Shown here one piece after another: positions 1-64,000 of a DNA stretch of 64,000 bases. The stretch's first letter is position 1; each line of letters starts with the position of its first letter. The stretch is from positions 1-64,000 of the forward strand of contig WTGH01000059.1 in assembly GCA_011523655.1 (NCBI GenBank). The letters run 5' to 3'. The notes under the pieces are model-generated. The model was not told the DNA's origin. It made no database searches and worked only from the letters and a program-made list of their open reading frames with translations. Made by a program: the position numbers and the translations under genes. This DNA comes from Rhodospirillaceae bacterium. GTDB lineage: Bacteria > Pseudomonadota > Alphaproteobacteria > Bin65.

Positions 1-19
1 GTATCGAAGGGTGGGCGGC

Positions 20-898
20 CTACGAGAGGCGCAGCAATGCCACCGCCGCGACGAGCAGGACGATGGCGGCGATGCGCACCGGCCCCGGCTTTTCCTTGAG
101 CACGAACACGCCGATCAGCGCGGCGAACAGGATGCTGCTCTCGCGCAGGGCCGCAACCACGGCGACCGGCGCCGACACCATCGCCCAGACGACGATCCCG
201 TAGGCGAGCATGGAGAGCAGGCCGCCGGCCACCGAGCGCACGATGTCGCCGCGCGGCGTTGAGGCAAAGCGCCCGCGCCGCATCCACATGACGATCAGGA
301 CGGTCGGCCAGGCGTCGACGAAAAACAGCCACAGGATGTAGGGCACGGCATCGCCCGCGGCCCGGGCGCCGAGACCGTCGGCGATCGTGTAGCCGGCGAT
401 GGCGACCGCCGTCAGACCGGCGAAGACCAGGGAGCGGTCGCCCGTCCTGCCTTCATGGGCCGTTGGACGTTCGCCGGCCCGGCGCCCCGGTTTTCGTTCG
501 CGGGCGACGCCCAGGATGGCCAACAGAAGCAGGCCGATGGCGGCAAGCGACCGGTCGCTGAGTTCCTCTGCCAGGAAGGCCAGCGACACCAGCGTCACGA
601 TCAGCGGCGCGCCGCCGCGGGCGATCGGATAGACCCGGCTGAAATCGCCGTGGCTGTAGGCGGTCGCCAGCATCAGGTTGTAGACGGTGTGGATCGCCGT
701 CGAGGCCAGGATGAAGGGCCAGGCCGCCGCCACCGGGACCGCGACGAAGGGCAGCGCGAGTCCGGCCGCGACGCCGGAGCCGACCGAAAGCCAGGCGATG
801 CCGATCACCGGATCGGCGCGCGACTTGACCACCGCGTTCCAGGCCGCGTGCAGCAGGGCGGAGCCGAGCACCGCCAGCAGGACCGTCGTCGAGATCAT
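20..898 (-). CDS. EamA/DMT-family permease
   Basis: Inner-membrane protein of the drug/metabolite transporter superfamily, about 292 residues with roughly ten hydrophobic segments arranged as two EamA repeats, the second near residues 165-290. The conserved beginning is the N-terminal stretch with HAAWNAVVK. The ATG at 898 is chosen because it places that motif near residue 20 and because the longer reading frame up to 991 would run into the rhomboid gene. An Arg/Gly-rich cytoplasmic loop separates the two halves. It lies 7 bases downstream of the rhomboid gene on the same strand, so the two may be co-transcribed. The substrate cannot be read from sequence; EamA proteins export amino acids, nucleosides or other metabolites. 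Confidence 0.85.
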   Translation of the reverse strand: MISTTVLLAVLGSALLHAAWNAVVKSRADPVIGIAWLSVGSGVAAGLALPFVAVPVAAAWPFILASTAIHTVYNLMLATAYSHGDFSRVYPIARGGAPLIVTLVSLAFLAEELSDRSLAAIGLLLLAILGVARERKPGRRAGERPTAHEGRTGDRSLVFAGLTAVAIAGYTIADGLGARAAGDAVPYILWLFFVDAWPTVLIVMWMRRGRFASTPRGDIVRSVAGGLLSMLAYGIVVWAMVSAPVAVVAALRESSILFAALIGVFVLKEKPGPVRIAAIVLLVAAVALLRLS

Positions 899-905
899 GC
901 CGGCG

Positions 906-1529
906 TTACACCCGGCCCAACAGTCTCGGTGCGAGTACCGCCGTTGCGGCGAAGCCGCCCAGCAGGCCGCCGACATGGGCGAGCCAGGCAATTCCCGGCG
1001 ACCAGCCGGTCGCGATGAAGACGGCGTGGGTGGCGACGAAGACGATCATGCCGAGCCAGTAGGGCATCGGAACGACCACCAGGATGATCCGGCCCCTGGG
1101 TTCGAGCAGGAAGGCGGTCGCAAATACGCCGGAGAGTGCGCCGCTGGCGCCGACGATCGGCACGATACTGTTCGGCTCGATCGCGGCGTGGAGCAGGCCG
1201 CCGGCGATCCCGGCAACGAAATAGATCGCCGCCATCCGCCAAGCGCCGAGGGCGCGTTCGACGATGGCGCCGAACGAGATCAGCACGATCATGTTCAGCA
1301 CCAGATGCGCCGTATCGCCGTGGACGAACAGGGAGGTGACGAGCGTGACCGGCGCCGGCAGGGGGTTGTACCCGGTCGTGTCCACCGGCTCGCCGAACAT
1401 CAGGCGCGGGATCAGCGCATGGCGCACGAGGAACTGCGCATAATCCTCGCCGGACAGGGTCGTCGCATAGACGAAGACGGCGACGCAGGCGCCGAGCAGC
1501 GCGAGGGTCAGGGGCAGGGTGCGGGTCAC
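906..1529 (-). CDS. Rhomboid-family intramembrane serine protease
   Basis: Polytopic membrane protease of 207 residues that would cleave transmembrane substrates inside the bilayer. The catalytic dyad is visible: Ser129 in the GASG motif and His185 in AHVGG on the last membrane helix. The HxxxN motif (His75, Asn79) that forms the oxyanion hole lies after the loop following helix 1. The protein has about six membrane spans and no extra domain, the simple bacterial form. It follows purQ by 27 bases and precedes the EamA permease closely, so it may be read from the pur operon, though no functional link to purine synthesis is evident. The substrate is unknown. Confidence 0.88.
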   Translation of the reverse strand: MTRTLPLTLALLGACVAVFVYATTLSGEDYAQFLVRHALIPRLMFGEPVDTTGYNPLPAPVTLVTSLFVHGDTAHLVLNMIVLISFGAIVERALGAWRMAAIYFVAGIAGGLLHAAIEPNSIVPIVGASGALSGVFATAFLLEPRGRIILVVVPMPYWLGMIVFVATHAVFIATGWSPGIAWLAHVGGLLGGFAATAVLAPRLLGRV

Positions 1530-1556
1530 GGCGGGCCGGCCGGTTTCAAGCCCGGC

Positions 1557-2246
1557 TTATCCCAGCGCGGCGGCCAGGCCGGCGAACAGGCCGCGCCCGT
1601 CGGTGCTGCCCTGGTCGGCGCGGATGGCGTTTTCCGGATGGGGCATCATGCCGAGGACGTTGCCGGACCCGTTGTAGATGCCGGCGATGTCCCGCACCGA
1701 CCCGTTCGGGTTGAAGCGGTCCGCGCCTTCGCCGTCGAGCGGCGCGTAGCGGAAGGCGATCCGGTCTTCGTCCTCCAGCCGGTCCAGGGTGTCCGTATCG
1801 GCGAAATAGTTGCCGTCGTGATGGGCGACCGGCATGCGCAGGACCTGCCCCGCCTCGTAGCAGGCGGCGAACATCGTCCCGCCGTTGGCAACGCTGAGGC
1901 CGATATCCCGGCAGACGAATTTGAGCGAGGCGTTGCTCAGCAGGGCGCCGGGCAGCAGGCCGGCCTCGACCAGAATCTGGAAGCCGTTGCACACGCCGAG
2001 CACCGCCACGCCCCTCTGCGCCGCCTCTGCAACGCTGCGCAGCACCGGCGAGTGGGCCGCCATCGCCCCGGCGCGCAGATAGTCGCCATAGGAAAAGCCG
2101 CCGGGAACCACGATCAGGTCGGCCTCCGGAAGCGCGCTGTCCCGGTGCCAGACCATGGCCGGCGGCCGGCCGGACGCCATTTCCAGCGCCTCGGCCATGT
2201 CCTGCTCCCGGTTCGTGCCGGGAAAGACCACGATGGCGGATTTCAT
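1557..2246 (-). CDS. purQ: Phosphoribosylformylglycinamidine synthase, glutaminase subunit PurQ
   Basis: Class I glutamine amidotransferase subunit (229 residues) that supplies ammonia to PurL for FGAR to FGAM conversion in purine synthesis. The triad is present: Cys86 in GVCNGFQ, and His203 and Glu205 in PHPEN. The N-terminus (residues 1-20, with FPGTNRE) is the family's usual start, which supports the ATG at 2246. It works with PurS, encoded 51 bases upstream, and with PurL, which is not in this window. The order purC-purS-purQ is typical of alphaproteobacteria, where purL normally follows; here a rhomboid gene follows instead. Confidence 0.96.
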
Positions 2247-2297
2247 CGCCGGCCACGCCTCATGTCCGATCCCGCTGACGGCCGGCCCGCCGCCCGC

Positions 2298-2555
2298 TCA
2301 GGCTTCGATCTCGACGCGGTAATTCTCGATCACCGTGTTGGCCAGCAGCTTCTCGCACATCTCGCTGACCCGGGCCTCGGCTCCGCCGGCACTTCCGTCA
2401 CTACCGGGCCCGTCCTTCAGGTCGATCTCGATATACTTGCCCTGCCGGACGTCCGCCACGCCGTCGAAGCCGAGCGCTTCCAGGGCGTGGGCGATCGCCT
2501 TGCCCTGGGGATCGAGCACGCCGGGCTTGAGCGTGACATGGACTCTTGCTCTCAT
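2298..2555 (-). CDS. purS: Phosphoribosylformylglycinamidine synthase subunit PurS
   Basis: Small dimeric subunit (85 residues) that bridges PurQ and PurL and helps channel ammonia in the FGAM synthase complex. The family pattern is clear: a beta strand ARVHVTLKPGVLDPQGKA, then ALEALGF and VADVRQGKYIEIDL. It is slightly acidic and glycine-rich in the middle (GPGSDGSAGGAE), an insertion relative to shorter PurS proteins. The start is the third of three ATGs created by a 14-bp tandem repeat just upstream; only this one is in frame. It sits between purC and purQ. Confidence 0.93.
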   Translation of the reverse strand: MRARVHVTLKPGVLDPQGKAIAHALEALGFDGVADVRQGKYIEIDLKDGPGSDGSAGGAEARVSEMCEKLLANTVIENYRVEIEA

Positions 2556-2592
2556 CGGGGCGCTCTCATCGGGGCGCTCTCATCGGGCGCGC
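2551..2592. repeat. Three tandem 14-bp repeats at the purS start
   Basis: A 14-bp unit, CTCATCGGGGCGCT on the plus strand, occurs at 2551-2564 and 2565-2578, with a slightly altered third copy at 2579-2592. On the coding (minus) strand each copy carries ATGAGAGC, so three potential initiation codons sit 14 bases apart in three different frames. Only the last opens purS. It looks like a local slippage duplication in the purC-purS spacer. Confidence 0.8.
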
Positions 2593-2612
2593 ACTCAGTG
2601 GGGCCGCCATCG

Positions 2613-3380
2613 TCAGTTGATGCTCTTGGTGCCCTTCAGATCCTGCGGGCCGGCGTCGGGCAGGATGCCGAGGCGGCGCGCCACTTCCTGGTAGGCTTCC
2701 TCGACATTGCCCATGTCGCGGCGGAAGCGGTCCTTGTCCAGTTTTTCGTTGGTCTTGACGTCCCACAGGCGGCAGCTGTCCGGCGTGATCTCGTCGGCCA
2801 GCAGGATGCGCATATAGTCGTTCTCGTCGTACCAGCGGCCGAACTCCAGCTTGAAATCGACCAGTCGGATATCGACGCCGAGGAACAGGCCGACCATGAA
2901 ATCGTTGATGCGCAGCGCCAGCGCCATCATGTCGTCCAGGTCCTGCGGCGTCGCCCAGCCGAAGGCGGTGATATGCTCCTCGCTGACCAGCGGATCGCTG
3001 AGATCGTCGTTCTTGTAGTAGAACTCGACGATCGAGCGGGGCAGGGGCGTGCCCTCTTCGATGCCGAGTCGCTGGGACATCGTCCCCGCCGCCACGTTGC
3101 GCACCACCACCTCGAGGGGGATGATCTCGACCTCGTGGACGAGCTGCTCGCGCATGTTCAGCCGGCGCACGAAATGGGTCGGCACGCCGATCTCGTTCAG
3201 CCGCAGCATGATGTATTCGGAGATGCGGTTGTTGAGCACGCCCTTGCCGCTGATCACGCCCTTCTTCTGGGCGTTGAAGGCGCTGGCGTCGTCCTTGAAA
3301 TACTGGACGATCGTGCCCGGTTCCGGCCCTTCGTACAGGACCTTGGCCTTGCCTTCGTAAATCCGTCTGCGTCTGGCCAT
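2613..3380 (-). CDS. purC: SAICAR synthase PurC
   Basis: Phosphoribosylaminoimidazole-succinocarboxamide synthase (255 residues) joins aspartate to CAIR using ATP in purine synthesis. Family landmarks are the N-terminal [15 protein letters not shown] phosphate-binding strand, the KDDASAFN segment, [17 protein letters not shown] in the middle, and DFKLEFGR followed by [14 protein letters not shown] near the C-terminus. The ATG at 3380 is chosen over the longer frame to 3392 because GAGGAG lies just upstream at normal spacing and the family starts close to this methionine. It leads the purC-purS-purQ transcription unit. Confidence 0.96.
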
Positions 3381-3539
3381 GGTGCTCCTCAACCCCCCGA
3401 CGATACTGGAAATCGGACTGTCGGATTACGCAGCCTGTCCGGCGGCCGGCATCCACGGTCCCTCGGAATGTTGGCCGCAGGGCACGTTTAGCAACCCGGA
3501 CCGCTCGAAACAAATTTACGCACCGCGGCGGATCGGGTT

Positions 3540-4352
3540 TCAGCCGGCGGCGCGGGCGGGAGCGGCCGGCCCGTCGAGCGCGGCAACCGGCTCGTAGGGG
3601 CAGGTGGCGGGCGGTCCTGCGGCGAATTTCCAGATCGGGGCCGCGCCGGCCCGGAGAACACGCGACCCGGCCGCCGGCAGCGCAATCAGCGAGCTCGACG
3701 TCGTGGCGAAGCCGAAGTCCGTATCGATGCACATGGCGGAGTCCGGTTCGCCGCCGGCGCCGCGCTCGGTATCGGCCATCAGGTCGCTCCATTCCGCCCA
3801 GTCGCCGCCGAAGGCGTCCGGGTCCGGCGCCAGGGCGTCGGCGAACCGGTCGAGATAGCGGTCGATCCGGCTGGAGACCCGGTCGTTGCGTTCGCGCGCC
3901 GTCAGCATGGACAGACCCTCGGGCAGCGGAAAGCACTCGACCCGCCCGCCCGCGGCGCGGCCCCGGCTGCGCAGCCAGAAGGCGTCGCGGTCGTCGGCGA
4001 TCGCCAGATTGAATTCGCGCCAGGCGTTGCCGTCGAGATGGCGCATCCGCTCCGCGGCATCCGCCGCATCGGCCGAATCGAGCGCGTCCAGCACCAGTTC
4101 GCCGCGCGAGCGCTTGTCCGCCGCCGGCCCCAGGCTCGCCGTGCGGTTCATCACCGCCGCGACGACGCCGGAATCGTTCATGCCGAGCCAGGTGCCGCCG
4201 GCTTCGAGATCGAGTCCGGCGACGACCCACGGCCGGTCCGGCCAGTGCCGGTCCGGCGGCCGCCAGGGCCGGTCCTTCATCTCGTCCCGGTTGGCGGCGA
4301 GCAGCAGCGGCCACCGGTGGCCGGGCCGGCGCAGGATGACAACAGTGCACAT
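3540..4352 (-). CDS. NRDE (TANGO2-like) family protein
   Basis: Protein of 270 residues with the NRDE family signature: Met-Cys-Thr at the N-terminus, then LLAANRDE around residues 17-24, and a conserved GGTWLGMN strand near 55. The N-terminal Cys2 resembles the exposed nucleophile of Ntn-type hydrolases, but no bacterial reaction is firmly known for this family; the eukaryotic homologue is TANGO2. The ATG at 4352 is preferred because it puts Cys at position 2 as in the family; the frame remains open upstream to 4721 but that part overlaps the divergent zeta-subunit gene. It is monocistronic, with purC 160 bases downstream on the same strand. Confidence 0.85.
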   Translation of the reverse strand: MCTVVILRRPGHRWPLLLAANRDEMKDRPWRPPDRHWPDRPWVVAGLDLEAGGTWLGMNDSGVVAAVMNRTASLGPAADKRSRGELVLDALDSADAADAAERMRHLDGNAWREFNLAIADDRDAFWLRSRGRAAGGRVECFPLPEGLSMLTARERNDRVSSRIDRYLDRFADALAPDPDAFGGDWAEWSDLMADTERGAGGEPDSAMCIDTDFGFATTSSSLIALPAAGSRVLRAGAAPIWKFAAGPPATCPYEPVAALDGPAAPARAAG

Positions 4353-4463
4353 AGAATCCGCTACCTGCCGGGGACGCGCCCTTATATAAGGGCCCGACGA
4401 TCCAGGAAACACGGGCCACGGCAACGTGTCCCGCGGCCGCAAGACAGGGACGACGACCGGACG

Positions 4464-4790
4464 ATGGCGACTTTCGACGACCGAGAAAAAGCGTTCGAGA
4501 AGAAATTCGAGCACGACCAGCAGCTCCAGTTCCGCGTCGAAATGCGGCGCAACAAGCTGATCGGCCTGTGGGCGGCCGAGCTGATGGGCCTGACCGGCCC
4601 GGATGCCGAGGCCTACGCCAAGCAGGTCGTCGAGGCCGATTTCGAGGAACCCGGCCCCGAAGACGTGATCCGCAAGATCAAGGGCGATTTCGAGGCCAGG
4701 AGCGTCGAGAAAAGCGACCACCAGATCCGCCGCCAGCTCGAGGACTGCGAGAAGGAGGCCCGCGAGCAGGTGATGAGCGAGGCGGACTGA
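4464..4790 (+). CDS. F1Fo-ATPase zeta-subunit homologue (DUF1476)
   Basis: Small, charged, helical protein of 108 residues beginning [16 protein letters not shown], followed by [20 protein letters not shown], the conserved pattern of DUF1476. In Paracoccus denitrificans this family is the zeta subunit, which blocks reverse rotation of the F1Fo-ATPase by inserting its N-terminal segment into F1. It is found essentially only in alphaproteobacteria and so supports the taxonomic call. The gene stands alone, divergent from the NRDE gene and about 200 bases ahead of gatB; no other ATP synthase gene is in the window. Confidence 0.9.
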
Positions 4791-4847
4791 GGGCGGATAG
4801 GAACGGTGAGTGTCGATACGGGGAGTCGGTTTTCCGAATTCCCCTTC

Positions 4848-4972
4848 GTGTCGCCCCGGACGGAGCGAAGCGACGATCCGGGGCCCAGGGCCGGTGGCGC
4901 AAGACTTTCGGGTCGGCTCTGGACCCCGGCTCTCCCTGCGGTCGGCCGGGGTGGCAATGCTGGATTTCCGAC
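4848..4972. repeat. Imperfect palindromic repeat before gatB
   Basis: The spacer between the zeta gene and gatB contains two half-sites that are approximate reverse complements: a left arm rich in GCCCCGGACGGAGCG and CGATCCGGGGCCCAG (about 4851-4890) and a right arm with TGGACCCCGGCTCTCC and CGGCCGGGGTGGCA (about 4918-4965). Such GC-rich arms are common dispersed repeats in alphaproteobacterial spacers. The transcript could fold into a long hairpin in the gatB leader. No coding potential is credited here. Confidence 0.6.
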
Positions 4973-4990
4973 GGAATCCCGGAACGCACC

Positions 4991-6454
4991 ATGACCCTGA
5001 TCGAAGGCCGGACCGGCGCGTGGGAAACCGTCATCGGGCTGGAGGTCCATGCCCAGGTGATGTCGGACGCCAAGCTGTTCTCCGGCGCGGCGACGGCATT
5101 CGGCGCCGAACCGAATACGCAGGTCTCGCTGGTCGACGCCGCCTTTCCCGGCATGCTGCCGGTCATCAACCGGCGCTGCGTCGAGCAGGCGGTGCGCACC
5201 GGCCTCGGCCTCAACGCGAAGATCAACCTGCGCAGCGTGTTCGACCGCAAGAACTATTTCTATCCCGACCTGCCGGCCGGCTACCAGATCAGCCAGTACA
5301 AGGACCCGATCGTCGGCGAGGGCGAAGTCACCGTGGACTTGGACGACGGCACGAGCCGCACGGTGCGCATCGAGCGGCTGCACCTGGAGCAGGACGCCGG
5401 CAAATCGGTCCACGACATGGACCCGAAGCGCACCTTCGTCGATCTCAACCGGGCCGGCGTCGCGCTCATGGAGATCGTCTCGAAGCCGGACCTGCGCTCG
5501 GCCGACGAGGCCGGCGCCTATCTCGCCAAGCTGCGCTCGATCCTGCGCTATCTCGGCACCTGCGACGGCAACATGGAGCAGGGCTCCCTGCGCGCCGACG
5601 TCAACGTCTCGGTGCGCCGAAGAGTCAAAGAGGGTCAGCCGGGCGAACCGCTCGGCACGCGCTGCGAGATCAAGAATCTCAACTCGATCCGCTTCATCAG
5701 GCAGGCCATCGAGCACGAGGCGCGGCGGCAGATCGAAATTCTCGAAGACGGCGGCACGATCGAGCAGGAGACCCGCCTGTTCGATCCCAGCCGCGGCGAG
5801 ACCAGGGCGATGCGCTCCAAGGAAGAGGCCCACGACTACCGCTATTTCCCGGACCCGGACCTGCTGCCGCTGGAACTGGACCCGGACTGGGTCGAGGAGA
5901 TGAGGGCCGGCCTGCCGGAGTTGCCGGATGCGAAGAGGGCGCGCTTCGTGGCGGACTACGGCCTGAGTGCGGGGGACGCGGCCACGCTCGCCGCCGACCG
6001 GGAGGACGCCGATTTCTTCGAGGCCGTGGCCGCGGGCCGCAACGATCCGAAGCAGGCCGGCAACTGGGTGATCAACGAGTTCTACGGCCGGCTGAACAAG
6101 GCAGGCCAGCGCCGGGCGGACTCGCCGGTGACGGCGGAGAAGCTGTCCGGCCTGCTGGCGCTGATCGAGAGCGGCGAGATTTCCGGCCGCATCGCCAAGG
6201 ACGTGTTCGACGAGATGTTCGAGACCGGTGGAGACGCCGCGGCCATCGTCGAGGCGAAGGGGCTGAAGCAGATCAGCGATACCGGCGCCATCGAGGAAAT
6301 CGTCGACCGATTGATCGCGGAGAATCCGAAACAGGTCGCTCAGGCGAAGGAACAGCCCAAGGTCGCCGGCTGGTTCGTCGGCCAGGTCATGAAGGCGACC
6401 AAAGGCCAGGCCAACCCGGCGGTCGTGAACGAAATCCTGAAAAAGAAGCTGTAG
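4991..6454 (+). CDS. gatB: Asp/Glu-tRNA amidotransferase subunit GatB
   Basis: Subunit B (487 residues) of the GatCAB amidotransferase, which phosphorylates and amidates mischarged Glu-tRNA-Gln and Asp-tRNA-Asn. Visible family features are [12 protein letters not shown] at the start, [18 protein letters not shown], the [19 protein letters not shown] block, [22 protein letters not shown], and a C-terminal YqeY/GatB tail ending near VNEILKKKL. The ATG at 4991 gives the family N-terminus; the frame is open further upstream but enters the palindromic repeat. gatC and gatA are not nearby. Its stop codon directly abuts the next gene's ATG. Presence of GatCAB suggests the AspRS in this window may be non-discriminating. 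Confidence 0.97.
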
Positions 6455-7618
6455 ATGCCCGAATCCGTAGACGTCACAAAGGAAGCGGTGGCCGGAACGC
6501 CGCTGCTGTTCCAGCCCAAGACCCTGCGCGGCCTGATCCTGCGCAACCGCATCGTCATCGCGCCGATGTGCCAGTATTCGGCGGTCGATGGTCTGGCGCA
6601 GGACTGGCACTTCGCCCATCTCTCCGGCTTCGCCATGGGCGGCGCCGGGCTGGTCTTTACCGAGGCCGCCTCGGTCGAGGAGCGCGGGCGGATCACCTAC
6701 GGCGACCTCGGCATCTGGAGCGACGCCCACGCCGAAGCGCTGAAGCCCGCGATCCGCTTCCTGCAGGGCCAGGGCGCGGCGGCCGGCGTGCAGGTCGCCC
6801 ATGCCGGGCGCAAGGCGAGCATGCAGCGGCCGTGGCACGGCAACGGCCCGATGGACGAGCGCGACACGGCGCGCGGCGAGACGCCGTGGGACCCGGTCGC
6901 GCCCAGCCCGCTGCCGATGCAGGAGGGCTGGCTGATGCCGGCAGAGCTCGACGAGGCCGGGCTGGCGCAGATCCGCGACTCCTTCGTGGCCGCGGCCCGG
7001 CGCGCCGATGCGGCGGGCGCCGACGTGCTCGAAATCCACGGCGCCCACGGCTATCTGCTGCACAGCTTCCTGTCGCCGGTCTCGAACCACCGGACGGACG
7101 CCTGGGGCGGCGAGCGGGCCGGCCGGATGCGCTTTCCCCTCTCGGTCGCACAGGCGGTGCGCGCCGCCTGGCCGGAGACCAAGCCGCTGTTCTACCGCAT
7201 TTCCAGCATCGATTCGGTCGAGGGCGGCTGGGAGATCGGCGATTCGGTCGTCTTCGCCGGCGCGCTCAGGGAGATCGGCGTCGATATCGTCGATTGCTCC
7301 TCCGGCGGCATCGGCGGCCCGGCAACAGCGACCCGTCTGCCGCGGCAATACGGCTTTCAGGTGCCGTTCTCGGCCCAGATACGCAAGGAAGCCGGCGTTT
7401 CGACCATGGCCGTCGGCCTGATCGTCGAGCCGGAACATGCCGAGGAAATCCTGCAATCCGGCGACGCCGACCTGATCGCGATTGCCCGCGAGGCCCTCTA
7501 CAACCCGTTCTGGCCGCACCACGCGGCGAAGGCGCTGGGTGCCGGCGGCCGCTGGGACGCCTGGCCCGAGCAATACGGCTGGTGGCTCTCCCGCCGCGAA
7601 CGGTTCATGGGGCAGTAG
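6455..7618 (+). CDS. Old-yellow-enzyme family NADH:flavin oxidoreductase
   Basis: FMN-dependent ene-reductase of 387 residues with a single TIM barrel. The N-terminal APMCQYS segment carries the Cys and Tyr characteristic of the YqjM-like (thermophilic-type) subclass; HGAHGYLLHSFLSP holds the substrate-binding region, and the C-terminal part has the phosphate-binding loop (VGLIVEP ... LIAIAREALYNPFWPHHAA). Such enzymes reduce activated C=C bonds of enals, enones or maleimides; the physiological substrate is not evident. It begins at the base after the gatB stop codon, so it is probably translated from the same message, though no metabolic link is obvious. Confidence 0.92.
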   Translation: MPESVDVTKEAVAGTPLLFQPKTLRGLILRNRIVIAPMCQYSAVDGLAQDWHFAHLSGFAMGGAGLVFTEAASVEERGRITYGDLGIWSDAHAEALKPAIRFLQGQGAAAGVQVAHAGRKASMQRPWHGNGPMDERDTARGETPWDPVAPSPLPMQEGWLMPAELDEAGLAQIRDSFVAAARRADAAGADVLEIHGAHGYLLHSFLSPVSNHRTDAWGGERAGRMRFPLSVAQAVRAAWPETKPLFYRISSIDSVEGGWEIGDSVVFAGALREIGVDIVDCSSGGIGGPATATRLPRQYGFQVPFSAQIRKEAGVSTMAVGLIVEPEHAEEILQSGDADLIAIAREALYNPFWPHHAAKALGAGGRWDAWPEQYGWWLSRRERFMGQ

Positions 7619-7651
7619 GGGCCGGCTGCGGCTCGGCTTCCGAGCGTCACT

Positions 7652-8053
7652 TTGGGAAGCAGGAGGGAACAAAGCATCAAAACCGATGAGGCAAAGGCAG
7701 AAGATGTTCTAGAACGCGTCACACGCGCGGTTGAGGCCCTTTGTGTTGGAAAGGGAGATGTGCGAAGCCGACTAATGCCAGCGATATACGATCTTGCCCC
7801 CTTGCTTGATCGAGAATTTCCGATCGAGTTGCAAGACCAATTCCGCAACATAATGAAGGCCGCTACCAAGTATGATGCGAGCGATCTTGATCGGACGTGT
7901 CCCCTATATCCGAGTGGCTCATGGACTGAGAGGCAAGGCCGCATCGAGGCCACGATGAGAAGAATCCGCCGATCCACCGGGCAAAAGATTGCTCAGGATA
8001 TATGGTCGCTCTATGTGAAGCTAAGGATGATCACCGAAGCGAGGACTTCGTGA
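7652..8053 (+). CDS. Hypothetical protein, helical, unlike neighbours in base use
   Basis: Not recognised. The open frame gives 133 residues, largely charged and helical (DEAKAEDVLERVTRAVEAL ... TERQGRIEATMRRIRR). No signal peptide or membrane span is visible. Its third-position GC is clearly lower than in gatB or fabG, suggesting transfer. The only in-frame start candidates are TTG at 7652 or a later GTG; a good AGGAGG at 7661-7666 lies inside the frame without an ATG at proper distance, so the start is uncertain. It may be a genuine small gene of an inserted segment or a decayed one. Confidence 0.5.
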   Translation: MGSRREQSIKTDEAKAEDVLERVTRAVEALCVGKGDVRSRLMPAIYDLAPLLDREFPIELQDQFRNIMKAATKYDASDLDRTCPLYPSGSWTERQGRIEATMRRIRRSTGQKIAQDIWSLYVKLRMITEARTS

Positions 8054-8110
8054 CCAAGCGGCCCCGTACTCATATTTTCGTCTCGCGGTAATCAAGAGCG
8101 GGAGGAGCCT

Positions 8111-8488
8111 GTGCGGGGAGTGATTCTGGCGGCGAGCGTCCTGCTGGCGATGGGCGGGGCAGTGGAGGCTGAAAGCGCCAAGCCCGTTCAACGCTTCGTG
8201 TGCGTGTTCGATAAGCACATCTCGCCAGAAACGGACGGAATTTCGCACAAAAGCCCGCTGACTTACGAATTCACGGTGGATGGGACGGGGCAGGCTTTTG
8301 CGGTCGGAAAGAGCATCTACCCTGTTCGGGTTGTTGTGGGAGATCGGGCAGTGACCTTTCTGGAGGAACTTGCAAGCGGTGCAGTGCAGACAACCACTAT
8401 CAATTCCAATGGTAAGGCCGTTCACAGTCGGCATACCATTCTTTTCGGCAGATTTATCGCCAGCCAATACTATGGCACCTGCAAATGA
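8111..8488 (+). CDS. Small secreted hypothetical protein
   Basis: Not recognised as a named family. The 125-residue product opens with a typical signal peptide (Arg near the start, then AASVLLAMGGAVEA) with likely cleavage after the Ala before Glu-Ser-Ala. The mature part is beta-rich and has only two cysteines, one near the mature N-terminus (RFVCVF) and one at the penultimate residue, which could form a disulfide in the periplasm. The GTG start at 8111 is supported by GGAGGAG directly upstream. It is followed after 7 bases by another small secreted protein, suggesting a two-gene unit. Confidence 0.62.
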   Translation: MRGVILAASVLLAMGGAVEAESAKPVQRFVCVFDKHISPETDGISHKSPLTYEFTVDGTGQAFAVGKSIYPVRVVVGDRAVTFLEELASGAVQTTTINSNGKAVHSRHTILFGRFIASQYYGTCK

Positions 8489-8495
8489 GGGCGGT

Positions 8496-8813
8496 ATGCG
8501 AAGACTGTTTTTTGTCGTCTTTGCGTTGACAGTTCTAGGCAGCCCGGCAAACGCCGGTGAGGTGATCTGCGGCAAGGACTGGATTTCGTTCCAGCCGTTG
8601 AGGCCCGAAGCGTTCAGCAAAGAGCCGGGCTTGAACACTTATCTGGTGCGGAAGTCGGACATTCGCCGGGGGCAAGCTGCGCGCCGCGGCCCGCTATCGC
8701 AGTTCGGCTACGTAAAGATCGCGCCGTTAGAAGACGACCCGCGGACCTACCACAGGGTGACGAAGGCTGCCTATCTGGCGATCCAAGCGTGTTTGATGGG
8801 AAGCGCGCGCTAA
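8496..8813 (+). CDS. Small secreted hypothetical protein, second of a pair
   Basis: Not recognised. The ATG at 8496 yields 105 residues with a clear signal peptide (MRRLFFVVFALTVLG, then SPANA before Gly-Glu-Val). The mature domain is about 83 residues with two cysteines (ICGKD near its start and QACLMG near its end). The frame is open upstream, but this start gives the export signal and follows GAGGGCGG. It lies 7 bases after the preceding secreted-protein gene. Both occur in a stretch of less GC-rich DNA between gatB and fabG, probably acquired. Confidence 0.6.
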   Translation: MRRLFFVVFALTVLGSPANAGEVICGKDWISFQPLRPEAFSKEPGLNTYLVRKSDIRRGQAARRGPLSQFGYVKIAPLEDDPRTYHRVTKAAYLAIQACLMGSAR

Positions 8814-8951
8814 CGATCCATTTTTCGTTGCGCGACAGTCCTTGGCGGCGCCGTAGCGCCGGCCGAAAGTGTATTTGTCGGTCAAGGTCGCAGATCTCTG
8901 TTTGGGCCGCTCGGTTGGGCGGTAGTACAGAAAACAGCCTCTGCGCCCGCG

Positions 8952-9221
8952 CTAACGGCCGCCGAGGCGGATCGGGACAAGCGCTATCGTTTCGGTCCCG
9001 TCCCGGTCCTCCGCCGGGATGTCGGAGACGGCCGCAGGACGGGGAAGCGAGGCGCCTGACTCCACAAGGGCGTCGACTGCTTCTCCAACGACGGTTTCCG
9101 CGTCGGCGATCGCCGCCTCGACCGAATTCCCGCCGGCGTTGACAGGAAAGTCGACAAATGAAACGCCGAACGTCCTCCCGTCGTCGCTGTGCATGATCGC
9201 CGGATAAAGCTTGCGTGGCAT
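8952..9221 (-). CDS. HicB-like antitoxin-family protein, orphan
   Basis: Protein of 89 residues resembling the HicB partial RNase H fold: YPAIMHSDDGRTFGVSFVDFPV, then a helix with SVEAAIADAETVVGEAVDALVESG, then SLPRPAAVSD. HicB proteins usually neutralise a HicA mRNA interferase. No HicA-like gene (short double-stranded-RNA-binding fold) is visible on either side, so this is a solitary HicB. The ATG at 9221 is chosen over a longer frame to 9251 because it matches the family start. It lies 37 bases downstream of fabG on the same strand, in the place where acpP is normally found. A regulatory or degraded role is possible. Confidence 0.7.
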   Translation of the reverse strand: MPRKLYPAIMHSDDGRTFGVSFVDFPVNAGGNSVEAAIADAETVVGEAVDALVESGASLPRPAAVSDIPAEDRDGTETIALVPIRLGGR

Positions 9222-9258
9222 CGCGCTTCTTTTCTCTGGCCGGGGATGCAAGCCGACC

Positions 9259-9996
9259 TCACACCATAACCATCCCGCCGTTGACGTGGATCGTCTGGCC
9301 GGTGACCCAGGCCGCCTCGTCGCTCGCCAGGAAGACTGCGGCGCCGGCGATGTCGACCGGCTCGCCGATCCGCCCGGCGGGTATCCGTTCGAGCAGGCCG
9401 GCCTGCTGCTGCTCGCTCAGCGCGTCGGTCATGGGCGAGCGGACGAAGCCCGGCGCGATGCAGTTCAGCGTCACCCCGCGCGCCGCGACCTCGGCGGCCA
9501 TGCTCTTGGTCATGCCGATCATGCCGGCCTTCGCGGCGGCGTAGTTGGCCTGACCCGGATTGCCGGTGACGCCGACGATGGACGTGATGTTGACGATCCG
9601 GCCGTGGCGCCGGCGCATCATGCCGCGCAGGGCGGCACGGCTCAGGCGGAAGGCGGCGGTCAGGTTGACGTCGATCACGCTCTGCCACTGGTCGTCGGAC
9701 AGGCGCAGGGCGAGCATGTCCCGGGTCAGCCCGGCATTGTTGACCAGGATGTGCAGGTCGCCCAGGGCCTCCTCGACCCGGCCGGGCAGGGCCTCGGTCT
9801 CTTCGGGATCGCCCAGATTGGCGGGGACGGCATGGGCCCGCTCGCCCAAAGCTGCGGCGAGCGCATCAAGCGCCTCGCGCCGGGTGCCGGAGAGGGCGAC
9901 CGCCGCGCCCTGGGCGTGCAGGGCTGTCGCGATGGCCCCGCCGATGGCGCCCGAGGCGCCGGTGACGAGGGCGTTCCTGCCGGTAAGGTCGAACAT
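9259..9996 (-). CDS. fabG: 3-oxoacyl-ACP reductase FabG
   Basis: NADPH-dependent short-chain dehydrogenase (245 residues) that reduces 3-oxoacyl-ACP in fatty-acid elongation. The TGASGAIG nucleotide-binding loop is at residues 12-19, NNAG at 86-89, and the catalytic Ser139, Tyr152 and Lys156 (YAAAK) are in place. The C-terminal GQTIHVNGGM strand is typical of FabG. It follows fabD by 41 bases on the same strand, as in most alphaproteobacteria, but acpP and fabF do not follow. Confidence 0.95.
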   Translation of the reverse strand: MFDLTGRNALVTGASGAIGGAIATALHAQGAAVALSGTRREALDALAAALGERAHAVPANLGDPEETEALPGRVEEALGDLHILVNNAGLTRDMLALRLSDDQWQSVIDVNLTAAFRLSRAALRGMMRRRHGRIVNITSIVGVTGNPGQANYAAAKAGMIGMTKSMAAEVAARGVTLNCIAPGFVRSPMTDALSEQQQAGLLERIPAGRIGEPVDIAGAAVFLASDEAAWVTGQTIHVNGGMVMV

Positions 9997-10037
9997 GCTG
10001 CTGCCCCGAATGTGTGCCTTTCGCGCCGCCCGACCGG

Positions 10038-10979
10038 TCAGGCCGCGGCGAGGAATTTATCGATGTCGTCCGGCGAATTGACCGCCGTTCCCGTGAGGTC
10101 CGGGTCGATCCGGCGCGCCATGGTCGCCAGCACCTTGCCGGCGCCGAGTTCGATCAGTTCCGAACAGCCTGTGTCCCGGGCGAACAACATGCTCTCGCGC
10201 CAGCGCACCAGGCCGGTGACCTGCTGCACCAGCAGATCGCCGATGGTCGGGCCGTCGCTCACCGCCTGCGCCGTGACGTTGGCGATCAGCGGCACGGCCG
10301 GCATGCCGGGCGATACCCGTTCCAGCTCTCGGGCCATGACGTCCGCGGCCGGCTGCATCAGGCTGCAATGGAAGGGTGCGCTCACCAGCAATTTCATGGC
10401 GCGGCGCACGCCCATGTCCTGCGCCGCCGCGATCGCCCGGTCGATGGCGCCGGCATGGCCGCTGATCACGACCTGGCCGGTCGCGTTGTCGTTGGCGATG
10501 GCGCACACCTCGTCCCCCGCCGCCGCGGCCACGGCTCCTTCCGCCTGCTCAAGCGTGGCGCCGAGCAGGGCGGCCATCGCGCCGTCGCCGACCGGTACCG
10601 CCGCCTGCATCGCCCGGCCGCGCGCCTTGAGCAGCCGTGCGGCATCGGCGAGGGCAAACGCGCCGGCCGCGCACAGCGCCGAATATTCGCCCAGCGAATG
10701 GCCGGCCACGAAGCGCGCCTTGTCGGCAAGGATCAGCCCGGCCTCCTCCAGCGTGCGCAGGACGGCCAGGCTGACCGCCATCAGGGCGGGTTGCGCATTT
10801 TCGGTCAGGGTCAGCTCCTCGCCCGGCCCGTCGAACATCAGCCGGGAGAGACTCTGGGAGAGCGCATCGTCCACCTCCTCGAACACCAGCCGGGCGGCGG
10901 CCGAAGCCTCGGCAAGGTCCCGGCCCATGCCGACGGCCTGGGAACCCTGCCCTGGAAAGACGAAAACGCGCTCTGCCAT
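10038..10979 (-). CDS. fabD: Malonyl-CoA:ACP transacylase FabD
   Basis: Transfers malonyl from CoA to acyl-carrier protein to start fatty-acid elongation. The 313-residue protein starts with VFVFPGQGSQAVGMG, has the catalytic Ser95 in GHSLGEYSA and His204 in SAPFHCSLM, and the small ferredoxin-like subdomain between about residues 125 and 195. The conserved GAGKVLATM near the C-terminus is present. It heads the fabD-fabG unit and is divergent from the rpsF operon, a common arrangement in this class. Confidence 0.96.
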   Translation of the reverse strand: MAERVFVFPGQGSQAVGMGRDLAEASAAARLVFEEVDDALSQSLSRLMFDGPGEELTLTENAQPALMAVSLAVLRTLEEAGLILADKARFVAGHSLGEYSALCAAGAFALADAARLLKARGRAMQAAVPVGDGAMAALLGATLEQAEGAVAAAAGDEVCAIANDNATGQVVISGHAGAIDRAIAAAQDMGVRRAMKLLVSAPFHCSLMQPAADVMARELERVSPGMPAVPLIANVTAQAVSDGPTIGDLLVQQVTGLVRWRESMLFARDTGCSELIELGAGKVLATMARRIDPDLTGTAVNSPDDIDKFLAAA

Positions 10980-11079
10980 GACCTGTCTTGCTGCCGTGTC
11001 GCGGGTCGCCGGTTCTTAGCCCGGACCTCTGACCGTTGTCACGGGCCGACATGCGGCAATAGCGTGCCGGGCCGGACCC

Positions 11080-11107
11080 TTGCGCCGGTACGGCCGCGCC
11101 GTATATT
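11080..11107 (+). promoter_or_regulatory. Candidate promoter for the rpsF operon
   Basis: TTGCGC at 11080-11085 and TATATT at 11102-11107, separated by 16 bases, resemble housekeeping -35 and -10 boxes. Transcription would begin near 11114, leaving a leader of about 210 bases before the rpsF start. This is a pattern match only. Confidence 0.45.
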
Positions 11108-11196
11108 CCGCGCTTGCCATATCTCCTTGCCGGGGTGAGGGCGCGTCGTTCCGAGACTCCGGCTAGACCTGTGCGGCTGGTCTCTTTTGCACGGCG

Positions 11197-11269
11197 CCGG
11201 CCCGCTCCCCCGCCCGGCCACCCATTCAAGGATAATCCCGTTGGGTGGCCGGGCGGGGGAGCGGGCCGG
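11197..11269. repeat. Perfect 28-bp inverted repeat in the rpsF leader
   Basis: Bases 11197-11224 are the exact reverse complement of 11242-11269, separated by a 17-base loop (11225-11241). The arms are almost entirely G+C. In RNA this would be a 28-bp perfect hairpin within the rpsF leader, about 55 bases before the start codon. No U-run follows the second arm, so it is not a classical terminator on either strand. It could be a ribosomal-protein autoregulatory element, a processing site or a dispersed palindrome. The family-known S6:S18 leader motif was not recognised here. Confidence 0.85.
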
Positions 11270-11325
11270 AACCGCAAATCAAATACCAGCGGCAGGTCGC
11301 GAAACAGCCGTAAGGAGGGTTTGTT

Positions 11326-12174
11326 TTGCCGTATTACGAATGCGTGTATCTCGCGCGCCAGGACATTGCCGCCAGCCAGGTCGATGCCCTGAGCGACGAC
11401 TTCGCCGAAACGATCGCCGAGGGCGGCGGCGAGGTGAAGAAGCGGGAATACTGGGGCCTCCGCAATCTCGCCTACCGGGTCAAGAAGAACCGCAAGGCGC
11501 ATTATGTGCTGATGAATATCGATGCGCCGGCATCCGCGGTGCACGAGATGCAGCGCCTGATGCGGCTCAACGCCGACGTGCTGCGCGAACTTACCCTGCG
11601 GGTCGACGAGCTGAACGAGGGGCCGTCGATCATGATGCAGCGGCGCGAGGAACGGCGCGACCGCGGCGAGCGGCGCAGCCGGCGCGACGAGGAGCGTCGG
11701 GCGGAGCGGGCGGCCGCCGCAGAGAAGCAGGCTGGCGACAAGGCGCCCGCCGAAGACGCGCCTGCGAAAAAGCCGGCCGAAGAAAAGCCAGCCGAAGAAG
11801 CGCCAGTCGAAGAGGCCGTCGAAAAAGCCGCCGAAAAAGCCGCCGAAAAAGCCACCGAAAAAGCCACCGAAAAAGCCACCGGGAAACCGGCCGAAGACTC
11901 CGCAGGGGAAACGGCTGAAGCGGCGCCTGCCGAGGCCGCCGCCGAAGAAGCGCCGGTCGAGGAGGCTGCCGCCGAAGCTGCCGAGGAAACCGTGGAAGAG
12001 GGTTTGAAACCCTCCCCTGCAGAAGCCGGGAATGCCGCTGAAGAAGCGTCCGCCGAAGAAGCGGCAGAAGCCGAAGAGGCCGCGGAGCCCGAAAAATCCG
12101 TCGCTGGGGATTCTGCCGAAGACGCTGAAGACGCCGCCGAAAAGACCGCCGAAAGCAAAGGGGGAGACGCCTGA
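11326..12174 (+). CDS. rpsF: 30S ribosomal protein S6 with long acidic tail
   Basis: The first ~95 residues are a normal S6: [11 protein letters not shown], then [30 protein letters not shown] and [11 protein letters not shown]. After a basic stretch ([20 protein letters not shown]) follows a low-complexity tail of about 150 residues rich in Ala, Glu and Lys, making 282 residues against the usual 95-150. The tail contains tandem 12-base repeats encoding EKAA or EKAT five times (around 11820-11880). The start codon is TTG at 11326, preceded by AAGGAGGG; no in-frame ATG exists near it. Its stop overlaps the rpsR ATG by one base. S6 binds the 30S platform with S18. Confidence 0.95.
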
Positions 12175-12401
12175 TGGCCCGCCGCCCGTTTTTCCGCCGC
12201 CGCAAGAGCTGCCCCTTCTCCGGCCCTAACGCGCCGAAGATCGATCATATGGACGTCAAGCTGCTGCAGCGCTTCATGTCGGAGCGCGGCAAGATCGTGC
12301 CGAGCCGCATTACCGCGGTGTCGGCCAAGAAGCAGCGCGAACTGTCCCGGGCGATCAAGCGCGCGCGCTTCCTGGCCCTGATCCCCTACGTTTCGGGCTA
12401 G
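12174..12401 (+). CDS. rpsR: 30S ribosomal protein S18
   Basis: Basic 75-residue protein with the family pattern: [15 protein letters not shown] at the N-terminus, then [53 protein letters not shown]. It pairs with S6 on the 30S platform. The ATG overlaps the rpsF stop (TGATG), indicating translational coupling, and rplI begins 13 bases downstream. Confidence 0.97.
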
Positions 12402-12413
12402 GAGGGCCGCGCC

Positions 12414-13094
12414 ATGGACGTGATCCTGCTCGAGCGGATCGAGAAGCTCGGCCAGATGGGCGATATCGTCTCCGTCAAGCCCGGCTTTGCCCGCAACTAC
12501 CTGCTGCCGCAGCGCAAGGCGCTGCGCGCGACCGACGACAATGTCGCCCGGTTCGAGGCGCGCAAGGCGCAGCTCGAAGCGGACAACCTGACCCGCAAGG
12601 CCGAAGCCGAATCGGTCGTCGATAAGATGGAGGGTGCGGCCGTCACGGCAATCCGCAACGCCGGCGAGGCGGGCCAGCTCTACGGCTCGGTCAGCGCGCG
12701 CGACATCGCCGATGGCCTCACCGAAGCCGGCTACACGGTCGACAAGCGCCAGGTCGTCATCGAGCATCCGATCAAGATGCTCGGCGTGTTCCCGATCCGC
12801 GTCGTGCTGCATCCGGAGGTGTCGGTCACCGTCACGGTCAACGTCGCGCGCTCGCCGGAGGAAGCGCAGATGCAGGCCGAACGCGCCGCCCGCGGCGAAG
12901 ACCCGGTGGTGCTCGGCCGGGCCGAAGGCGACGAGGATACGCTCAACGACGAAGTCGCCATTGCCATGATGGACCGCGAGGAGCGCCGCGCCGCCCGCGA
13001 AGCCGCCAAGGCCGCGGAGGCCGAGGCAGAGGCTGCCGCCGAAGCCGCCCGCCGGGCGATGCTCGACCCGGTCGAGGGCGAACAGCCGGGCTGA
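12414..13094 (+). CDS. rplI: 50S ribosomal protein L9 with C-terminal extension
   Basis: Residues 1-50 are the L9 N-domain ([24 protein letters not shown], then [11 protein letters not shown]), joined by the long charged helix to a C-domain with [16 protein letters not shown] and [14 protein letters not shown]. That accounts for about 150 residues. A further 60-75 residues rich in Ala, Glu and Arg extend the protein to 226, longer than the usual 148-190. L9 spans from the L1 stalk base and affects reading-frame maintenance. It is the last gene of rpsF-rpsR-rplI and is followed by repeat-containing non-coding DNA. Confidence 0.95.
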
Positions 13095-13163
13095 ATGGGC
13101 CGGCGGCGGTCGATCTGCGCCGCACACCCTTTCCCGTCATCCCGACCGGCGCACACCCTCTCC

Positions 13164-13286
13164 CGTCATCCCGACCGACCGAAGGGAGTGGAGGGATCTC
13201 GGCTCGGCACGAAACACCAGCCCTGAACGACGGCGACGGGATTCCTCCACTGCGCGATCGTTCCGATCGCTCCGGTCGGAATGACG
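13164..13286. repeat. Palindromic intergenic repeat, copy 1
   Basis: Starts CGTCATCCCGACCG (13164-13177) and ends with CGGTCGGAATGACG (13273-13286), which are reverse complements with one mismatch. Internally GGAGTGGAGGGATCTC on the left is loosely matched by ATTCCTCCACTGCGC on the right. A further half-site, CGTCATCCCGACCGG, lies just upstream near 13135. Most of the 13095-13461 spacer is this repeat; no gene is seen in it. The same termini recur in copy 2 at 14550-14686. Confidence 0.7.
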
Positions 13287-13319
13287 ACTGTAGGCAATCG
13301 GGACGGCCGGGAAGCCGGA

Positions 13320-13345
13320 CATGACAAATCATGACGTTTCATGAC
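13320..13345 (-). repeat. Phased GTCATG repeat, copy 1
   Basis: Three GTCATG units at exact 10-base spacing on the minus strand (GTCATG-AAAC-GTCATG-ATTT-GTCATG). The same arrangement, with AAAT as first spacer, recurs at 60993, 61276 and 61608. One helical turn between units suggests a protein-binding array, but no function is known to me. Confidence 0.7.
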
Positions 13346-13461
13346 AGTCCGAAGAGTGTCTCCGAACGGTGCGGAGTCCGTCGTCGCGGCAAAATGATCC
13401 TTGGTCCGGCGGCGCGTCACCGGCAGGCAGGCGGCGCACACCGGCGTCGAAGGGGAGAAGC

Positions 13462-14517
13462 ATGACGGAGACGATGCGCGCCGCTTTTCTGGAGGGGCAT
13501 GAGGGGATCGGCAGCCTGACGATCGGCCGGCGGCCGAAGCCGGAGCCGGGCCATGGCGAGGTGCTGATCCGGATCGCCGCGGCCGGCCTGAACCGCGTCG
13601 ACCTTTACATGGCGAACGACGGCTCGGGCTTCCGCCACCAACTGCCGCTCACGCTCGGCGTCGACGGCGCCGGCGTGATCGAGGCGCTCGGCCCCGGCTG
13701 CACGGCGCGCAGCGTCGGCGAGCGGGTCGTCATCTACCCGGCGCGCTACGGCCTCGACGAATTCACCCGGCGCGGCGACCAGATGCTGTCCTTTTCGCGC
13801 GCCATTCCCGGCGAGAATATCGACGGCTGCTTCGCCGACTATATCGCGATGCCCGAGGCCTGCGCCTTCCCGATCGCCGACGATCTCGGCTTCCTGGAGG
13901 CCGCCGTGCTGCCGACCGCCTATCTCACGGCCTGGCGCGCCGTGACCACCGCCGGGCAGGTGCGCTCGGCGGACTGGGTGCTGATCCACGGCGTCGGCGG
14001 CGGCGGCTCGACGGCCGCCCTGCAGTTCTGCGCCATGCGGCGGGCCAGGACCATCGTCACCTCCTCCTCCGACGCCAAGCTGGCCGCGGCGCGCGAGCGC
14101 GGCGCCACGCATACGATCAACTACCGGGAGCAGGACGTGCTGGCCGAAGTGCGGCGGATCACGGAAAGGCGCGGCGTCGACGTGGTGATCGAGAATGTCG
14201 GGGCGGACACTTGGGGTATATCGCTCAGGGCGCTGGTCGGCGGCGGCCGCCTCGTCGTCTTCGGCGCGACCACCGGGCCCAACCCGCCGGCCGATCTCCA
14301 GCGGGTCTTCATCCGCCAGCTGCACATCATCGGCGTGACCATCGGCAACTTCGAGGAATTCCGCACCCTGGTCGACGCCGCCGAACGCAAGCTGTTCGTG
14401 CCGGCGATCGACCGGGTGGTGCCGCTGGAAGACGTGCCGGACGGCCTGGCCTATCTCGAATCCGGCCGACAGACCGGCAAGATCGCCGTCGCCGTCGATC
14501 CCGCGCTGTGCGGGTGA
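13462..14517 (+). CDS. Quinone-oxidoreductase-like medium-chain dehydrogenase
   Basis: NAD(P)H-dependent MDR-superfamily enzyme of 351 residues. The N-terminal GroES-like fold (about 1-125) contains AAAGLNRVDLYM and LTLGVDGAGVIEALG; the Rossmann half has VHGVGGGGSTAALQF-like loop around residue 176 and TIVTSSSDAKLAAARERGATHTINYREQD, followed by GVDVVIENVG. Neither the catalytic Cys/His zinc ligands nor the four-Cys structural zinc lobe of alcohol dehydrogenases is visible, so a zinc-free reductase of quinones or enones is more likely than an alcohol dehydrogenase. The ATG at 13462 follows AAGGGGAG. It is flanked on both sides by members of one palindromic repeat family. Confidence 0.85.
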   Translation: MTETMRAAFLEGHEGIGSLTIGRRPKPEPGHGEVLIRIAAAGLNRVDLYMANDGSGFRHQLPLTLGVDGAGVIEALGPGCTARSVGERVVIYPARYGLDEFTRRGDQMLSFSRAIPGENIDGCFADYIAMPEACAFPIADDLGFLEAAVLPTAYLTAWRAVTTAGQVRSADWVLIHGVGGGGSTAALQFCAMRRARTIVTSSSDAKLAAARERGATHTINYREQDVLAEVRRITERRGVDVVIENVGADTWGISLRALVGGGRLVVFGATTGPNPPADLQRVFIRQLHIIGVTIGNFEEFRTLVDAAERKLFVPAIDRVVPLEDVPDGLAYLESGRQTGKIAVAVDPALCG

Positions 14518-14549
14518 CGGGGCAGAGTCGCCGCCTCGCACACCAACCG

Positions 14550-14686
14550 TCGTCATATCGACCGGAGCCCCGGATTCAATCCGGGGCGGAGCGGAGATAT
14601 CTTTCCGGCACTGCGCAGGGGACCGAAGCACCGTGCGGGAAAGATTTCTCCACTACGCGGTTTGCGCCGCTTCGGTCGAAATGACG
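14550..14686. repeat. Palindromic intergenic repeat, copy 2
   Basis: Begins CGTCATATCGACCG (14550-14563) and ends CGGTCGAAATGACG (14673-14686), reverse complements with one mismatch and the same termini as copy 1. Inside, GGAGATATCTTTCC and GGAAAGATTTCTCC are also complementary, giving a long imperfect hairpin. It fills the spacer between the convergent dehydrogenase and aldolase genes and may act as a bidirectional terminator. Confidence 0.7.
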
Positions 14687-14705
14687 GTAGAGTTGGGAGA
14701 GCGAA

Positions 14706-15437
14706 CTACCGCCCGCCCGCCGCCCGGCCTGCGCGGGCGGCCCAGTAGTCCCAGGCGCGTTTCAGCGGGTTGGCGCCGGTGTTGGTCGCCCAGGACAGCG
14801 CCATCTCGCCGGGGGACAGGAAGCGGATATCGCCGAGCGGACCGGCGGCGAGCAGGAGCGCGGCATTGGTTTCGAGATAGATGACCTTCATCACCGTGTC
14901 GCGCAGGCCGGCGCCGGTGACGACGCAGCCGTGGCCGCGCATCAGGGCGACGCTGTTTCCGGCAAGAGTCCGCGCCAGGTCTTCGCCCTGCTCCAGGGTC
15001 GTGACCAGCATGTTGGTGTCGCCGAAGCGCTCGGCGATGTCCCAGACCGGGACCGTATCGCCGATGCCGGACGCCATGTGGAAGACCGGCTTCAGCGGTG
15101 CGCCGGTGACGCCGAAGGGGATCACCGAGAGGCTGTGGTTGTGGACGATGCAGCCGACGTCCGGTCGCGCCGCATAGATTGCGCCGTGGATCGGCCGCTC
15201 CAGGTAGAGCGCCCGCGTTTCGCCCGCCGAAGGCCCGGCGGGTGCGCCGTCCAGGCCAAGGGCGACAATATCGCCTTCGTCCACCAGCTCCGGGCTGCGC
15301 GAGACCGAGATCATGTAGCGGCCGGCGTCCTCCGGATCGCGCAGGCTGACGTGGCCGAAGCCGTCGACCACCCCTTCATGGGCCAGGATCCGGTTGGCCG
15401 TCACCAGATCGGCGATCAGCGCGTTCCTGTCGGTCAT
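14706..15437 (-). CDS. Class II aldolase/adducin family protein
   Basis: Metal-dependent aldolase-fold protein of 243 residues. Family elements are [10 protein letters not shown] near residue 27, the loop [11 protein letters not shown], and [11 protein letters not shown] at about 110, whose two histidines together with the later His in [10 protein letters not shown] form the metal site. A YLE segment ([11 protein letters not shown]) follows. Close relatives act on sugar phosphates such as fuculose-phosphate, or are decarboxylase-like, so the substrate is unclear. The ATG at 15437 follows GGAAGGGAAG and opens the usual N-terminus. Divergent from aspS. Confidence 0.85.
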
Positions 15438-15510
15438 CGATGCTTCCCTTCCTTCGCCGGCCCGCAGCCGAATCCGCGCCCGGCCGACTTTACCGCGCGG
15501 ATACCGCCGC

Positions 15511-15538
15511 TTGACAGGCTTTCGGCGGTCGCTACTTG
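15511..15538 (+). promoter_or_regulatory. Possible aspS promoter
   Basis: A perfect TTGACA at 15511-15516 is followed after 16 bases by TACTTG, a poor -10 match. It lies about 70 bases ahead of the aspS start in the divergent spacer. Confidence 0.3.
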
Positions 15539-15608
15539 TCGGCTGCGGGCTCTGCCGCCGGGCCTGCCGGATATTCCCAGACAGAGTCGACCACGCCGGG
15601 CGCTTTCG

Positions 15609-17390
15609 ATGCATCCCTTTCGCACGCATACATGCGGCGCGCTGCGCGCCGAGCATACGGGGCAGACGGCCCGCCTGTCCGGCTGGGTCCACCGCAAGCG
15701 CGATCACGGCAACCTGCTGTTCCTCGACCTGCGCGACCATTACGGCGTGACCCAATGCGTCGCCGAAGTGGGCGATCCGGCGTTCGCCGTCATGGACGAA
15801 GTCAAGCTGGAGAGCGTGCTGACGGTGACCGGCCCGGTCGTCGAACGCTCCGACGATACGGTCAACCCGAACCTGCCGACCGGCCATGTCGAGGTGAAGG
15901 TGGCCGAGGCGCATGTCGAATCCGCCGCCGCGCCGCTGCCGCTCCAGGTCAACAGCGACACCGACTATGGCGAGGAGGTGCGCCTGCGCCACCGCTTTCT
16001 CGACCTGCGGCGCGAGAAGATGCAGCGCAACATCGCCTTGCGCTCGGACGTCATCGCCTCGATCCGCCGGCGCATGATCGACCAGGGCTTCCGCGAGTTC
16101 CAGACGCCGATCCTGACCGCCGGCTCGCCCGAGGGCGCGCGCGACTATCTGGTGCCGTCGCGCCTTCATCCAGGCCGCTTCTATGCGCTGCCCCAGGCGC
16201 CGCAGATGTTCAAGCAGCTACTGATGATCGCGGGCTTCGACAAGTACTTCCAGATCGCGCCCTGCTTCCGCGACGAGGACGCCCGCGCCGACCGCTCGCC
16301 CGGCGAGTTCTACCAGCTCGATTTCGAGATGAGCTTCGTGACCCAGGAGGACGTGTTCGCCGCGCTGGAGCCGGTTTTGCACGGCGTGTTCGGGGAGTTC
16401 GGCGGCGGTCGGGCGGTGACAGTGCCGCCGTTCCCGCGCATCCCCTTCGACGAGGCGATGCTGAAATACGGCACCGACAAGCCGGACCTGCGCAACCCGC
16501 TCGAAATCGTCGACGTCACCGAGGCATTCCGCGGCTCCGGCTTCAAGATCTTTGCAAGGCTGATCGAGCAGGGCGCCGTCGTGCGCGCCGTGCCCGGGCC
16601 GGGCGCCGGAAGCCGCGCCTTCTGCGACCGCATGAACGGCTGGGCGCAGGACCAGGGCAAACCCGGCCTCGGCTATATCTTCTGGCGCGAGGGCGCGGGC
16701 GCCGGGCCGATCGCCAACAATCTCGGTCCGGAGCGCGTTGCGCAGATCGCGGAAGCCGCCGGCGCGGTGGACGGCGACGCGGTCTTCTTCGTCTGCGACA
16801 AGCCGAAGGCCGCGGCCGAGTTCGCCGGCACCGTGCGCACGAAGGTCGGCGAGGAACGCGGCCTCATCGCGCAGGACCGGTTCGATTTCTGCTGGATCGT
16901 CGACTTCCCGATGTACGAGATCGACGAGGCGACTGGCCGGTTGGACTTCAGCCACAACCCCTTTTCGATGCCCCAGGGCGGGCTGGAGGCGCTGGAGCGG
17001 GACGATCCGCTGGCGATCAAGGCTTTCCAGTACGACATCGTGTGCAACGGGGTCGAACTGTCCTCCGGCGCGATCCGGAACCACCGGCCGGAAATCATGG
17101 TCAAGGCGTTCGAGATTGCCGGCTATTCGGCAGCCGATCTGGAAGAACATTTTTCCGGCATGCTGAACGCGCTGAAATTCGGCGCGCCGCCTCATGGCGG
17201 CTCGGCGCCGGGCATCGACCGCATCGTCATGCTGCTCGCCGACGAGCCCAATATCCGCGAGGTCATCGCCTTCCCGATGAACCAGCAGGCCGAGGACCTG
17301 ATGATGAGCGCGCCCGCCGAAGTGCCGGAGGAGCGGATACGCGAACTGCATATCCGGCTGCAAGTGCCGGCCAAAGCAAAGGCGGAGTAG
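15609..17390 (+). CDS. aspS: Aspartyl-tRNA synthetase
   Basis: Class IIb aminoacyl-tRNA synthetase, 593 residues. The N-terminal OB-fold anticodon-binding domain ([24 protein letters not shown]) is followed by motif 1 ([24 protein letters not shown]), motif 2 ([24 protein letters not shown]), the GAD insertion domain, and motif 3 ([14 protein letters not shown]) near the C-terminus. The ATG at 15609 gives the standard N-terminus; the open frame extends upstream across the divergent aldolase gene and is not used. Because GatB is also encoded here, the enzyme may charge both tRNA-Asp and tRNA-Asn; that is inference. Confidence 0.97.
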
Positions 17391-17517
17391 GTAGGGCGCC
17401 ACGATTCCCGTCGATATCGGGCTTGTCCGCAAGTTCGTCCGGATTATCCTGCGTGGGCGGAGTCCGGCCGCGGCGCGGTCGTTGCGCGCGGGCCCGGAAG
17501 TCCGGATCGGATGCGCC

Positions 17518-18354
17518 ATGCAGCTGAGCCAGCCGACCAGAAAGACGATCGCCGGAGCCGGCGCCGCCTGGCTGCTGCTGCTTCCGGGAGCGGCTATTGC
17601 GGAGAGCCTGGAGCAGATTGCACGGCGGCAGGCACCGCACAAGGCGATCTACGCGCTCGCAACGGACCGGATCAGGGCCGCGTCAAATCTCGCCCACGCC
17701 GACGGCGCGATCTACTACGAGATTCGCGAAACCTGCACGGACTGGCGCATGCGGCAGCGCTTCCGGTTGCGCCTCACCCGAAACGAACGCGAAGCGGTCG
17801 AGACCGAGACCGATTCTGTCCTCGTCGAGGCGCGGGACGGCCGGAGTCTGACCTTTACAGTTGTGACTAAAGCTGACGGCACAATCACCGACCGCCTGTC
17901 CGGCATCGCAAGGTTAAGCCGGGTCGGCGGTTCCGGGGTGGTCGAACTGCGCGAACCCGAACCGGCGCGGATCCTGCTGCCGGCCGGCACCGTCTTTCCG
18001 ACCTGGCACTACCTGAACGTCGTTCGCGAGGCCGAACGCGGGCGGCGGACGATCTGGTCGACGATTTTCGACGGATCGGAAGAGCGCGGCCGGCACAGCG
18101 GCATCAACGTCGTGGTCCTCAAGCAGAGTCCGCCGCCCGGCAGGGCGGAGGGCCGGCGGCTTCTCCAGCGTCCCGGCTGGCTGATGCGGGTTACCTATTT
18201 CGCGCCGGAACCCGGAGACGGACGTCCGACCTATTCATTCCGCGTGCATATGACCGACACCGGGATCGCGCGCGACATGCTGCTCGACTATGGCTCGTTC
18301 ACCCTGACCGGCACCCTCAAGGCGCTCGAGCCGCTCGACCGTCCGAGTTGCTGA
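17518..18354 (+). CDS. EipB-type periplasmic envelope protein (DUF1849)
   Basis: Exported protein of 278 residues with a signal peptide (KTIAGAGAAWLLLLPGAAIAES). It resembles EipB of Brucella, a beta-spiral periplasmic protein linked to envelope integrity: HKAIYALATDR at the mature start, then GAIYYEIRETCTDW, PAGTVFPTWHYLNVV, and a final SFTLTGTLKALEPLDRPSC. EipB carries two conserved cysteines that form a disulfide; here exactly two mature cysteines occur, in ETCTDW and as the last residue. The ATG at 17518 is chosen to give the signal peptide. It stands 127 bases after aspS and is convergent with dinB. Confidence 0.88.
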   Translation: MQLSQPTRKTIAGAGAAWLLLLPGAAIAESLEQIARRQAPHKAIYALATDRIRAASNLAHADGAIYYEIRETCTDWRMRQRFRLRLTRNEREAVETETDSVLVEARDGRSLTFTVVTKADGTITDRLSGIARLSRVGGSGVVELREPEPARILLPAGTVFPTWHYLNVVREAERGRRTIWSTIFDGSEERGRHSGINVVVLKQSPPPGRAEGRRLLQRPGWLMRVTYFAPEPGDGRPTYSFRVHMTDTGIARDMLLDYGSFTLTGTLKALEPLDRPSC

Positions 18355-18364
18355 GGCGCCGGGG

Positions 18365-19669
18365 TCAGCCGGAGTTCCGGCGGGGCGTCCGCAGGCTCCG
18401 GCCCTTGGCGATGGCGTCGCGGCCGAGCTTGTCGCGCACGGCATCCAGCGTGTGCTCGACGGCGGCGCGCCTGCGGGTATCCGGGTCGAGCAGGTCCGCC
18501 TCGCCTGCGTCGTCCGGCGGCGACAGGTCGCTCAGTCCGATGCCGATCAGCCTGAAGGCCGTGCCGTCGCACTCGCCGGCCAGCATCGGAAGGGCGGCCC
18601 GGTACATGTCCTCGGCCAATTGGGTGGGCTCGCCCAGGCGGCGCTGGCGCGTCCGCGTTCGAAAGGCCGAGGTCTTCAGCTTCAAGGTCAGCGTCCGGCC
18701 GGCCAGTTCCGCCGCTTTCATGCGCCGGGAAACCGCTTCGCACAGCGGCCAGAGCCGGGTTTCCAGCGCCGCCGCATCGGACAGGTCTTCTTCGAAGGTG
18801 GTTTCCGACGACACGCTTTTCGCCGCGCCGCCGCGATGGACCCGGCGGCTGTCTTCGCCGCGCGAGAAGCGGTAGAGCCGGCTGCCAATGCTGCCGTAGC
18901 GCGCCTGCAGTTCCCGTTCGTCGAGACCCTGCAGCTGGCCCACGGTGCGGATGCCGTCGCGCGCCAGTTTCTTCCGCATCGCCTTGCCGACGCCCCAGAC
19001 GATCCCGACCGGCTGACGGGCGAGAAACGCCCTGGCTTCCTCCCGGCCGACCACCGAGAAACCGTGCGGTTTGTCGAGGTCGGACGCGACCTTGGCCAGA
19101 AACTTGTTGTAGCTCAGCCCGACCGACGCCGTGACGCCGGCTTCGCGGCGGATGCGGCGGACCAGCCCGGCCAGGACGACAGCCGGAGGCGCGCCGTGCA
19201 GACGTGCCGTGCCGGTCAGATCGAGAAAGGCTTCGTCGATAGAGATCGGCTCGACCGCGGGCGTGAGGTCTTCCATCATCCGCCGAATCTGCCGTCCGAC
19301 CGTCTGATATTTCGCCATGTCCGGCCGGATTACCACTGCGTCGGGGCAGGCTTTCAGCGCCTTGAACATCGGCATTGCCGAGTGAACGCCATGGATGCGC
19401 GCGATATAGCATGCGGCGGAAACGACGCCGCGACGACCGCCGCCCACAATGACCGGTTTGTCGCGCAGTTCAGGATCGTCCCGTTTCTCGACGCTGGCAT
19501 AGAAGGCGTCGCAATCGATATGGGCGATGGCGAGCGCGAACAATTCGTCATGACGGAGGATGCGCCGGCCACCGCAGGCCGGGCAACGGCCGGCCTTTAC
19601 CGCGCCGCCTGAATTCTCCGGCGCGGCCTCGTCGAGCACGGTATCGCAGTCGCGGCAGAAGGCGGTCAT
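18365..19669 (-). CDS. dinB: DNA polymerase IV with N-terminal zinc ribbon
   Basis: Y-family translesion polymerase, 434 residues. Residues 1-45 contain two CxxC pairs (FCRDCD and RCPACGG), a zinc-ribbon prefix common in alphaproteobacterial DinB. The palm follows, with the metal-binding [19 protein letters not shown] and later [14 protein letters not shown] (Ser-Ile-Asp-Glu). Helix-hairpin-helix [14 protein letters not shown] and the little-finger domain come next. The start at 19669 includes the zinc ribbon; the open frame further upstream lacks similarity. No LexA box was identified. It ends 10 bases from the EipB gene's stop in convergent orientation. Confidence 0.94.
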
Positions 19670-19745
19670 CGGCGATAATGCGTCACCCGTTGTGCCAACG
19701 CCCATCCTATCACAATAACCGCCCGGCCCCGACCGCCCGGCGCCT

Positions 19746-19781
19746 GAAAAGCAAAAAGCGCCGTCGGAGCCGACGGCGCTT
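19746..19781 (-). terminator. Intrinsic terminator of rpmG
   Basis: On the minus strand a 12-bp GC-rich stem (19770-19781 with 19756-19767) is followed by a T-run TTTTTGCTTTT. It is placed 46 bases after the rpmG stop, fitting rho-independent termination. Confidence 0.85.
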
Positions 19782-19826
19782 GCATTCCCTTCGATTTTCG
19801 GGCGGACGGAATTGTCCGCCCCGGCG

Positions 19827-19997
19827 CTATTTGATTCTCGCTTCCTTGAACAGCACATGCTTGCGCGCGACGGGATCGTATTTCTTCTTTTCCAACTTCT
19901 CAGTCGTATTCTTGGGGTTCTTGAACGTAACGTAGAAGTAGCCGGTGTCCGCCGTGCTGACGAGCCGGATTTGCTGGGTGTTGGGGCGTTTGGGCAT
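19827..19997 (-). CDS. rpmG: 50S ribosomal protein L33
   Basis: A 56-residue basic protein with the L33 pattern: [22 protein letters not shown], then [25 protein letters not shown]. It lacks the CxxC pairs of zinc-binding L33 paralogues, as is normal for proteobacteria. It has its own promoter and terminator, so it is monocistronic, upstream of dinB on the same strand. Confidence 0.97.
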
Positions 19998-20061
19998 GGT
20001 CCGGATGCTCCGCCCGTCAGCCGGATAGGCGCCGGGTCCGCTGAATGATGTCAAGGCGCAG

Positions 20062-20089
20062 AAAATAGAGAGCCGGTCTCGCCTGTCAA
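20062..20089 (-). promoter_or_regulatory. Promoter of rpmG
   Basis: On the minus strand TTGACA (20089-20084) is followed by 16 bases and TATTTT (20067-20062), close to consensus. Transcription would begin near 20055, about 58 bases before the rpmG ATG. Confidence 0.65.
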
Positions 20090-20108
20090 CCGGACGCCGG
20101 CATCGCTT

Positions 20109-21728
20109 CTAACGCATGTTTGTCGCGTCGATCGCGCGGTCTTCAGCGCGCTCCTGTCCGGTCGTAACGCGATCTTCCGGTTCCGGCGCCGATGCGGTCA
20201 GGGCCAGCCGGTACAGGCGCCGATCCGCCAGCAGGCTTCGTGCGATCTCCACTTCCACGTCCGGCGAGCCGCTCAGGGTGCGCGCAGGGCAGGCAGCGCG
20301 CAGAGTGCGAACGCCGGCGGCCGTCGGTTCGCTGTGCCGGCGCCAGGCGCGGAAGGCGTCGACCGACGCAGTCTCGCCGGCAACGAGCCGGGCGATCGCC
20401 CGGCGCGACGCATGGACATCTCTCCGATCGTTGCCGGTACAGATGTTCGGTCTCACGCCGAGAGCCTGGAGCGTATAGCCCGTGGGAGCATGAAACCGGG
20501 ACCAGGTGAGAATAATCTCGCCGCCGTTGGGCAGAGAAGCGACGCTCTGGACGGTGCCCTTGCCGAAAGAATTGCTTCCGACGACGACGGCCCGGCCATT
20601 GTCCTGCAATGCGGCAGCGAGGATCTCGGAAGAAGAGGCGGTGCGGCCGTTGACCAGCACAACGATCGGCTTGCCGCGCAGCACATCGCCGTATCGGGCA
20701 CTATAGCTGCGGCGACTGTTCGGATGGCGCCCGCGGGACTGCATGATCTCTCCGTCGTCCAGGAACAGGTCCGAAACCCGGATCGCCTGTTCGAGGAGCC
20801 CGCCAGGGTTATCGCGCAGGTCGAGGATGGCGCCGCTCAATTTCTGGCTGCCGATCGCCGTGCGCATCCGCGCCACCTTTCCGGCTGTTCTGCGGGCGGT
20901 GTCGTTGCCGAACCGGACGATCCGGAGATACACGGTATTGTCGTCGCGGCGCGCGATCACGGTCTGCGGTACGATGAATGCACGCGTGACGCTCACCAGG
21001 AGGGGCTGTTTGCGGGCGGTGCGCCGTACCGTCAGCCGGACCTCGCTGCCCCGGGGCCCGCGCAGGCGCCGGACGACGTTTTGCAGACTCATTCCGCGAA
21101 TCGGTTCTCCGGCAATCGCCGCGATGATGTCGTTGTCCTTGAGGCCCGCTTTGTCACCGGGGGTGCCGGGCATCACGGTAATGATCCGGGTGAGGCCGTT
21201 TTCCGACCGGATGGTGACGCCGATACCGCCATACCCTTCGCGCAGGGCTCTGTTCTCGCGCGCTTCAGCAGGCGTGGAATAGCGGGAGTAGCGGTCGAGC
21301 GACACAAGCGCTGCACGGAAAACAGCGCGATAGATTTCTTCCGGCTGGGCGTTGCGGACTTTCACAGACACCTTTCCCGCGGCTTCGAAGGCGCGGACGG
21401 TGACTCCTGCCCAGCCGCGGAAATCGTCGGCCCCCGGTTGTTCGAGATGGGCCACGCTTTTGCCGTCGTATTGGATGGCGATCCTGCCGCCCGTCGGAAT
21501 TGCACGCGCCTTGGGATCGACCTTCGACAGACCGCTCAGGCCCGACAACGCCACGTCCCGAATCGGAACATGGCGTATGTACCGCTTTGCCACGAACCGG
21601 TAGCCTGCTCCGATCACCGTTTGTCCGGCTTCGGAAAGGGGCGCTGAAATCAGATCGCTACGGCTCGCACAAGCGGTTGCCGCGACCAGGAGAAAGGCGA
21701 TTGCATAGCGCAGACTCCAACGGGTCAT
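20109..21728 (-). CDS. S41-family C-terminal processing protease
   Basis: Periplasmic or lipid-anchored serine protease of about 539 residues. An N-terminal signal (YAIAFLLVAATACAS) could be a lipoprotein signal with Cys about 20 residues in. A PDZ domain follows near residues 175-250 (YGGIGVTIRSENG ... GDKAGLKDNDIIAAIAGEPIRG), then the S41 catalytic domain: AILDLRDNPGGLL, the nucleophile in NGRTASSSEILAAAL and the general-base Lys in NSFGKGTVQS. Such proteases trim or degrade exported proteins. The ATG at 21728 is chosen because it starts the signal peptide. The last 100 residues are not part of the core fold. Confidence 0.88.
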   Translation of the reverse strand: MTRWSLRYAIAFLLVAATACASRSDLISAPLSEAGQTVIGAGYRFVAKRYIRHVPIRDVALSGLSGLSKVDPKARAIPTGGRIAIQYDGKSVAHLEQPGADDFRGWAGVTVRAFEAAGKVSVKVRNAQPEEIYRAVFRAALVSLDRYSRYSTPAEARENRALREGYGGIGVTIRSENGLTRIITVMPGTPGDKAGLKDNDIIAAIAGEPIRGMSLQNVVRRLRGPRGSEVRLTVRRTARKQPLLVSVTRAFIVPQTVIARRDDNTVYLRIVRFGNDTARRTAGKVARMRTAIGSQKLSGAILDLRDNPGGLLEQAIRVSDLFLDDGEIMQSRGRHPNSRRSYSARYGDVLRGKPIVVLVNGRTASSSEILAAALQDNGRAVVVGSNSFGKGTVQSVASLPNGGEIILTWSRFHAPTGYTLQALGVRPNICTGNDRRDVHASRRAIARLVAGETASVDAFRAWRRHSEPTAAGVRTLRAACPARTLSGSPDVEVEIARSLLADRRLYRLALTASAPEPEDRVTTGQERAEDRAIDATNMR

Positions 21729-21853
21729 GAAACGTCCGATCGATCGTCCGATGGCGTTGCCGGCCGGATCACATCGCTCCATTCGGCTCTCCGCACGTCG
21801 TCCCGTCCGGGCACAGGGGTCACCGATTTGCCATTCCTGCCTGCCCGCAGAAA

Positions 21854-21882
21854 AGAATTGCCGTGCACCGCTTTTTTGTCAA
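21854..21882 (-). promoter_or_regulatory. Possible promoter of the S41 protease gene
   Basis: In an AT-rich spacer, the minus strand has TTGACA at 21882-21877 and, 17 bases on, AATTCT at 21859-21854. The -35 is perfect; the -10 is weak. Confidence 0.35.
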
Positions 21883-21981
21883 ATTCTTTTTGTTCGCATT
21901 TACTCTATATTTCAAAAGGTTGAAAGTATTGGTTAAATCTCGCCTTTAAATTACGGAGTATTTTTGTCCGGCTCTTGGCTA

Positions 21982-24171
21982 CTATCTTCCTCTTCGTTTC
22001 GCCGCTTTCCCGTCATCCAGAAGATCGAACAGCAGCCCCCCGGTAACCGGTACCGCATCGCGCAGCCGCACCTGCACCCTCTCGCCGATTCGGGCGTTCA
22101 GACCGGCCGGCGTACTGCGGGACCGGCGCTTCCGCCCGTCGAAACGGGAATAGCGGTCGGGCAGCAGGCTCATGGGGATCAACCCGCTCGCACCGTTCTC
22201 CAGCAAGGTGACGAACAGGCCGGCTCGCGTAATGCCGGAGACGGCCGCATCGAATTCTGCGCCGATCCTGTCCTGCAGGAAGGCGGCCGTATAGCGGTCT
22301 ATTGCGTCGCGCTCGGCCGCCATGGCGCGGCGTTCGGCCGAAGAAATCCGCTCGCCCCAGTCATGCATTGCGCCATCCGCCCCGGCGGGCAGGCCATCGG
22401 GCATGCCGTCAGCCATTCCTCCGACGATGGCGCGATGCACGAGCAGGTCTGCGTAGCGGCGGATCGGCGAGGTAAAGTGGGCATAGCGCGGCAGGGCGAG
22501 TCCGAAATGACCGCAATTCCGGGGGCTGTAGGCGGCCTGGCTCTGGGCGCGCAGGATCAGTTCGTGGATCGTCCGGCCCTGGGGCAGCCCGGCGGTTTGC
22601 GCCAGGATACGGTTGAGGTCGGCCGGCCGAAGGCCGCTCGCAGGCATGGACACACCCAAATCGTCGAGGGCCATCCTCAGGGTCTCCAGACCGTCTGCAG
22701 TCGGCGGCTCGTGAATGCGGTACATGCATGGCCGGTTGCGTCGAGTCAGATGCTCGGCCGCCGCGACATTGGCGGCGATCATGAAATCCTCGATCAGGCG
22801 GTGGCTGTCGTATTGCAGCGCCGGCCGGATGTCGGTCACCCGGCCGGTCTCGTCCAGCCGGATTTGCCGCTCAGGAAGCTGGAGTTCCAGGGTCTCACGG
22901 GCAGCGCGCGCCGCGGCAAGCGCTGCCCAGGCGCCGTAAAGCGGCTCAATGACCGGTTTCAGCAGCGGTGCGGTCTCCGCATCCGGGGAGCCGTCACGGG
23001 CCTGCTGCACCTGCTCGTAGGTGAGACGGGCGGCCGAGCGCATCAAGGCCCGTTCGAACCGGTGGCCGACAAGCCTTCCGCCGGCGTCGATCGCTAGATG
23101 TGCAGCCACACAGGCCCGGTCCTCGTCCGGGCGCAGGGAACAAAGGTCGTTGGACAGGCGCTCGGGCAACATCGGCACGACCCGGTCGGGAAAGTAGACC
23201 GAGTTGCCGCGATTCAGCGCCTCCCGATCCAGCGGCCGACCGGGCCGGACATACCAGGCAACGTCGGCGATCGCTACGATCAGTCTCCAGCCGCCGGGAT
23301 TGTCTTGCGCAGTGTCTTTTTCAGCCCATACAGCGTCGTCGAAATCCCGCGCATCTTCTCCGTCGATGGTGACCAGCGGGAGGCCGCGCAGGTCCTGCCG
23401 GCCGCTGCCGGATGCCGGTTTGAGGGCGGCCGCTTCGTCCAGCGCCGCATTCGGGAAGGCGTGCGGGAGATCGTGGCTGTGAATACAGATCAGGCTGACC
23501 GACTGCGGGCCGGACGCCGATCCGAATTTTCCGGCCACGCGGGCCAGCCGCGGGCCGAGCGGCTTGCCGGGAACGATCTCGGCCTCGACCAGATCCCCGT
23601 CCCGGGCATCGTTTTCCATGCCACGCGGAATCGCAATGTCGTGACGGAACCGGCGATCCGTCGCAATGAGCTTTCCGCCGTACGGCGCGCCACCCGTATC
23701 TTCGCGGAAGATTCCCAGCACCCGGCCCGGCGCACGGTCCAGCCGCTTCATGGTTCGGGCGGTCCAGACGCCGCCGGACCCGGAGATGCGCGCCAGAACC
23801 CGGTCGCCGACACCGGGCGGGCGGCCCCGCTCGGGCAGCAGCCGGATCGGTGGCGGCGCGCCGTCGCCGTCCCAGCGAATCGGCGCTGCCAAGACATCGC
23901 CGTCCTCCGTGACCGAGGTTACCTCGATGACCGTAACCTCGGGCAGTGCGCCGGCCGGCCGATGGCGGCGGTTCCTGGGCAGCAGTCCTTCCTTCTTCAT
24001 GTTCCGGAGCAGATCGCGCAGCCGGATGCGGTCGGCGCCGCCCAGATTGAACGCCCGCGCGATTTCCCGCTTGCCGACCGGACCGCCGCTATCCCGAATA
24101 TACTCAAGGACCTGCTCGCGGGTCGGAAAAGGGGAGCGGCCCCTCGGCTTCGCGGATCGCTTGCCCGTCAC
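21982..24171 (-). CDS. rnr: Ribonuclease R
   Basis: Processive 3'-5' exoribonuclease of 729 residues acting on structured RNA. Domains in order: a winged helix (about 15-80, EIARAFNLGGADRIRLRDLLRNM), cold-shock domains, the RNB catalytic domain with VTIDGEDARDFDDAV (the four acidic metal ligands) and HFTSPIRRYADLLVHRAI, and a C-terminal S1 domain (SGITRAGLFVTLLENGASGLIPMSLL). The usual long Lys-rich tail is short here (DDGKAAKRRGR). The start is GTG at 24171. It lies 62 bases after topA on the same strand, the common alphaproteobacterial order. Confidence 0.96.
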   Translation of the reverse strand: MTGKRSAKPRGRSPFPTREQVLEYIRDSGGPVGKREIARAFNLGGADRIRLRDLLRNMKKEGLLPRNRRHRPAGALPEVTVIEVTSVTEDGDVLAAPIRWDGDGAPPPIRLLPERGRPPGVGDRVLARISGSGGVWTARTMKRLDRAPGRVLGIFREDTGGAPYGGKLIATDRRFRHDIAIPRGMENDARDGDLVEAEIVPGKPLGPRLARVAGKFGSASGPQSVSLICIHSHDLPHAFPNAALDEAAALKPASGSGRQDLRGLPLVTIDGEDARDFDDAVWAEKDTAQDNPGGWRLIVAIADVAWYVRPGRPLDREALNRGNSVYFPDRVVPMLPERLSNDLCSLRPDEDRACVAAHLAIDAGGRLVGHRFERALMRSAARLTYEQVQQARDGSPDAETAPLLKPVIEPLYGAWAALAAARAARETLELQLPERQIRLDETGRVTDIRPALQYDSHRLIEDFMIAANVAAAEHLTRRNRPCMYRIHEPPTADGLETLRMALDDLGVSMPASGLRPADLNRILAQTAGLPQGRTIHELILRAQSQAAYSPRNCGHFGLALPRYAHFTSPIRRYADLLVHRAIVGGMADGMPDGLPAGADGAMHDWGERISSAERRAMAAERDAIDRYTAAFLQDRIGAEFDAAVSGITRAGLFVTLLENGASGLIPMSLLPDRYSRFDGRKRRSRSTPAGLNARIGERVQVRLRDAVPVTGGLLFDLLDDGKAAKRRGR

Positions 24172-24233
24172 GCTGTTCCCTCTTCGCTTCCCGGAAGCCG
24201 GACCTGTGCGGGCATCGACGCTGGGGACCGGAC

Positions 24234-26882
24234 CTATTTTGTCGGCAGGTTCGCGTCGTCCCCGGCGTTCGGCCCGCTCGCCGACGATCCCTTTCCGGCC
24301 GGCGCCTTCTTAGCGGCCCGTTTCTTTCCGGCCGCCGGTTTACGGGCACTCGTCTTCGCAAGTTTCGGCGCCAGCAGGGCCACGGCCTCTTCCAGCGTGA
24401 CCGATTCGATGGTTGCCCCCTTTGGCAGGCTGGCATAAGTGCGGCCGACCTTGACGTAGGGGCCATAGCGGCCGGCGCCGGCAGTAACCGGCTGTTTTTT
24501 CTGCGGATGCTCGCCGAGCTGGCGCTGCTCGCCGCCCCTGCGCTTCTGCCGGGCTTCCGCGAGCAGCGATACGGCGCGGTTTGCGCCGATCTCGAACAAC
24601 TCTTCCCAGGAGTCCAGATTCGCATAGACGCCGTCGTTCTGGACATAGGGTCCATACCGGCCGATGGCGCCGGTGATCGGCTTGCCGTTGTCCGGATGGG
24701 TTGCAACGGTGCGGGGCAGCGAAAGCAACTTCAGCGCGATCTCCAGATCGACCCTGTCCGGATCGAGCCCGCGGGGCAGCGAGGTCCGTTCGGGCTTGCC
24801 GGATGCCGTGGGGTCAGCCCGCTGGACATACGGGCCGTAGGGACCGGTCTTCAGTTCGATTGCGGCGCCACTCGCCGGGTCTGCGCCCAGTTGCCGGTCG
24901 CTGCTTGCGGCCGCGGTATCGCGCACGCTGTCGTCGACCACTGCGAGCGGTCGCGTGTAGCGGCAGGCCGGATAATTCGAACAGCCTATGAAACCGCCGT
25001 TGCGGCCGATCTTCAGACCAAGCCGGCCATCGTCGCAGGAAGGGCAGGCACGCGGCGCGGCGCCGTCTTCCCGAGCCGGGAAGAAATGCGGACCGAGCGC
25101 CTCGTCGAGCGCATCGATGACCCGGGCGCGGTCAAGTTCCATGGCGTCGGCAATTGCTGCATTGAACGAGGTCCAGAATTCATGAAGCAGTTTCTTCCAG
25201 TCGGCCCTGCCGTCCGAGACGGTATCGAGCTTCTCCTCAAGACCGGCGGTGAAGCCGTATTCGACATAGCGTCCGAAGAAATTTGTCAGGAAGCTGGTAA
25301 CCACGCGGCCCCGATCTTCCGGGTGGAACCGGCGTTTTTCGAGCCGAACATAATTGCGATCCTGCAGCACCTTGAGGATCGAGGCATAGGTCGAGGGCCG
25401 TCCGATGCCCAGTTCTTCCAGCCGCTTGACCAGGCTGGCCTCGGTGTAGCGCGGCGGCGGCAAAGTGAAATGCTGCGCCGGGCGCACGGCGGTCCGGTCC
25501 ACGGCTTCGCCATCGTTGATTTCCGGCAGAATCCTGTTGTCGTCATCCGCCGTAGCCCGTCCCGGTTCGGGCTCCCGGTCGGATGGATCGTCCCGACCCT
25601 CCCGGTAGAGCTTCAGAAAACCGTCGAACCGTATTGTCGATCCCGTGGCCCGCAGCCGGATCATCCGGTTCGCGCTCGCAATATCGGCCGTTACCTGGTC
25701 GAGGACCGCGCTCTCCATCTGCGAGGCGACGGCGCGTTTCCAGATCAACTCGTAGAGTTTTGCCTGTTCGGCAGTGAGGTGGCGCGCCACATCGCCCGGC
25801 CGCCGGAACAGGTCGGTCGGGCGGATCGCTTCATGGGCTTCCTGGGCGTTCTTCGCCTTCGTCCTGTAGCGACGCGGGCTCGCAGGCACATAGGAACTGC
25901 CGTAATCATGCTCGATCAGGCGGCGGCAACCGCCGATCGCTTCGCCTGAAAGCGCCGTTGAATCGGTACGCATATAGCTGATCAATCCGACCGTCTCGCC
26001 GCCGATATCCACGCCTTCGTAAAGGCGTTGTGCGGTGCGCATGGTGTGGTCGGCGCTCATGCGCAGCTTCCGGGAGGCTTCCTGCTGCAGGGTGGAGGTC
26101 GTAAAGGGCGGCGCCGGATGGCGCCGGACCTGCTTGCGCTCGACGCCGGCGCAGGCGAACGCTGCCGCTTCGATCGCCGCGACAGCAGCCCCGGCCTGGG
26201 CCTCGCTGGCGATGGCGAGCCGGTCGAGTTTCTTGCCGTCGAGATGGGTGAGGCGGGCGGTAAAGCGGTCGCGCCGCGGCGTCAGGAAATCGGCGTCGAC
26301 CGTCCAGTATTCCTGAGTCCGGAAGCGCTCGATCTCGTCTTCGCGCTCGCACACCAGACGCAGGGCGACCGACTGCACGCGGCCTGCGGAGCGCGCGCCC
26401 GGCAGTTTTCTCCAGAGCACGGGCGAGAGATGGAACCCGACGAGATAGTCGAGCGCCCGGCGCGCCAGATACGCATCGACCAGATCCCGGTCGATGTTGC
26501 GCGGCTTCTCCATGGCCTGCCGGACGGCATCCCGCGTGATTTCGTGAAACACGACGCGCCGGATGTCGAGATTCTCGATCCGGTATTTTTGACGGAGCAG
26601 TTCCAGGACATGCCAGGAAATCGCCTCGCCCTCGCGATCCGGGTCGGTTGCAAGGAACAGGCTGCCGGCCTGTCTGGCGGCGCTTGCGATTTCGTCGATC
26701 CGCTTTTTCGCACGGGCGTCGACCTGCCAGGTCATGGCGAAACCGTTGTCCGGATCGACCGAACCCTCCTTCTCGGCCAGGTCGCGGACATGGCCATAGC
26801 TGGCGAGGACTCGCCAGTCCGCACCGAGGTATTTGTTGATCGTTTTCGCCTTGGCCGGGGATTCGACGACGACGACGTTCAT
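24234..26882 (-). CDS. topA: DNA topoisomerase I
   Basis: Type IA topoisomerase (882 residues) relaxing negative supercoils. The Toprim domain opens with VVVESPAKAKTINKYLG and contains TDPDREGEAISWH; the catalytic tyrosine is in LISYMRTDST near residue 315. One four-cysteine zinc ribbon is clear (CPSCDDGRLG ... CSNYPACRYTR), followed by several copies of the C-terminal repeat with GPYGPYVQ or GRYGPYV, and a Lys/Ala-rich tail. The ATG at 26882 is the family start; the longer frame upstream is not homologous. It follows dprA by 95 bases. Confidence 0.97.
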   Translation of the reverse strand: MNVVVVESPAKAKTINKYLGADWRVLASYGHVRDLAEKEGSVDPDNGFAMTWQVDARAKKRIDEIASAARQAGSLFLATDPDREGEAISWHVLELLRQKYRIENLDIRRVVFHEITRDAVRQAMEKPRNIDRDLVDAYLARRALDYLVGFHLSPVLWRKLPGARSAGRVQSVALRLVCEREDEIERFRTQEYWTVDADFLTPRRDRFTARLTHLDGKKLDRLAIASEAQAGAAVAAIEAAAFACAGVERKQVRRHPAPPFTTSTLQQEASRKLRMSADHTMRTAQRLYEGVDIGGETVGLISYMRTDSTALSGEAIGGCRRLIEHDYGSSYVPASPRRYRTKAKNAQEAHEAIRPTDLFRRPGDVARHLTAEQAKLYELIWKRAVASQMESAVLDQVTADIASANRMIRLRATGSTIRFDGFLKLYREGRDDPSDREPEPGRATADDDNRILPEINDGEAVDRTAVRPAQHFTLPPPRYTEASLVKRLEELGIGRPSTYASILKVLQDRNYVRLEKRRFHPEDRGRVVTSFLTNFFGRYVEYGFTAGLEEKLDTVSDGRADWKKLLHEFWTSFNAAIADAMELDRARVIDALDEALGPHFFPAREDGAAPRACPSCDDGRLGLKIGRNGGFIGCSNYPACRYTRPLAVVDDSVRDTAAASSDRQLGADPASGAAIELKTGPYGPYVQRADPTASGKPERTSLPRGLDPDRVDLEIALKLLSLPRTVATHPDNGKPITGAIGRYGPYVQNDGVYANLDSWEELFEIGANRAVSLLAEARQKRRGGEQRQLGEHPQKKQPVTAGAGRYGPYVKVGRTYASLPKGATIESVTLEEAVALLAPKLAKTSARKPAAGKKRAAKKAPAGKGSSASGPNAGDDANLPTK

Positions 26883-26977
26883 GGCAGTCCGATCATCCGG
26901 TTTCGGGCGATGCGGGCGCCGCACCGGCCGGCCCCGCACATGGGACCCCGGCGCCGCGGCGTCAAGCAATTTGCGGA

Positions 26978-28120
26978 CTATACCGCCACCAGCGCGACAC
27001 GGTTGCCGGGATGGCGTTCGACCCTGCCGGCCAGTTCCAGCTCGAGCAGGGCGGCGGCGACGGTCGCCGAATCATCGCCGAACTCGCGGACCAGATCGTC
27101 GATCGGCGTCGGCGCCGGCGACAGGTAGTCGGCAAGCGAACGGCGGGCGTCCGCAGCGACGGCGTCGACCGCCGCGCGCGGCGCTTCTTCAGCAGTATCC
27201 GGCGGCAAGACTGTCGGTTCTGACGCGCCCGGCGCGTCTCGCAATCCGGGTTGCAGGACCTGCAGGATATCGTCAGCGCTCTCGGTGAGGATGGCACCGT
27301 CGCGCAACAGGCCGTTGGCGCCGGTACAGCGCGGATCGAGCGGTGATCCGGGGACGGCGAACACGTCGCGGCCCTGTTCGCCGGCACAGCGCGCCGTGAT
27401 CAGCGAACCCGATCGCGCGGCGGCTTCCACCACAAGAACGCCGCTGGCTATGCCGGAAACGATGCGGTTGCGGCGCGGGAAATGGCGGCCTAGCGGCTTC
27501 GTGCCGACGGGCTGTTCGGCCAGGATGGCGCCGCGGCCGGCGATATCCTGCATCAATTCTTCGTGCTCGGACGGGTAGCAGACATCGATTCCGCCGGCGA
27601 CGACGGCGATCGTGCCCGTCTCAAGCGAGCCGGCATGGGCGGCAGCGTCGATACCGCGGGCCAGGCCGGATGCGACAGCGACGCCGGCCTTGCCGAGCCC
27701 CTGTGCGATGGTGCGCGCGATGCGCTTCCCGTTCGACGAGGCATTGCGCGCGCCGACGATCGAGACGATCGGTGCGTTGCCCAGCGCTGCCGCACCGGCG
27801 AGCGAAATCAGCGGCGGCGCATCCTCAGTCGTCGCCAGGCGCCAAGGGTAATCCGGCTCCTGCGCCGCAACCAGCCGGGCGCCGGCCTTCCGGGTTGCGG
27901 CGATCTCGGCCTCCGCCGCAGCAACCGAAGCGATACGGACCGACTTCGACCGGCCGCCGCGGCGGGACAATTCAGGCAGCGCATCGAGCGCGTCCGCGGC
28001 CGAGCCGAAATGGCGCAAAAGATGCCAGAAGGTGACGGGGCCGACATTCTCGCTCCGGATCAGCCGCAGCCAGTCGGTCCTTTCCCGGTCCGTCAGCGCC
28101 TGCCGATGACCGTATTCCAT
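26978..28120 (-). CDS. dprA: DNA-processing protein DprA
   Basis: Loads RecA on incoming single-stranded DNA during natural transformation. The 380-residue protein has an N-terminal helical SAM-like part (DWLRLIRSENVGPVTFWHLL), the Rossmann-type DprA core (VSIVGARNASSNGKRIARTIA, GLARGIDAAAHAGSLETGTIAVVAGGID, PRRNRIVSGIASGVLVVEAAARSGSLITAR), and a C-terminal winged-helix DprA_WH domain after residue 310 (APTPIDDLVREFGDDSATVAAALLELELAGRVERHPGN). It precedes topA. plsY, its usual neighbour, is 10.5 kb away. Confidence 0.95.
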   Translation of the reverse strand: MEYGHRQALTDRERTDWLRLIRSENVGPVTFWHLLRHFGSAADALDALPELSRRGGRSKSVRIASVAAAEAEIAATRKAGARLVAAQEPDYPWRLATTEDAPPLISLAGAAALGNAPIVSIVGARNASSNGKRIARTIAQGLGKAGVAVASGLARGIDAAAHAGSLETGTIAVVAGGIDVCYPSEHEELMQDIAGRGAILAEQPVGTKPLGRHFPRRNRIVSGIASGVLVVEAAARSGSLITARCAGEQGRDVFAVPGSPLDPRCTGANGLLRDGAILTESADDILQVLQPGLRDAPGASEPTVLPPDTAEEAPRAAVDAVAADARRSLADYLSPAPTPIDDLVREFGDDSATVAAALLELELAGRVERHPGNRVALVAV

Positions 28121-28199
28121 GAAGTTTCCAGACCAGGGTTATTGGTTCGCTCTATGTTCCAGAAAACGGGGGCGCAGTCAATCGATAACCAGCGTCTCT

Positions 28200-28277
28200 A
28201 ACTTTCAAATAAGTACTTTACTTAGTTATATTGCTATATATGGTGTAACTATCACGTTTGCATTTTGGAGACCTGCA
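28200..28277 (+). promoter_or_regulatory. AT-rich control region of the toxin-antitoxin pair
   Basis: A markedly AT-rich stretch directly before the antitoxin-like gene contains AAGTACTT (palindromic) and TATATA near 28235. It resembles the self-regulated promoters of toxin-antitoxin operons; exact boxes cannot be fixed. Confidence 0.4.
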
Positions 28278-28718
28278 GTGTCGAAATACGATCCGCTCGC
28301 GGACCATCTGATTGAATCCGGACAACCTGTCGTACCCATGACGTTCGAAGAAATCGAAGGAATTATCGGTACGGAATTGCCGCCTTCCGCGTTCAGGCAT
28401 CGGCCCTGGTGGTCGAACAATCCCTCGAACAGCGTCATTACCGACGCCTGGCTCAGAGCAGGGTACAAATCGACGGACGTCGACATGCCGGGCCGCAAGC
28501 TGGTGTTCCGCAGGAGTGCACAGGATATTTCCGCACCTGAATTCAGGGGAAGCGGGCCGGTGCATGGCGATTCGACAGCAGTAACATCGAAACAGGCCGA
28601 AGCGGTGCCTTCGAATCTCTTCCAGCGAATTTTCGGTGCCCTCTACGGTACGGTGACCGTGAAGGCAGACACCGACCTTACCGAGCCGGTCGGTACGGAA
28701 TGGGGTGCGGGGCGTTAA
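28278..28718 (+). CDS. DUF7662-like protein with antitoxin-type C-terminal tail
   Basis: Residues 4-78 match a small domain I recall as DUF7662: YDPLADHL at the N-terminus, MTFEEIEGIIG, LPPSAF, the WW pair at 44-45, and AWLRAGYKSTDVDMPGRKLVFRR. A flexible linker follows, and residues 113-146 (LFQRIFGALYGTVTVKADTD) resemble the toxin-wrapping tails of Phd/VapB antitoxins, which typically end with a DLTxPxGxxW pattern, as here. The GTG at 28278 is chosen because the domain starts there; the frame is open upstream to 28119. A PIN-domain gene begins 6 bases after the stop. I infer an antitoxin; it has not been shown. Confidence 0.7.
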   Translation: MSKYDPLADHLIESGQPVVPMTFEEIEGIIGTELPPSAFRHRPWWSNNPSNSVITDAWLRAGYKSTDVDMPGRKLVFRRSAQDISAPEFRGSGPVHGDSTAVTSKQAEAVPSNLFQRIFGALYGTVTVKADTDLTEPVGTEWGAGR

Positions 28719-28724
28719 CCGGAA

Positions 28725-29138
28725 ATGACCACATACCTGATTGACACCTGCACGGCGATCTGGATTGCGAACGGCGATCCAATCCGGGAGCCGGCGGCAA
28801 GCACGCTACAGCAAATTCATGAAGAAACAGACGGTCTCGCAGTCTCTCCCATGACAGCGTGGGAAATTGCAATGCTCGAATCGAACGGGAAAATCGCTCT
28901 ATCGATCGGCCCGGAAATCTGGTTCGACCAGATTTGCGCGTTGCCCGGAGTGGATATTGCCGAAATGCCACCGGCGGTGCTGATTGCCTCGTGCCGCCTG
29001 CCCGGTTCTCCGCCCGCAGACCCGGTGGACCGTATCCTGATCGCCACCGCGCGGACTTTCGGTTTTACGCTGGTGACCCGCGACCGCCATGTCCTCGATT
29101 ATGGCGGCGAGGGCCATGTAAACGTCATGGGTTGCTGA
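28725..29138 (+). CDS. PIN-domain (VapC-type) toxin
   Basis: Probable magnesium-dependent ribonuclease of 137 residues. The PIN acidic residues are in place: Asp7 in YLIDTCTAIW, Glu47 in TAWEIAML, Asp99 and Asp102 in ADPVDRILIATA, and Asp120 in LVTRDRHVL. Toxins of this class cleave tRNA or rRNA and are held inactive by a partner encoded just upstream. The 6-base gap from the DUF7662-like gene indicates one operon. The cysteine at the end and one near residue 9 are not catalytic. Confidence 0.88.
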   Translation: MTTYLIDTCTAIWIANGDPIREPAASTLQQIHEETDGLAVSPMTAWEIAMLESNGKIALSIGPEIWFDQICALPGVDIAEMPPAVLIASCRLPGSPPADPVDRILIATARTFGFTLVTRDRHVLDYGGEGHVNVMGC

Positions 29139-29202
29139 GGCTTTGGTCGGCGTACCGGCAGCTGGAATCGCGGGCCGGAAATGCTGCAAATAGTACGCTG
29201 CT

Positions 29203-30189
29203 CTACGGGGCAAGCACGATCTTCGGTGCGGCGGCGCGGCCGCCGCCGATGTCGGCGAAGGCGCGGGCGCCCTCTGAGAGCGGCCGGACTTCGGCCCAGT
29301 CGAGCGAACCGAGGCGCCCGGCAAAGATCGCCGCTGCGGTATCGCGGAAGTCGGCGGCGCTGTAGGTGTAGGTTCCGATGAAGGTGATCTCCTGAAGGGT
29401 CATACGGCGGATGTCGAGGCCGCCCGCCGCCGAGCCGAGGCCGATATGCAGAATGGCGCCGCCCGGCCGTACAGCGGCGGACGCCAGCGCGCGTGTGGGC
29501 TCGAAACCGGCTGCGTCGATGACAAGATCGACCTCTTCCGGGCCAGTCTCCGTCACGGGGTCGTAGACGCGGAAATCGCCGGCCCGCGCCACGATGACCC
29601 GGCGCGCGGGATTGGTCTCGGCGATGTGGATTTCCGACGCGCCCTGTGCGCCCAGGACCAAAGCGGCGCCGAGGCCGACGGCACCGCCGCCGATCACCAG
29701 GCAGCGCATCTCTTCGACCGGCCCGTCGAGGACCTGCTGCGCCAGGCGCACCGCATGCCAGCCGCAGGCCAGCGGCTCGGCGAGGACGGCCTTCTCGGTC
29801 GGAACGCCATCGGGAATCGCGATGAGGTTGCCGGACGGCATGGCGAGCAACTCGGCGAATGCCCCTTCGCGCGGCGGCATGGAGATTATCTGGCGCGTCC
29901 CGCACAGATTGTCTCGCCCGGAACGGCAGGCCGGGCAGGCGCCGCAGGTCACCAGCGGATTGACTGCAACACGGCTGCCCACCCCTGGCCCATCGATCAC
30001 GGTGCCTGACACTTCGTGCCCGAGAATCAGCGGCGCCGGGCGTCGCTCGTCATGGCCGGCCCAGGCATGCATGTCAGAGCCGCAGATGCCGACATGAGCA
30101 ACCTGGATCAGCGCCTCTTCACCGGGTTCAGGATCCGGCGTTTCGCGATAGACCAGTGTTTCGGGCCCTGTGTAGACGAGAGCTTTCAT
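29203..30189 (-). CDS. Zinc-dependent dehydrogenase, HpsP candidate
   Basis: MDR-family zinc alcohol dehydrogenase of 328 residues. Catalytic zinc ligands are Cys36 in GICGSDMH, His in GHEVSG and a Glu further on; the structural zinc lobe CGACPACRSGRDNLC has its four cysteines. The Rossmann loop is VIGGGAVGLGAALVLGAQGA. Related enzymes oxidise polyols and threonine. In DHPS catabolism HpsP is, as I recall, a dehydrogenase acting on C2 that helps interconvert the two enantiomers, and this gene's position beside SDR and HisD-like genes fits. Its ATG overlaps the SDR stop by 4 bases, so it is the last gene of the operon. Assignment to HpsP is inference. Confidence 0.85.
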   Translation of the reverse strand: MKALVYTGPETLVYRETPDPEPGEEALIQVAHVGICGSDMHAWAGHDERRPAPLILGHEVSGTVIDGPGVGSRVAVNPLVTCGACPACRSGRDNLCGTRQIISMPPREGAFAELLAMPSGNLIAIPDGVPTEKAVLAEPLACGWHAVRLAQQVLDGPVEEMRCLVIGGGAVGLGAALVLGAQGASEIHIAETNPARRVIVARAGDFRVYDPVTETGPEEVDLVIDAAGFEPTRALASAAVRPGGAILHIGLGSAAGGLDIRRMTLQEITFIGTYTYSAADFRDTAAAIFAGRLGSLDWAEVRPLSEGARAFADIGGGRAAAPKIVLAP

Positions 30190-30953
30190 TTCGCGGTGTA
30201 TCCCCCGTCGACATACAGGATCTGTCCGGTGACATAGCCGGCCGAATCCGAACAGAGAAACAGGACGGGGCCGGCCAAATCGGCCAGTTCCCCGTTGCGC
30301 CCGATACAGGTCTGCGCAGCGTGCTTTGCCGCCAACGCCGGATCGCCGAACACCGGGCCGGTCAGCTCTGTCGGAAAAAAGCCGGGCGCCAGCGCGTTCG
30401 CCGTAATTCCATCGCGCGACCAGGCCTCGGCCATCGCACGCGTCAACTGGGCAACGCCGCCTTTCGACGCGCCGTAGGCGAGCCCGCCGGGAAAGGCGCG
30501 GGCGCTTTGCAGCGAAGCGATATTGACGATCCGGCCCCAGCCGCGCTCTCGCATCGCGGGAACCAGTGCCCGGGCGAGAAAAAACGGCGCCGCCAAATTG
30601 ATGTCGATGGTCGTACGCCACCCCTCGTCTGTGACGGCATCGGCCGGCTCACGGGTATTGACGCCGGCGGCGTTGACCAGAATTTCGGGCGGGCCGAAGG
30701 GCTGCGCGGCGCGCGCCGCCGCCGCTTCGATTGCCGAAGCATCGGACAGGTCGGCGGTGACGGCCGCCGTCTCGCCACCAGCCACGGCGCGCCAGTCCTC
30801 GAGCGCCGCGCCGCGCCGGGCCAGGCCGACGACCCGCGCCCCGGCCTGCGCCAGCGTCGTGGCGATTGCCCGGCCAATACCCGAACTTGCCCCGGTAACA
30901 CAGGCGGCTCGGCCCGCGACGCTGAACAGATCGGCGCGGTATAGTTCCGACAT
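30186..30953 (-). CDS. SDR-family dehydrogenase, HpsO candidate
   Basis: Classical short-chain dehydrogenase of 255 residues: TGASSGIG cofactor loop at 20-27, NAAG near 94-97, catalytic Ser147, Tyr160 and Lys164 (YGASK), and a C-terminal GQILYVDGGYT. It resembles polyol and hydroxy-acid dehydrogenases. In the dihydroxypropanesulfonate pathway HpsO and HpsP are reported to oxidise and reduce the C2 hydroxyl so that both enantiomers can be used. The start codon lies 4 bases after the HisD-family gene's stop, and its own stop overlaps the zinc dehydrogenase start. The role is inferred from context. Confidence 0.85.
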   Translation of the reverse strand: MSELYRADLFSVAGRAACVTGASSGIGRAIATTLAQAGARVVGLARRGAALEDWRAVAGGETAAVTADLSDASAIEAAAARAAQPFGPPEILVNAAGVNTREPADAVTDEGWRTTIDINLAAPFFLARALVPAMRERGWGRIVNIASLQSARAFPGGLAYGASKGGVAQLTRAMAEAWSRDGITANALAPGFFPTELTGPVFGDPALAAKHAAQTCIGRNGELADLAGPVLFLCSDSAGYVTGQILYVDGGYTAK

Positions 30954-30957
30954 TTCA

Positions 30958-32265
30958 TCAGCCGGCAGCGGAAAGGTCGAACGTCTCGTCCGGGAAATAT
31001 TTTTTCAGCCGGATGTCTGCCGTGCGGGCGTGGCCTTCCATCCCTTCGAGCCGGGAAATACGGGCGGTTGCCTCGGCGACCGGTTTCGCTCCGTCGCGCG
31101 TGGCCTGCTGCCAGGTCACCAGCTTCATATATTTGTGCACAGAGAGGCCGCCAGTGTAGCGCGCCGCGCCGGACGTAGGCAGCACATGATTCGGCCCGGC
31201 AGACTTGTCGCCGTACGCCACCGTCGTCTCTTCGCCGAGAAACAGCGAGCCGTAGCACTGCAGCCGACCGAGAAACCAGTCGAGGTCGGCAGCCTGGACA
31301 TGCAGATGCTCGGGCGCATAGTCGTCGGCAATCCGGACGAGCGTCTCGCGGTCCGATACGACCATCACTTCCGCCATGTCCTGCCAGGCCGCTTCGGCGC
31401 TCTTCCTGTTGAGGTCGGGCAGCGTCTCTATGCAGAGCGGAACGAGCTCGAGCACCCTTTCGGCGAGCGGACGATGGGTTGTGGCGAGCCAGACCGGAGA
31501 ATTGTAGCCATGCTCGGCCTGGCCGACGAGGTCCCAGGCGACAATATCCGGATCGGCGGTTTCATCGGCCAGGATCAGGCTGTCGGTGGGACCGGCGAAC
31601 ATGTCGATGCCGACCCGGCCGAACAGGATGCGTTTGGCCTCGGCGACATACTGGTTGCCGGGGCCGACCAGAATATCGGCCCGGGGCAGGCCGAACAGTC
31701 CGAAGGCCATCGCCGCGATGCCCTGAACGCCGCCCAGCGCAAGGATCGTGTCGGCGCCGCACAGGTCGGCCGTGTAGACGATTGCCGGCGCGATCCCGAT
31801 ACCGGGCCGGGGCGGCGAACAGGCGGCAATGTGGCCACACCCGGCGACCTTTGCTGTGGTCACCGTCATCAGGGCCGAAGCGACGTGGCTGTAACGCCCG
31901 CCCGGCGCATAACACCCCGCCGCCTTGCACGGGATCGCCTTCTGCCCTGCGATCAGCCCGGGGGAAATTTCGATCTGCATATCGCGGATCGTGTCCTTCT
32001 GGGCCTCGGCGAAGCGGCGGACATTGTCCCAGGCAAAGCGGATGTCGTCTTTCAGCTTTCGGGGCACCTGCTCCGCCGCGGCCTCGATCTCGTCGCGAGC
32101 CAGGACGATGTTGCCGTCATAGCGGTCGAACCTGGCCGCATATTGCTTCGCCGCTTCATCCCCGCCGGCCTCGATCCGGTTCAGAATGTCCAGGACCGCT
32201 GCGCGGATATCGCTTGCGTCGTCCGTGGATCTCCTGGAGGCCTTCTTGAGATACTCGACGGACAT
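30958..32265 (-). CDS. HisD-family dehydrogenase, probable sulfopropanediol 3-dehydrogenase HpsN
   Basis: Histidinol-dehydrogenase superfamily protein, 435 residues, NAD- and zinc-dependent. Landmarks are CYAPGGRYSHVASALM, GGVQGIAAMAFG, VGPGNQYVAEAKRILFG, the Gln and His zinc ligands in VGQAEHGYNS, and the catalytic Glu-His pair in YAPEHLHV. The C-terminal segment SGAARYTGGLSVHKYMK resembles catabolic HisD paralogues rather than biosynthetic HisD. It is not in a his operon but 8 bases after a TRAP permease and beside SDR and zinc dehydrogenases. HpsN carries out a four-electron oxidation of R-DHPS to R-sulfolactate; that role is inferred from context. Confidence 0.87.
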   Translation of the reverse strand: MSVEYLKKASRRSTDDASDIRAAVLDILNRIEAGGDEAAKQYAARFDRYDGNIVLARDEIEAAAEQVPRKLKDDIRFAWDNVRRFAEAQKDTIRDMQIEISPGLIAGQKAIPCKAAGCYAPGGRYSHVASALMTVTTAKVAGCGHIAACSPPRPGIGIAPAIVYTADLCGADTILALGGVQGIAAMAFGLFGLPRADILVGPGNQYVAEAKRILFGRVGIDMFAGPTDSLILADETADPDIVAWDLVGQAEHGYNSPVWLATTHRPLAERVLELVPLCIETLPDLNRKSAEAAWQDMAEVMVVSDRETLVRIADDYAPEHLHVQAADLDWFLGRLQCYGSLFLGEETTVAYGDKSAGPNHVLPTSGAARYTGGLSVHKYMKLVTWQQATRDGAKPVAEATARISRLEGMEGHARTADIRLKKYFPDETFDLSAAG

Positions 32266-32273
32266 CGCGATCC

Positions 32274-33605
32274 TTATTTGTAGCTGTCGGGCAGCAAGGC
32301 AGTAGAAATTTCGGGCAGGTAGGCGATCAGCAATACCACAAGCAGCATGAAGAAGACGAATGGAACCGCGCGCCCCGCGATCTTGAGGATCGATTCGCCC
32401 GTCAGACCCGAAACGACGAACAGGTTCAGCCCCAGCGGCGGCGTGATGAAACCGACTCCGAGAGCCGTGATCATCATGACGCAGAACTGGATTTCGTTCA
32501 TGCCGATTTCTTGGGCGAGCGGCAGGAGGATCGGCGCCAGAATGACGATGTTCGGCGTCGTCTCCATCACGCAGCCGGCCGCGATCAGGATGGCGATCAT
32601 CAGTAGGATCAGCATGTAAGGATTTTCGGTCAGCGAGGTGACCGCAAAGACGAACCCTTGCGGGACGCCGAGCGCGGCCATCGCCTGCGCGAGCGGCAGC
32701 GACATTGCGATGATCGGCAGGATCACACCGTTGACCTTGGCCGAACTCACAAGCATCGCGGGAAAGTCCGAAAGCTTCAGGGTGCCGAGGATGAAGCCCA
32801 GGAAAATCGTAATTACGACCGCTGTCGCGCCGGCTTCGGTCGGCGTCAACCGCCCCGAGAAGATGCCCCAGAAGATGACTCCGGGAACAAGAAACGCGTA
32901 CCAGCCGCTCCTCAGCGCCCGCCAGAGGTTGGCGGCCCATTCGGCTGTCGTGATGAGGTTTCCGCCCTCGTAGGCGTGACGGCGATTGACCACGATGTTG
33001 GTCACGAGGATCGATCCCAGGATCAGAAGCCCCGGAATCAGCGCCGCCTGGAACAGGGTGGAAGCCGAGATCCCGAGGACCAGCCCGATCACGATGTAGG
33101 CGATCGAGGGCGGGATCAGGATGCCGGTACAGGCGCCGGCGGCGACCAGCGCACAGGCATGGGGGCGCGGGTAGCCTGCTTCGACCAGCCGAGCGATCGT
33201 CATGCGGCCGACCGCAGCGGCGCCTGCGGCATCCGAGCCGGATATTGCGGAGAACATGCCGCAGACCAGAACGGTGGCGGAGCCGAAGCCGCCCCTGGCC
33301 CAGCAGGTCAACGCTTCCGCCACATCGAGGAACTTGCGGCTGAGACCCGTGCGCACCAGCACGTCGCCGGTCAGGATGAAGAGCGGCACCGCGGTCAGTG
33401 CGAAATGGTCGATCCCGTCGAACAGACTCTCGCCCAGCAGCGAAAGCGGCAACACGCCGGAAACGACCAGCATCGTCACGGCAGCCGCGCCGATCACGGC
33501 CCAGACCGGGACGCCCAGTGCGATCAGGATGACAAAGAGGATGACCGGGCCGTAGAAATCCCAGCCGATCGCCACGCCTTCCTGCTTCATCTGGTTCCAA
33601 AGCAT
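32274..33605 (-). CDS. TRAP transporter large permease (DctM family)
   Basis: Large membrane subunit (443 residues, about 12 spans) of a tripartite ATP-independent periplasmic transporter, driven by the sodium or proton gradient. Family marks are ALTAVPLFILTGDVLVRTGLS near residue 70, the GMFSAISGSDAAGAAAVG motif, PSIAYIVIGLVLGIS, LTPTEAGATAVV and GFITPPLGLNLFVVSGL. It is encoded 10 bases after the small permease and just before the HisD-family gene. In this cluster the substrate is probably a small sulfonate or sugar-acid-like anion. Confidence 0.94.
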   Translation of the reverse strand: MLWNQMKQEGVAIGWDFYGPVILFVILIALGVPVWAVIGAAAVTMLVVSGVLPLSLLGESLFDGIDHFALTAVPLFILTGDVLVRTGLSRKFLDVAEALTCWARGGFGSATVLVCGMFSAISGSDAAGAAAVGRMTIARLVEAGYPRPHACALVAAGACTGILIPPSIAYIVIGLVLGISASTLFQAALIPGLLILGSILVTNIVVNRRHAYEGGNLITTAEWAANLWRALRSGWYAFLVPGVIFWGIFSGRLTPTEAGATAVVITIFLGFILGTLKLSDFPAMLVSSAKVNGVILPIIAMSLPLAQAMAALGVPQGFVFAVTSLTENPYMLILLMIAILIAAGCVMETTPNIVILAPILLPLAQEIGMNEIQFCVMMITALGVGFITPPLGLNLFVVSGLTGESILKIAGRAVPFVFFMLLVVLLIAYLPEISTALLPDSYK

Positions 33606-33615
33606 GGCGCGATCC

Positions 33616-34122
33616 TCAATCGAAGAGCCGTTCGCCCTCGTATACGGAGCGCCCGGCAGCGAAGTCTGAGATGTCGCGGAGTAGCGACTGGATGAGGCGG
33701 AAGATCATCAGCGAGAAGCCGAGGGGCACGGCGGCCAGGAACCAGACCATCGACATGCGCAGGCCGTGGCTGACCGAGCCGAACTTCCATGACACCGTCA
33801 CCGTCTCGAAAGACCACCAGACTGCGAGTACGGCGATGATCATCATGACGATGTCGCCGAAAATGTAGAGGCCGGCCTTCACCCGCGGCCCGACATAGTT
33901 GAACAGGACGTCGATGCGGATATGCGCCCGGTCGCGCACCGCCGCAGCGGCGCCGATCCAGGCCAGGTAGATGAAGGCGTAGCGCACGATCTCCTCGCCC
34001 CAGATCGAGGAGTAGGCGAACAGTTCGCGGCGAACGACCTCGACCGCCATGGTTGCGACGAGCATGGTGTAGAACACCAGCAACGCCCAGCGTTCGGCGT
34101 TTCGGTTCAGGATAGCCAACAT
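33616..34122 (-). CDS. TRAP transporter small permease (DctQ family)
   Basis: Membrane protein of 168 residues with four predicted spans. DctQ features include an early helix with LLVFYTMLVATMAVEVVRRE, the WGEEIVRYAFIYLAWIGAAAAVRDRAHIRID block, and a later HGLRMSMVWFLAAVPLGFSLM helix. It scaffolds the large permease and the periplasmic binding protein. It lies between the binding-protein and large-permease genes. Confidence 0.92.
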   Translation of the reverse strand: MLAILNRNAERWALLVFYTMLVATMAVEVVRRELFAYSSIWGEEIVRYAFIYLAWIGAAAAVRDRAHIRIDVLFNYVGPRVKAGLYIFGDIVMMIIAVLAVWWSFETVTVSWKFGSVSHGLRMSMVWFLAAVPLGFSLMIFRLIQSLLRDISDFAAGRSVYEGERLFD

Positions 34123-34228
34123 GCGCTTCCCCCTTTCCGGACCGGGTTCGGCCGATCGGGTGGCGGCTCCAATCTACGCGGGCAGGATGCGCCGGGCGCG
34201 CCAACCGCACCCGGCGCGACGACAGCCG

Positions 34229-35383
34229 TCAGGCGTCGTGCACGTAGTACCGGCCCATTGTTGCGGCGGCCTCGACCAGCTTGTCGAAGGCGTCCATGGA
34301 ACCGGCGAGGCCGGTCTTGAAGCTGTTCCATTCGGAGCGCTGGTACCCGCCGGCGTCCTGCCAGGCTTTCAGCTGGGCCGGGCTGAGCGAATGGAACTTG
34401 ACTCCGGACTTGCGCAGCTCGGCCATCGCGAAGTTGCGCGCGGCGGGGACCTTGGCGAGGTTTTGCTGGAAGGTGATTTCCGCTGCAAACTCGATCCCCT
34501 GTTTGACGTCTCCGGGCAGGCCGTTGAACCATTCGAGGTTGCACGAATAGACCTGGCTGTCCGGCACCGCCTGGGTGAAGGTGATATGGCTGAGAATGTC
34601 CTTGAAGCCGAAGACGTGAAGCGCGCCGACCGCCGGGTCGAGCGCATCCGCAACCCCCTGCTTGATCGCCGAGGGGGTTTCGCCCCAGGCCACGGGCGTC
34701 GGGTTGGCCCCGACCATGCGATAGTATTGCTGCAGCATCTTGGAGCCCGGAACCCGGAACTTGACGCCCTTGAGGTCGGCCGGCGAGATGACCGCACCGG
34801 CGCCGCCCTTGCGGACGGCAACGACCCGCGGATCGATCACGACATAGTAGAGCGGCTTGAAGCCCCTTGCCGCGACCTTGGGATGGACCGTCTTTTTCCA
34901 GTGATCCGAGTTCACGAGGTTGACGAAGCGCTGATTGGCGCCGCACAGGTAGGGCAGGTTGATGAGGTCGACGACCGGCGCGAATGGCGCGAAATTGGAC
35001 AGCGAATGCTGGGCCGCCTGGATCGTGCCGCCCTGGACCTTCTGGGCCAGCGCTCCGCCCGCGCCGAGCTGGCCGCCGGCTGCGAGCTTGACGTAAACCT
35101 TACCGTTGGTGGCGTTCTGGATGTTCTCCTTGAAGTCGAGTTGCATGATCGGATAGCTGCGATCCGCCGTCAGCACATAGGCGGTCCCGATCGTCATGAT
35201 GTGTTTGGCGGCCCGCTTGCGCCGGGCTTCTTCCCGCGCCGTCTGGGCCGAGGCTTCGCTCGATCCAAGCACACCGGCCGCGGCCGCGACCGCGGCTGCG
35301 GTAAATCCGCCGGTACCGACCAGTTTGACGAAATTTCGCCGTTCGACCGATGCGATCTCGGCTTTGGTCTTTTCGTCTGTCAT
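34229..35383 (-). CDS. TRAP transporter substrate-binding protein (DctP family)
   Basis: Periplasmic binding protein of 384 residues. Its N-terminus has a twin-arginine-like motif (ERRNFVKL) followed by a hydrophobic Ala-rich stretch ending SEASA, so Tat export is likely. The DctP fold is shown by GKVYVKLAAGGQLGAGGALAQKVQ, LPYLCGANQRFV, DLKGVKFRVPGSKM (holding the conserved substrate-binding Arg) and WFNGLPGDVKQGIEFAAEIT. The ATG at 35383 follows GGGAGG. In this context it should bind a C3 sulfonate or similar organic anion; the ligand is not certain. It is the first large gene of the minus-strand operon. Confidence 0.92.
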   Translation of the reverse strand: MTDEKTKAEIASVERRNFVKLVGTGGFTAAAVAAAAGVLGSSEASAQTAREEARRKRAAKHIMTIGTAYVLTADRSYPIMQLDFKENIQNATNGKVYVKLAAGGQLGAGGALAQKVQGGTIQAAQHSLSNFAPFAPVVDLINLPYLCGANQRFVNLVNSDHWKKTVHPKVAARGFKPLYYVVIDPRVVAVRKGGAGAVISPADLKGVKFRVPGSKMLQQYYRMVGANPTPVAWGETPSAIKQGVADALDPAVGALHVFGFKDILSHITFTQAVPDSQVYSCNLEWFNGLPGDVKQGIEFAAEITFQQNLAKVPAARNFAMAELRKSGVKFHSLSPAQLKAWQDAGGYQRSEWNSFKTGLAGSMDAFDKLVEAAATMGRYYVHDA

Positions 35384-35409
35384 CTTGTTTCCTCCCTTGG
35401 GATGTTCGT

Positions 35410-35616
35410 CTATTGGGTGTTGCCGCTGCGTGTTTCGGCTGCCTCCAGCATCAGGACGCCAGTCACGAACAGAAGCGCGGCGGCAAAGAGGGTCAGCATC
35501 TCCGCCACGTCGCTGAACGGCGTGCCGAGGCCCGCGGCGCCCAATGCAACGCTGGCGAAGAAGACGAGAAAGCAGATCAGTGCGCCGACAAGGACTATGC
35601 GGCCTGTTCGAATCAC
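35410..35616 (-). CDS. Two-span small membrane protein leading the TRAP operon
   Basis: Not recognised. A 68-residue protein with two hydrophobic helices (VGALICFLVFFASVALGAAG and MLTLFAAALLFVTGVLML) and short polar ends. The start is GTG at 35616 with AAGGAG at good distance. It lies 26 bases before the binding-protein gene on the same strand and closest to the LacI operators, so it would be the first gene of the transporter/dehydrogenase operon. It may be a transporter accessory or a membrane anchor; no function is assigned. Confidence 0.7.
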   Translation of the reverse strand: MIRTGRIVLVGALICFLVFFASVALGAAGLGTPFSDVAEMLTLFAAALLFVTGVLMLEAAETRSGNTQ

Positions 35617-35693
35617 CTGGGCGTCTCCTTACCCCGACAGCCGGCGACCGATTCGCCGTGCTGTCGAACAGTATCGAGGCAATTTGTCGCCAA

Positions 35694-35728
35694 TGCAAGC
35701 GCTTTTATTTTGATTTGAAGCGCTTTCA
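35694..35728. promoter_or_regulatory. Twin LacI-type operators
   Basis: Two palindromes, TGCAAGCGCTTTTA (35694-35707) and TTGAAGCGCTTTCA (35715-35728), share the AAGCGCTT core of LacI/GalR operators. Their centres are 21 bp apart, two helical turns. They lie between the divergent LacI gene and the TRAP operon and so could control both. Confidence 0.8.
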
Positions 35729-35770
35729 TTACAAAAATTCGGGATTTCTTAGAATGAAGCCGACCGGAAG

Positions 35771-36784
35771 ATGAGATCGCGGCCCACACTTGAGGACGTT
35801 GCCGGAATGGCAGGGGTCTCGACCGCCACGGTATCGCGTGTCCTGAACGAGCCTGAACGGGTCAGCGCGAAGACCCGCAGCCGGGTCGAAGCCGCGGTAG
35901 CCCATTTCGACTACACGCCCCATTTCGGCGGCCGCGCGCTCGCCTCGAACCGGACCAACACCGTGGGCGCGGTGATTCCGACCATGGAGAATGCGATCTT
36001 CGCCCGCGGTCTCCAGGCGCTTCAGGAGGCGCTCGCCGAGGATGGGGTCACGCTGGTCGTTGCCACCTCGAACTACGATCCGGAGCGCGAGGCGCAGCAA
36101 ATCCGCGCCCTTCTCGGGCGCGGAGTGGACGGCCTCGTGCTGATCGGCGAGGCGCGGGATCCGGCGCTTTACGAGACTCTTGAGCGCCGCGGCGTGCCGT
36201 TTGTCCTGGTCTGGTCATGGCGACGCGATTGTCCGTGGCCCTGCGTCGGCTTCGACAACCGGGCGGCGGCGCGCGCGATGGCGCAAAAGGTGCTCGATCT
36301 CGGCCATCGGCGGATCGCCATGATCGCCGGCGTCACCCACGGCAACGACCGGGCGGTGGCCCGGGTGGACGGCGTGCGCGATGCGCTGGCGGCGCGCGGC
36401 CTGCGGTTGGACGAAACCAACCTGATCGAGACCCCCTATCATCTCGATGCCGGCGAAAACGCAGCGCGGCAACTGCTGTCCGTGACGCCGCGTCCGACAG
36501 CAATCGTGTGCGGCAACGATGTGCTGGCCGCCGGCGCGCTCCTGGCCATCCGCTCCATGGGCCTGAGCGCGCCGGCCGATGTTTCCGTGACCGGCTTCGA
36601 CGATATCGATCTGGCCTACGTGCTCGATCCGCCGCTCACTACCGTTCACGTTCCGCATCGCCGGATGGGTGCGGCGGCTGCGCGATTGCTGCTCCGGCTG
36701 CGCGCCCAGGAAGACAATGCGACCAGTGTCGTCTTCGAAACAGCGCTGGTGGAACGCGGCTCACTCGCCCCGTTGGGGAAATGA
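35771..36784 (+). CDS. LacI-family transcriptional regulator
   Basis: 337-residue repressor-type protein. The N-terminal helix-turn-helix (TLEDVAGMAGVSTATVSRVLN, residues 6-26) and hinge helix (FGGRALASNRTNTVG) are followed by a periplasmic-binding-like ligand domain with GDDVLAAGALLAI-like and VTGFDDIDLAYVLDPPLTTV segments. It lies between the TRAP/dehydrogenase operon (divergent) and the SuyAB-like genes (downstream, same strand). Twin operators directly upstream suggest autoregulation and control of both units, with release by a pathway intermediate. The DHPS cluster in Cupriavidus uses a different regulator family, as far as I recall. Confidence 0.93.
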   Translation: MRSRPTLEDVAGMAGVSTATVSRVLNEPERVSAKTRSRVEAAVAHFDYTPHFGGRALASNRTNTVGAVIPTMENAIFARGLQALQEALAEDGVTLVVATSNYDPEREAQQIRALLGRGVDGLVLIGEARDPALYETLERRGVPFVLVWSWRRDCPWPCVGFDNRAAARAMAQKVLDLGHRRIAMIAGVTHGNDRAVARVDGVRDALAARGLRLDETNLIETPYHLDAGENAARQLLSVTPRPTAIVCGNDVLAAGALLAIRSMGLSAPADVSVTGFDDIDLAYVLDPPLTTVHVPHRRMGAAAARLLLRLRAQEDNATSVVFETALVERGSLAPLGK

Positions 36785-36916
36785 CGGTCGCGAAGGACAC
36801 CGACGAGCTTTCGCCGAAGGCCGTCGGAATATGGGGCGCAGCGCACTTGTGCTGCGCAAACGCCACTGTTGAGGGCGCCGGTCGTGTGGCGCGAACATCG
36901 GAAACGGAGAAGCGAA

Positions 36917-37198
36917 ATGATCGATTTCGTCGTGCATGACGAGGGCGACAGCGTAGGAGTGGTCGTCGTCGAGGGCGTCGAGGCAGGCGCAGAACTCACC
37001 GGCTGGATCATGGACCAGGACGAGGAAATCACGTTCCGGGCGGCGAGCGATATCCCGATCGGCCACAAACTCGCGATCAAGCCGATGAAGACCGGCGACA
37101 CCGTGATCAAATACGGCATCGACATCGGCCGCGTGGTGGCGGACATCGCGGTGGGCGAGCACGCCCATGTACAGAACATCAAGACCAAACGCTGGTAG
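36917..37198 (+). CDS. UxaA-family small subunit, SuyA candidate (SAF domain)
   Basis: 93-residue SAF-domain protein ([20 protein letters not shown] ... [42 protein letters not shown]), equivalent to the N-terminal part of altronate dehydratase. Separate small subunits of this kind occur in (2R)-sulfolactate sulfo-lyase (SuyA) and in some sugar-acid dehydratases. It is 11 bases before the large-subunit gene and downstream of the LacI regulator. Together with the HpsN-like gene it suggests conversion of sulfolactate to pyruvate and sulfite. The ATG follows GGAGAAG. Confidence 0.85.
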
Positions 37199-37209
37199 GA
37201 GGAGACCCG

Positions 37210-38385
37210 ATGGCAATGGATCTGGCGAACGCGACGTTCCGGGGCTACCGCCGCGAGAACGGCCGGGTCGGCGTGCGCAATCATGTGATCGTCCTTCCCG
37301 TCGACGATCTCTCGAATGCGGCGTGCGAGGCGGTTGCCAACAACATCAAGGGCGCCATGGCAATCCCGCACCCCTACGGCCGGCTTCAATTCGGGGCCGA
37401 CCTGGAGTTGCACTTCCGCACCCTGATCGGCACCGGCGCGAACCCCAACGTCGCCGCAGTGGTGGTGATCGGCATCGAGGAGGGCTGGACGCAACGCGTG
37501 GTCGACGGCATCGCCAAGACCGGCAAGCCGGTCACCGGCTACGGCATCGAGATGCACGGCGACCACGAGACGATCATGCGGGCGTCGAAGACCGCGCGCG
37601 AATATGTTCAGTCTGCGTCCGAGGCCGTGCGCGAGGAGGCGCCGCTTGCGGACCTTTGGGTGTCAACCAAATGCGGCGAATCGGACACGACCTCGGGCTG
37701 CGGGTCCAATCCCACTGTCGGCAACGCATTCGACAAGCTCTACCCGCTCGGCGCCACAATGGCCTTCGGCGAAACCACCGAGATCACGGGCGGCGAGCAT
37801 CTGGTCGCCGAGCGTTGCCGCACCCCCGAAATCCGCGAGCGGTTCATGTATATGTTCAACCGCTATCAGGAGGTCGTCGAGCGCCACAAGACCAGCGATC
37901 TCTCTGAGTCCCAGCCCACCAAGGGAAATATTGCGGGCGGACTCACCACCATCGAAGAAAAGGCCCTCGGCAACATCCAGAAAATCGGCCGCGATTGCCT
38001 GATCGACGGTGTGCTCGACAAGGCGGAAACGCCAGATGCACCGGGACTGTGGTTCATGGACTCGTCCTCGGCCGCCGCCGAGATGGTGACCCTGTGCGCC
38101 GCGGCCGGCTTCGTGGTGCATTTCTTTCCCACCGGCCAGGGCAACATCATCGGCAACCCGATCCTGCCGAACATCAAGATCTGCGCAAACCCGCGCACCG
38201 TGCGCACCATGGGCGAGCATGTCGACGTCGACGTCTCGGGCCTGCTGCGCAGGGAAATGACTCCGGATGAGGCGGGAGACGCGCTGCTCGACATGATGAT
38301 TCGCACCGCCAACGGAAGGCTGACGGCAGCAGAGGCCCTCGGCCACCGCGAGTTTGTGCTCACAAGGCTCTACGAGAGCGCCTGA
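37210..38385 (+). CDS. UxaA-family large subunit, SuyB candidate
   Basis: 391-residue C-terminal-type altronate dehydratase/sulfolactate sulfo-lyase subunit. Features are [21 protein letters not shown] at the start, [33 protein letters not shown] (with Cys residues likely binding iron or an iron-sulfur cluster), [16 protein letters not shown], and [15 protein letters not shown] with HFFPTGQGN near the C-terminus. SuyAB splits sulfolactate to pyruvate and sulfite; UxaA dehydrates altronate. The split subunits and the neighbouring HisD-like, SDR and TRAP genes favour SuyB, but a sugar acid is not excluded. No sulfite exporter or sulfite dehydrogenase is in the window. Confidence 0.87.
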
Positions 38386-38590
38386 GCAGGGCGGCTGCGT
38401 CGCGCGGAAAATCGCGGGGCCAGGCCACGGAGCGTCTCGCCGGCGAGAGGATTCTCAACGGCCTGGCGCTCGAAGGGAGTGCCGCAGGTTCGGTGCTTCG
38501 CCCTGGGCGCCGGTCCTTCGAATTTCCGGCGCGCCGGTCAGTTTATCCTGATCCGCCGGTCGGGCTGCAGGGTCGCTTCCCGCCCGGCTT

Positions 38591-39241
38591 TCAGGCCGTG
38601 CCGATTTTCGGCTCCTCGCCGCGCAGCAGGCGGCGAATGTTGGCGGCGTGGCGAATCCAGATAATCACCGCGAGCAGGCCGGCGACCTCGGCTATCTGAT
38701 GGTACGGGATCGAGCTGCCCTGCGCCGACGCACCGGCCCAGCCGAGGACCTTGGCGCCGATGGGCGCCGCGAGGAACGCGACCAGGGCTGACAGGCTGGA
38801 CAAACGGGAAATCAGGGCAGTCGCGAGCCAGGTCAGGCAGGCCAGCGCGCCGACCGGCCAGCAGCCGGCGAGAAGGATTCCGAGCGCGGTCGCAACTCCC
38901 TTGCCGCCGCGAAACTTCAACCAGACCGGAAACAGGTGGCCGAGGAATGCGCCGACGCCGGCAGTCACCGCTATGTCCGGCCCATACAGGTTGTACGCGA
39001 TCAGCAAAGCCGCGGCGCCCTTGCCACCGTCGAGCAACAGGGTGGCCAGCGCCAGACCCTTGCTGCCGGTGCGCAGAACGTTGGTCGCACCGATATTGCC
39101 CGAGCCGATTCGGCGCAGGTCGCCCTTGCCGGCGAGCCGCGTCAGCGCCAGGCCGAACGGGATCGAGCCGAGCAGATAGCCGGCCGCCAGCGCCAGGAGC
39201 AGGTAAGGCCAAGCAAAGGCCCAGCTGATCGGATCTGGCAT
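38591..39241 (-). CDS. plsY: Acyl-phosphate:glycerol-3-phosphate acyltransferase PlsY
   Basis: Membrane acyltransferase of 216 residues that makes lysophosphatidic acid from acyl-phosphate. The three conserved loops are present: GSIPFGL with [44 protein letters not shown], and the later segment with [13 protein letters not shown]. About five to six spans are predicted. It follows pyrC by 22 bases, an alphaproteobacterial pattern in which dprA usually comes next; here dprA is separated by the inserted catabolic region. Confidence 0.95.
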
Positions 39242-39263
39242 AGCGTGCGGTCCTACGGCCTGC

Positions 39264-40577
39264 CTACCTCATCCGGTCGTGCAGCACCCGCCCTTCGACT
39301 ACGGTGCGCATCGCCATGCCCTGGACCGGAAGGTTGTCCCAGGGCGCGTTCTTCGATTTGCTGAGGAAGGCGTCGGGATCGATGCGCCAGGGCCGGTCCG
39401 GATCGATCAACGCGAGATCGGCCGGACCGCCTTTCTTCAACCGGCCTTCGCCGAGCCCGAGAATGTCGGCGGGCCTGCAGGTCAGCTTGCCCAACAATTC
39501 GGCCATGCCGAGCCGGCCTTTGTGAACCAGCGCAAGGCTAAGCGGCAACAAGGTCTCCAGCCCGGCGATACCGTCCTCTGCCTGGGCGAAGGGCACCCGC
39601 TTGCTGTCCTGGTCGTGAGGCGCGTGGTCACTGGCGATGGCGTCGATCGTGGCGTCGGCCAGCCCTTCGACGATGGCCTCGCGATCCTCTTCTGTGCGCA
39701 GCGGCGGCGACAGCTTGGCAAAGGTCCGGTATTCGCCGATGGCGGTTTCGTTGAGCGTGAAATATGGTGGGGCGGTATCGCAGGTCACCGGCATCTCCCG
39801 CTCCTTTGCACGCCGGATTGCCTCGACCGCTTCTTTCGTTGAAATGTGCGCTGCGTGGTAGCGCCCGCCTGTCGCTTCCACGAGCCGCAGGTCGCGTTCG
39901 ATCGTCATGACTTCCGCGACCCGCGGAATGCCGCGGAGGCCGAGGCGCAGCGCCATCTCGCCGCCGTTCATCACCCCGTTCTCTGCAAGCGCGGAATCTT
40001 CGGGATGCTGGACGATCAGCAGGCCGAAGGTCCGGGCATAATTGAGCGCGCGCTGCATGACCCTGGAGTTGGCGATCGCCCGGGTGCCGTCGGTAAAGGC
40101 GAGCGCACCGGTTTCCGCCAGCAGACCCATCTCCGTCAACTCGCGGCCTTGCAATCCCACGGTCGCGGCCGCGTAGCAGAAGACCTTGGTGGCCTTGACG
40201 TCGCGGGCACGCCGGGCGACGAACTCCACGCCGGCTACGTCATCGATCACCGGGTCCGTATTGGGCAGGCAGACCACGGTCGAGATGCCGCCGGCACTTG
40301 CCGCCGCGCTCGCCGTCTCGATGGTTTCCTTGTGTTCCTCGCCGGGTTCGCGCAACTGCGCGCGCATGTCGACCAGGCCGGGCGCCAGGATCAGGCCGCG
40401 GCAGTCCACCACCTCGACCGAAGGCGGCGGCGCGTCGCTGAACAGCCTGGGTCCGAGATCGGCGATGACCCCGTCGCTCGTAATCAGTGCGCCGGGTTCG
40501 TCCAGGCCGCTCGACGGGTCGATCAGGCGCGCGTTGACGTAGGCGACCGTACCATGGCGTTCTGCGGCCCCGGGCAT
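39264..40577 (-). CDS. pyrC: Dihydroorotase-like PyrC lacking the HxH metal motif
   Basis: Class I dihydroorotase homologue of 437 residues next to pyrB. The core is intact in LAPGLVD ... [36 protein letters not shown] and SDHAPHD, but the strand that normally reads D-x-H-x-H-L-R-E-P-G reads D70-M-R-A-Q-L-R-E-P-G: both zinc-binding histidines are replaced, by Arg72 and Gln74. Pseudo-dihydroorotases of this kind (PyrC' of Pseudomonas) are inactive scaffolds for aspartate transcarbamoylase, so a separate active dihydroorotase is expected elsewhere in the genome. The start overlaps the pyrB stop by one base. Confidence 0.9.
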
Positions 40578-41545
40578 CAGCTTTCTTCCGGTTCGGGCAG
40601 GTTGCGGGTCAACACCTCGAGGCAGGCCATGCGCACGGCAACGCCCATCTCGACCTGCTCCTGAATCGCGCTGCGGCCGATATCGTCGGCGACTTCGCTG
40701 TCGATTTCGACGCCCCGGTTCATCGGGCCGGGATGCAGGATCAGCGCGTCCGGCTTCGCGTTCGACAGCTTCTGCCGGTCGAGGCCGAAGAAGCGGAAAT
40801 ATTCCCGAATCGACGGCACAAAGCTGCCCTGCATCCGCTCGAGCTGGAGTCGCAACATCATCACGATGTCGGCGTCCTTCAGGCCGCGCGCCATATTGTG
40901 GAACACCTCGACGCCGAAGCGCTCCATCGTGCCGGGAACCAGCGTCGGAGGGCCGATGACGCGAACGCGTGCGCCCATGGTGTGCAGCAGGCAAATGTTG
41001 GAGCGCGCCACGCGGCTGTGCACGACATCGCCGCAAATCGCCACGGTCAGGCCCTGCAGCCGACCCTTGCGCCGCCGGATGGTGACGGCGTCGAGCAGGG
41101 CCTGGGTCGGATGCTCGTGGGCGCCGTCGCCGCCATTGACGACCACACATTCGACTTTTTGCGAAAGCAGATTTACTGCGCCGCTCTCCGGATGGCGGCA
41201 GACCAGCACGTCGGGGTGCATGGCATTCAGGGTAAGCGCGGTATCGAGAAGCGTTTCGCCTTTCTTGATCGAACTGTGCTCGATCGACATGTTGACGACG
41301 TCGGCGCCGAGGCGCAGCGCCGCCAGTTGAAACGATGTGCGGGTGCGCGTCGAATTCTCGAAAAACAGATTGATTACGGTCCGGCCGCGCAGCGTCGTGC
41401 CGGGTTTGGACGCGCTGCGGTTGCGCTCGGCGTAGTGATCCGACCGATCGAGCAGCAGGTTGATTTCTTCGGCCGACAGCCCTTCGATGCCCAGCAGGTT
41501 GCGGTGCCGGAAATCGAATTTCGGTTTTTTGAGCGCAACGACCAT
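40577..41545 (-). CDS. pyrB: Aspartate carbamoyltransferase catalytic subunit
   Basis: Catalyses carbamoyl-phosphate plus aspartate to carbamoyl-aspartate in pyrimidine synthesis. The 322-residue protein has the carbamoyl-phosphate loop [14 protein letters not shown], the [10 protein letters not shown] motif, the [14 protein letters not shown] strand, and [19 protein letters not shown] at the C-terminus. The ATG at 41545 is chosen; the longer frame upstream has no similarity. It is coupled to the dihydroorotase-like gene, likely forming one complex. No regulatory PyrI gene is seen. Confidence 0.96.
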
Positions 41546-41620
41546 TAAAGCCTTCTTATAGGCGCGCCCGGCGGCGAAGGGCAAGGCGGCTTCGGCACGT
41601 CGCCGACGGTTATTGGCCGC

Positions 41621-42601
41621 TCAATCCGCAGGGGAACGCCGGGTCTCGCGCCGCCAGATATAGAGACCGCTGCCGATGACAACGGCGGCGCCAAGCAGCA
41701 CCCAGATATCGGGCAGATCGCCGAACAACCACCAGCCGAAGAAACCGGCGAACAGCAACTGGACGTAAATGAAGGGCGCGACGGTGGAAGCTTCCGCAAG
41801 CTGGAATGCCTTGATCAGCAAGAACTGCCCGGCAAAGCCGAAAAACCCCACCAACAGCAGAATCAGCCATTCGATGCCCGTCATCGGGCTCCAAACGGCA
41901 AGCGCCATCGGCGTGGTAACCGCCAGGCCGACGACGCTGGTGTAGAAGAAGAGGGTGAGCGGGTGCTCGGAGAAACTGAGCAGCCGGGTCGAGACCTGAT
42001 AGCAAGCGTAGCACAGGCTGGCGAGCAGCGGCAGCAGCGCCGCCCATTGGAGAAAATCCGTCCCCGGTCGCAGGATGATCACCACGCCGAGAAAGCCGAC
42101 GGCAATGGCCGCGCGCCGCCGCCAGCCGACCGGCTCGTTCAGTACCCACGGCGACATCAGCGTGACGAGCAAGGGCGCCGAGAACACAAGCGCCGTGGCT
42201 TCGGCCAGCGGCATCAGGCTGATCGCGCCGATGCCTGCCAGGGTGCCGCCCGCCAGGAACAGCGAACGCAGCACATGCATCGCCGGGCGGCCGGTCCTGA
42301 CCAGGCGGATGGTCGCCGGCGTCAGGAAAAGCGGCACCGTGAGCAGGAAATGGAACAGATAGCGCCCCCACACGACCATTTCGTACGGCTGGTATTGCGT
42401 CAGGTATTTCGCGCCGGCCTCCATGACGCTCAGGCAGAAGATCGCGCCGATCATCAGCAGGATGCCGAGCCGGGGCCGGGTCGTACGGGCGGGAGAGGTC
42501 AAGACGCGGATCGCAACAGGGAGGTCTGGCCGGGCGCAGGGCCGGTGTCGGCGGCGCGGCTTATTGGCAGAGCCGGAGGCTGGCGGCAACCCGTTGGCCA
42601 T
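41621..42601 (-). CDS. EamA/DMT-family permease (second)
   Basis: Ten-span drug/metabolite transporter-family protein. Two EamA repeats are recognisable: MIGAIFCLSVMEAGAKYLTQYQPYEMVVWGRY with EATALVFSAPLLVTLMSPWVLNEPV, and ASLCYACYQVSTRLLS with FGFAGQFLLIKAFQLAEASTVAPFIYVQLLFA. The N-terminus is uncertain: the ATG at 42601 adds a 45-residue basic leader, and a TTG at 42502 would fit the family better but has no clear ribosome-binding site. Substrate unknown. It lies upstream of pyrB on the same strand with a 75-base gap. Confidence 0.83.
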   Translation of the reverse strand: MANGLPPASGSANKPRRRHRPCARPDLPVAIRVLTSPARTTRPRLGILLMIGAIFCLSVMEAGAKYLTQYQPYEMVVWGRYLFHFLLTVPLFLTPATIRLVRTGRPAMHVLRSLFLAGGTLAGIGAISLMPLAEATALVFSAPLLVTLMSPWVLNEPVGWRRRAAIAVGFLGVVIILRPGTDFLQWAALLPLLASLCYACYQVSTRLLSFSEHPLTLFFYTSVVGLAVTTPMALAVWSPMTGIEWLILLLVGFFGFAGQFLLIKAFQLAEASTVAPFIYVQLLFAGFFGWWLFGDLPDIWVLLGAAVVIGSGLYIWRRETRRSPAD

Positions 42602-42737
42602 GCCGCCAGCGCGCCGCCGCCATGCGCCTTGCCTCTAAGCCCTTTCGGACGACGAGCCCCCCGTGCGGCGGCGCTGGCTTCGTTTGTATCGGTGGTTCGG
42701 ATGGAAGCGGTCAGGCCCTTGTGCGGCGCTGCCGCTT

Positions 42738-43565
42738 TCACATCGCCCGCAGCATCTCCGCAATCTCCGTCCCGTGGGTCAGGCTCATCATGTGACCGGC
42801 GCCGGGCAGGTCGATCAGCGCCGCCTCGGGAATGGACTGTGCCACGAGCTTCGACAATCGGCCGTGCAGCGGATCGGTCGCGCTGCCGCGAATGACGGTG
42901 ACCGGCGCCGCTATGGATGCGAGATCGGCGCTGCGCAGGTCGAGCCGCCCTACGGCGTCCAGCCCGACGGCCAGGCGCTCGGCCAGAGCGAGCATCCTCG
43001 CCTGTGCCCTGTCTTCCAGCCCGCGCCAATAACCCGGCCGGCCGTTGAAATAGTCGATGTACTGTTCCATTGCCTCTGCGTACCGGCCGGCGCGTACGGT
43101 GACGATGAAGTGGCGGTTCTGTGTCTCGATTTCTTCGGCCAGCGCTGCTTCGCCGGCCTCGCGCAACAGCACATAGGGTGCAGGTTCGAGCAGCGTCAGC
43201 CGACCGACCAGTTCCGGCCAGGCCAGCGCCAGCACGAGCGCGATCGTACCGCCATAGGAATGGCCGACGATATGGGCGGTGCGACCCCGGCTATTGAGCA
43301 GTTCGGCGCGGATAACTGCCGCGAACAGCGCAGCCTCGTCGCGCAGGGGCATCGGCTCCGGCCCGGCGAAGGCTTCGGTATCGCCGTAACCCGACGGGTT
43401 TACCGCGGCGGTGCGGAAGCGATCCTGCAGTATAGAAGCGACCGGCCGCCAGATCGACGCGCCGCTGGCGCCGGGCGGCTGGAACAGGATCAAGGGCGCA
43501 GAGCAGTCGTCGGGGCCGCCGGCCTCGTAGCTCACGGTGCGGCCGTCGCAATCGGCATAGTGCAT
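42738..43565 (-). CDS. Alpha/beta-hydrolase-fold protein
   Basis: 275-residue serine hydrolase of the alpha/beta superfamily. The oxyanion region FQPPGASGASIWRP, the nucleophile elbow GHSYGGT (Ser near residue 107), an acid residue near VIRGSATDPLHG, and a final His in GAGHMMSLTHG form the triad. A cap domain lies between. Substrate cannot be predicted; relatives include esterases and C-C hydrolases. Monocistronic, with a long AT-rich stretch upstream. Confidence 0.85.
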   Translation of the reverse strand: MHYADCDGRTVSYEAGGPDDCSAPLILFQPPGASGASIWRPVASILQDRFRTAAVNPSGYGDTEAFAGPEPMPLRDEAALFAAVIRAELLNSRGRTAHIVGHSYGGTIALVLALAWPELVGRLTLLEPAPYVLLREAGEAALAEEIETQNRHFIVTVRAGRYAEAMEQYIDYFNGRPGYWRGLEDRAQARMLALAERLAVGLDAVGRLDLRSADLASIAAPVTVIRGSATDPLHGRLSKLVAQSIPEAALIDLPGAGHMMSLTHGTEIAEMLRAM

Positions 43566-44252
43566 GGCGGGGCTTCCATCGAATTCGTCCAGGGGAGATG
43601 CACGCTACCGTGTATCCTGACCGGTTTTGCGACGATATCCGGAATAACGACTATTACCGTTGCCAAATTCGGCAACGGCGGAGCAGCCGAAGTGGCCGGC
43701 CTTCGGGACGGTCCGGAGCATCTCCTTCCGGACTTGGGTAATGTTCCCTGTCATATGCAAGAAAGTACACAGCGATTCCGGCTGGTATTTTTCTGCAGGA
43801 AAAAATTGAATTTTGTTACACGCATATCTCAGGGACAATTCAATAATTTGATATCAAACAATAATTTCAATATTCTTAAAAGTAATGTTATATTATAACA
43901 AAACGGAAAATAGGTCGATTTTTATGGGTTCGGTCCGCATTCGATAATATCCCGTAATATACTAGGTAATAAATCATCGAACGGGGGATAAGTTATTCGC
44001 CTCGGCGAAACGAAATCGCGAAATTTCTTGTTGCGAAATTTGTCAATTCAGATAAAGTCGAGTATATTTTATTAAATCTGCTAATATACTTAGCATTGTA
44101 AGTATTTGATAATACAGCAGAAATCTATAAATTTGACAAGAGTCGGGCCAATTAAAGATTGGCTTTGCGTGACCAAAAGCGGAGGTCGAGGAGAGACGAA
44201 ACAAACCTCAATGCTTTGAGTGAAATTTGTCCCTAGCTAGGAGGAAACTGCA
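43566..44252. other. AT-rich non-coding control region before fmdA
   Basis: No gene is seen in these 687 bases. From about 43800 the DNA is strikingly AT-rich compared with its surroundings. It contains a palindrome TGTTATA-T-TATAACA (43886-43900), two direct GCGAAATTT copies 15 bases apart (44018 and 44033), and an inverted GCCAAT/ATTGGC (44147-44163). TTGACA occurs at 44133 without a good -10. It probably holds the promoter and operators of the amide operon; part may be unrelated decayed DNA. Confidence 0.6.
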
Positions 44253-45491
44253 ATGGCAAATACTGTATTTCGCGCAGAGATGGATAAATGGCCGGAAGAT
44301 CAGGCGGTAAAGACACACAACCGCTGGCATCCGGACGTTCCCATCGTCGAGAACTTCAAACCGGGCGATGAGTTCCGGGTGGAGTGCTACGACTGGACAG
44401 GCGGACAGATCAAAAACGACGAGTCCGCCAACGACATCCGCGATGTCGACCTGTCAAAGGTGCACTATCTCAGCGGCCCCTTCGGCTGCGAAGGCGCCGA
44501 ACCCGGCGATCTCCTGGTTGTCGATATCAACGACATCGGCTGGCTGGAAGATTCGCAATGGGGCTTTACCGGCATTTTCGCACTCGAGAATGGCGGCGGG
44601 TTCCTCGACAAGCACTTCCCGGATGCGCGCAAGGCGTGCTGGGATTTCCACGGGATCTACACCTCATCGCGCCACATTCCGGGCGTGCGGTTCCCGGGGC
44701 TGATCCATCCGGGGCTGATCGGCACACTGCCTGACGCCGATCTGCTGAAGCGGTGGAACGATCGGGAATCGGCTCTGTTCAACACCGATCCGGACCGTGT
44801 GCCGCCCCTGGCGACTCTGCCTGACGGCCTGGCCGGAACGACAACGGCGCTGATGGGCCAGATGAGCGGAGATGCCGGCAAGGCAGCCGGTCTCGAGGGT
44901 GCCCGGACGGTGCCCGGCCGCGAGCACGGCGGCAACTGCGACATCAAGAATCTGTCGCGCGGTTCGCGGTGCTACTTCCCGGTCTTCATGCCGGGCGGCG
45001 GCCTGTCGATGGGCGACATCCACTGGTCGCAGGGCGACGGTGAGATCACGTTCTGCGGGGCCATCGAGATGGCCGGCTGGATCGACATCGGGGTCGACCT
45101 CATCAAGGGCGGCGTCGAGAAGTACGGGATCACCAACCCCGTCTTCACGCCGAGCCCGGTCGAGCCGCACTACTCCGACTATCTGATCTTCGAAGGGGTC
45201 TGCGTCGACGAGCACGACGGCTCCCAGAAGTATCTGGATGCGACGGTGGCCTATCGGCGGGCCTGCCTGAATGCGGTCGAATACCTCAAGAAGTTCGGCT
45301 ATTCGGGCGAGCAGGCCTACATGATTCTCGGTACCGCTCCGGTCGAAGGCCGGGTCAGCGGAATCGTCGATATCCCGAACGCGTGCTGCACGGTTGCAGT
45401 ACCGACCGAGATCTTCGATTTCGATATCCGGCCGAACAAGGCCGGTCCGAGCGTCCAGGTCAGCGGTGCAGACGCGGCATCCTGCAGCTAA
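44253..45491 (+). CDS. fmdA: Formamidase/acetamidase
   Basis: FmdA_AmdA-family amidase of 412 residues, releasing ammonia from formamide or acetamide. Conserved blocks are HNRWHPDVPIVENFKPGDEFRVECYDWTGGQIKND, VHYLSGPFGCEGAEPGDLLVVDINDIG, HPGLIGTLP, REHGGNCDIKNLSRGSRCYFPVF and MPGGGLSMGDIHWSQGDGE, and IPNACCTVAVPTEIFDFDI at the end. The length fits the family. A strong AGGAGG lies before the ATG. It leads an operon with an AmiS/UreI channel and an FmdB protein; a hairpin terminator between fmdA and the channel gene may set their relative expression. Confidence 0.95.
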   Translation: MANTVFRAEMDKWPEDQAVKTHNRWHPDVPIVENFKPGDEFRVECYDWTGGQIKNDESANDIRDVDLSKVHYLSGPFGCEGAEPGDLLVVDINDIGWLEDSQWGFTGIFALENGGGFLDKHFPDARKACWDFHGIYTSSRHIPGVRFPGLIHPGLIGTLPDADLLKRWNDRESALFNTDPDRVPPLATLPDGLAGTTTALMGQMSGDAGKAAGLEGARTVPGREHGGNCDIKNLSRGSRCYFPVFMPGGGLSMGDIHWSQGDGEITFCGAIEMAGWIDIGVDLIKGGVEKYGITNPVFTPSPVEPHYSDYLIFEGVCVDEHDGSQKYLDATVAYRRACLNAVEYLKKFGYSGEQAYMILGTAPVEGRVSGIVDIPNACCTVAVPTEIFDFDIRPNKAGPSVQVSGADAASCS

Positions 45492-45502
45492 CTGACAGGA
45501 CG

Positions 45503-45548
45503 AACCGGAGGCAGGGATGCTTTTTCCTGCCTCCGGTTGACTTTTTGT
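45503..45548 (+). terminator. Terminator or attenuator after fmdA
   Basis: A 13-bp stem (45503-45515 with 45526-45538) and 10-base loop are followed by GACTTTTTG, a short U-run. It lies 11 bases after the fmdA stop, before the channel gene. Confidence 0.8.
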
Positions 45549-45553
45549 CGGGC

Positions 45554-45565
45554 GTGTAATTACAC
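45554..45565. promoter_or_regulatory. Palindrome before the AmiS/UreI gene
   Basis: GTGTAATTACAC is a perfect 12-bp palindrome between the fmdA terminator and the channel gene, followed by GTAGTTGCAC and GTGTAAC partial copies. It may be an operator for a second promoter. Confidence 0.45.
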
Positions 45566-45612
45566 TAAATGTAGTTGCACTGAATGACGTGTAACCGTCG
45601 GAGGTACCGACT

Positions 45613-46125
45613 ATGTTGGGACTGGCACTTCTCTGGGTCGGAGCCGTTCTGTTCCTGAACGGACTTTGGCTCATGGGCCGAATCGGGGATCGCGAAATCG
45701 CGATCATCAACATCTTCAGCGGTGGCGTTACGCTGCTGGTGGCGTTGTACCTCGCCTTTGGCCCGGGCAATAATTTGGCAGGACAACAGGCAGCGGGACT
45801 CACGCTGCTGTTCTCGTTCACCTACCTGTGGGTGGCGTATAACCGGTTTCAGGATGTCGATGGACGCGGACTCGGCTGGTACAGCCTGTTCGTCGCCATT
45901 ACCGCGGTTCCGGTCGCAATCACCACGCTGCAGGGTGCGTCGACGCTCTGGGGCTACTGGTTCGGGCTCTGCTGGGCGGCATGGGCCGTACTCTGGTTCA
46001 TGTTCTTCCTGCTGCTGGCGATGGAAAAACCCATTGCCAGGGTAACCGGAGTGGTGACCTGCTTACAGGGTATCGTGACGGCCTGGCTGCCGGGATACCT
46101 GCTTTTGGGCGGCTATATCGCCTGA
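45613..46125 (+). CDS. AmiS/UreI-family amide or urea channel
   Basis: Six-span inner-membrane channel of 170 residues. Family traits are GLALLWVGAVLFLNGLWLMG, NIFSGGVTLLVALYLAF, FSFTYLWVAYNRFQ (the conserved aromatic constriction), WYSLFVAITAVPVA and WGYWFGLCWAAWAVLWFMFFLLLA. UreI passes urea in Helicobacter and AmiS is found in amidase operons, so uptake of formamide or other short amides for FmdA is the likely role. The ATG follows GGAGG. It lies between fmdA and fmdB. Confidence 0.92.
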   Translation: MLGLALLWVGAVLFLNGLWLMGRIGDREIAIINIFSGGVTLLVALYLAFGPGNNLAGQQAAGLTLLFSFTYLWVAYNRFQDVDGRGLGWYSLFVAITAVPVAITTLQGASTLWGYWFGLCWAAWAVLWFMFFLLLAMEKPIARVTGVVTCLQGIVTAWLPGYLLLGGYIA

Positions 46126-46159
46126 GGTCTTCATCCCGAAGCCCATTTCGTAAGCCAGG

Positions 46160-46200
46160 GCGTGCCGTCCGTTTTCCGCGGACGGCACGCCGCTTTTTCT
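46160..46200 (+). terminator. Intrinsic terminator after the channel gene
   Basis: A 12-bp stem (46160-46171 with 46179-46190), 7-base loop, then CGCTTTTTCTG. It is 34 bases after the channel gene's stop and just before fmdB. Confidence 0.85.
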
Positions 46201-46232
46201 GTTATAAAGGTGCGGCGACAAGGGAGGGCGCG

Positions 46233-46535
46233 ATGCCCCTGTATGAATATATTTGCCGGGACTGCGGGCCGTTTACCGAGATCGAAAAAATGGCCAGGGC
46301 GTCAGAGCCCATGCCTTGCCCATCCTGCGAACAACTTGCCCCGCGCGGCATCAGCGCGCCTTTTCTCGCCGATATGGACCCGAACAACCGGATCGCGCAC
46401 GGGCGTAACGAAAAGAGTGCCCACGAACCCAAAGTCGGTAACGTTAAGAAACACGATCACAGTCACCACGGCCATGGCCATGGCAAGCATCGCCATGTCC
46501 ACAAGGGCTCGCGCCCCTGGATGATCGGGCACTGA
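46233..46535 (+). CDS. fmdB: FmdB-family zinc-ribbon protein
   Basis: 100-residue protein whose first 45 residues are the FmdB zinc ribbon: PLYEYICRDCG and PMPCPSCEQ, four cysteines in two CxxC pairs. The C-terminal half is His-rich (HDHSHHGHGHGKHRHVH), which could bind metal. FmdB proteins accompany formamidase operons and are thought to be regulators, but the mechanism is not established. The ATG at 46233 gives the family start; the upstream frame overlaps the channel gene. Confidence 0.88.
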   Translation: MPLYEYICRDCGPFTEIEKMARASEPMPCPSCEQLAPRGISAPFLADMDPNNRIAHGRNEKSAHEPKVGNVKKHDHSHHGHGHGKHRHVHKGSRPWMIGH

Positions 46536-46766
46536 GTACCGGCCGGGAACCGGGCCTGCCTTTTTCGGACATCCTCGAAGAGAAGCCGGGGAACCCGGCG
46601 CCGAACATTCCGATAATGCGGATCTTTCCGTGCCGCCGTCCCAAGGTTGCGCCACGACGGCGCGGCATCGCTTTCGGTACTTGCTGAAACCGGATCCGAA
46701 CCCTCACCGACCCGCCAATGTGTGCTAGGACAGGACCGCGCAAGGTCAAACGGGATCGGCATTCCC

Positions 46767-47162
46767 ATGACTTATTTCTGGATCGCGCTCGGTAGCGCCA
46801 TCGGCGGCGTGGGCCGCTACTGGTGCAATTCGCTGGTGACGGCCCGGTTGGGGCCGGAATTTCCCTGGGGCACAATGCTGGTGAATGTGGCCGGCTCGTT
46901 GCTCATCGGCGTCGTCGCGGCGCTCAGCGCCTCGATCGATCGCCCCTGGCCGGGGCCGGACGCCCGTGCCTTCATCATGGTCGGCTTCTGCGGCGGCTAC
47001 ACGACATTTTCCGCATTCAGCCTGCAGACGCTGGAACTCCTGCACAACGGCGAATGGATCCGGGCCGGGGGCAATATCCTGCTGTCGGTCGTACTGTGTC
47101 TGGTTGCCGTCTGGCTCGGCTATCTCGCCGGCAACGGCATCAACCAGATGAGGGCAGGCTGA
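46767..47162 (+). CDS. crcB: Fluoride ion channel/exporter CrcB (Fluc)
   Basis: Dual-topology four-span fluoride channel of 131 residues. The Fluc motifs are GGVGRYW, the WGTMLVNVAGSLLIGVVAAL helix with the conserved Asn, and GFCGGYTTFSAFSLQTLELL, which lines the pore and sodium site. The ATG at 46767 gives the normal N-terminus. The 231-base spacer upstream was read for a fluoride riboswitch; none could be recognised. Confidence 0.93.
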   Translation: MTYFWIALGSAIGGVGRYWCNSLVTARLGPEFPWGTMLVNVAGSLLIGVVAALSASIDRPWPGPDARAFIMVGFCGGYTTFSAFSLQTLELLHNGEWIRAGGNILLSVVLCLVAVWLGYLAGNGINQMRAG

Positions 47163-47174
47163 GCCGGTCCGGGA

Positions 47175-48374
47175 TCAAGCGACTGCGACCCGCACCGCTT
47201 CGATAATCCGGTCGGCTATGTCGTCGCGCATATAGGCGTGCATCGGCAGGCTGAGAATCTGGCCGCACAGGGCTTCGCTGACCGGCAGGGAACCTTCGCC
47301 CTCGCCCCAGGTGCGGTAGGCCGGCTGCAGGTGCATCGGCTCCGGGTAGTAAACCGCGGTCGGAATTCCGGATTCGCCAAGGCGCGTGCGCAGACCGTCC
47401 CGGTTCCCCGCCATAACGGAATATTGCGCCCAGCTGGAGAGGCAGCCCTCGAAGCGAGCCGGCGTCTGGACGACATCGCCCAAGCCGGCGTCGTACCGGT
47501 CTGCCAGCCTGTTGCGCGCCGCGATTTCGCCTTCGAAGGCCGGCAGCTTGCCGAGCAACACGGCGGCCTGCAGACTGTCGAGCCGGGCGTTGAGGCCGAC
47601 CCGCTCGACCGCGTATTGAACGCTGCCCTGGCCATGCATGCGGATCGAACGCAGCAGCGCCGCCATCTCCGGATCGTCGGTGAAGACCGCGCCACCGTCG
47701 CCGTAACAACCGAGCGGCTTTGCCGGGTAGAAGCTGGTCGTCGTGACCGGTGCGAGCGTGCCGACCTTCCGGTTGCCGCGCCGGGCGCCAAAACTCTGCG
47801 CGGCATCGGCGATCAGGCTCAGGCCCTCGGCTTCGGCGACCTGGCTCAACGCTTCGTAATCCGCCGGCAGGCCGAACAGGTCGACGGCCAGGATAACCTT
47901 CGGCGTCAAGTTGCCGTCCGCCCGCACCCGGGCGATGCGGCCGATCAGATCCGCCGGATCCATGTTGAACGACTTTTCTTCAACATCGACGAAAACCGGC
48001 GCCGCGCCGAGCACCAGGGCCACCTCGGCGGTTGCGGTGAAGGTGAAGCCCGGCACGAAAACTGCATCGCCCGGTCCCACGCCCATCGCCATCAGCGGCG
48101 CCACGAGCGCGTCGGTACCGCTTGAAACGGCGACGGCATGCTGCGCGCCGCAGAATTCGCAAAGGGCCTCTTCGAGCGCCTCGATCTCGGGCCCCATGAT
48201 GAAGCGACCATGGCGAAAGACCTCTGCGATCCGGGGTGCGATCGAATTCCTGAGCGCGGCATATTGGGCCCGGATGCCGGCAAACTCCATCTCCGGCACT
48301 TCCGCCTCCGGCAGGAAGAAGGCCTGCGGGCCGGTCACCGGTTCTGTCGCAGGCAATGCCGCCCTGGATGTCAC
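47175..48374 (-). CDS. DegT/DnrJ/EryC1/StrS-family aminotransferase
   Basis: PLP-dependent sugar aminotransferase-type protein of 399 residues. Family marks are the FAGIRAQYAALR start motif, VAVSSGTDALVAPLMAMGVGPGDAVFVPGFTFTATAEV, the Asp in LIADAAQSFGA, the PLP lysine in TTSFYPAKPLGCYGDGG, and GLNARLDSLQAAVLLGKL. Such enzymes aminate nucleotide-linked keto-sugars for polysaccharide or glycan synthesis. The GTG at 48374 has GGAGAG upstream; the ATG at 48290 would give the family's usual first residues, so the start is uncertain. No other sugar-nucleotide genes are adjacent. Confidence 0.9.
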   Translation of the reverse strand: MTSRAALPATEPVTGPQAFFLPEAEVPEMEFAGIRAQYAALRNSIAPRIAEVFRHGRFIMGPEIEALEEALCEFCGAQHAVAVSSGTDALVAPLMAMGVGPGDAVFVPGFTFTATAEVALVLGAAPVFVDVEEKSFNMDPADLIGRIARVRADGNLTPKVILAVDLFGLPADYEALSQVAEAEGLSLIADAAQSFGARRGNRKVGTLAPVTTTSFYPAKPLGCYGDGGAVFTDDPEMAALLRSIRMHGQGSVQYAVERVGLNARLDSLQAAVLLGKLPAFEGEIAARNRLADRYDAGLGDVVQTPARFEGCLSSWAQYSVMAGNRDGLRTRLGESGIPTAVYYPEPMHLQPAYRTWGEGEGSLPVSEALCGQILSLPMHAYMRDDIADRIIEAVRVAVA

Positions 48375-48435
48375 GTTATCGCTCTCCGGTTTCCGGCGGG
48401 CTGGATCGCACTTCGGCGATCGTCGCCGTCGCCGT

Positions 48436-49659
48436 TCACGCGGCGGACTTGAGCTCCAGCCGGCGCCACACCGCGGACAGGGACGCCGCCAGATGCTCGA
48501 TGTCGGAGTCCGAGTGGAGCGGCGACGGCGTGATGCGTAGCCGCTCGGTCCCGCGCGGCACGGTCGGATAGTTGATCGGCTGGACGTAGATGCCGTAGTC
48601 GTCCAGCAGCAGGTCGGAAATCTGTTTGCAGACTACGGGATCGCCCACCATGACCGGTACGATATGGCTGGCATTGTCCATATGCCGGATGCCGTGGTCG
48701 GTCAGCTGCCTACGAACATTGGCAACTGCATTGCGATGTTTCCGGCGCTCGGCGTCGCTGCTCTTCAGATGACGCATGCTCGTTATCGCTGCTGCGGCAA
48801 CGGCGGGCGGCAGTGCTGTGGTGAAGATGAAGGCCGAAGCGTAGCTGCGGACAAAATCGACAATTGCGGCCGTGGCGGCGATGTAACCGCCGACGCATCC
48901 GAAGGCCTTTGCCAGGGTGCCCTCAATGACATCGATTCGGTCGGCGACGCCTTCCCGTTCGGCGATGCCGCCGCCGCGCGGGCCGTAAAGTCCGACGGCA
49001 TGCACTTCGTCCAGATAAGTCAGCGCGCCATAACGCTCGGCCAATTCGCAAAATCGGGCGACCGGCGCAATATCGCCGTCCATCGAATAGACGGATTCGA
49101 AAGCGATGAGCTTGGGTCGGTCCGGATCCGCTTCCGCGAGCAATCGCTCCAGATCGTCGGCATCGTTGTGCCTGAAAATTCGCTTTTCGGCACGCGAGTG
49201 GCGGATCCCTTCGATTATCGAGGCGTGGTTCAGCGCGTCGGAAAATACGATGCAGCCCGGCAGTTTGGCGGCCAGCGTGCTGAGCGCGGCGAGATTGGCG
49301 ACATACCCTGACGTGAAGACAAGCGAGGCTTCCTTGCCGTGCAGATCGCACAATTCCTGCTCAAGCAAGACATGGAAATGATTGGTGCCCGCGATATTTC
49401 GCGTCCCGCCCGCGCCGGCGCCGCAGCGGTCGACCGCGTTGCGCATGGCGCGCATGACATCGGGATGCTGGCCCATACCCAGATAGTCGTTGGAACACCA
49501 CACCGTCACTTCGCGCGCCACACCGTCCTTGCGCCGCGTCGCCCTCGGAAAATCCCCCGCATGACGCTCAATATCCGCGAACACGCGGTAACGGCCTTCC
49601 CGGTGCAAATTCTCGATCTGCTGCTGGAAAAAACGGTCGTAGTCCATGAACATTCCCAT
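48436..49659 (-). CDS. hemA: 5-aminolevulinate synthase
   Basis: PLP enzyme of 407 residues condensing glycine and succinyl-CoA to make 5-aminolevulinate, the first haem step in alphaproteobacteria. Diagnostic stretches are [78 protein letters not shown] and the PLP lysine in [15 protein letters not shown]. Three close ATGs (49659, 49653, 49647) could start it; the first is listed. It is 61 bases upstream of the aminotransferase gene on the same strand. Confidence 0.95.
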
Positions 49660-50391
49660 TTGGTCGCCCCAATCGCCGCTGCCGGGATGCACGGGGCGAA
49701 GACCCGATGTTCCCCTACCGCTGATCGCCCGGGAATCCGTCACGGAAAATTGCCGCAAGGATATTGCCTCCTCTCGCGCCGCACCCGGTCCCGGATGCCG
49801 ATCGAACCTTGATGCACGGTTTCGTATTACCGGCCTCCCCGGCGGTTTTCCCCGAGTATCGGCGAAATAATTGCCCCGCTGCCAATGCTGTCGTTCAACA
49901 ATCCCGGAACCGGCCATCCGGGCAACCCGGCCACAGCCTGCCTTCAGCCGACGATGACCCCTTGCGCTGATTCAGCGGTCGGTTGGAATATCCGAGATTC
50001 TTTTTTCAGAAATGGACAAATTCGATCATCTAAATGCGTACCATCGCGGGTACCGGAATGCGCCAATTAAGGAGCGTCTGCCGGTGATCGGCAGACGCTT
50101 GCTCAAATCCGGTTGCCCCTGCGTGGCATTGGTGTTTTTCGCTCTTTCGAACCTGTGACTTGTTTTTTGATCGGGATTGGTCTAGGTCGGCGATTACCGG
50201 ACGGCATACTGTTGTTTCGGAAGCAGGCTGAATGCATAGTTGACGATGCGTCATATCTGCTCGGAACCGAAACAATGTATCCGACCGGTGCAGGCTATAT
50301 GTTTGCAGCCGCTGCCGATTTCGAGTTGTCGGGCTCTCGAAAGCGGTAGTTTCTTCGGACATTACTGTTAACCGCAAGGGAAGAATCAAGG
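49660..50391. other. Gene-poor spacer upstream of hemA
   Basis: About 730 bases without a convincing gene; short open frames on both strands lack ribosome sites and family similarity. An 11-bp perfect stem (50073-50083 with 50089-50099, loop GTGAT) is the clearest structure, about 415 bases upstream of hemA. Regulatory sequences of hemA probably lie in the AT-richer part near 49990-50040. Confidence 0.55.
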
Positions 50392-50661
50392 ATGTCTTCG
50401 CATTCGATTGACCAGAGCGGACTGACGAAAGGGCAGCTCCGCAAACTCAACGCGCTCTGCAAATCCGTGGGCCACGAGATCGGCGAGCGCGCTTTCGTCG
50501 AGTGGCTGTCGTCGCAGTCCGCCGAAGACGGTGACAGCAATGCGGATATGATTGCGGACACGCTATGGCCGCTAGTCGAGAACGGCAACCTGAAGATTCC
50601 GCGCGGCGGGTACCGGGTCAGGCGCGGCCGCGGCCGGATCATCGTCGAACCGGCCGGCTGA
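50392..50661 (+). CDS. Small hypothetical protein
   Basis: Not recognised. An 89-residue protein, helical in the first half (GLTKGQLRKLNALCKSVGHEIGERAFVEWL) and basic at the end (PRGGYRVRRGRGRIIVEP). AAGGGAAGAATCAAGG precedes the ATG. Codon use matches the surrounding genome, which supports it as real. It stands alone between two gene-poor spacers; it could be a nucleic-acid-binding or regulatory protein, but nothing in sequence proves it. Confidence 0.65.
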   Translation: MSSHSIDQSGLTKGQLRKLNALCKSVGHEIGERAFVEWLSSQSAEDGDSNADMIADTLWPLVENGNLKIPRGGYRVRRGRGRIIVEPAG

Positions 50662-51529
50662 CCGGACCGATTGACCGGGAGGCCGGCTGCCGCCGCTACC
50701 GGGCGGTCTTCGCGCAGATCGCCGCCAACAGGCCGGCCCTCCATCCCTCTCCAGGGCCTATTCCCATTTTTTTCGACCGGGGCGCCGGGAACTCCGGAGT
50801 TTGAACGACAAACTCCGGCTCCCGGCCTGCTTCTTTCCGGCACGGCGGCCAATCGGTGGAATTTCCTTTGCCGCGCCAGGCCGCAACCTGTTGGACCCAT
50901 CGTGAAGAAACGAACTGAATCATTGCGGACCCGTTGCGACTGACGGGCTTCTGCGGGCATCGAACCTTCCTCAAATTCTGTCCGACGCTCCGGACGTTCA
51001 AAAGCCGCGCGTATTGTGAAGCCTGCATAAGAACGATCGAATCGCTCTTGACCGGCCCGGCCCGGAAGAAGTTACGCTAGCGGGCCTTCGCAATTCGGTT
51101 CCCGGAAACATTACTCCGTAAGCTCGCGAAAGCGTCTTCGTGTGTCTCAACAGTAATGACAGCCACATTCTCTCACGGTGACGATCCGGGACTAAACACG
51201 GCCGATTTACAGTCGCAGGCGTCGATACGCGGCGGTTCGGCGAAGGTCTGACTCGCTCGGCATGACGCGTTGAACACGGTCTGCAACTGCACCTTGGTCG
51301 AATGCGTTTCCGGACAATAATCGAGAACCGGCGAATCTCGCCCGTTCCGGGACGAACCTGAATGCGTCGATCCGGTGCGGCGACGGGGACTGCGGGAGAG
51401 GATTGCGCCCGGCGTATTATTCAACCGCCGCCTTACCATGGCTCCGTGACCGAAACGCCATTTCATTCGCCGGGACTATTAGCCGCCGGAGGAAATCGGA
51501 ATCGCTGAATTCAACGAAAGGGTGACGCC
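50662..51529. other. Gene-poor spacer upstream of mipZ
   Basis: 868 bases in which I see no gene. An imperfect long hairpin is centred near 50805 (arms 50784-50803 and 50807-50826, inner stem CCGGAGTTTG/CAAACTCCGG). The rest is of intermediate composition without promoter-like boxes I would rely on. Confidence 0.55.
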
Positions 51530-52474
51530 GTGACCGGAAACGGGGACACTCATCGAGGCATGCACCGCACGGCCGCGGCTGTTGCCCACGGCCTGACTGC
51601 CCGCGAAGCGCCGGGCGCAGGCAGGGTCGTTGTCCTCGGCAACGAGAAGGGCGGAACAGGCAAGTCGACAACGGCGATGCATTTGATCGTCGCCCTGCTG
51701 CGCGAGGGGAAATCGGTCGCGAGCGTCGATCTCGACGGCCACCAGGGCACGCTGACCCGCTACATCGAGAACCGGCGCAAGTTCGTCGAAGGCGAAGGGC
51801 GGCGCCTCCGGCTACCGGAGCATCGCCGGATCGCCGGGCGGGAAACCGCCGCGATGGGCCTGCCCGGAGCGACCGGGCAAGCAGAGGCCGATGCTCTGAT
51901 CGACCGGCTGGCCGCGACCCACGACCATGTCGTGCTCGATTGCCCCGGCACGGACAATCCGCTGGCCCGCCACGCGATTTCCCGTGCCGATATCCTGATC
52001 ACGCCGATCAACGACAGCTTCGTCGATCTCGATCTGCTTGCCAGGATCGGCGGCACGCCGCCGCGCGTCCTCGGTCCCAGTGTCTACAGCCAGACGGTGT
52101 GGGAAGGCCGCCAGCGCCGTGCCATGAGCGGCGGGCGGCCGATTGACTGGATCGTGTTGCGCAACCGGCTGAGCCCCCTCGAGTCGCGCAACAAGAAGAA
52201 TGTCGGCGCCGTCCTGGAACAACTCGCCGCCCGCATCGGTTTCCGCTGGCTCGACGGCTTCCACGAGCGGGTGATCTTCCGCCAGCTCTTCCTGCAGGGC
52301 CTCACGGTGCTCGACCTGCGGGAGAAAGGCGCCGGAGTCGCGCTTAACATGTCCCATGTCGCGGCACGCCAGGAGATCCGCCGGCTGGCGGATGCCGTGC
52401 TGGAGCGCGATACCGTCCCGGTTGCAGCCGCAGCGCGCGCTGAAGACGCCGAACCGTCCTTGGCCGGGTTGTAA
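51530..52474 (+). CDS. mipZ: Division-plane positioning ATPase MipZ
   Basis: ParA/MinD-superfamily ATPase of 314 residues that forms a polar gradient with ParB and inhibits FtsZ assembly away from midcell in alphaproteobacteria. The deviant Walker A loop is VVLGNEKGGTGKST (residues about 34-47); the switch region VLDCPGTDNPLARHAI and the conserved NDSFVDLDLL and VWEGRQRRA segments match MipZ rather than ParA. The C-terminal NMSHVAARQEIRRLADAV helix is also typical. The GTG start at 51530 follows AAAGGG. Monocistronic. Confidence 0.92.
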   Translation: MTGNGDTHRGMHRTAAAVAHGLTAREAPGAGRVVVLGNEKGGTGKSTTAMHLIVALLREGKSVASVDLDGHQGTLTRYIENRRKFVEGEGRRLRLPEHRRIAGRETAAMGLPGATGQAEADALIDRLAATHDHVVLDCPGTDNPLARHAISRADILITPINDSFVDLDLLARIGGTPPRVLGPSVYSQTVWEGRQRRAMSGGRPIDWIVLRNRLSPLESRNKKNVGAVLEQLAARIGFRWLDGFHERVIFRQLFLQGLTVLDLREKGAGVALNMSHVAARQEIRRLADAVLERDTVPVAAAARAEDAEPSLAGL

Positions 52475-52524
52475 TCGGAAAGTGCCACCCAGGGGCCGCC
52501 CGGGGGCCGTGCCGCAACTGGCAG

Positions 52525-53424
52525 CTACCCCGCACTCTCGTAACGGCCGACCCTGGCGAAATCGAGGCTGGGCAGCCCGCCCCAGAAATCGAGCGATTCG
52601 GGCACCGGCGGCATCAGCCGCGGCGCGCGGGCGCCGGTTTCCGCAAACTCCTCCATGCCAAAGCTGAATTCGACGGTCATTCCGTCCGGATCGAGGAAGT
52701 AGAGGAAAATGCTGCCCGAGGGCGGATGGCGGCCCGGACCGTAGACGATTTCGACTTCGTTCTTCTTTAGCCGGTTGAGCGCGCGGCCGACATCGTCGAT
52801 GTCCGTCACCATGAAATTGACATGGTGGAGCCGGTTCTCGTCGGCCCGCGCAATTCCGAGCGAATGGTGGAACGGGTTGGGGAAACATCGCAGGAAGGCG
52901 ATCATGCCGTCGACCTCGTCGGACAGCACAAAGCCGAGATCGCGCATCAGAGAATCCCGCATCGCCGGCAGGTCCGGCGTCGAGACGACGACATGGCCGA
53001 GCCGGGCGATCCTGGCGAGGCGTGCGCCGAACGGCTCGGCCATGCGTTCCATGTCGATGAAATATTCAAGCGGGAGCCCGGTGCCGGGATGGCGGAAGCG
53101 CAGGCCGGGGCCTTGGTGCAATGCGGCGCATTCCTCCGCGTCGAGCCACGCCGGCGTGTAGCCGCAGCACTCCAGATGACGGAAGGCACGCTCAAGATCG
53201 TCTTCGGATTCGAGTTCGAAGCCAATTCGCTTCAGGCCGGGCTCGGGCGCCCGGTTCAGCAGGACGTTATGATGATCCGGCCCGCAGCGCAGCGCCGCCT
53301 GCCCGTCCGCGATTTCGGTCGCATCGAGGCCGACGATGTCGGTGTAGAAAGCCAGCGTACGGCCGAGGTCGGTCACGTTGAGTGCGACATAGGCGAGCCG
53401 GCTGTAGCGATAGTCCGCCGTCAT
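52525..53424 (-). CDS. VOC-superfamily extradiol-dioxygenase-like protein
   Basis: 299-residue protein with two VOC modules (about 6-120 and 140-270), the build of type I extradiol catechol dioxygenases. Probable iron ligands are His in ARLGHVVVST, His in LHHVNFMVTD and Glu in MTVEFSFGMEEF. These enzymes open catechol rings next to the two hydroxyls. The ATG at 53424 is preferred. It lies next to a RidA gene and Rieske oxygenases, fitting an aromatic-degradation role, though the ring substrate is unknown. Confidence 0.85.
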   Translation of the reverse strand: MTADYRYSRLAYVALNVTDLGRTLAFYTDIVGLDATEIADGQAALRCGPDHHNVLLNRAPEPGLKRIGFELESEDDLERAFRHLECCGYTPAWLDAEECAALHQGPGLRFRHPGTGLPLEYFIDMERMAEPFGARLARIARLGHVVVSTPDLPAMRDSLMRDLGFVLSDEVDGMIAFLRCFPNPFHHSLGIARADENRLHHVNFMVTDIDDVGRALNRLKKNEVEIVYGPGRHPPSGSIFLYFLDPDGMTVEFSFGMEEFAETGARAPRLMPPVPESLDFWGGLPSLDFARVGRYESAG

Positions 53425-53490
53425 CCGTTCCTCTCGAAACCTCTCCCGAACGGTGCGGCTTCGGGGCGCCAGGGTCAATCCGCGGCCCGA

Positions 53491-53901
53491 TTATCTGTCC
53501 CCTTCGAGAATAGCGATCGCCTCGATCTCGACCTTGTACTGCGGCTCGGCCAGGGCGCTGACGCCGATCAGGGTCGAGGCCGGCATGCGGCCGTCGAAGA
53601 ACTCCTTCCTGGCGCGGCCGATCTCCGGCCGGTCGGCGATGTCGGTGAGATAGATCGTCAGCTTGGCGACGTCGGCGAGCGAGCCGCCGGCGGCCTCGAC
53701 CAGCTTCTGGATTTTCTGGAAGCAGGCGCGCGCCTGCTCATAGGCCGAGTCGCCGCCGATGACGCCGCCGCTATCGTCGGACGCCACCATGCCGGCAAGG
53801 ATCACCTGGTTGCCGGCCTTCAGGCAGTTGGAAAAGATATTGCCCGGAAATTCCGGCGCCTCCGGCGCTGTGACCTGCTCGAACCTGACCGATGTCGGCA
53901 T
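53491..53901 (-). CDS. RidA/YjgF-family protein
   Basis: 136-residue trimeric Rid-family protein. Visible features are PEFPGNIFSNCLKAGNQVILAGMVASDD, AYEQARACFQKIQKLVEAAGGSLADVAKLTIYLTDI, and RPEIGRARKEFF with ASTLIGVSALAEPQYKVEIEAIAI. RidA proteins hydrolyse reactive enamines; members in catabolic clusters may deaminate pathway intermediates. The conserved Arg seen in true RidA just before the final strands is not clear (the pattern is GVSALAEPQYKVEIEA), so the reaction is uncertain. ATG at 53901 follows GGAGGG. Confidence 0.87.
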   Translation of the reverse strand: MPTSVRFEQVTAPEAPEFPGNIFSNCLKAGNQVILAGMVASDDSGGVIGGDSAYEQARACFQKIQKLVEAAGGSLADVAKLTIYLTDIADRPEIGRARKEFFDGRMPASTLIGVSALAEPQYKVEIEAIAILEGDR

Positions 53902-53945
53902 TTTTCCCTCCATTTTTCCGCCCGACCCGCCGGGCCGGCGATCGT

Positions 53946-55016
53946 TCACTGTCCAAAGGTTTCGGCCTGTGCCCCGTCCTCCAACCCCGCCGCCAGCGCC
54001 CTCGCCTGTTGCAGCGCCTCGCGCGCCATCAGGCCGCGCACCCGCGTCAGGCCAAGGTCGTGGCTGTAGAGATGTTCGCGCGCGTCGGCGTCTGCGGCCA
54101 TGGTCTCCATGACCAGCCGGTCCTGCTCCAGGACGTGCCAGTGCCGTTCCTCCAGCCGGGTCCGGTAGAGGAACTGCCAGACATCGGCCTGCCAGCCGCT
54201 CACCTTGCGGTGGCGCCAGAAGAAACAGGCGGTGGTCTCCGCGTCGATCGGCGTCATGTGGGCAACGATGCCGAAGTTGCCGCCCGGCCCGCCGGTCGCA
54301 GGGTAGGGAATCTCCAGGCACACCGCCTGGAAGTTGCGGTCGTACCACTCGCTCCAGTCGAAGTTCAGGTCCTTCTGGCCGGTCTTCTCGAAGACGAAGC
54401 CGGTCTCGGTGTCGCGGGTGCGGAATTCGGCCTGCCGGGAGCCCTGCTGCATCGAATGGGCCGTCGTGTGCAGAAAGGCGCCGTGCATCGGATCCATGTT
54501 GTTGTCGATCAGGAAGCGGTAGGGGCAGCGCCATTCGGTGTAACAGAGGATCGCGCGGAAGGCCCCGTTCGTCAGCCGCTCGGGCAGGGCGAAGTCGGCC
54601 GGCGGCGCATCGGGATCTGACCCGTACCAGGCGAAGACCGCGCCGCGATGCTCGCGCACCGGATAGCTGCGCACGGCACGCTTGCCTTCGAGGCCGCAGC
54701 CGGGCTCGCCGGGAATCGCCGCCACCGTGCCGTCGCCGAGGATCTGGGCGCCGTGATAGACGCAGACCAGCCGGTCGCCGTCGTTGCGGGCAAGCGAAAG
54801 CCGCGCGCCGCGATGCGGGCAGCGGTCGTCCTGCAGGTGGAGCGCACCGTCCCTGTCGCGCCAGGCGACCAGGTTCCGGCCCCAGCGTTTCAGGGCGACG
54901 GGGCGGTCGGCGATCCGGTCCGAAGGGCAGATGCCGTACCAGCGATCGTACAGGCCGGTCGCCAGAATGGCTTGCGCCCGTTCATCGACCTGTCGTTGCG
55001 GAATGCGCCGCGCCAT
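53946..55016 (-). CDS. Rieske non-haem iron oxygenase (monocomponent type alpha subunit)
   Basis: 356-residue oxygenase. Near residue 69 the Rieske [2Fe-2S] motif reads CPHRGARLS, with CVYHGAQ 17 residues on. The catalytic iron ligands are in DNNMDPMHGAFLH (Asp, two His) and a later acidic residue. No beta subunit adjoins it, as in the phthalate/vanillate-demethylase-like group. The substrate would be an aromatic or heterocyclic compound. The reductase partner is not in the window. It sits in a run with RidA and the VOC dioxygenase genes on the same strand. Confidence 0.9.
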   Translation of the reverse strand: MARRIPQRQVDERAQAILATGLYDRWYGICPSDRIADRPVALKRWGRNLVAWRDRDGALHLQDDRCPHRGARLSLARNDGDRLVCVYHGAQILGDGTVAAIPGEPGCGLEGKRAVRSYPVREHRGAVFAWYGSDPDAPPADFALPERLTNGAFRAILCYTEWRCPYRFLIDNNMDPMHGAFLHTTAHSMQQGSRQAEFRTRDTETGFVFEKTGQKDLNFDWSEWYDRNFQAVCLEIPYPATGGPGGNFGIVAHMTPIDAETTACFFWRHRKVSGWQADVWQFLYRTRLEERHWHVLEQDRLVMETMAADADAREHLYSHDLGLTRVRGLMAREALQQARALAAGLEDGAQAETFGQ

Positions 55017-55037
55017 CGAACCGCCGCCGCCCTTCCG

Positions 55038-55736
55038 TCACCCGGCGCCGGCCGCGCCCGACCCGGACATGCCGGATTGGGCCGGATCGCCGAGCCGCTG
55101 CATGGCGGCCGGAAAATTGGCTTCGGTCCAGGTTTCGCCGTCCGGCGTCTTCAGCCCGGCCTCGTTCAGGGCCGCCGCCAGGGCCGGCAGGTCGTGGATG
55201 CCCGCCGCGAAGGCGGCCTCCAGCGCGGCGCTCAGCCGGTCCTCGTATCCGGTCGGCGGCGCCTTGCCGAACTGCCGCGGCTCGATGGAGAGGCCGTTGT
55301 GCGGCAAGCGCGGATGGTCGCCGCCGCCGGCGCCGCTCGATACCGGCGCCCCGGCCGCGGCGCCCGACGCCGCGGGTCCGTCTTCGGCAGCGCCGCCGGC
55401 TTCGCGCCGCGCCGCCGATTCCCGCGCCAGCCGGTCGCGCACCTTGAGGAAATCGTAGGAGACGAACATCTCGGTGCGGAACACGCCCCAGGCCGAGCGC
55501 TCCAGTTCGACATTGACCGCCTGGAGCCGGTCCGGCGGCAGGCGCAGCGTCACGATCTGGCCGAGGCCCATCGCGACGGTCCACGAGACGATCTCGACTC
55601 CCTCGGGCGGAAACCGCCGCCACCAGTCCCGCGCGTCGAGCGTTGCCTGGAATTCGCCCAGCGTCTTCGACTGATCGTGCTTCAGGAACACGGTCAGCAG
55701 AATATCACCGCCCTCGATGTCGCTCGGCCCGGTCAT
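55038..55736 (-). CDS. Barrel-domain protein fused to recombinase-like helix-turn-helix
   Basis: 232-residue protein of two parts. Residues 1-95 (ILLTVFLKHDQSKTLGEFQATL, WRRFPPEGVEIVSW, QIVTLRLPP) resemble dimeric alpha/beta barrel proteins often next to aromatic oxygenases. After an Ala/Gly-rich linker, residues 165-220 (TGYEDRLSAALEAAFAAGIHDLPALAAALNEAG, then TPDGETWTEANFPAAMQRLG) resemble the recombinase-like helix-turn-helix domain reported beside Rieske genes. It ends 21 bases before the Rieske alpha gene on the same strand. Function is unknown; a pathway-specific sensor or accessory is conceivable. Confidence 0.72.
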   Translation of the reverse strand: MTGPSDIEGGDILLTVFLKHDQSKTLGEFQATLDARDWWRRFPPEGVEIVSWTVAMGLGQIVTLRLPPDRLQAVNVELERSAWGVFRTEMFVSYDFLKVRDRLARESAARREAGGAAEDGPAASGAAAGAPVSSGAGGGDHPRLPHNGLSIEPRQFGKAPPTGYEDRLSAALEAAFAAGIHDLPALAAALNEAGLKTPDGETWTEANFPAAMQRLGDPAQSGMSGSGAAGAG

Positions 55737-55814
55737 GGATTGCGCCTCGTTTCTGTCGCACCCAGTTCGCCGCGCTTGGCCGTACCCGCCTCTTGCAATC
55801 GGCAATTGCGAAAT

Positions 55815-55832
55815 GGTAACATTATTGTTACC
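55815..55832. promoter_or_regulatory. Operator-like palindrome at the HigBA start
   Basis: GGTAACA-TTAT-TGTTACC is a perfect inverted repeat ending two bases before the toxin ATG. Antitoxins of this class bind such sites to repress their own operon, and it also lies within 80 bases of the divergent barrel-HTH gene. Confidence 0.7.
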
Positions 55833-55834
55833 CA

Positions 55835-56170
55835 ATGTCGATGATCGAGATTCGGGAATATATCGGCAGTGACGGCCGTAGCCCATACGCCAGATGGTTC
55901 GACAGGCTCAACGCGCAGGCCGCGGCCAAGGTCGCCGTCGCGCTTGTCAGGCTGCAACGGGGGAACGACTCCAACGTGAAGAGCATCGGAGCGGGTGTCC
56001 AGGAATACCGGATCGATTTCGGTCCCGGCTACCGGATCTATTTCGGCAAAGACGGCGATTCCCTGATTGTCCTGCTTGGCGGCGGAACCAAGAAGCGCCA
56101 GCAGCGGGATATCGAAGATGCCAAAGGGCTTTGGCGGCACTACAGGCGCCGCGAGTTGATGGGCGATTGA
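55835..56170 (+). CDS. higB: HigB/RelE-type toxin
   Basis: 111-residue RelE-superfamily protein of the Gp49/HigB-like group. Pattern: SPYARWFDRLNAQAAAKVAVALVRLQRGN, then SIGAGVQEYRIDFGPGYRIYFGKDGDSLIVLLGGGTKKRQQRDIEDA, which holds the conserved basic residues of the ribosome-dependent mRNA nuclease fold (YR and the KK pair). A second ATG 6 bases on (55841) is possible. It is followed by an antitoxin gene after 4 bases, the inverted order (toxin first) typical of HigBA. It lies between the oxygenase genes and the molybdopterin gene. Confidence 0.88.
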   Translation: MSMIEIREYIGSDGRSPYARWFDRLNAQAAAKVAVALVRLQRGNDSNVKSIGAGVQEYRIDFGPGYRIYFGKDGDSLIVLLGGGTKKRQQRDIEDAKGLWRHYRRRELMGD

Positions 56171-56174
56171 AGCT

Positions 56175-56528
56175 ATGCCGCTGACAAGAGACTTCAGGGA
56201 AACGATCCGGGCGCGGACCGCGCGCGATCCCGCGTTCCGCGAGGAACTGCTCAAGGAAGGAGTCGATTGCCTGCTCGCCGGCGATGTCGACACGGGCAAG
56301 GCGGTTCTGCGCGATTTCGTCAATGCCACCCTCGGCTTCCGAGAACTCGGCGAATTGATCGACAAGTCGCCCAAAAGCCTGATGCGCATGCTCGGCCCGG
56401 ACGGCAACCCGCAGGCCCGGAATCTGTTCGAGATCATCGGCTGCCTCCAGGAACGCGAAGGGCTCCGCCTAACGGTCCACCCTGTCCGCGAAGCGGTCTC
56501 GCCAGCCGCGAAATTTCCGCTCCCCTAA
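56175..56528 (+). CDS. higA: HigA-type antitoxin
   Basis: 117-residue helix-turn-helix antitoxin that would bind the preceding toxin and repress the operon through the palindrome ahead of it. The DNA-binding helices are around LGFRELGELIDKSPKSLMRMLGPDGNPQARNLFEIIGCL, typical of addiction-module antidotes of this toxin group. It begins 4 bases after the toxin stop. Its end overlaps the molybdopterin gene's stop by 4 bases in convergent orientation. Confidence 0.85.
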   Translation: MPLTRDFRETIRARTARDPAFREELLKEGVDCLLAGDVDTGKAVLRDFVNATLGFRELGELIDKSPKSLMRMLGPDGNPQARNLFEIIGCLQEREGLRLTVHPVREAVSPAAKFPLP

Positions 56529-58846
56529 TCCGCCTTCCCCCCGCGCAATGCCCGCAACATTCGCTCCGGCGTGAAGGGCTGGACCGTCGCCTGCGCGCCG
56601 AACGGGCGCAGGGCGTCGTTGACTGCGCACCAGACTGCGGCGATGGCGCCGATGATGCCGGCCTCCCCGGCGCCCTTGACGCCGGTTTCGGTGCCCGGTT
56701 GCGGGGTCTCGACATGGTCGATCAGGATGGGCGGCACCCGATCGGCCCGCGGCAGGGCATAGTCCATCAGCGAACCGGTCAGCAGGTTGCCGTCGCCGTC
56801 GTAGACGCAGCGCTCCATCAGCGCCGCGCCCAGGCCCTGGACCACGCCGCCGATAATCTGGCCGTCGACCAGCGCCGGGTTGACGACCCGTCCGCAATCC
56901 TCGACCACCCAATGGGTGAGCAGGTCGATCTCGCCGGTTTCCGGGTCGATGGCGAGACGGCAGGCCTGGATGCCGTTGGCCGCGTAGAAGGGCGCGGTCT
57001 TCGGCACGAAGCTGCGGGATGCGCTCAGATCCGTCGAGATTTCCGGCGGCAGCAGATGCTGGCGGTAGTGGGCGATCTTCGCGATTTCGGCGACGGTCAG
57101 CCGCGCAGCACCGGTACGGTCGCAGACCTCGCCGCCCGCCAGCGTCAGATTGGCGGCCTCCTCCTGCAAAAGGATCCCGGCGATTTCCAGCAGGCGCCCC
57201 GCGACCGCATCCGCCGCCCGCCAGGCCGCCGTGCCGCCTATGGACAGGCCGCGCGACGCCCAGGCGCCGCCGCCGGCGGGGCCATCGCTGTCGCCGGCCG
57301 TGACTGCGACATCCTCCGGTGCCAGGCCGAGCCGTTCGGCCACCAGCTGCCCGACGCCCGTCAGCGTGCCCTGCCCCTGGTCGGTGCAGCCGACCTGCAC
57401 CCGCACCGCGCCCGAGGGCAGCATCGCCACCGTGGCGGTATCCTCGGCGGTGGCGTCGATCTCCTGCGCGCCGTAGACGCCGGCGCCCGGCGCGGTCAGC
57501 TCGACCAGCGTCGCCACGCCGATGCCCTCGATCCTGCCCGCCTTGCGCGCCGCAGCCTGGGCCGCCCGCAGGGCCGGGTAGTCCATCAGGGCTTCGAGCC
57601 GGTCGAGGCAGGCGCGGAAGGACAGGGCATCGGCCCGGATGCCGCCGGCGCTCGTGAAACCGCTGCCGTCGGCCGGATAGTTGCGCCGGCGCACCTCCAG
57701 CGGATCGAGGCCGAGCCGCCAGGCCGCGTCGTCGATCAGCACTTCCGACACCGCCATGGCGACCGGCTGGCCGACGCCGCGATAGGCGCCGGTCGGCGTC
57801 TTGTTCTGCGCCCTCACGGCTGCGGCCACATGCGCCCGTTCCGCCGTACAGGCCGCGCCGATCAGGGCCGCGGTCAGGGAAGCCTCGCCGGCGCTGCAGC
57901 GCGGATGGACCGAGTAGGCCCCGGCGCCGTTTTCCATCGTCGCGTCGAAGGCCACGATCCTGCCGTCCTCGACGGTTTCCAGACCGGCGTCGATGGTGAA
58001 TTCCCGGGCATGGACGTCCGACAGGAAGGACTCCAGCCGGTCGGCCGCCCATTTGACCGGCCGGCCGAGCAGGCGCGATGCCGCGACGACGGCGAGTTCG
58101 TCGGCGTAAGCGTGCAGCTTGATGCCGAAGGCGCCGCCGACGTCCGGGCAGACGACCCGGACCCGGTGTAGCGGCAGGCCGAGCTGATCGGCCCAGACCT
58201 GCTGCATCTGGTGCGGCGCCTGTCCGGACTGGAACACCGTCAGCGATCCTGCCGCCGGATCGTAGTCGGCGAGCACGGCGCGGCCTTCCAGGGGCACGCC
58301 GGTCTGGCGCTCGAAGACGAAGCGCCGCCGGGCCGGGGGCGCGGGACCGGCCTCCCCGAAACTCCGCTGCAGCATGATGTTGCTGTCCGACGCCGGGTGG
58401 GCCTTGCGGTCGCGGACCGCCGGATCGGCATAGTCGCTCGCCGGCGGCATCTCCTCGATTTCGAGCCGGACGGCTTCGGCGGCGTCGCGCGCCCGGTCCG
58501 GGCTGTCGGCAACGGCCAGCGCGACCGGTTCGCCCTGGTAGTGCACGCTGCCGTCAGCCAGCGCCGGCTGGGGCGGCGGCCGATGCTCCGGGACCGTCGC
58601 CGAACGGGTGATCATCGCCTTGCAGACCGGCCGCAAGTCTCCGGCCGTCAGGACTGCCGCGACGCCGGGCATGGCCCGCGCCGCGGAGTCGTCGAGCGCA
58701 ACGATCCGGCCGTGGGCGACCGGGCTGCGCAGGAAGGCGGCATGGAGCAGGCGCGGCGCCGCTATATCGCCGGTGAACCGGCCGCGGCCGGCTACCAGCC
58801 GGCGCGTCTCGGCGCGCGGGAGCGTTCGGTCGGTCGTATCGCCCAT
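56525..58846 (-). CDS. Molybdopterin-binding subunit of xanthine-dehydrogenase family
   Basis: 773-residue large (molybdenum) subunit of a CO/xanthine-dehydrogenase-type hydroxylase. Motifs are DVGGAFGIKLHAY, RAQNKTPTGAYRGVGQP and, near the C-terminus, GVKGAGEAGIIGAI, whose Glu is the base that activates the metal-bound hydroxyl. It lacks the AYRCSFR loop of CO dehydrogenase, so carbon monoxide is not the substrate. The FAD subunit and [2Fe-2S] subunit that normally accompany it are not adjacent. It may hydroxylate a heteroaromatic ring or aldehyde in the neighbouring degradation region. ATG at 58846 chosen; the open frame further upstream crosses a tandem repeat. Confidence 0.9.
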   Translation of the reverse strand: MGDTTDRTLPRAETRRLVAGRGRFTGDIAAPRLLHAAFLRSPVAHGRIVALDDSAARAMPGVAAVLTAGDLRPVCKAMITRSATVPEHRPPPQPALADGSVHYQGEPVALAVADSPDRARDAAEAVRLEIEEMPPASDYADPAVRDRKAHPASDSNIMLQRSFGEAGPAPPARRRFVFERQTGVPLEGRAVLADYDPAAGSLTVFQSGQAPHQMQQVWADQLGLPLHRVRVVCPDVGGAFGIKLHAYADELAVVAASRLLGRPVKWAADRLESFLSDVHAREFTIDAGLETVEDGRIVAFDATMENGAGAYSVHPRCSAGEASLTAALIGAACTAERAHVAAAVRAQNKTPTGAYRGVGQPVAMAVSEVLIDDAAWRLGLDPLEVRRRNYPADGSGFTSAGGIRADALSFRACLDRLEALMDYPALRAAQAAARKAGRIEGIGVATLVELTAPGAGVYGAQEIDATAEDTATVAMLPSGAVRVQVGCTDQGQGTLTGVGQLVAERLGLAPEDVAVTAGDSDGPAGGGAWASRGLSIGGTAAWRAADAVAGRLLEIAGILLQEEAANLTLAGGEVCDRTGAARLTVAEIAKIAHYRQHLLPPEISTDLSASRSFVPKTAPFYAANGIQACRLAIDPETGEIDLLTHWVVEDCGRVVNPALVDGQIIGGVVQGLGAALMERCVYDGDGNLLTGSLMDYALPRADRVPPILIDHVETPQPGTETGVKGAGEAGIIGAIAAVWCAVNDALRPFGAQATVQPFTPERMLRALRGGKAD

Positions 58847-58902
58847 GGATGAAGCCGGATCGGATGGCGGAGCGGCGGCACTGTAGCCGCCGGGCGCACT
58901 GT

Positions 58903-58977
58903 CCGCCACACCGGCCGCCACACCGGCCGCCACACCGGCCGCCACACACTGGCCGCCACACCGGCCGCCACACCGTC
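58903..58977. repeat. Tandem 12-bp repeat between divergent genes
   Basis: About six copies of CCGCCACACCGG, one of them 14 bases long, fill most of the spacer between the molybdopterin gene and the Rieske alpha gene. Slippage-prone; it lies where both promoters should be. Confidence 0.85.
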
Positions 58978-59035
58978 CACCGTTTCGCCTCCCCGCTGGA
59001 TCGGCAGGGCGGATTGGCGTATTCAGGACAGCGCC

Positions 59036-60412
59036 ATGCCCGTTCCCCGCGACAGCAGCAGCCAGTCGGGCGCGTCCCCGGCAATCGGCCCCGCCGAGAT
59101 CGCGGCGCTGGTCGAGCCCGACCGCGTGCACCGCCGTGCCTATACCGACCGCGCGGTGTTCGATCTGGAAATGGCGCGCATTTTCGGCCGCGCCTGGATC
59201 TTCGTCGCCCACGCCAGCCAGATCCCCAGGCCGAACGACCTCATCCGCACGCGCCTCGGCCTGCACGACGTGCTCGCGACCCGCGACGGGGACGGCCGCG
59301 TCCATGTCGTCGGGAACCGCTGCACCCACCGCGGAACGACCCTCTGCTCGGTCGAGCGCGCCAGTGCGGCGAGCCTGGTCTGCCCCTATCACGCCTGGAC
59401 CTTCGGCCTGGACGGCACCCTGCGCTCGGTGCCCCATCGCAAGAGCATGCCCGACTCGTTCGATATCGCCGATCCGCGCCTCACCCTGTTCCGCGCGCCG
59501 CGGGTGGCGGATTACCGCGGCTTCGTCTTCGCCAGCCTGGCCGCGGACGGGCCGGGGCTGGAGGAATTCCTCGGCGACATGACGGAGGCGCTCGACAATC
59601 TGGTCGACCGGGCGCCGGACGGCGAGATCTTTCAGGACGGCGGCATCTTCCGGCTCGAATACCGCGGCAACTGGAAGCTGCACCACGAGAACGCCAACGA
59701 CACGATGCATCCCGGCTTCGTCCACGAATCCTCGGTCAACGCCGCGCGGGAGGACGGGCGCGACTATGCCGAGCCGGTCTACGACGAGCACCAGGCCCAC
59801 ACCCAGCTCCTGTCCAACGGCTTCTCGGTGCGCGAATGGCAGTCGCTCGGCCTCAAGGGGCTGGCCAACGGCCACAGCTACATGGACGGCTTCTACAGCC
59901 AGGGCGTCCTCTCGCCGGACCGGGACGATCCGCTGTCCCGCGACTACCGGGCGGCGCTGGAAGCCGCGAAGGGGCGCGCGGCGGCCGACGCCATCCTGGG
60001 CATGGACCGCTTCAACAACCTGATCTGGCCCAACCTGAACATCAACGCGCAATACCAGCAGATCCGCATCGTCCAGCCGGTCGCGCCCGACCGCACCATC
60101 GTCCAGGCCATGTGCTTCCGGCTCGGCGGCGCACCGGAGGGCATGTTCCACCGCGCGGTGCGCTTCCTCACCAATCTCAGCTCGCCCGCCTCGATGATCT
60201 TCGCCGACGACGTCGAGATCTTCGAGAAGGTCCAGGCCGGCCTCGCCGACGGCAGCCGGGAATGGCTCGACCAGTCGCGCGGCCACGACGCGCCGGTTGA
60301 CGCAGGGGCTGGCGGCGGCGGGGCCGGCAACGGCCGCCTCGCCTCGCCGGGCACCAGCGAATTGCCGATCCGCGGCCAGTTCCGGGCCTGGCTCGACTAC
60401 ATGACGGCCTGA
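59036..60412 (+). CDS. Aromatic ring-hydroxylating dioxygenase alpha subunit
   Basis: 458-residue Rieske oxygenase large subunit. The [2Fe-2S] motif is CTHRGTTLC with CPYHAWTFGLDG about 17 residues later; the mononuclear iron site lies in NWKLHHENANDTMHPGFVH (Asn, Asp and two His). The C-terminal extension (DAGAGGGGAGNG) is low complexity. With the adjacent NTF2-like beta subunit it forms an alpha-beta dioxygenase that makes cis-dihydrodiols or demethylates aromatics. No ferredoxin or reductase gene adjoins. It is divergent from the molybdopterin gene. Confidence 0.92.
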   Translation: MPVPRDSSSQSGASPAIGPAEIAALVEPDRVHRRAYTDRAVFDLEMARIFGRAWIFVAHASQIPRPNDLIRTRLGLHDVLATRDGDGRVHVVGNRCTHRGTTLCSVERASAASLVCPYHAWTFGLDGTLRSVPHRKSMPDSFDIADPRLTLFRAPRVADYRGFVFASLAADGPGLEEFLGDMTEALDNLVDRAPDGEIFQDGGIFRLEYRGNWKLHHENANDTMHPGFVHESSVNAAREDGRDYAEPVYDEHQAHTQLLSNGFSVREWQSLGLKGLANGHSYMDGFYSQGVLSPDRDDPLSRDYRAALEAAKGRAAADAILGMDRFNNLIWPNLNINAQYQQIRIVQPVAPDRTIVQAMCFRLGGAPEGMFHRAVRFLTNLSSPASMIFADDVEIFEKVQAGLADGSREWLDQSRGHDAPVDAGAGGGGAGNGRLASPGTSELPIRGQFRAWLDYMTA

Positions 60413-60417
60413 GCGCC

Positions 60418-60957
60418 GTGGTGGACGGTCCTTCGCCCGAACCCGGCGCCCCCGAACCCGGTACGCCCAAATCCGGTACGCCCGACGCCGTGGACCGCGC
60501 TGCGGTGGAGGCCTTCCTCTACCGCGAGGCCCGGCTGCTCGACGACGGGCGCTACGAGGACTGGCTCGCCCTGTTCGACGAGGACGGCCTCTACTGGATC
60601 CCCGGCCTGCCCGGCCAGACCGACCGCTTCGGCGCCGTCTCGATCGTCCACGAGGACCGCACCGTCCTGCGCATGCGGGTCCGCCGGCTCGGCCATCCCC
60701 GGGCCTGGTCGCTCATGCCGCTGCCGCGCAGTTCCCACCTGCTCGGCAATATCGCCGTCGCCGCGGCCGGGGACGGCACCGTCGAGGCGGTCGCCGCGCT
60801 CCAGGTCGCCCTCTACCGGGCCGGTGACCGCACGCGCTACGACGGCCGCCAGACCATGCGGCTGCGGCCGAACGGCGGCGACTTCCGGATCGTCCTCAAG
60901 CGGATCGACCTGATCGACTGCGACGGCGTCCAGGGCGTCATGCCCGTCCCGATCTGA
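60418..60957 (+). CDS. Aromatic ring-hydroxylating dioxygenase beta subunit
   Basis: 179-residue NTF2-like small subunit that stabilises the alpha subunit. It has AVEAFLYREARLLDDGRYEDWLALFDEDGLYWIPG, SIVHEDRTVLRMRVRRLG, SSHLLGNI and FRIVLKRIDLID. The start is GTG at 60418, 5 bases after the alpha gene's stop, so the two are translated together. A Pro/Gly-rich 22-residue leader precedes the fold, and a second GTG follows immediately, so the exact start is uncertain. Confidence 0.9.
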   Translation: MVDGPSPEPGAPEPGTPKSGTPDAVDRAAVEAFLYREARLLDDGRYEDWLALFDEDGLYWIPGLPGQTDRFGAVSIVHEDRTVLRMRVRRLGHPRAWSLMPLPRSSHLLGNIAVAAAGDGTVEAVAALQVALYRAGDRTRYDGRQTMRLRPNGGDFRIVLKRIDLIDCDGVQGVMPVPI

Positions 60958-60992
60958 GCGGCGGCCAGGCGCGCCGCGCGGGGTGCGCAAGT

Positions 60993-61018
60993 GTCATGAA
61001 ATGTCATGATTCGTCATG
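60993..61018 (+). repeat. Phased GTCATG repeat, copy 2
   Basis: GTCATG units at 60993, 61003 and 61013, 10 bases apart, separated by AAAT and ATTC. Located 36 bases after the dioxygenase beta subunit stop. Confidence 0.7.
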
Positions 61019-61275
61019 ATTCGTGGCGGTATCCTCCTCCGTTGCGCATTCGCGGCCCGGCCTCATGGCTGAGACAGACCGGTCTATTTTTTTGCACTTT
61101 TTTTTCGCCGTAGAGCCGCTTCTTCGGCACAGAAACCGCAGAAATCCGCCATTTCCGTTCCGGCACCCGCGCGGAAAAAATGCACACTAGCGATAAATTC
61201 CCAGATTGCCCCTATCGACGGCCGCACGGATGGGGCGGCGCGGCCGCGGCGCCGGAAAGGCGGCTCCCGGCAGGT

Positions 61276-61301
61276 GTCAGGAAATGTCATGGTCCGTCAT
61301 G
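61276..61301 (+). repeat. Phased GTCATG repeat, copy 3
   Basis: GTCAGG at 61276, then GTCATG at 61286 and 61296, with AAAT and GTCC spacers. One unit carries a substitution. Confidence 0.6.
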
Positions 61302-61388
61302 TTTCTCCGTTTCCGGCCGAATTCCAGGCTTCAATGCGTCTTCCTTCCCCCAAGGATACCCTTGCGAAAAGCCGCGCGTTCGCGCCGC

Positions 61389-61520
61389 TATTCCTCCCCC
61401 TCTTCAGAGGGGGAGGTCAGGTGGGGGTGCCGTCGCGCTTGTACGGCCCTGCAGGCGCGCGGACACCCCCATCGACCTCGCTGCGCTCGGCCACTTCCCC
61501 CTCTGAAGAGGGGGAAGGAC
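61389..61520. repeat. MITE-like palindromic repeat
   Basis: A left arm CCTCCCCCTCTTCAGAGGGG (from about 61393) and a right arm CCCCCTCTGAAGAGGGGGAA (from about 61497) are near-complementary, and each arm is itself palindromic around CTTCAG/CTGAAG. The interior also pairs loosely (GGTGGGGGTG with CACCCCCATC). It resembles dispersed non-coding palindromes; no coding capacity is claimed. Confidence 0.7.
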
Positions 61521-61607
61521 AAGTTTGCGGCGGCCTGGCCGTTTTCGCAGAGGAATCTCCCAGGCGGAGGGGGATTCGAGCGGCGCCGTTGGGGCATGTG
61601 CGGCGAT

Positions 61608-61623
61608 GTCATGAAATGTCATG
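61608..61623 (+). repeat. Phased GTCATG repeat, copy 4 (partial)
   Basis: GTCATG at 61608 and 61618 with the AAAT spacer, followed by ATTCGG; the third unit is lost. Confidence 0.6.
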
Positions 61624-61897
61624 ATTCGGTTGGGTCAGGCATCCGGCACTCCAAAACAGGAAGGGCTTTCCATCGTGTCTTTTCGTCGGACGGAGCCGCT
61701 GCGGTCCGGCGGAGCCGACGCTGCACGAGGCCGTCGCCTGCCGCCGAAGTGTTCATATAATGTTCCAAACGGTGGAGTCAAGGACTTCAGAGCGGTTATT
61801 CGACATCGGGTCCGTGCCGCCCATGCTGAGCGGGCCGGCGGCCGGCGGTGCGATTGCGTTTAGGGGCGATTGAGGATTGAACCCGACTCAGTTTGGT

Positions 61898-61945
61898 TGA
61901 TTTTTCAGTTTCAACTAACAATCTTACTGAAACATAATAGTCAAT
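61898..61945 (+). promoter_or_regulatory. Candidate control region of the Xre-RES operon
   Basis: An AT-rich stretch with an inverted GTTTCA/TGAAAC pair (61908-61913 and 61928-61933) and CATAAT at 61934-61939. It fits an autoregulated promoter, but boxes are weak. Confidence 0.35.
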
Positions 61946-61980
61946 TTTGATAATCGCCATCGGGCCGCGCGGGGGTGAGC

Positions 61981-62331
61981 ATGAACCAAATGCAGACGAA
62001 GCCCGTCGCGCAATTCATTGAGCGGCTTCGGCAGACCGGCGGTCTGAAGGGGACCGACATCGCGAATTTCGCCGGCGTTTCCACGGCCACTGTGTCCCGG
62101 TGGGCGAACGGCCGGAAGTCGCCGCATCCCAGGACGCAGCTCATCATGTCGGACCTGTCCTATGTCGTGCTGCGGCTCAGTGAATATTACGACCGGGAGG
62201 AAATCCGCGCCTGGCTCTACGCCCTGCATCCGCAACTCGACGGCGCGCGCGCCATCGACCTGATCCATGGCGAGCGGACCGAAGAGGTGATCGCGATCCT
62301 GGATCGCCTCGACGCCGACGCCTACCTCTGA
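61981..62331 (+). CDS. Xre-family antitoxin of a RES-Xre module
   Basis: 116-residue protein with an N-terminal helix-turn-helix (LKGTDIANFAGVSTATVSRWANGRKSPHP) and a C-terminal toxin-binding domain of the MbcA/ParS/Xre type (YYDREEIRAWLYALHPQLDGARAIDLIHGERTEEVIAILDRLDA). It would bind and silence the RES toxin encoded 20 bases downstream and repress the operon. ATG at 61981 is chosen because GGGGG lies five bases before it; a GTG at 61975 is also in frame. Confidence 0.88.
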   Translation: MNQMQTKPVAQFIERLRQTGGLKGTDIANFAGVSTATVSRWANGRKSPHPRTQLIMSDLSYVVLRLSEYYDREEIRAWLYALHPQLDGARAIDLIHGERTEEVIAILDRLDADAYL

Positions 62332-62351
62332 ACAGGGCGCGTCCGTAGATC

Positions 62352-62924
62352 ATGGCGGTTGGGGACGGCGTCCGGCCCGAGCGCCGGATACGCGACCGGC
62401 GGCTGCTCGACGCCCTGGAGGCCGTCGGCCAGGCGCCCTGTGCGGGCACGGTGTGGCGCTCGGTCCGGGAGGGGCGCGATCCGCTGGCCTGCTGGCGCTC
62501 CGGCGGCCGGTGGGACGACGGCACGCTGGACGTGCTCTACACCTCGGAAACCCGGGAAGCGGCGATCGCCGAGCGGCGCTTCCATCTGTACCGGGGCCAA
62601 CCGATCCCGCCGTCACGGGTGCGCTATGAACTCTACGAGCTGCGGGTCTCGCTCGAAGCGGTCATGCGGTTTCCCGATCTGGAAGCTCTTTCGGCTGCCG
62701 GTCTGGATACCGGCCGATACGGGCGCCTCAGCTATCGGGAATTGCAGCGGGAATACCCGCGCTCGCAGGAGATTGCCGAAGCCTGCGCTTTCCTCGGCGC
62801 CGACGGCCTGCGCGTCCCGAGCGCCCGCGAACCGTCGTCATACAATCTGATCGTGTTCTGCGAGCAGGAAACGCGGATCGAGAAGGACGTCGTCAGGAAC
62901 CACGGCGTGGTCGACTTCGACTGA
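62352..62924 (+). CDS. RES-domain toxin (NAD+-degrading type)
   Basis: 190-residue RES-family protein. The domain's conserved Arg, Glu and Ser are apparent: VWRSVREG with CWRSGGRWDDG, LYTSETREAAIAERRFHL, and VPSAREPSSYNLIVF. Characterised relatives (MbcT) degrade NAD+ by phosphorolysis, killing or stalling the cell unless the Xre antitoxin is bound. It forms a two-gene module with the preceding Xre gene. Lies at the edge of a defence-like region. Confidence 0.87.
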   Translation: MAVGDGVRPERRIRDRRLLDALEAVGQAPCAGTVWRSVREGRDPLACWRSGGRWDDGTLDVLYTSETREAAIAERRFHLYRGQPIPPSRVRYELYELRVSLEAVMRFPDLEALSAAGLDTGRYGRLSYRELQREYPRSQEIAEACAFLGADGLRVPSAREPSSYNLIVFCEQETRIEKDVVRNHGVVDFD

Positions 62925-63015
62925 ACCGGCGTCGATACGGCGGACTTCCCGTTGACCGGATTGGAAAGCGTCTAGCGCTTGATGCCGAGCTGCATAATTT
63001 ACGTAATGTCCAATG

Positions 63016-64000
63016 TCACTTTAGATCAGGCAGAAAATTAAGTAAATCGTCAATTGAATCTGCTTTTTTCCTCTTAACGTCCTTAAGGTAGGAAAGTCTC
63101 AATTTTCTAGCCGCATCTCGACACCAATTTGCATTTTTCAAACTAACCTTATAATCAAAATCGCCATTTTCCATCAATTCTTCAATTTCGCCATCAAGAT
63201 CTATTCCGACCGTTGATGACAATGATGAAACAATGCCAATAAAATCATCAAAGCATTCATTTTCAAATAAGATTTTAGGATCACGCAAGACAGATTTTCC
63301 CTTCTCGGAGGTTTTCAAAATTTCTGAAACGGCGTAGCCCAAAAAATATCTTGTTAGGCCGTACTTCGCAAACGGTTTGTTTGTCAACTCCTCTATACCA
63401 GCATGCAAGGCATCAAAATACTCATAAAGCCAAAGCACCTTATATCCCGAAACATTTCGCTCTCCAAATATTCTAGAGTGAGAATCGTCCATCACCCTAT
63501 ATCGTTGATGACAGGTCCAAGGTTCGCCCAAGTCTATCGCAAGTAGCATTAATCCGGCATCTTCGTTGGAAATTACATCATATCCTTGATTTTTTTCGCC
63601 GCGCTTCACTTCATACCGATAATTCTTAAAATCAATCAGTTCAACTTCTCGTTTTAGTCGCTCTTGAATTGGATGATTTGAACGCAGGTCTCTCGCTTTA
63701 ATTGCATTTTGATTATTACTATTATAAGTGATTTTCTCCGAAAGTGTCGAATTTCCCTTAATTGCGACAATTTTTGTAAGAACTCTCAACTCATCGGATA
63801 TTGAAGATCTTGCCGTATGCAACGAGGTGATGCTTTGCGCGCCATTGACAACTACATAGTCGCGCACCGTAATAGCATCGTCTCCTTCAAATTCAATTTG
63901 CTCACAAAGCAAGGTAATCCCGTTGTGATATAGCGGGAAATTATTGTGTTCCTTAACGTCTTTTATACTCTCGAGTAATCCCTTATTTATTTTCGTATTT
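63016..64000 (-). CDS. AIPR-family abortive-infection protein, partial
   Basis: AT-rich gene entering from the right edge; the 5' end lies beyond 64000. The frame from 63016 stays open to the window edge, adding residues before the apparent TTG at 63912: the upstream codons read FPLYHNGITLLCEQ, matching the AIPR signature in which a NNGIT-like block precedes VNGAQSITSLH. About 328 residues are visible, including ARDLRSNHPIQERLKREVE and YDVISNEDAGLMLLAIDLGEPW. AIPR proteins belong to phage-resistance loci, but the mechanism is unclear. Base composition differs sharply from the chromosome, indicating transfer. Confidence 0.85.
   Translation of the reverse strand, partial: NTKINKGLLESIKDVKEHNNFPLYHNGITLLCEQIEFEGDDAITVRDYVVVNGAQSITSLHTARSSISDELRVLTKIVAIKGNSTLSEKITYNSNNQNAIKARDLRSNHPIQERLKREVELIDFKNYRYEVKRGEKNQGYDVISNEDAGLMLLAIDLGEPWTCHQRYRVMDDSHSRIFGERNVSGYKVLWLYEYFDALHAGIEELTNKPFAKYGLTRYFLGYAVSEILKTSEKGKSVLRDPKILFENECFDDFIGIVSSLSSTVGIDLDGEIEELMENGDFDYKVSLKNANWCRDAARKLRLSYLKDVKRKKADSIDDLLNFLPDLK

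Follow-up and report, generated by a model that had tools for sequence, protein, structure and literature searches.

We have analyzed a long perfect hairpin that lies immediately before the ribosomal protein S6 gene, rpsF, in a 64-kb stretch of DNA (the window). Comparison with other genomes supports placing this hairpin in a dispersed family of palindromic, MITE-like repeats and makes an attenuator specific to rpsF less likely, because similar palindromes are found in 27 genomes outside the genus, often dozens in each, elsewhere in the genome. The reading that we consider probable is that a dispersed palindrome of this kind has been inherited within the rpsF leader, at the tip of its helix P2, and that its core inverts in place by template switching. 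A dispersed palindromic element is an ordinary kind of thing, found here in an unusual place, and two features are worth following: the inversion of the core in place, and the leader that carries the element, which has no database entry.

An inverted-repeat scan of the window places the left arm at 11197-11224 and the right arm at 11242-11269, each of 28 bp and fully complementary to the other, with a 17-nt spacer between them (11225-11241; TTCAAGGATAATCCCGT, referred to as orientation A); all three are given on the + strand. This agrees exactly with the preliminary description, which had reported a perfect 28-bp hairpin before rpsF at 11197-11269, and the identity of rpsF is borne out by its match to Pfam S6. 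The runner-up perfect stems in the window are only 13 bp long. A chance origin was rejected, since about 7e-10 perfect 28-bp arms with a spacer of 3 to 60 nt would be expected in a sequence of 65.4% GC. Folded as RNA, the hairpin region reaches -84.9 kcal/mol (z = -11.0), and none of 200 shuffled sequences did equally well. In this fold the stem extends outward imperfectly, UUUGC..GG pairing with CC..GCAAA, and the whole palindromic element, perfect arms plus outer arms (TTTGC..GG / CC..GCAAA), reaches from 11186 to 11278. The outer arms of the window copy are imperfect only, terminal inverted repeats proper being a feature of other genera; its outer CCGCAAA is similar to the outer ends of dispersed copies. 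The hairpin ends 56 nt 5' of the TTG start of rpsF and has a divergent fabD-like gene on its other side. Neither a terminator scan nor the sequence itself showed a T-run or U-run terminator at the hairpin, as had been remarked before, and an intrinsic terminator was rejected for the window hairpin because the T-run is missing.

The three ORFs that follow the hairpin match the Pfam families of S6, S18 and L9. They are rpsF (11326-12174; PF01250), rpsR (12174-12401; PF01084) and rplI (12414-13094; PF01281 and PF03948), all on the + strand, with fabD-like and fabG-like genes divergent upstream. The start codon of rpsF is the TTG at 11326, and its Shine-Dalgarno sequence, AAGGAG, is at 11312-11317. 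Promoter-like boxes on the + strand, CTTGCG (11079-11084) and, after 17 nt, TATATT (11102-11107), were read by eye at 11079-11107; a strict consensus scan gave zero matches there, and a TATANT-like box is present at the same place in many relatives. If these boxes are genuine, transcription would begin shortly before the leader, and the hairpin would then be transcribed. The S6 protein of the window ends in a long low-complexity tail of about 180 residues (11600-12174), A/E/K-rich and C-terminal to the S6 domain (residues 4-92), and the length of this tail varies among congeners.

The congener set consists of seven whole genomes, with that of the window as G000, and one contig, L125, eight in all. 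Absence from all relatives had been named in advance as a refuting outcome; the hairpin is present at the same site in 6 of the 8 congeners, namely the window, G002 (L004), G003 (L126), G004 (L123), G005 (L122) and L125. G001 has a remnant at this site, CCGGCC-TTGG-GGCCGG, apparently the product of an internal deletion, and in G006 the hairpin is entirely missing from the rpsF leader. Among 80 rpsF loci that were fetched, none of the 74 outside the genus has it. Contig L125 (JAJDVQ010000044.1) is filed in an Acidimicrobiia bin, yet it encodes an S6 93% identical to that of the window and has the same leader and palindrome; it probably belongs to this genus and was mis-binned.

A BLAST search with the hairpin found no second copy in the genome of the window, and scans with the spacer and with a 19-base arm pattern found none in any of the seven congener genomes. 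Both patterns have matches elsewhere at 2-3 mismatches, for the arm in numbers close to those of reversed-pattern controls, and a like hairpin was seen at none of the inspected 2-3-mismatch loci among the matches listed. The preliminary description had regarded many identical copies across the genome as the mark of a mobile repeat; the genome of the window holds one copy, and it is other genomes that hold many. Since the copies are dispersed elsewhere but single here, a test for copies in its own genome would have been misleading.

The arms are fully paired in G000, G002 and G003, have one mismatched pair in G004 and in L125, and are decaying in G005, where 6 of 28 pairs are mismatched. When orientation is allowed for, congener pairs mostly differ at 2-6 of the 73 positions, and at up to 15 when the decaying G005 copy is included, whereas the third codon positions of the genes adjoining the hairpin are 77-94% identical among congener pairs. 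The window and G003 are identical over all 73 bp, yet their third codon positions (compared over the first 100 codons of rpsF, rpsR and part of rplI) are only 82% identical; at that rate the probability of 73 unchanged sites is about 6e-7, with sites treated as independent. Inheritance alone, in the absence of constraint, does not account for this identity; it could be due to constraint, to recent transfer, or to replacement by a copy from somewhere other than these genomes. The outer flanks of the two elements differ although the elements themselves are identical.

The spacer of the hairpin occurs in both orientations among the congeners. It reads TTCAAGGATAATCCCGT in G000 and G003, with a variant in L125, and is the reverse complement of this in G002 and G004 and, with changes, in G005. 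The clearest case is that of the window and G002, which are sisters with 90% identity in downstream DNA and genes: their 73-bp cores differ at 19 of 73 positions as read, and at 2 of 73 once one of them is inverted, the two residual differences being a single paired change from G-C to T-A. At least two changes of orientation are needed on the congener tree, the deep forks of which are only moderately supported, and the orientation data all come from assemblies, mostly metagenomic bins. A reverse-complemented spacer between arms that are still paired, the hallmark of hairpin inversion, was thus seen in the congeners, and it was seen in other genomes as well. Template-switch mutations have been described in RNA genes as making and maintaining hairpins, and the cases include inverted loops of bacterial rRNA (PMC8794818). 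The inversion of the core and the paired arm changes observed here fit template-switch replication as their likely mechanism.

A search of 385 genomes of the class with the 73-bp query gave matches at E<=1e-3 in 30, of which 3 belong to this genus and 27 lie outside it; 20 of 276 genera are represented. In a sample of the phylum, taken without a breakdown by class, 10 of 398 genomes match, all of them Alphaproteobacteria. Among plasmids, 3 of 72,556 records match and all are from sphingomonads (Sphingomonas, Novosphingobium and Sphingopyxis); none of 50,697 phage records matches the query. In 12 matching genomes of our choosing the copies are numerous, often dozens per genome, and located at unrelated places; the complete 4.29-Mb genome G205 has at least 37. 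Among the earlier suggestions, which also included an RNase III site and an attenuator of S6/S18/L9, that of a mobile palindrome landed in the leader is accordingly the one borne out, as regards dispersal at unrelated places in other alphaproteobacterial genomes, and not as regards the genome of the window, where the element is single-copy. In the G205 contig (4,291,441 bases), 33 of 37 places fall by eye at 1.0-2.6 Mb, among the matches listed, and are thus strongly clustered.

Eighty regions were fetched from six of the 12 genomes and yielded 86 distinct copies, 37 of them from G205. Across the 86 there is very little variation in the inner arm, CTCCCCCNCCCGGCCACCC, and where it does vary both arms mostly change together; core position 8, for example, is A/A in 31 copies, T/T in 39, G/G in 8, and unpaired or other in 8. 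A perfect 19-bp inner arm is present in 46 of the 86, and the arms of these 46 measure 23-38 bp. Conservation of the stem with changing bases in relatives had been proposed as a check, and the congeners show it, with paired changes that would have read as support for a regulatory stem. The dispersed copies show paired changes too, and therefore such changes do not prove a function specific to rpsF. Spacers vary widely among the dispersed copies, unlike the common 17-nt spacer of the congeners. The repeat unit is sharply delimited, with a length of about 131 bp and CTAGATCGTTCCA-like ends in G205's genus and of about 146-151 bp and AGAGACCGTTTGAGA-like ends in G038; the terminal inverted repeats seen in these other genera are CTAGATCGTTCCA ... 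TGGAACGATCTAG and AGAGACCGTTTGAGA ... TCTCAAACGGTCTCT, respectively.

By a home-made GC3 ORF heuristic rather than a gene caller, the 86 copies lie between convergent genes in 25 cases, tandem genes in 36 and divergent genes in 9, with 12 inside ORFs and 4 unclear. The distance from a copy to the neighbouring 3' end has a median of 47 nt and a minimum of 21, and plasmid copies H1 and H3 lie about 35 and 24 nt past stop codons. Comparison with 27 G297 copies, by eye from a BLAST table, showed that at least 5 of the 37 G205 copies have both flanks in common with one of them. At one site compared by eye, L227 against G297 and G091, synteny is lost at the element, and neither a clean empty site nor a target duplication was seen. 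A scan with the unit end patterns gave scattered ends and no partner insertion sequence among the matches listed. In the open-licence literature no description of the repeat family was found by arm sequence or by words, and as far as that literature goes the family appears to be undescribed.

Orientation was also examined in G205's genus, by alignment scores under strict limits that kept 15 of 67 copies with clearly recognisable ends. Relative to the asymmetric outer ends, the spacer lies one way in 9 of these 15 and the other way in 6. The presence of both orientations would be the pattern left by template switching within the palindrome. At two sites common to G205 and G297 the orientation is the same in both (L292/L272 and L298/L286), and at a third (L300/L284) the spacers differ. 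At a fourth (L304/L287), one species has two copies in opposite orientation adjoining an assembly gap. At the fifth (L242/L289), the spacer together with some 60 bp of flanking DNA to its left and right appears to be inverted, as if nested inverted repeats also flip at a larger scale.

The leader that carries the palindrome has a recurring sequence at alphaproteobacterial rpsF loci, CUCCUUGCCGG ... CCGGCUAG ... AACAGCC-AAGGAG. In an alignment of 37 leaders chosen from the 80 loci, in which the window leader is 11123-11317, three helices were defined, all on the + strand. The 5' strand of P0, CUCCUU (11123-11128), is complementary to the Shine-Dalgarno sequence at 11312-11317, which forms its 3' strand; P1 is a hairpin, GCCGG ... 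CCGGC (11129-11163); and P2 pairs a 5' strand (GACCUG, GCUGGU; 11166-11181) with a 3' strand (ACCAGC, CAGGUC; 11285-11298), the palindrome sitting between the two. The three helices comprise 21 pairs, 13 of which have changes on both sides; paired cells make up 91.6%, as compared with 83.5% in shuffled alignments. The covariation score is 0.287 against 0.163 in shuffles, at most 1 of 500 shuffles was as high on any measure, and the pairing far exceeds that of slid controls. The P0 pairing is partly built into the choice of seeds, since complementarity to the Shine-Dalgarno sequence counted in the score of the parsing script; P0 shows paired changes from U-A to C-G at two positions, in 6 sequences at one and 3 at the other. 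Paired changes occur at 6 of the 7 pairs of the P2 base. P2 is the weaker helix, with 84% and 79% of cells paired in its two parts, in columns that were selected by pairing rate, and RNAalifold alone recovers P0 and P1 and not P2.

The conserved parts of the leader (P0 with the Shine-Dalgarno sequence, P1 and the base of P2) are intact in the window by sequence and folding despite the palindrome, which is therefore tolerated there. With the insert, P0 is still possible at 2.4 kcal/mol above the MFE; in G006, G007 and G009 the MFE fold already includes it. The pairing of P0 with the Shine-Dalgarno sequence suggests translational control of rpsF. In E. coli the translation of rpsF is reported to be inhibited by S6:S18 (PMC4647458). 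Like the S6:S18 leaders described in PMC4647458 and PMC7247131, the present leader is a conserved, structured and covarying rpsF 5' UTR that includes the Shine-Dalgarno sequence; unlike those described in PMC7247131, it belongs to Alphaproteobacteria and has no Rfam match. The same survey remarked that an S6:S18 leader is conspicuously absent from Alphaproteobacteria and mentioned promising motifs that its authors had seen and left unpublished. The conserved leader is a candidate for the leader reported missing. Rfam searches at permissive thresholds gave no rpsF-type match for the window stretch or for the loci of 12 relatives. The hits were of miRNA or IRES type only and far below the gathering score, and a known Rfam family was rejected for hairpin and leader on that ground; such profiles may well be drawn by a long hairpin.

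In the reading that we prefer, the hairpin goes back to a MITE-like palindromic repeat, non-coding and dispersed among Alphaproteobacteria, a copy of which would have entered the variable tip of leader helix P2 in an ancestor of the genus and then been inherited, tolerated because the conserved parts of the leader stay intact. Once resident, the palindrome may extrude as a DNA hairpin at replication; template switching between the arms would keep them complementary, and the spacer would occasionally be copied backwards, with an inverted core as the result. An internal deletion would have left CCGGCC-TTGG-GGCCGG in one species, and in another the arms appear to be decaying. Against this reading count the lack of any other copy in the same genome that could have been the donor, the lack of a clean empty site or target duplication at the site compared, the failure of a Y1_Tnp search to link a transposase to the repeat, the identity of the window and G003 elements, and the derivation of all orientation data from assemblies. 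The first of these is also an obstacle to repeated independent insertion at one favoured site, in either orientation and without inversion in place, as no second copy that could be a source was found in the congener genomes. Such insertion would suit the identical elements of the window and G003 with their different outer flanks, as well as an orientation that does not track the tree. It would leave unexplained why all the congeners share one 17-nt spacer, altered at a few positions at most, when spacers elsewhere are diverse, and insertion alone does not invert the core inside otherwise similar outer ends, as is seen in G205's genus; we give it a slim chance. That the whole pattern is an assembly artefact, an inverted chimaera, is scarcely credible: chimaeric reads can yield perfect inverted repeats, but this element is shorter than ordinary reads and is the same in six contigs (window, L004, L122, L123, L125 and L126) from several genome records, and the artefact was rejected.

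The near-identity of the congener copies (73 identical bp in the window and G003, and 2-6 differences in 73 in most pairs, against 77-94% identity at third positions), their paired arm changes and, should the promoter-like boxes be genuine, the location within the transcribed leader would all suit a hairpin that has been recruited for the regulation or processing of the rpsF-rpsR-rplI message, either as an RNase III site or as a rigid rod stabilising the S6:S18 leader, with its sequence under selection. We nevertheless think recruitment rather unlikely, as two congeners (the G001 remnant and G006) and all 74 leaders outside the genus do without the hairpin, the arms of G005 are decaying, and dispersed copies equally show paired changes and nearly identical arms. 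A more elaborate version, in which a freely flipping palindrome has been domesticated as the tip of the S6:S18 leader, its sequence selected and its flip providing two alternative RNA loops as a slow switch of ribosomal-protein expression, strikes us as very unlikely. It is also doubtful, in our estimate, that the family is a bidirectional terminator or a REP-like 3'-end stabiliser that is spread by recombination and is not mobile as such, its presence in a 5' leader being accidental. The preference of the copies for 3' ends and the position of plasmid copies H1 and H3 after stop codons speak for it; however, avoidance of genes is expected of any intergenic mobile element, the window copy has no U-run, and sharp common ends over 131-151 bp together with sequence identity across families point to a replicating unit.

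The family can be compared with several known systems. Like the prokaryotic MITEs and small repeats (Correia/NEMIS, RUP and ERIC; PMC10969869, PMC2229807), it consists of non-coding and mostly intergenic units of about 100-150 bp, with long-stem transcripts and with terminal inverted repeats in two of the genera examined; unlike them, it has perfect inner arms of 23-38 bp, a GC-rich sequence nearly fixed across many families and an invertible core, and neither a target duplication nor a parent IS was seen. The CIR elements of Caulobacter and Brucella, as described in PMC2229807, are likewise intergenic palindromes of about 110 bp conserved among alphaproteobacteria, but they carry GANTC at the hairpin loop. 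GANTC is found in the core and spacer of none of the 86 copies and nowhere at 11160-11300 in the window, and CIR membership was rejected because the core lacks it. REP sequences with their RAYT transposases are also extragenic palindromes of many copies, and differ in being 20-40 bp long and tagged with GTAG/CGTC (PMC3733652). Membership in REP/RAYT was rejected since, in seven copy-rich genomes and that of the window, Y1_Tnp (PF01797) exceeded the cut-off in only 1 of 8, and not in the window's own. With the template-switch hairpins of PMC8794818 the element shares loop inversion, paired arm changes and arms kept perfect, but those are mostly short rRNA loops, and minute hairpin inversions are a feature of plastid genomes, whereas here the 73-bp unit belongs to a dispersed bacterial repeat. 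Its many countable copies offer a naturally occurring system in which inversion by template switching, and the repair of arms, can be read on a phylogeny for long palindromes of bacterial chromosomes. At the rpsF locus, it has led to a conserved, covarying leader in the very class from which the S6:S18 leader was missing according to a published survey, and it indicates that an rpsF leader of this kind tolerates a 28-bp rod at its tip. In G334 and G038 (L247, L249, L254, L257 and L259), a second, smaller palindrome, GAGAATGGGCC..GGCCCATTCTC, lies beside the long one in the same unit.
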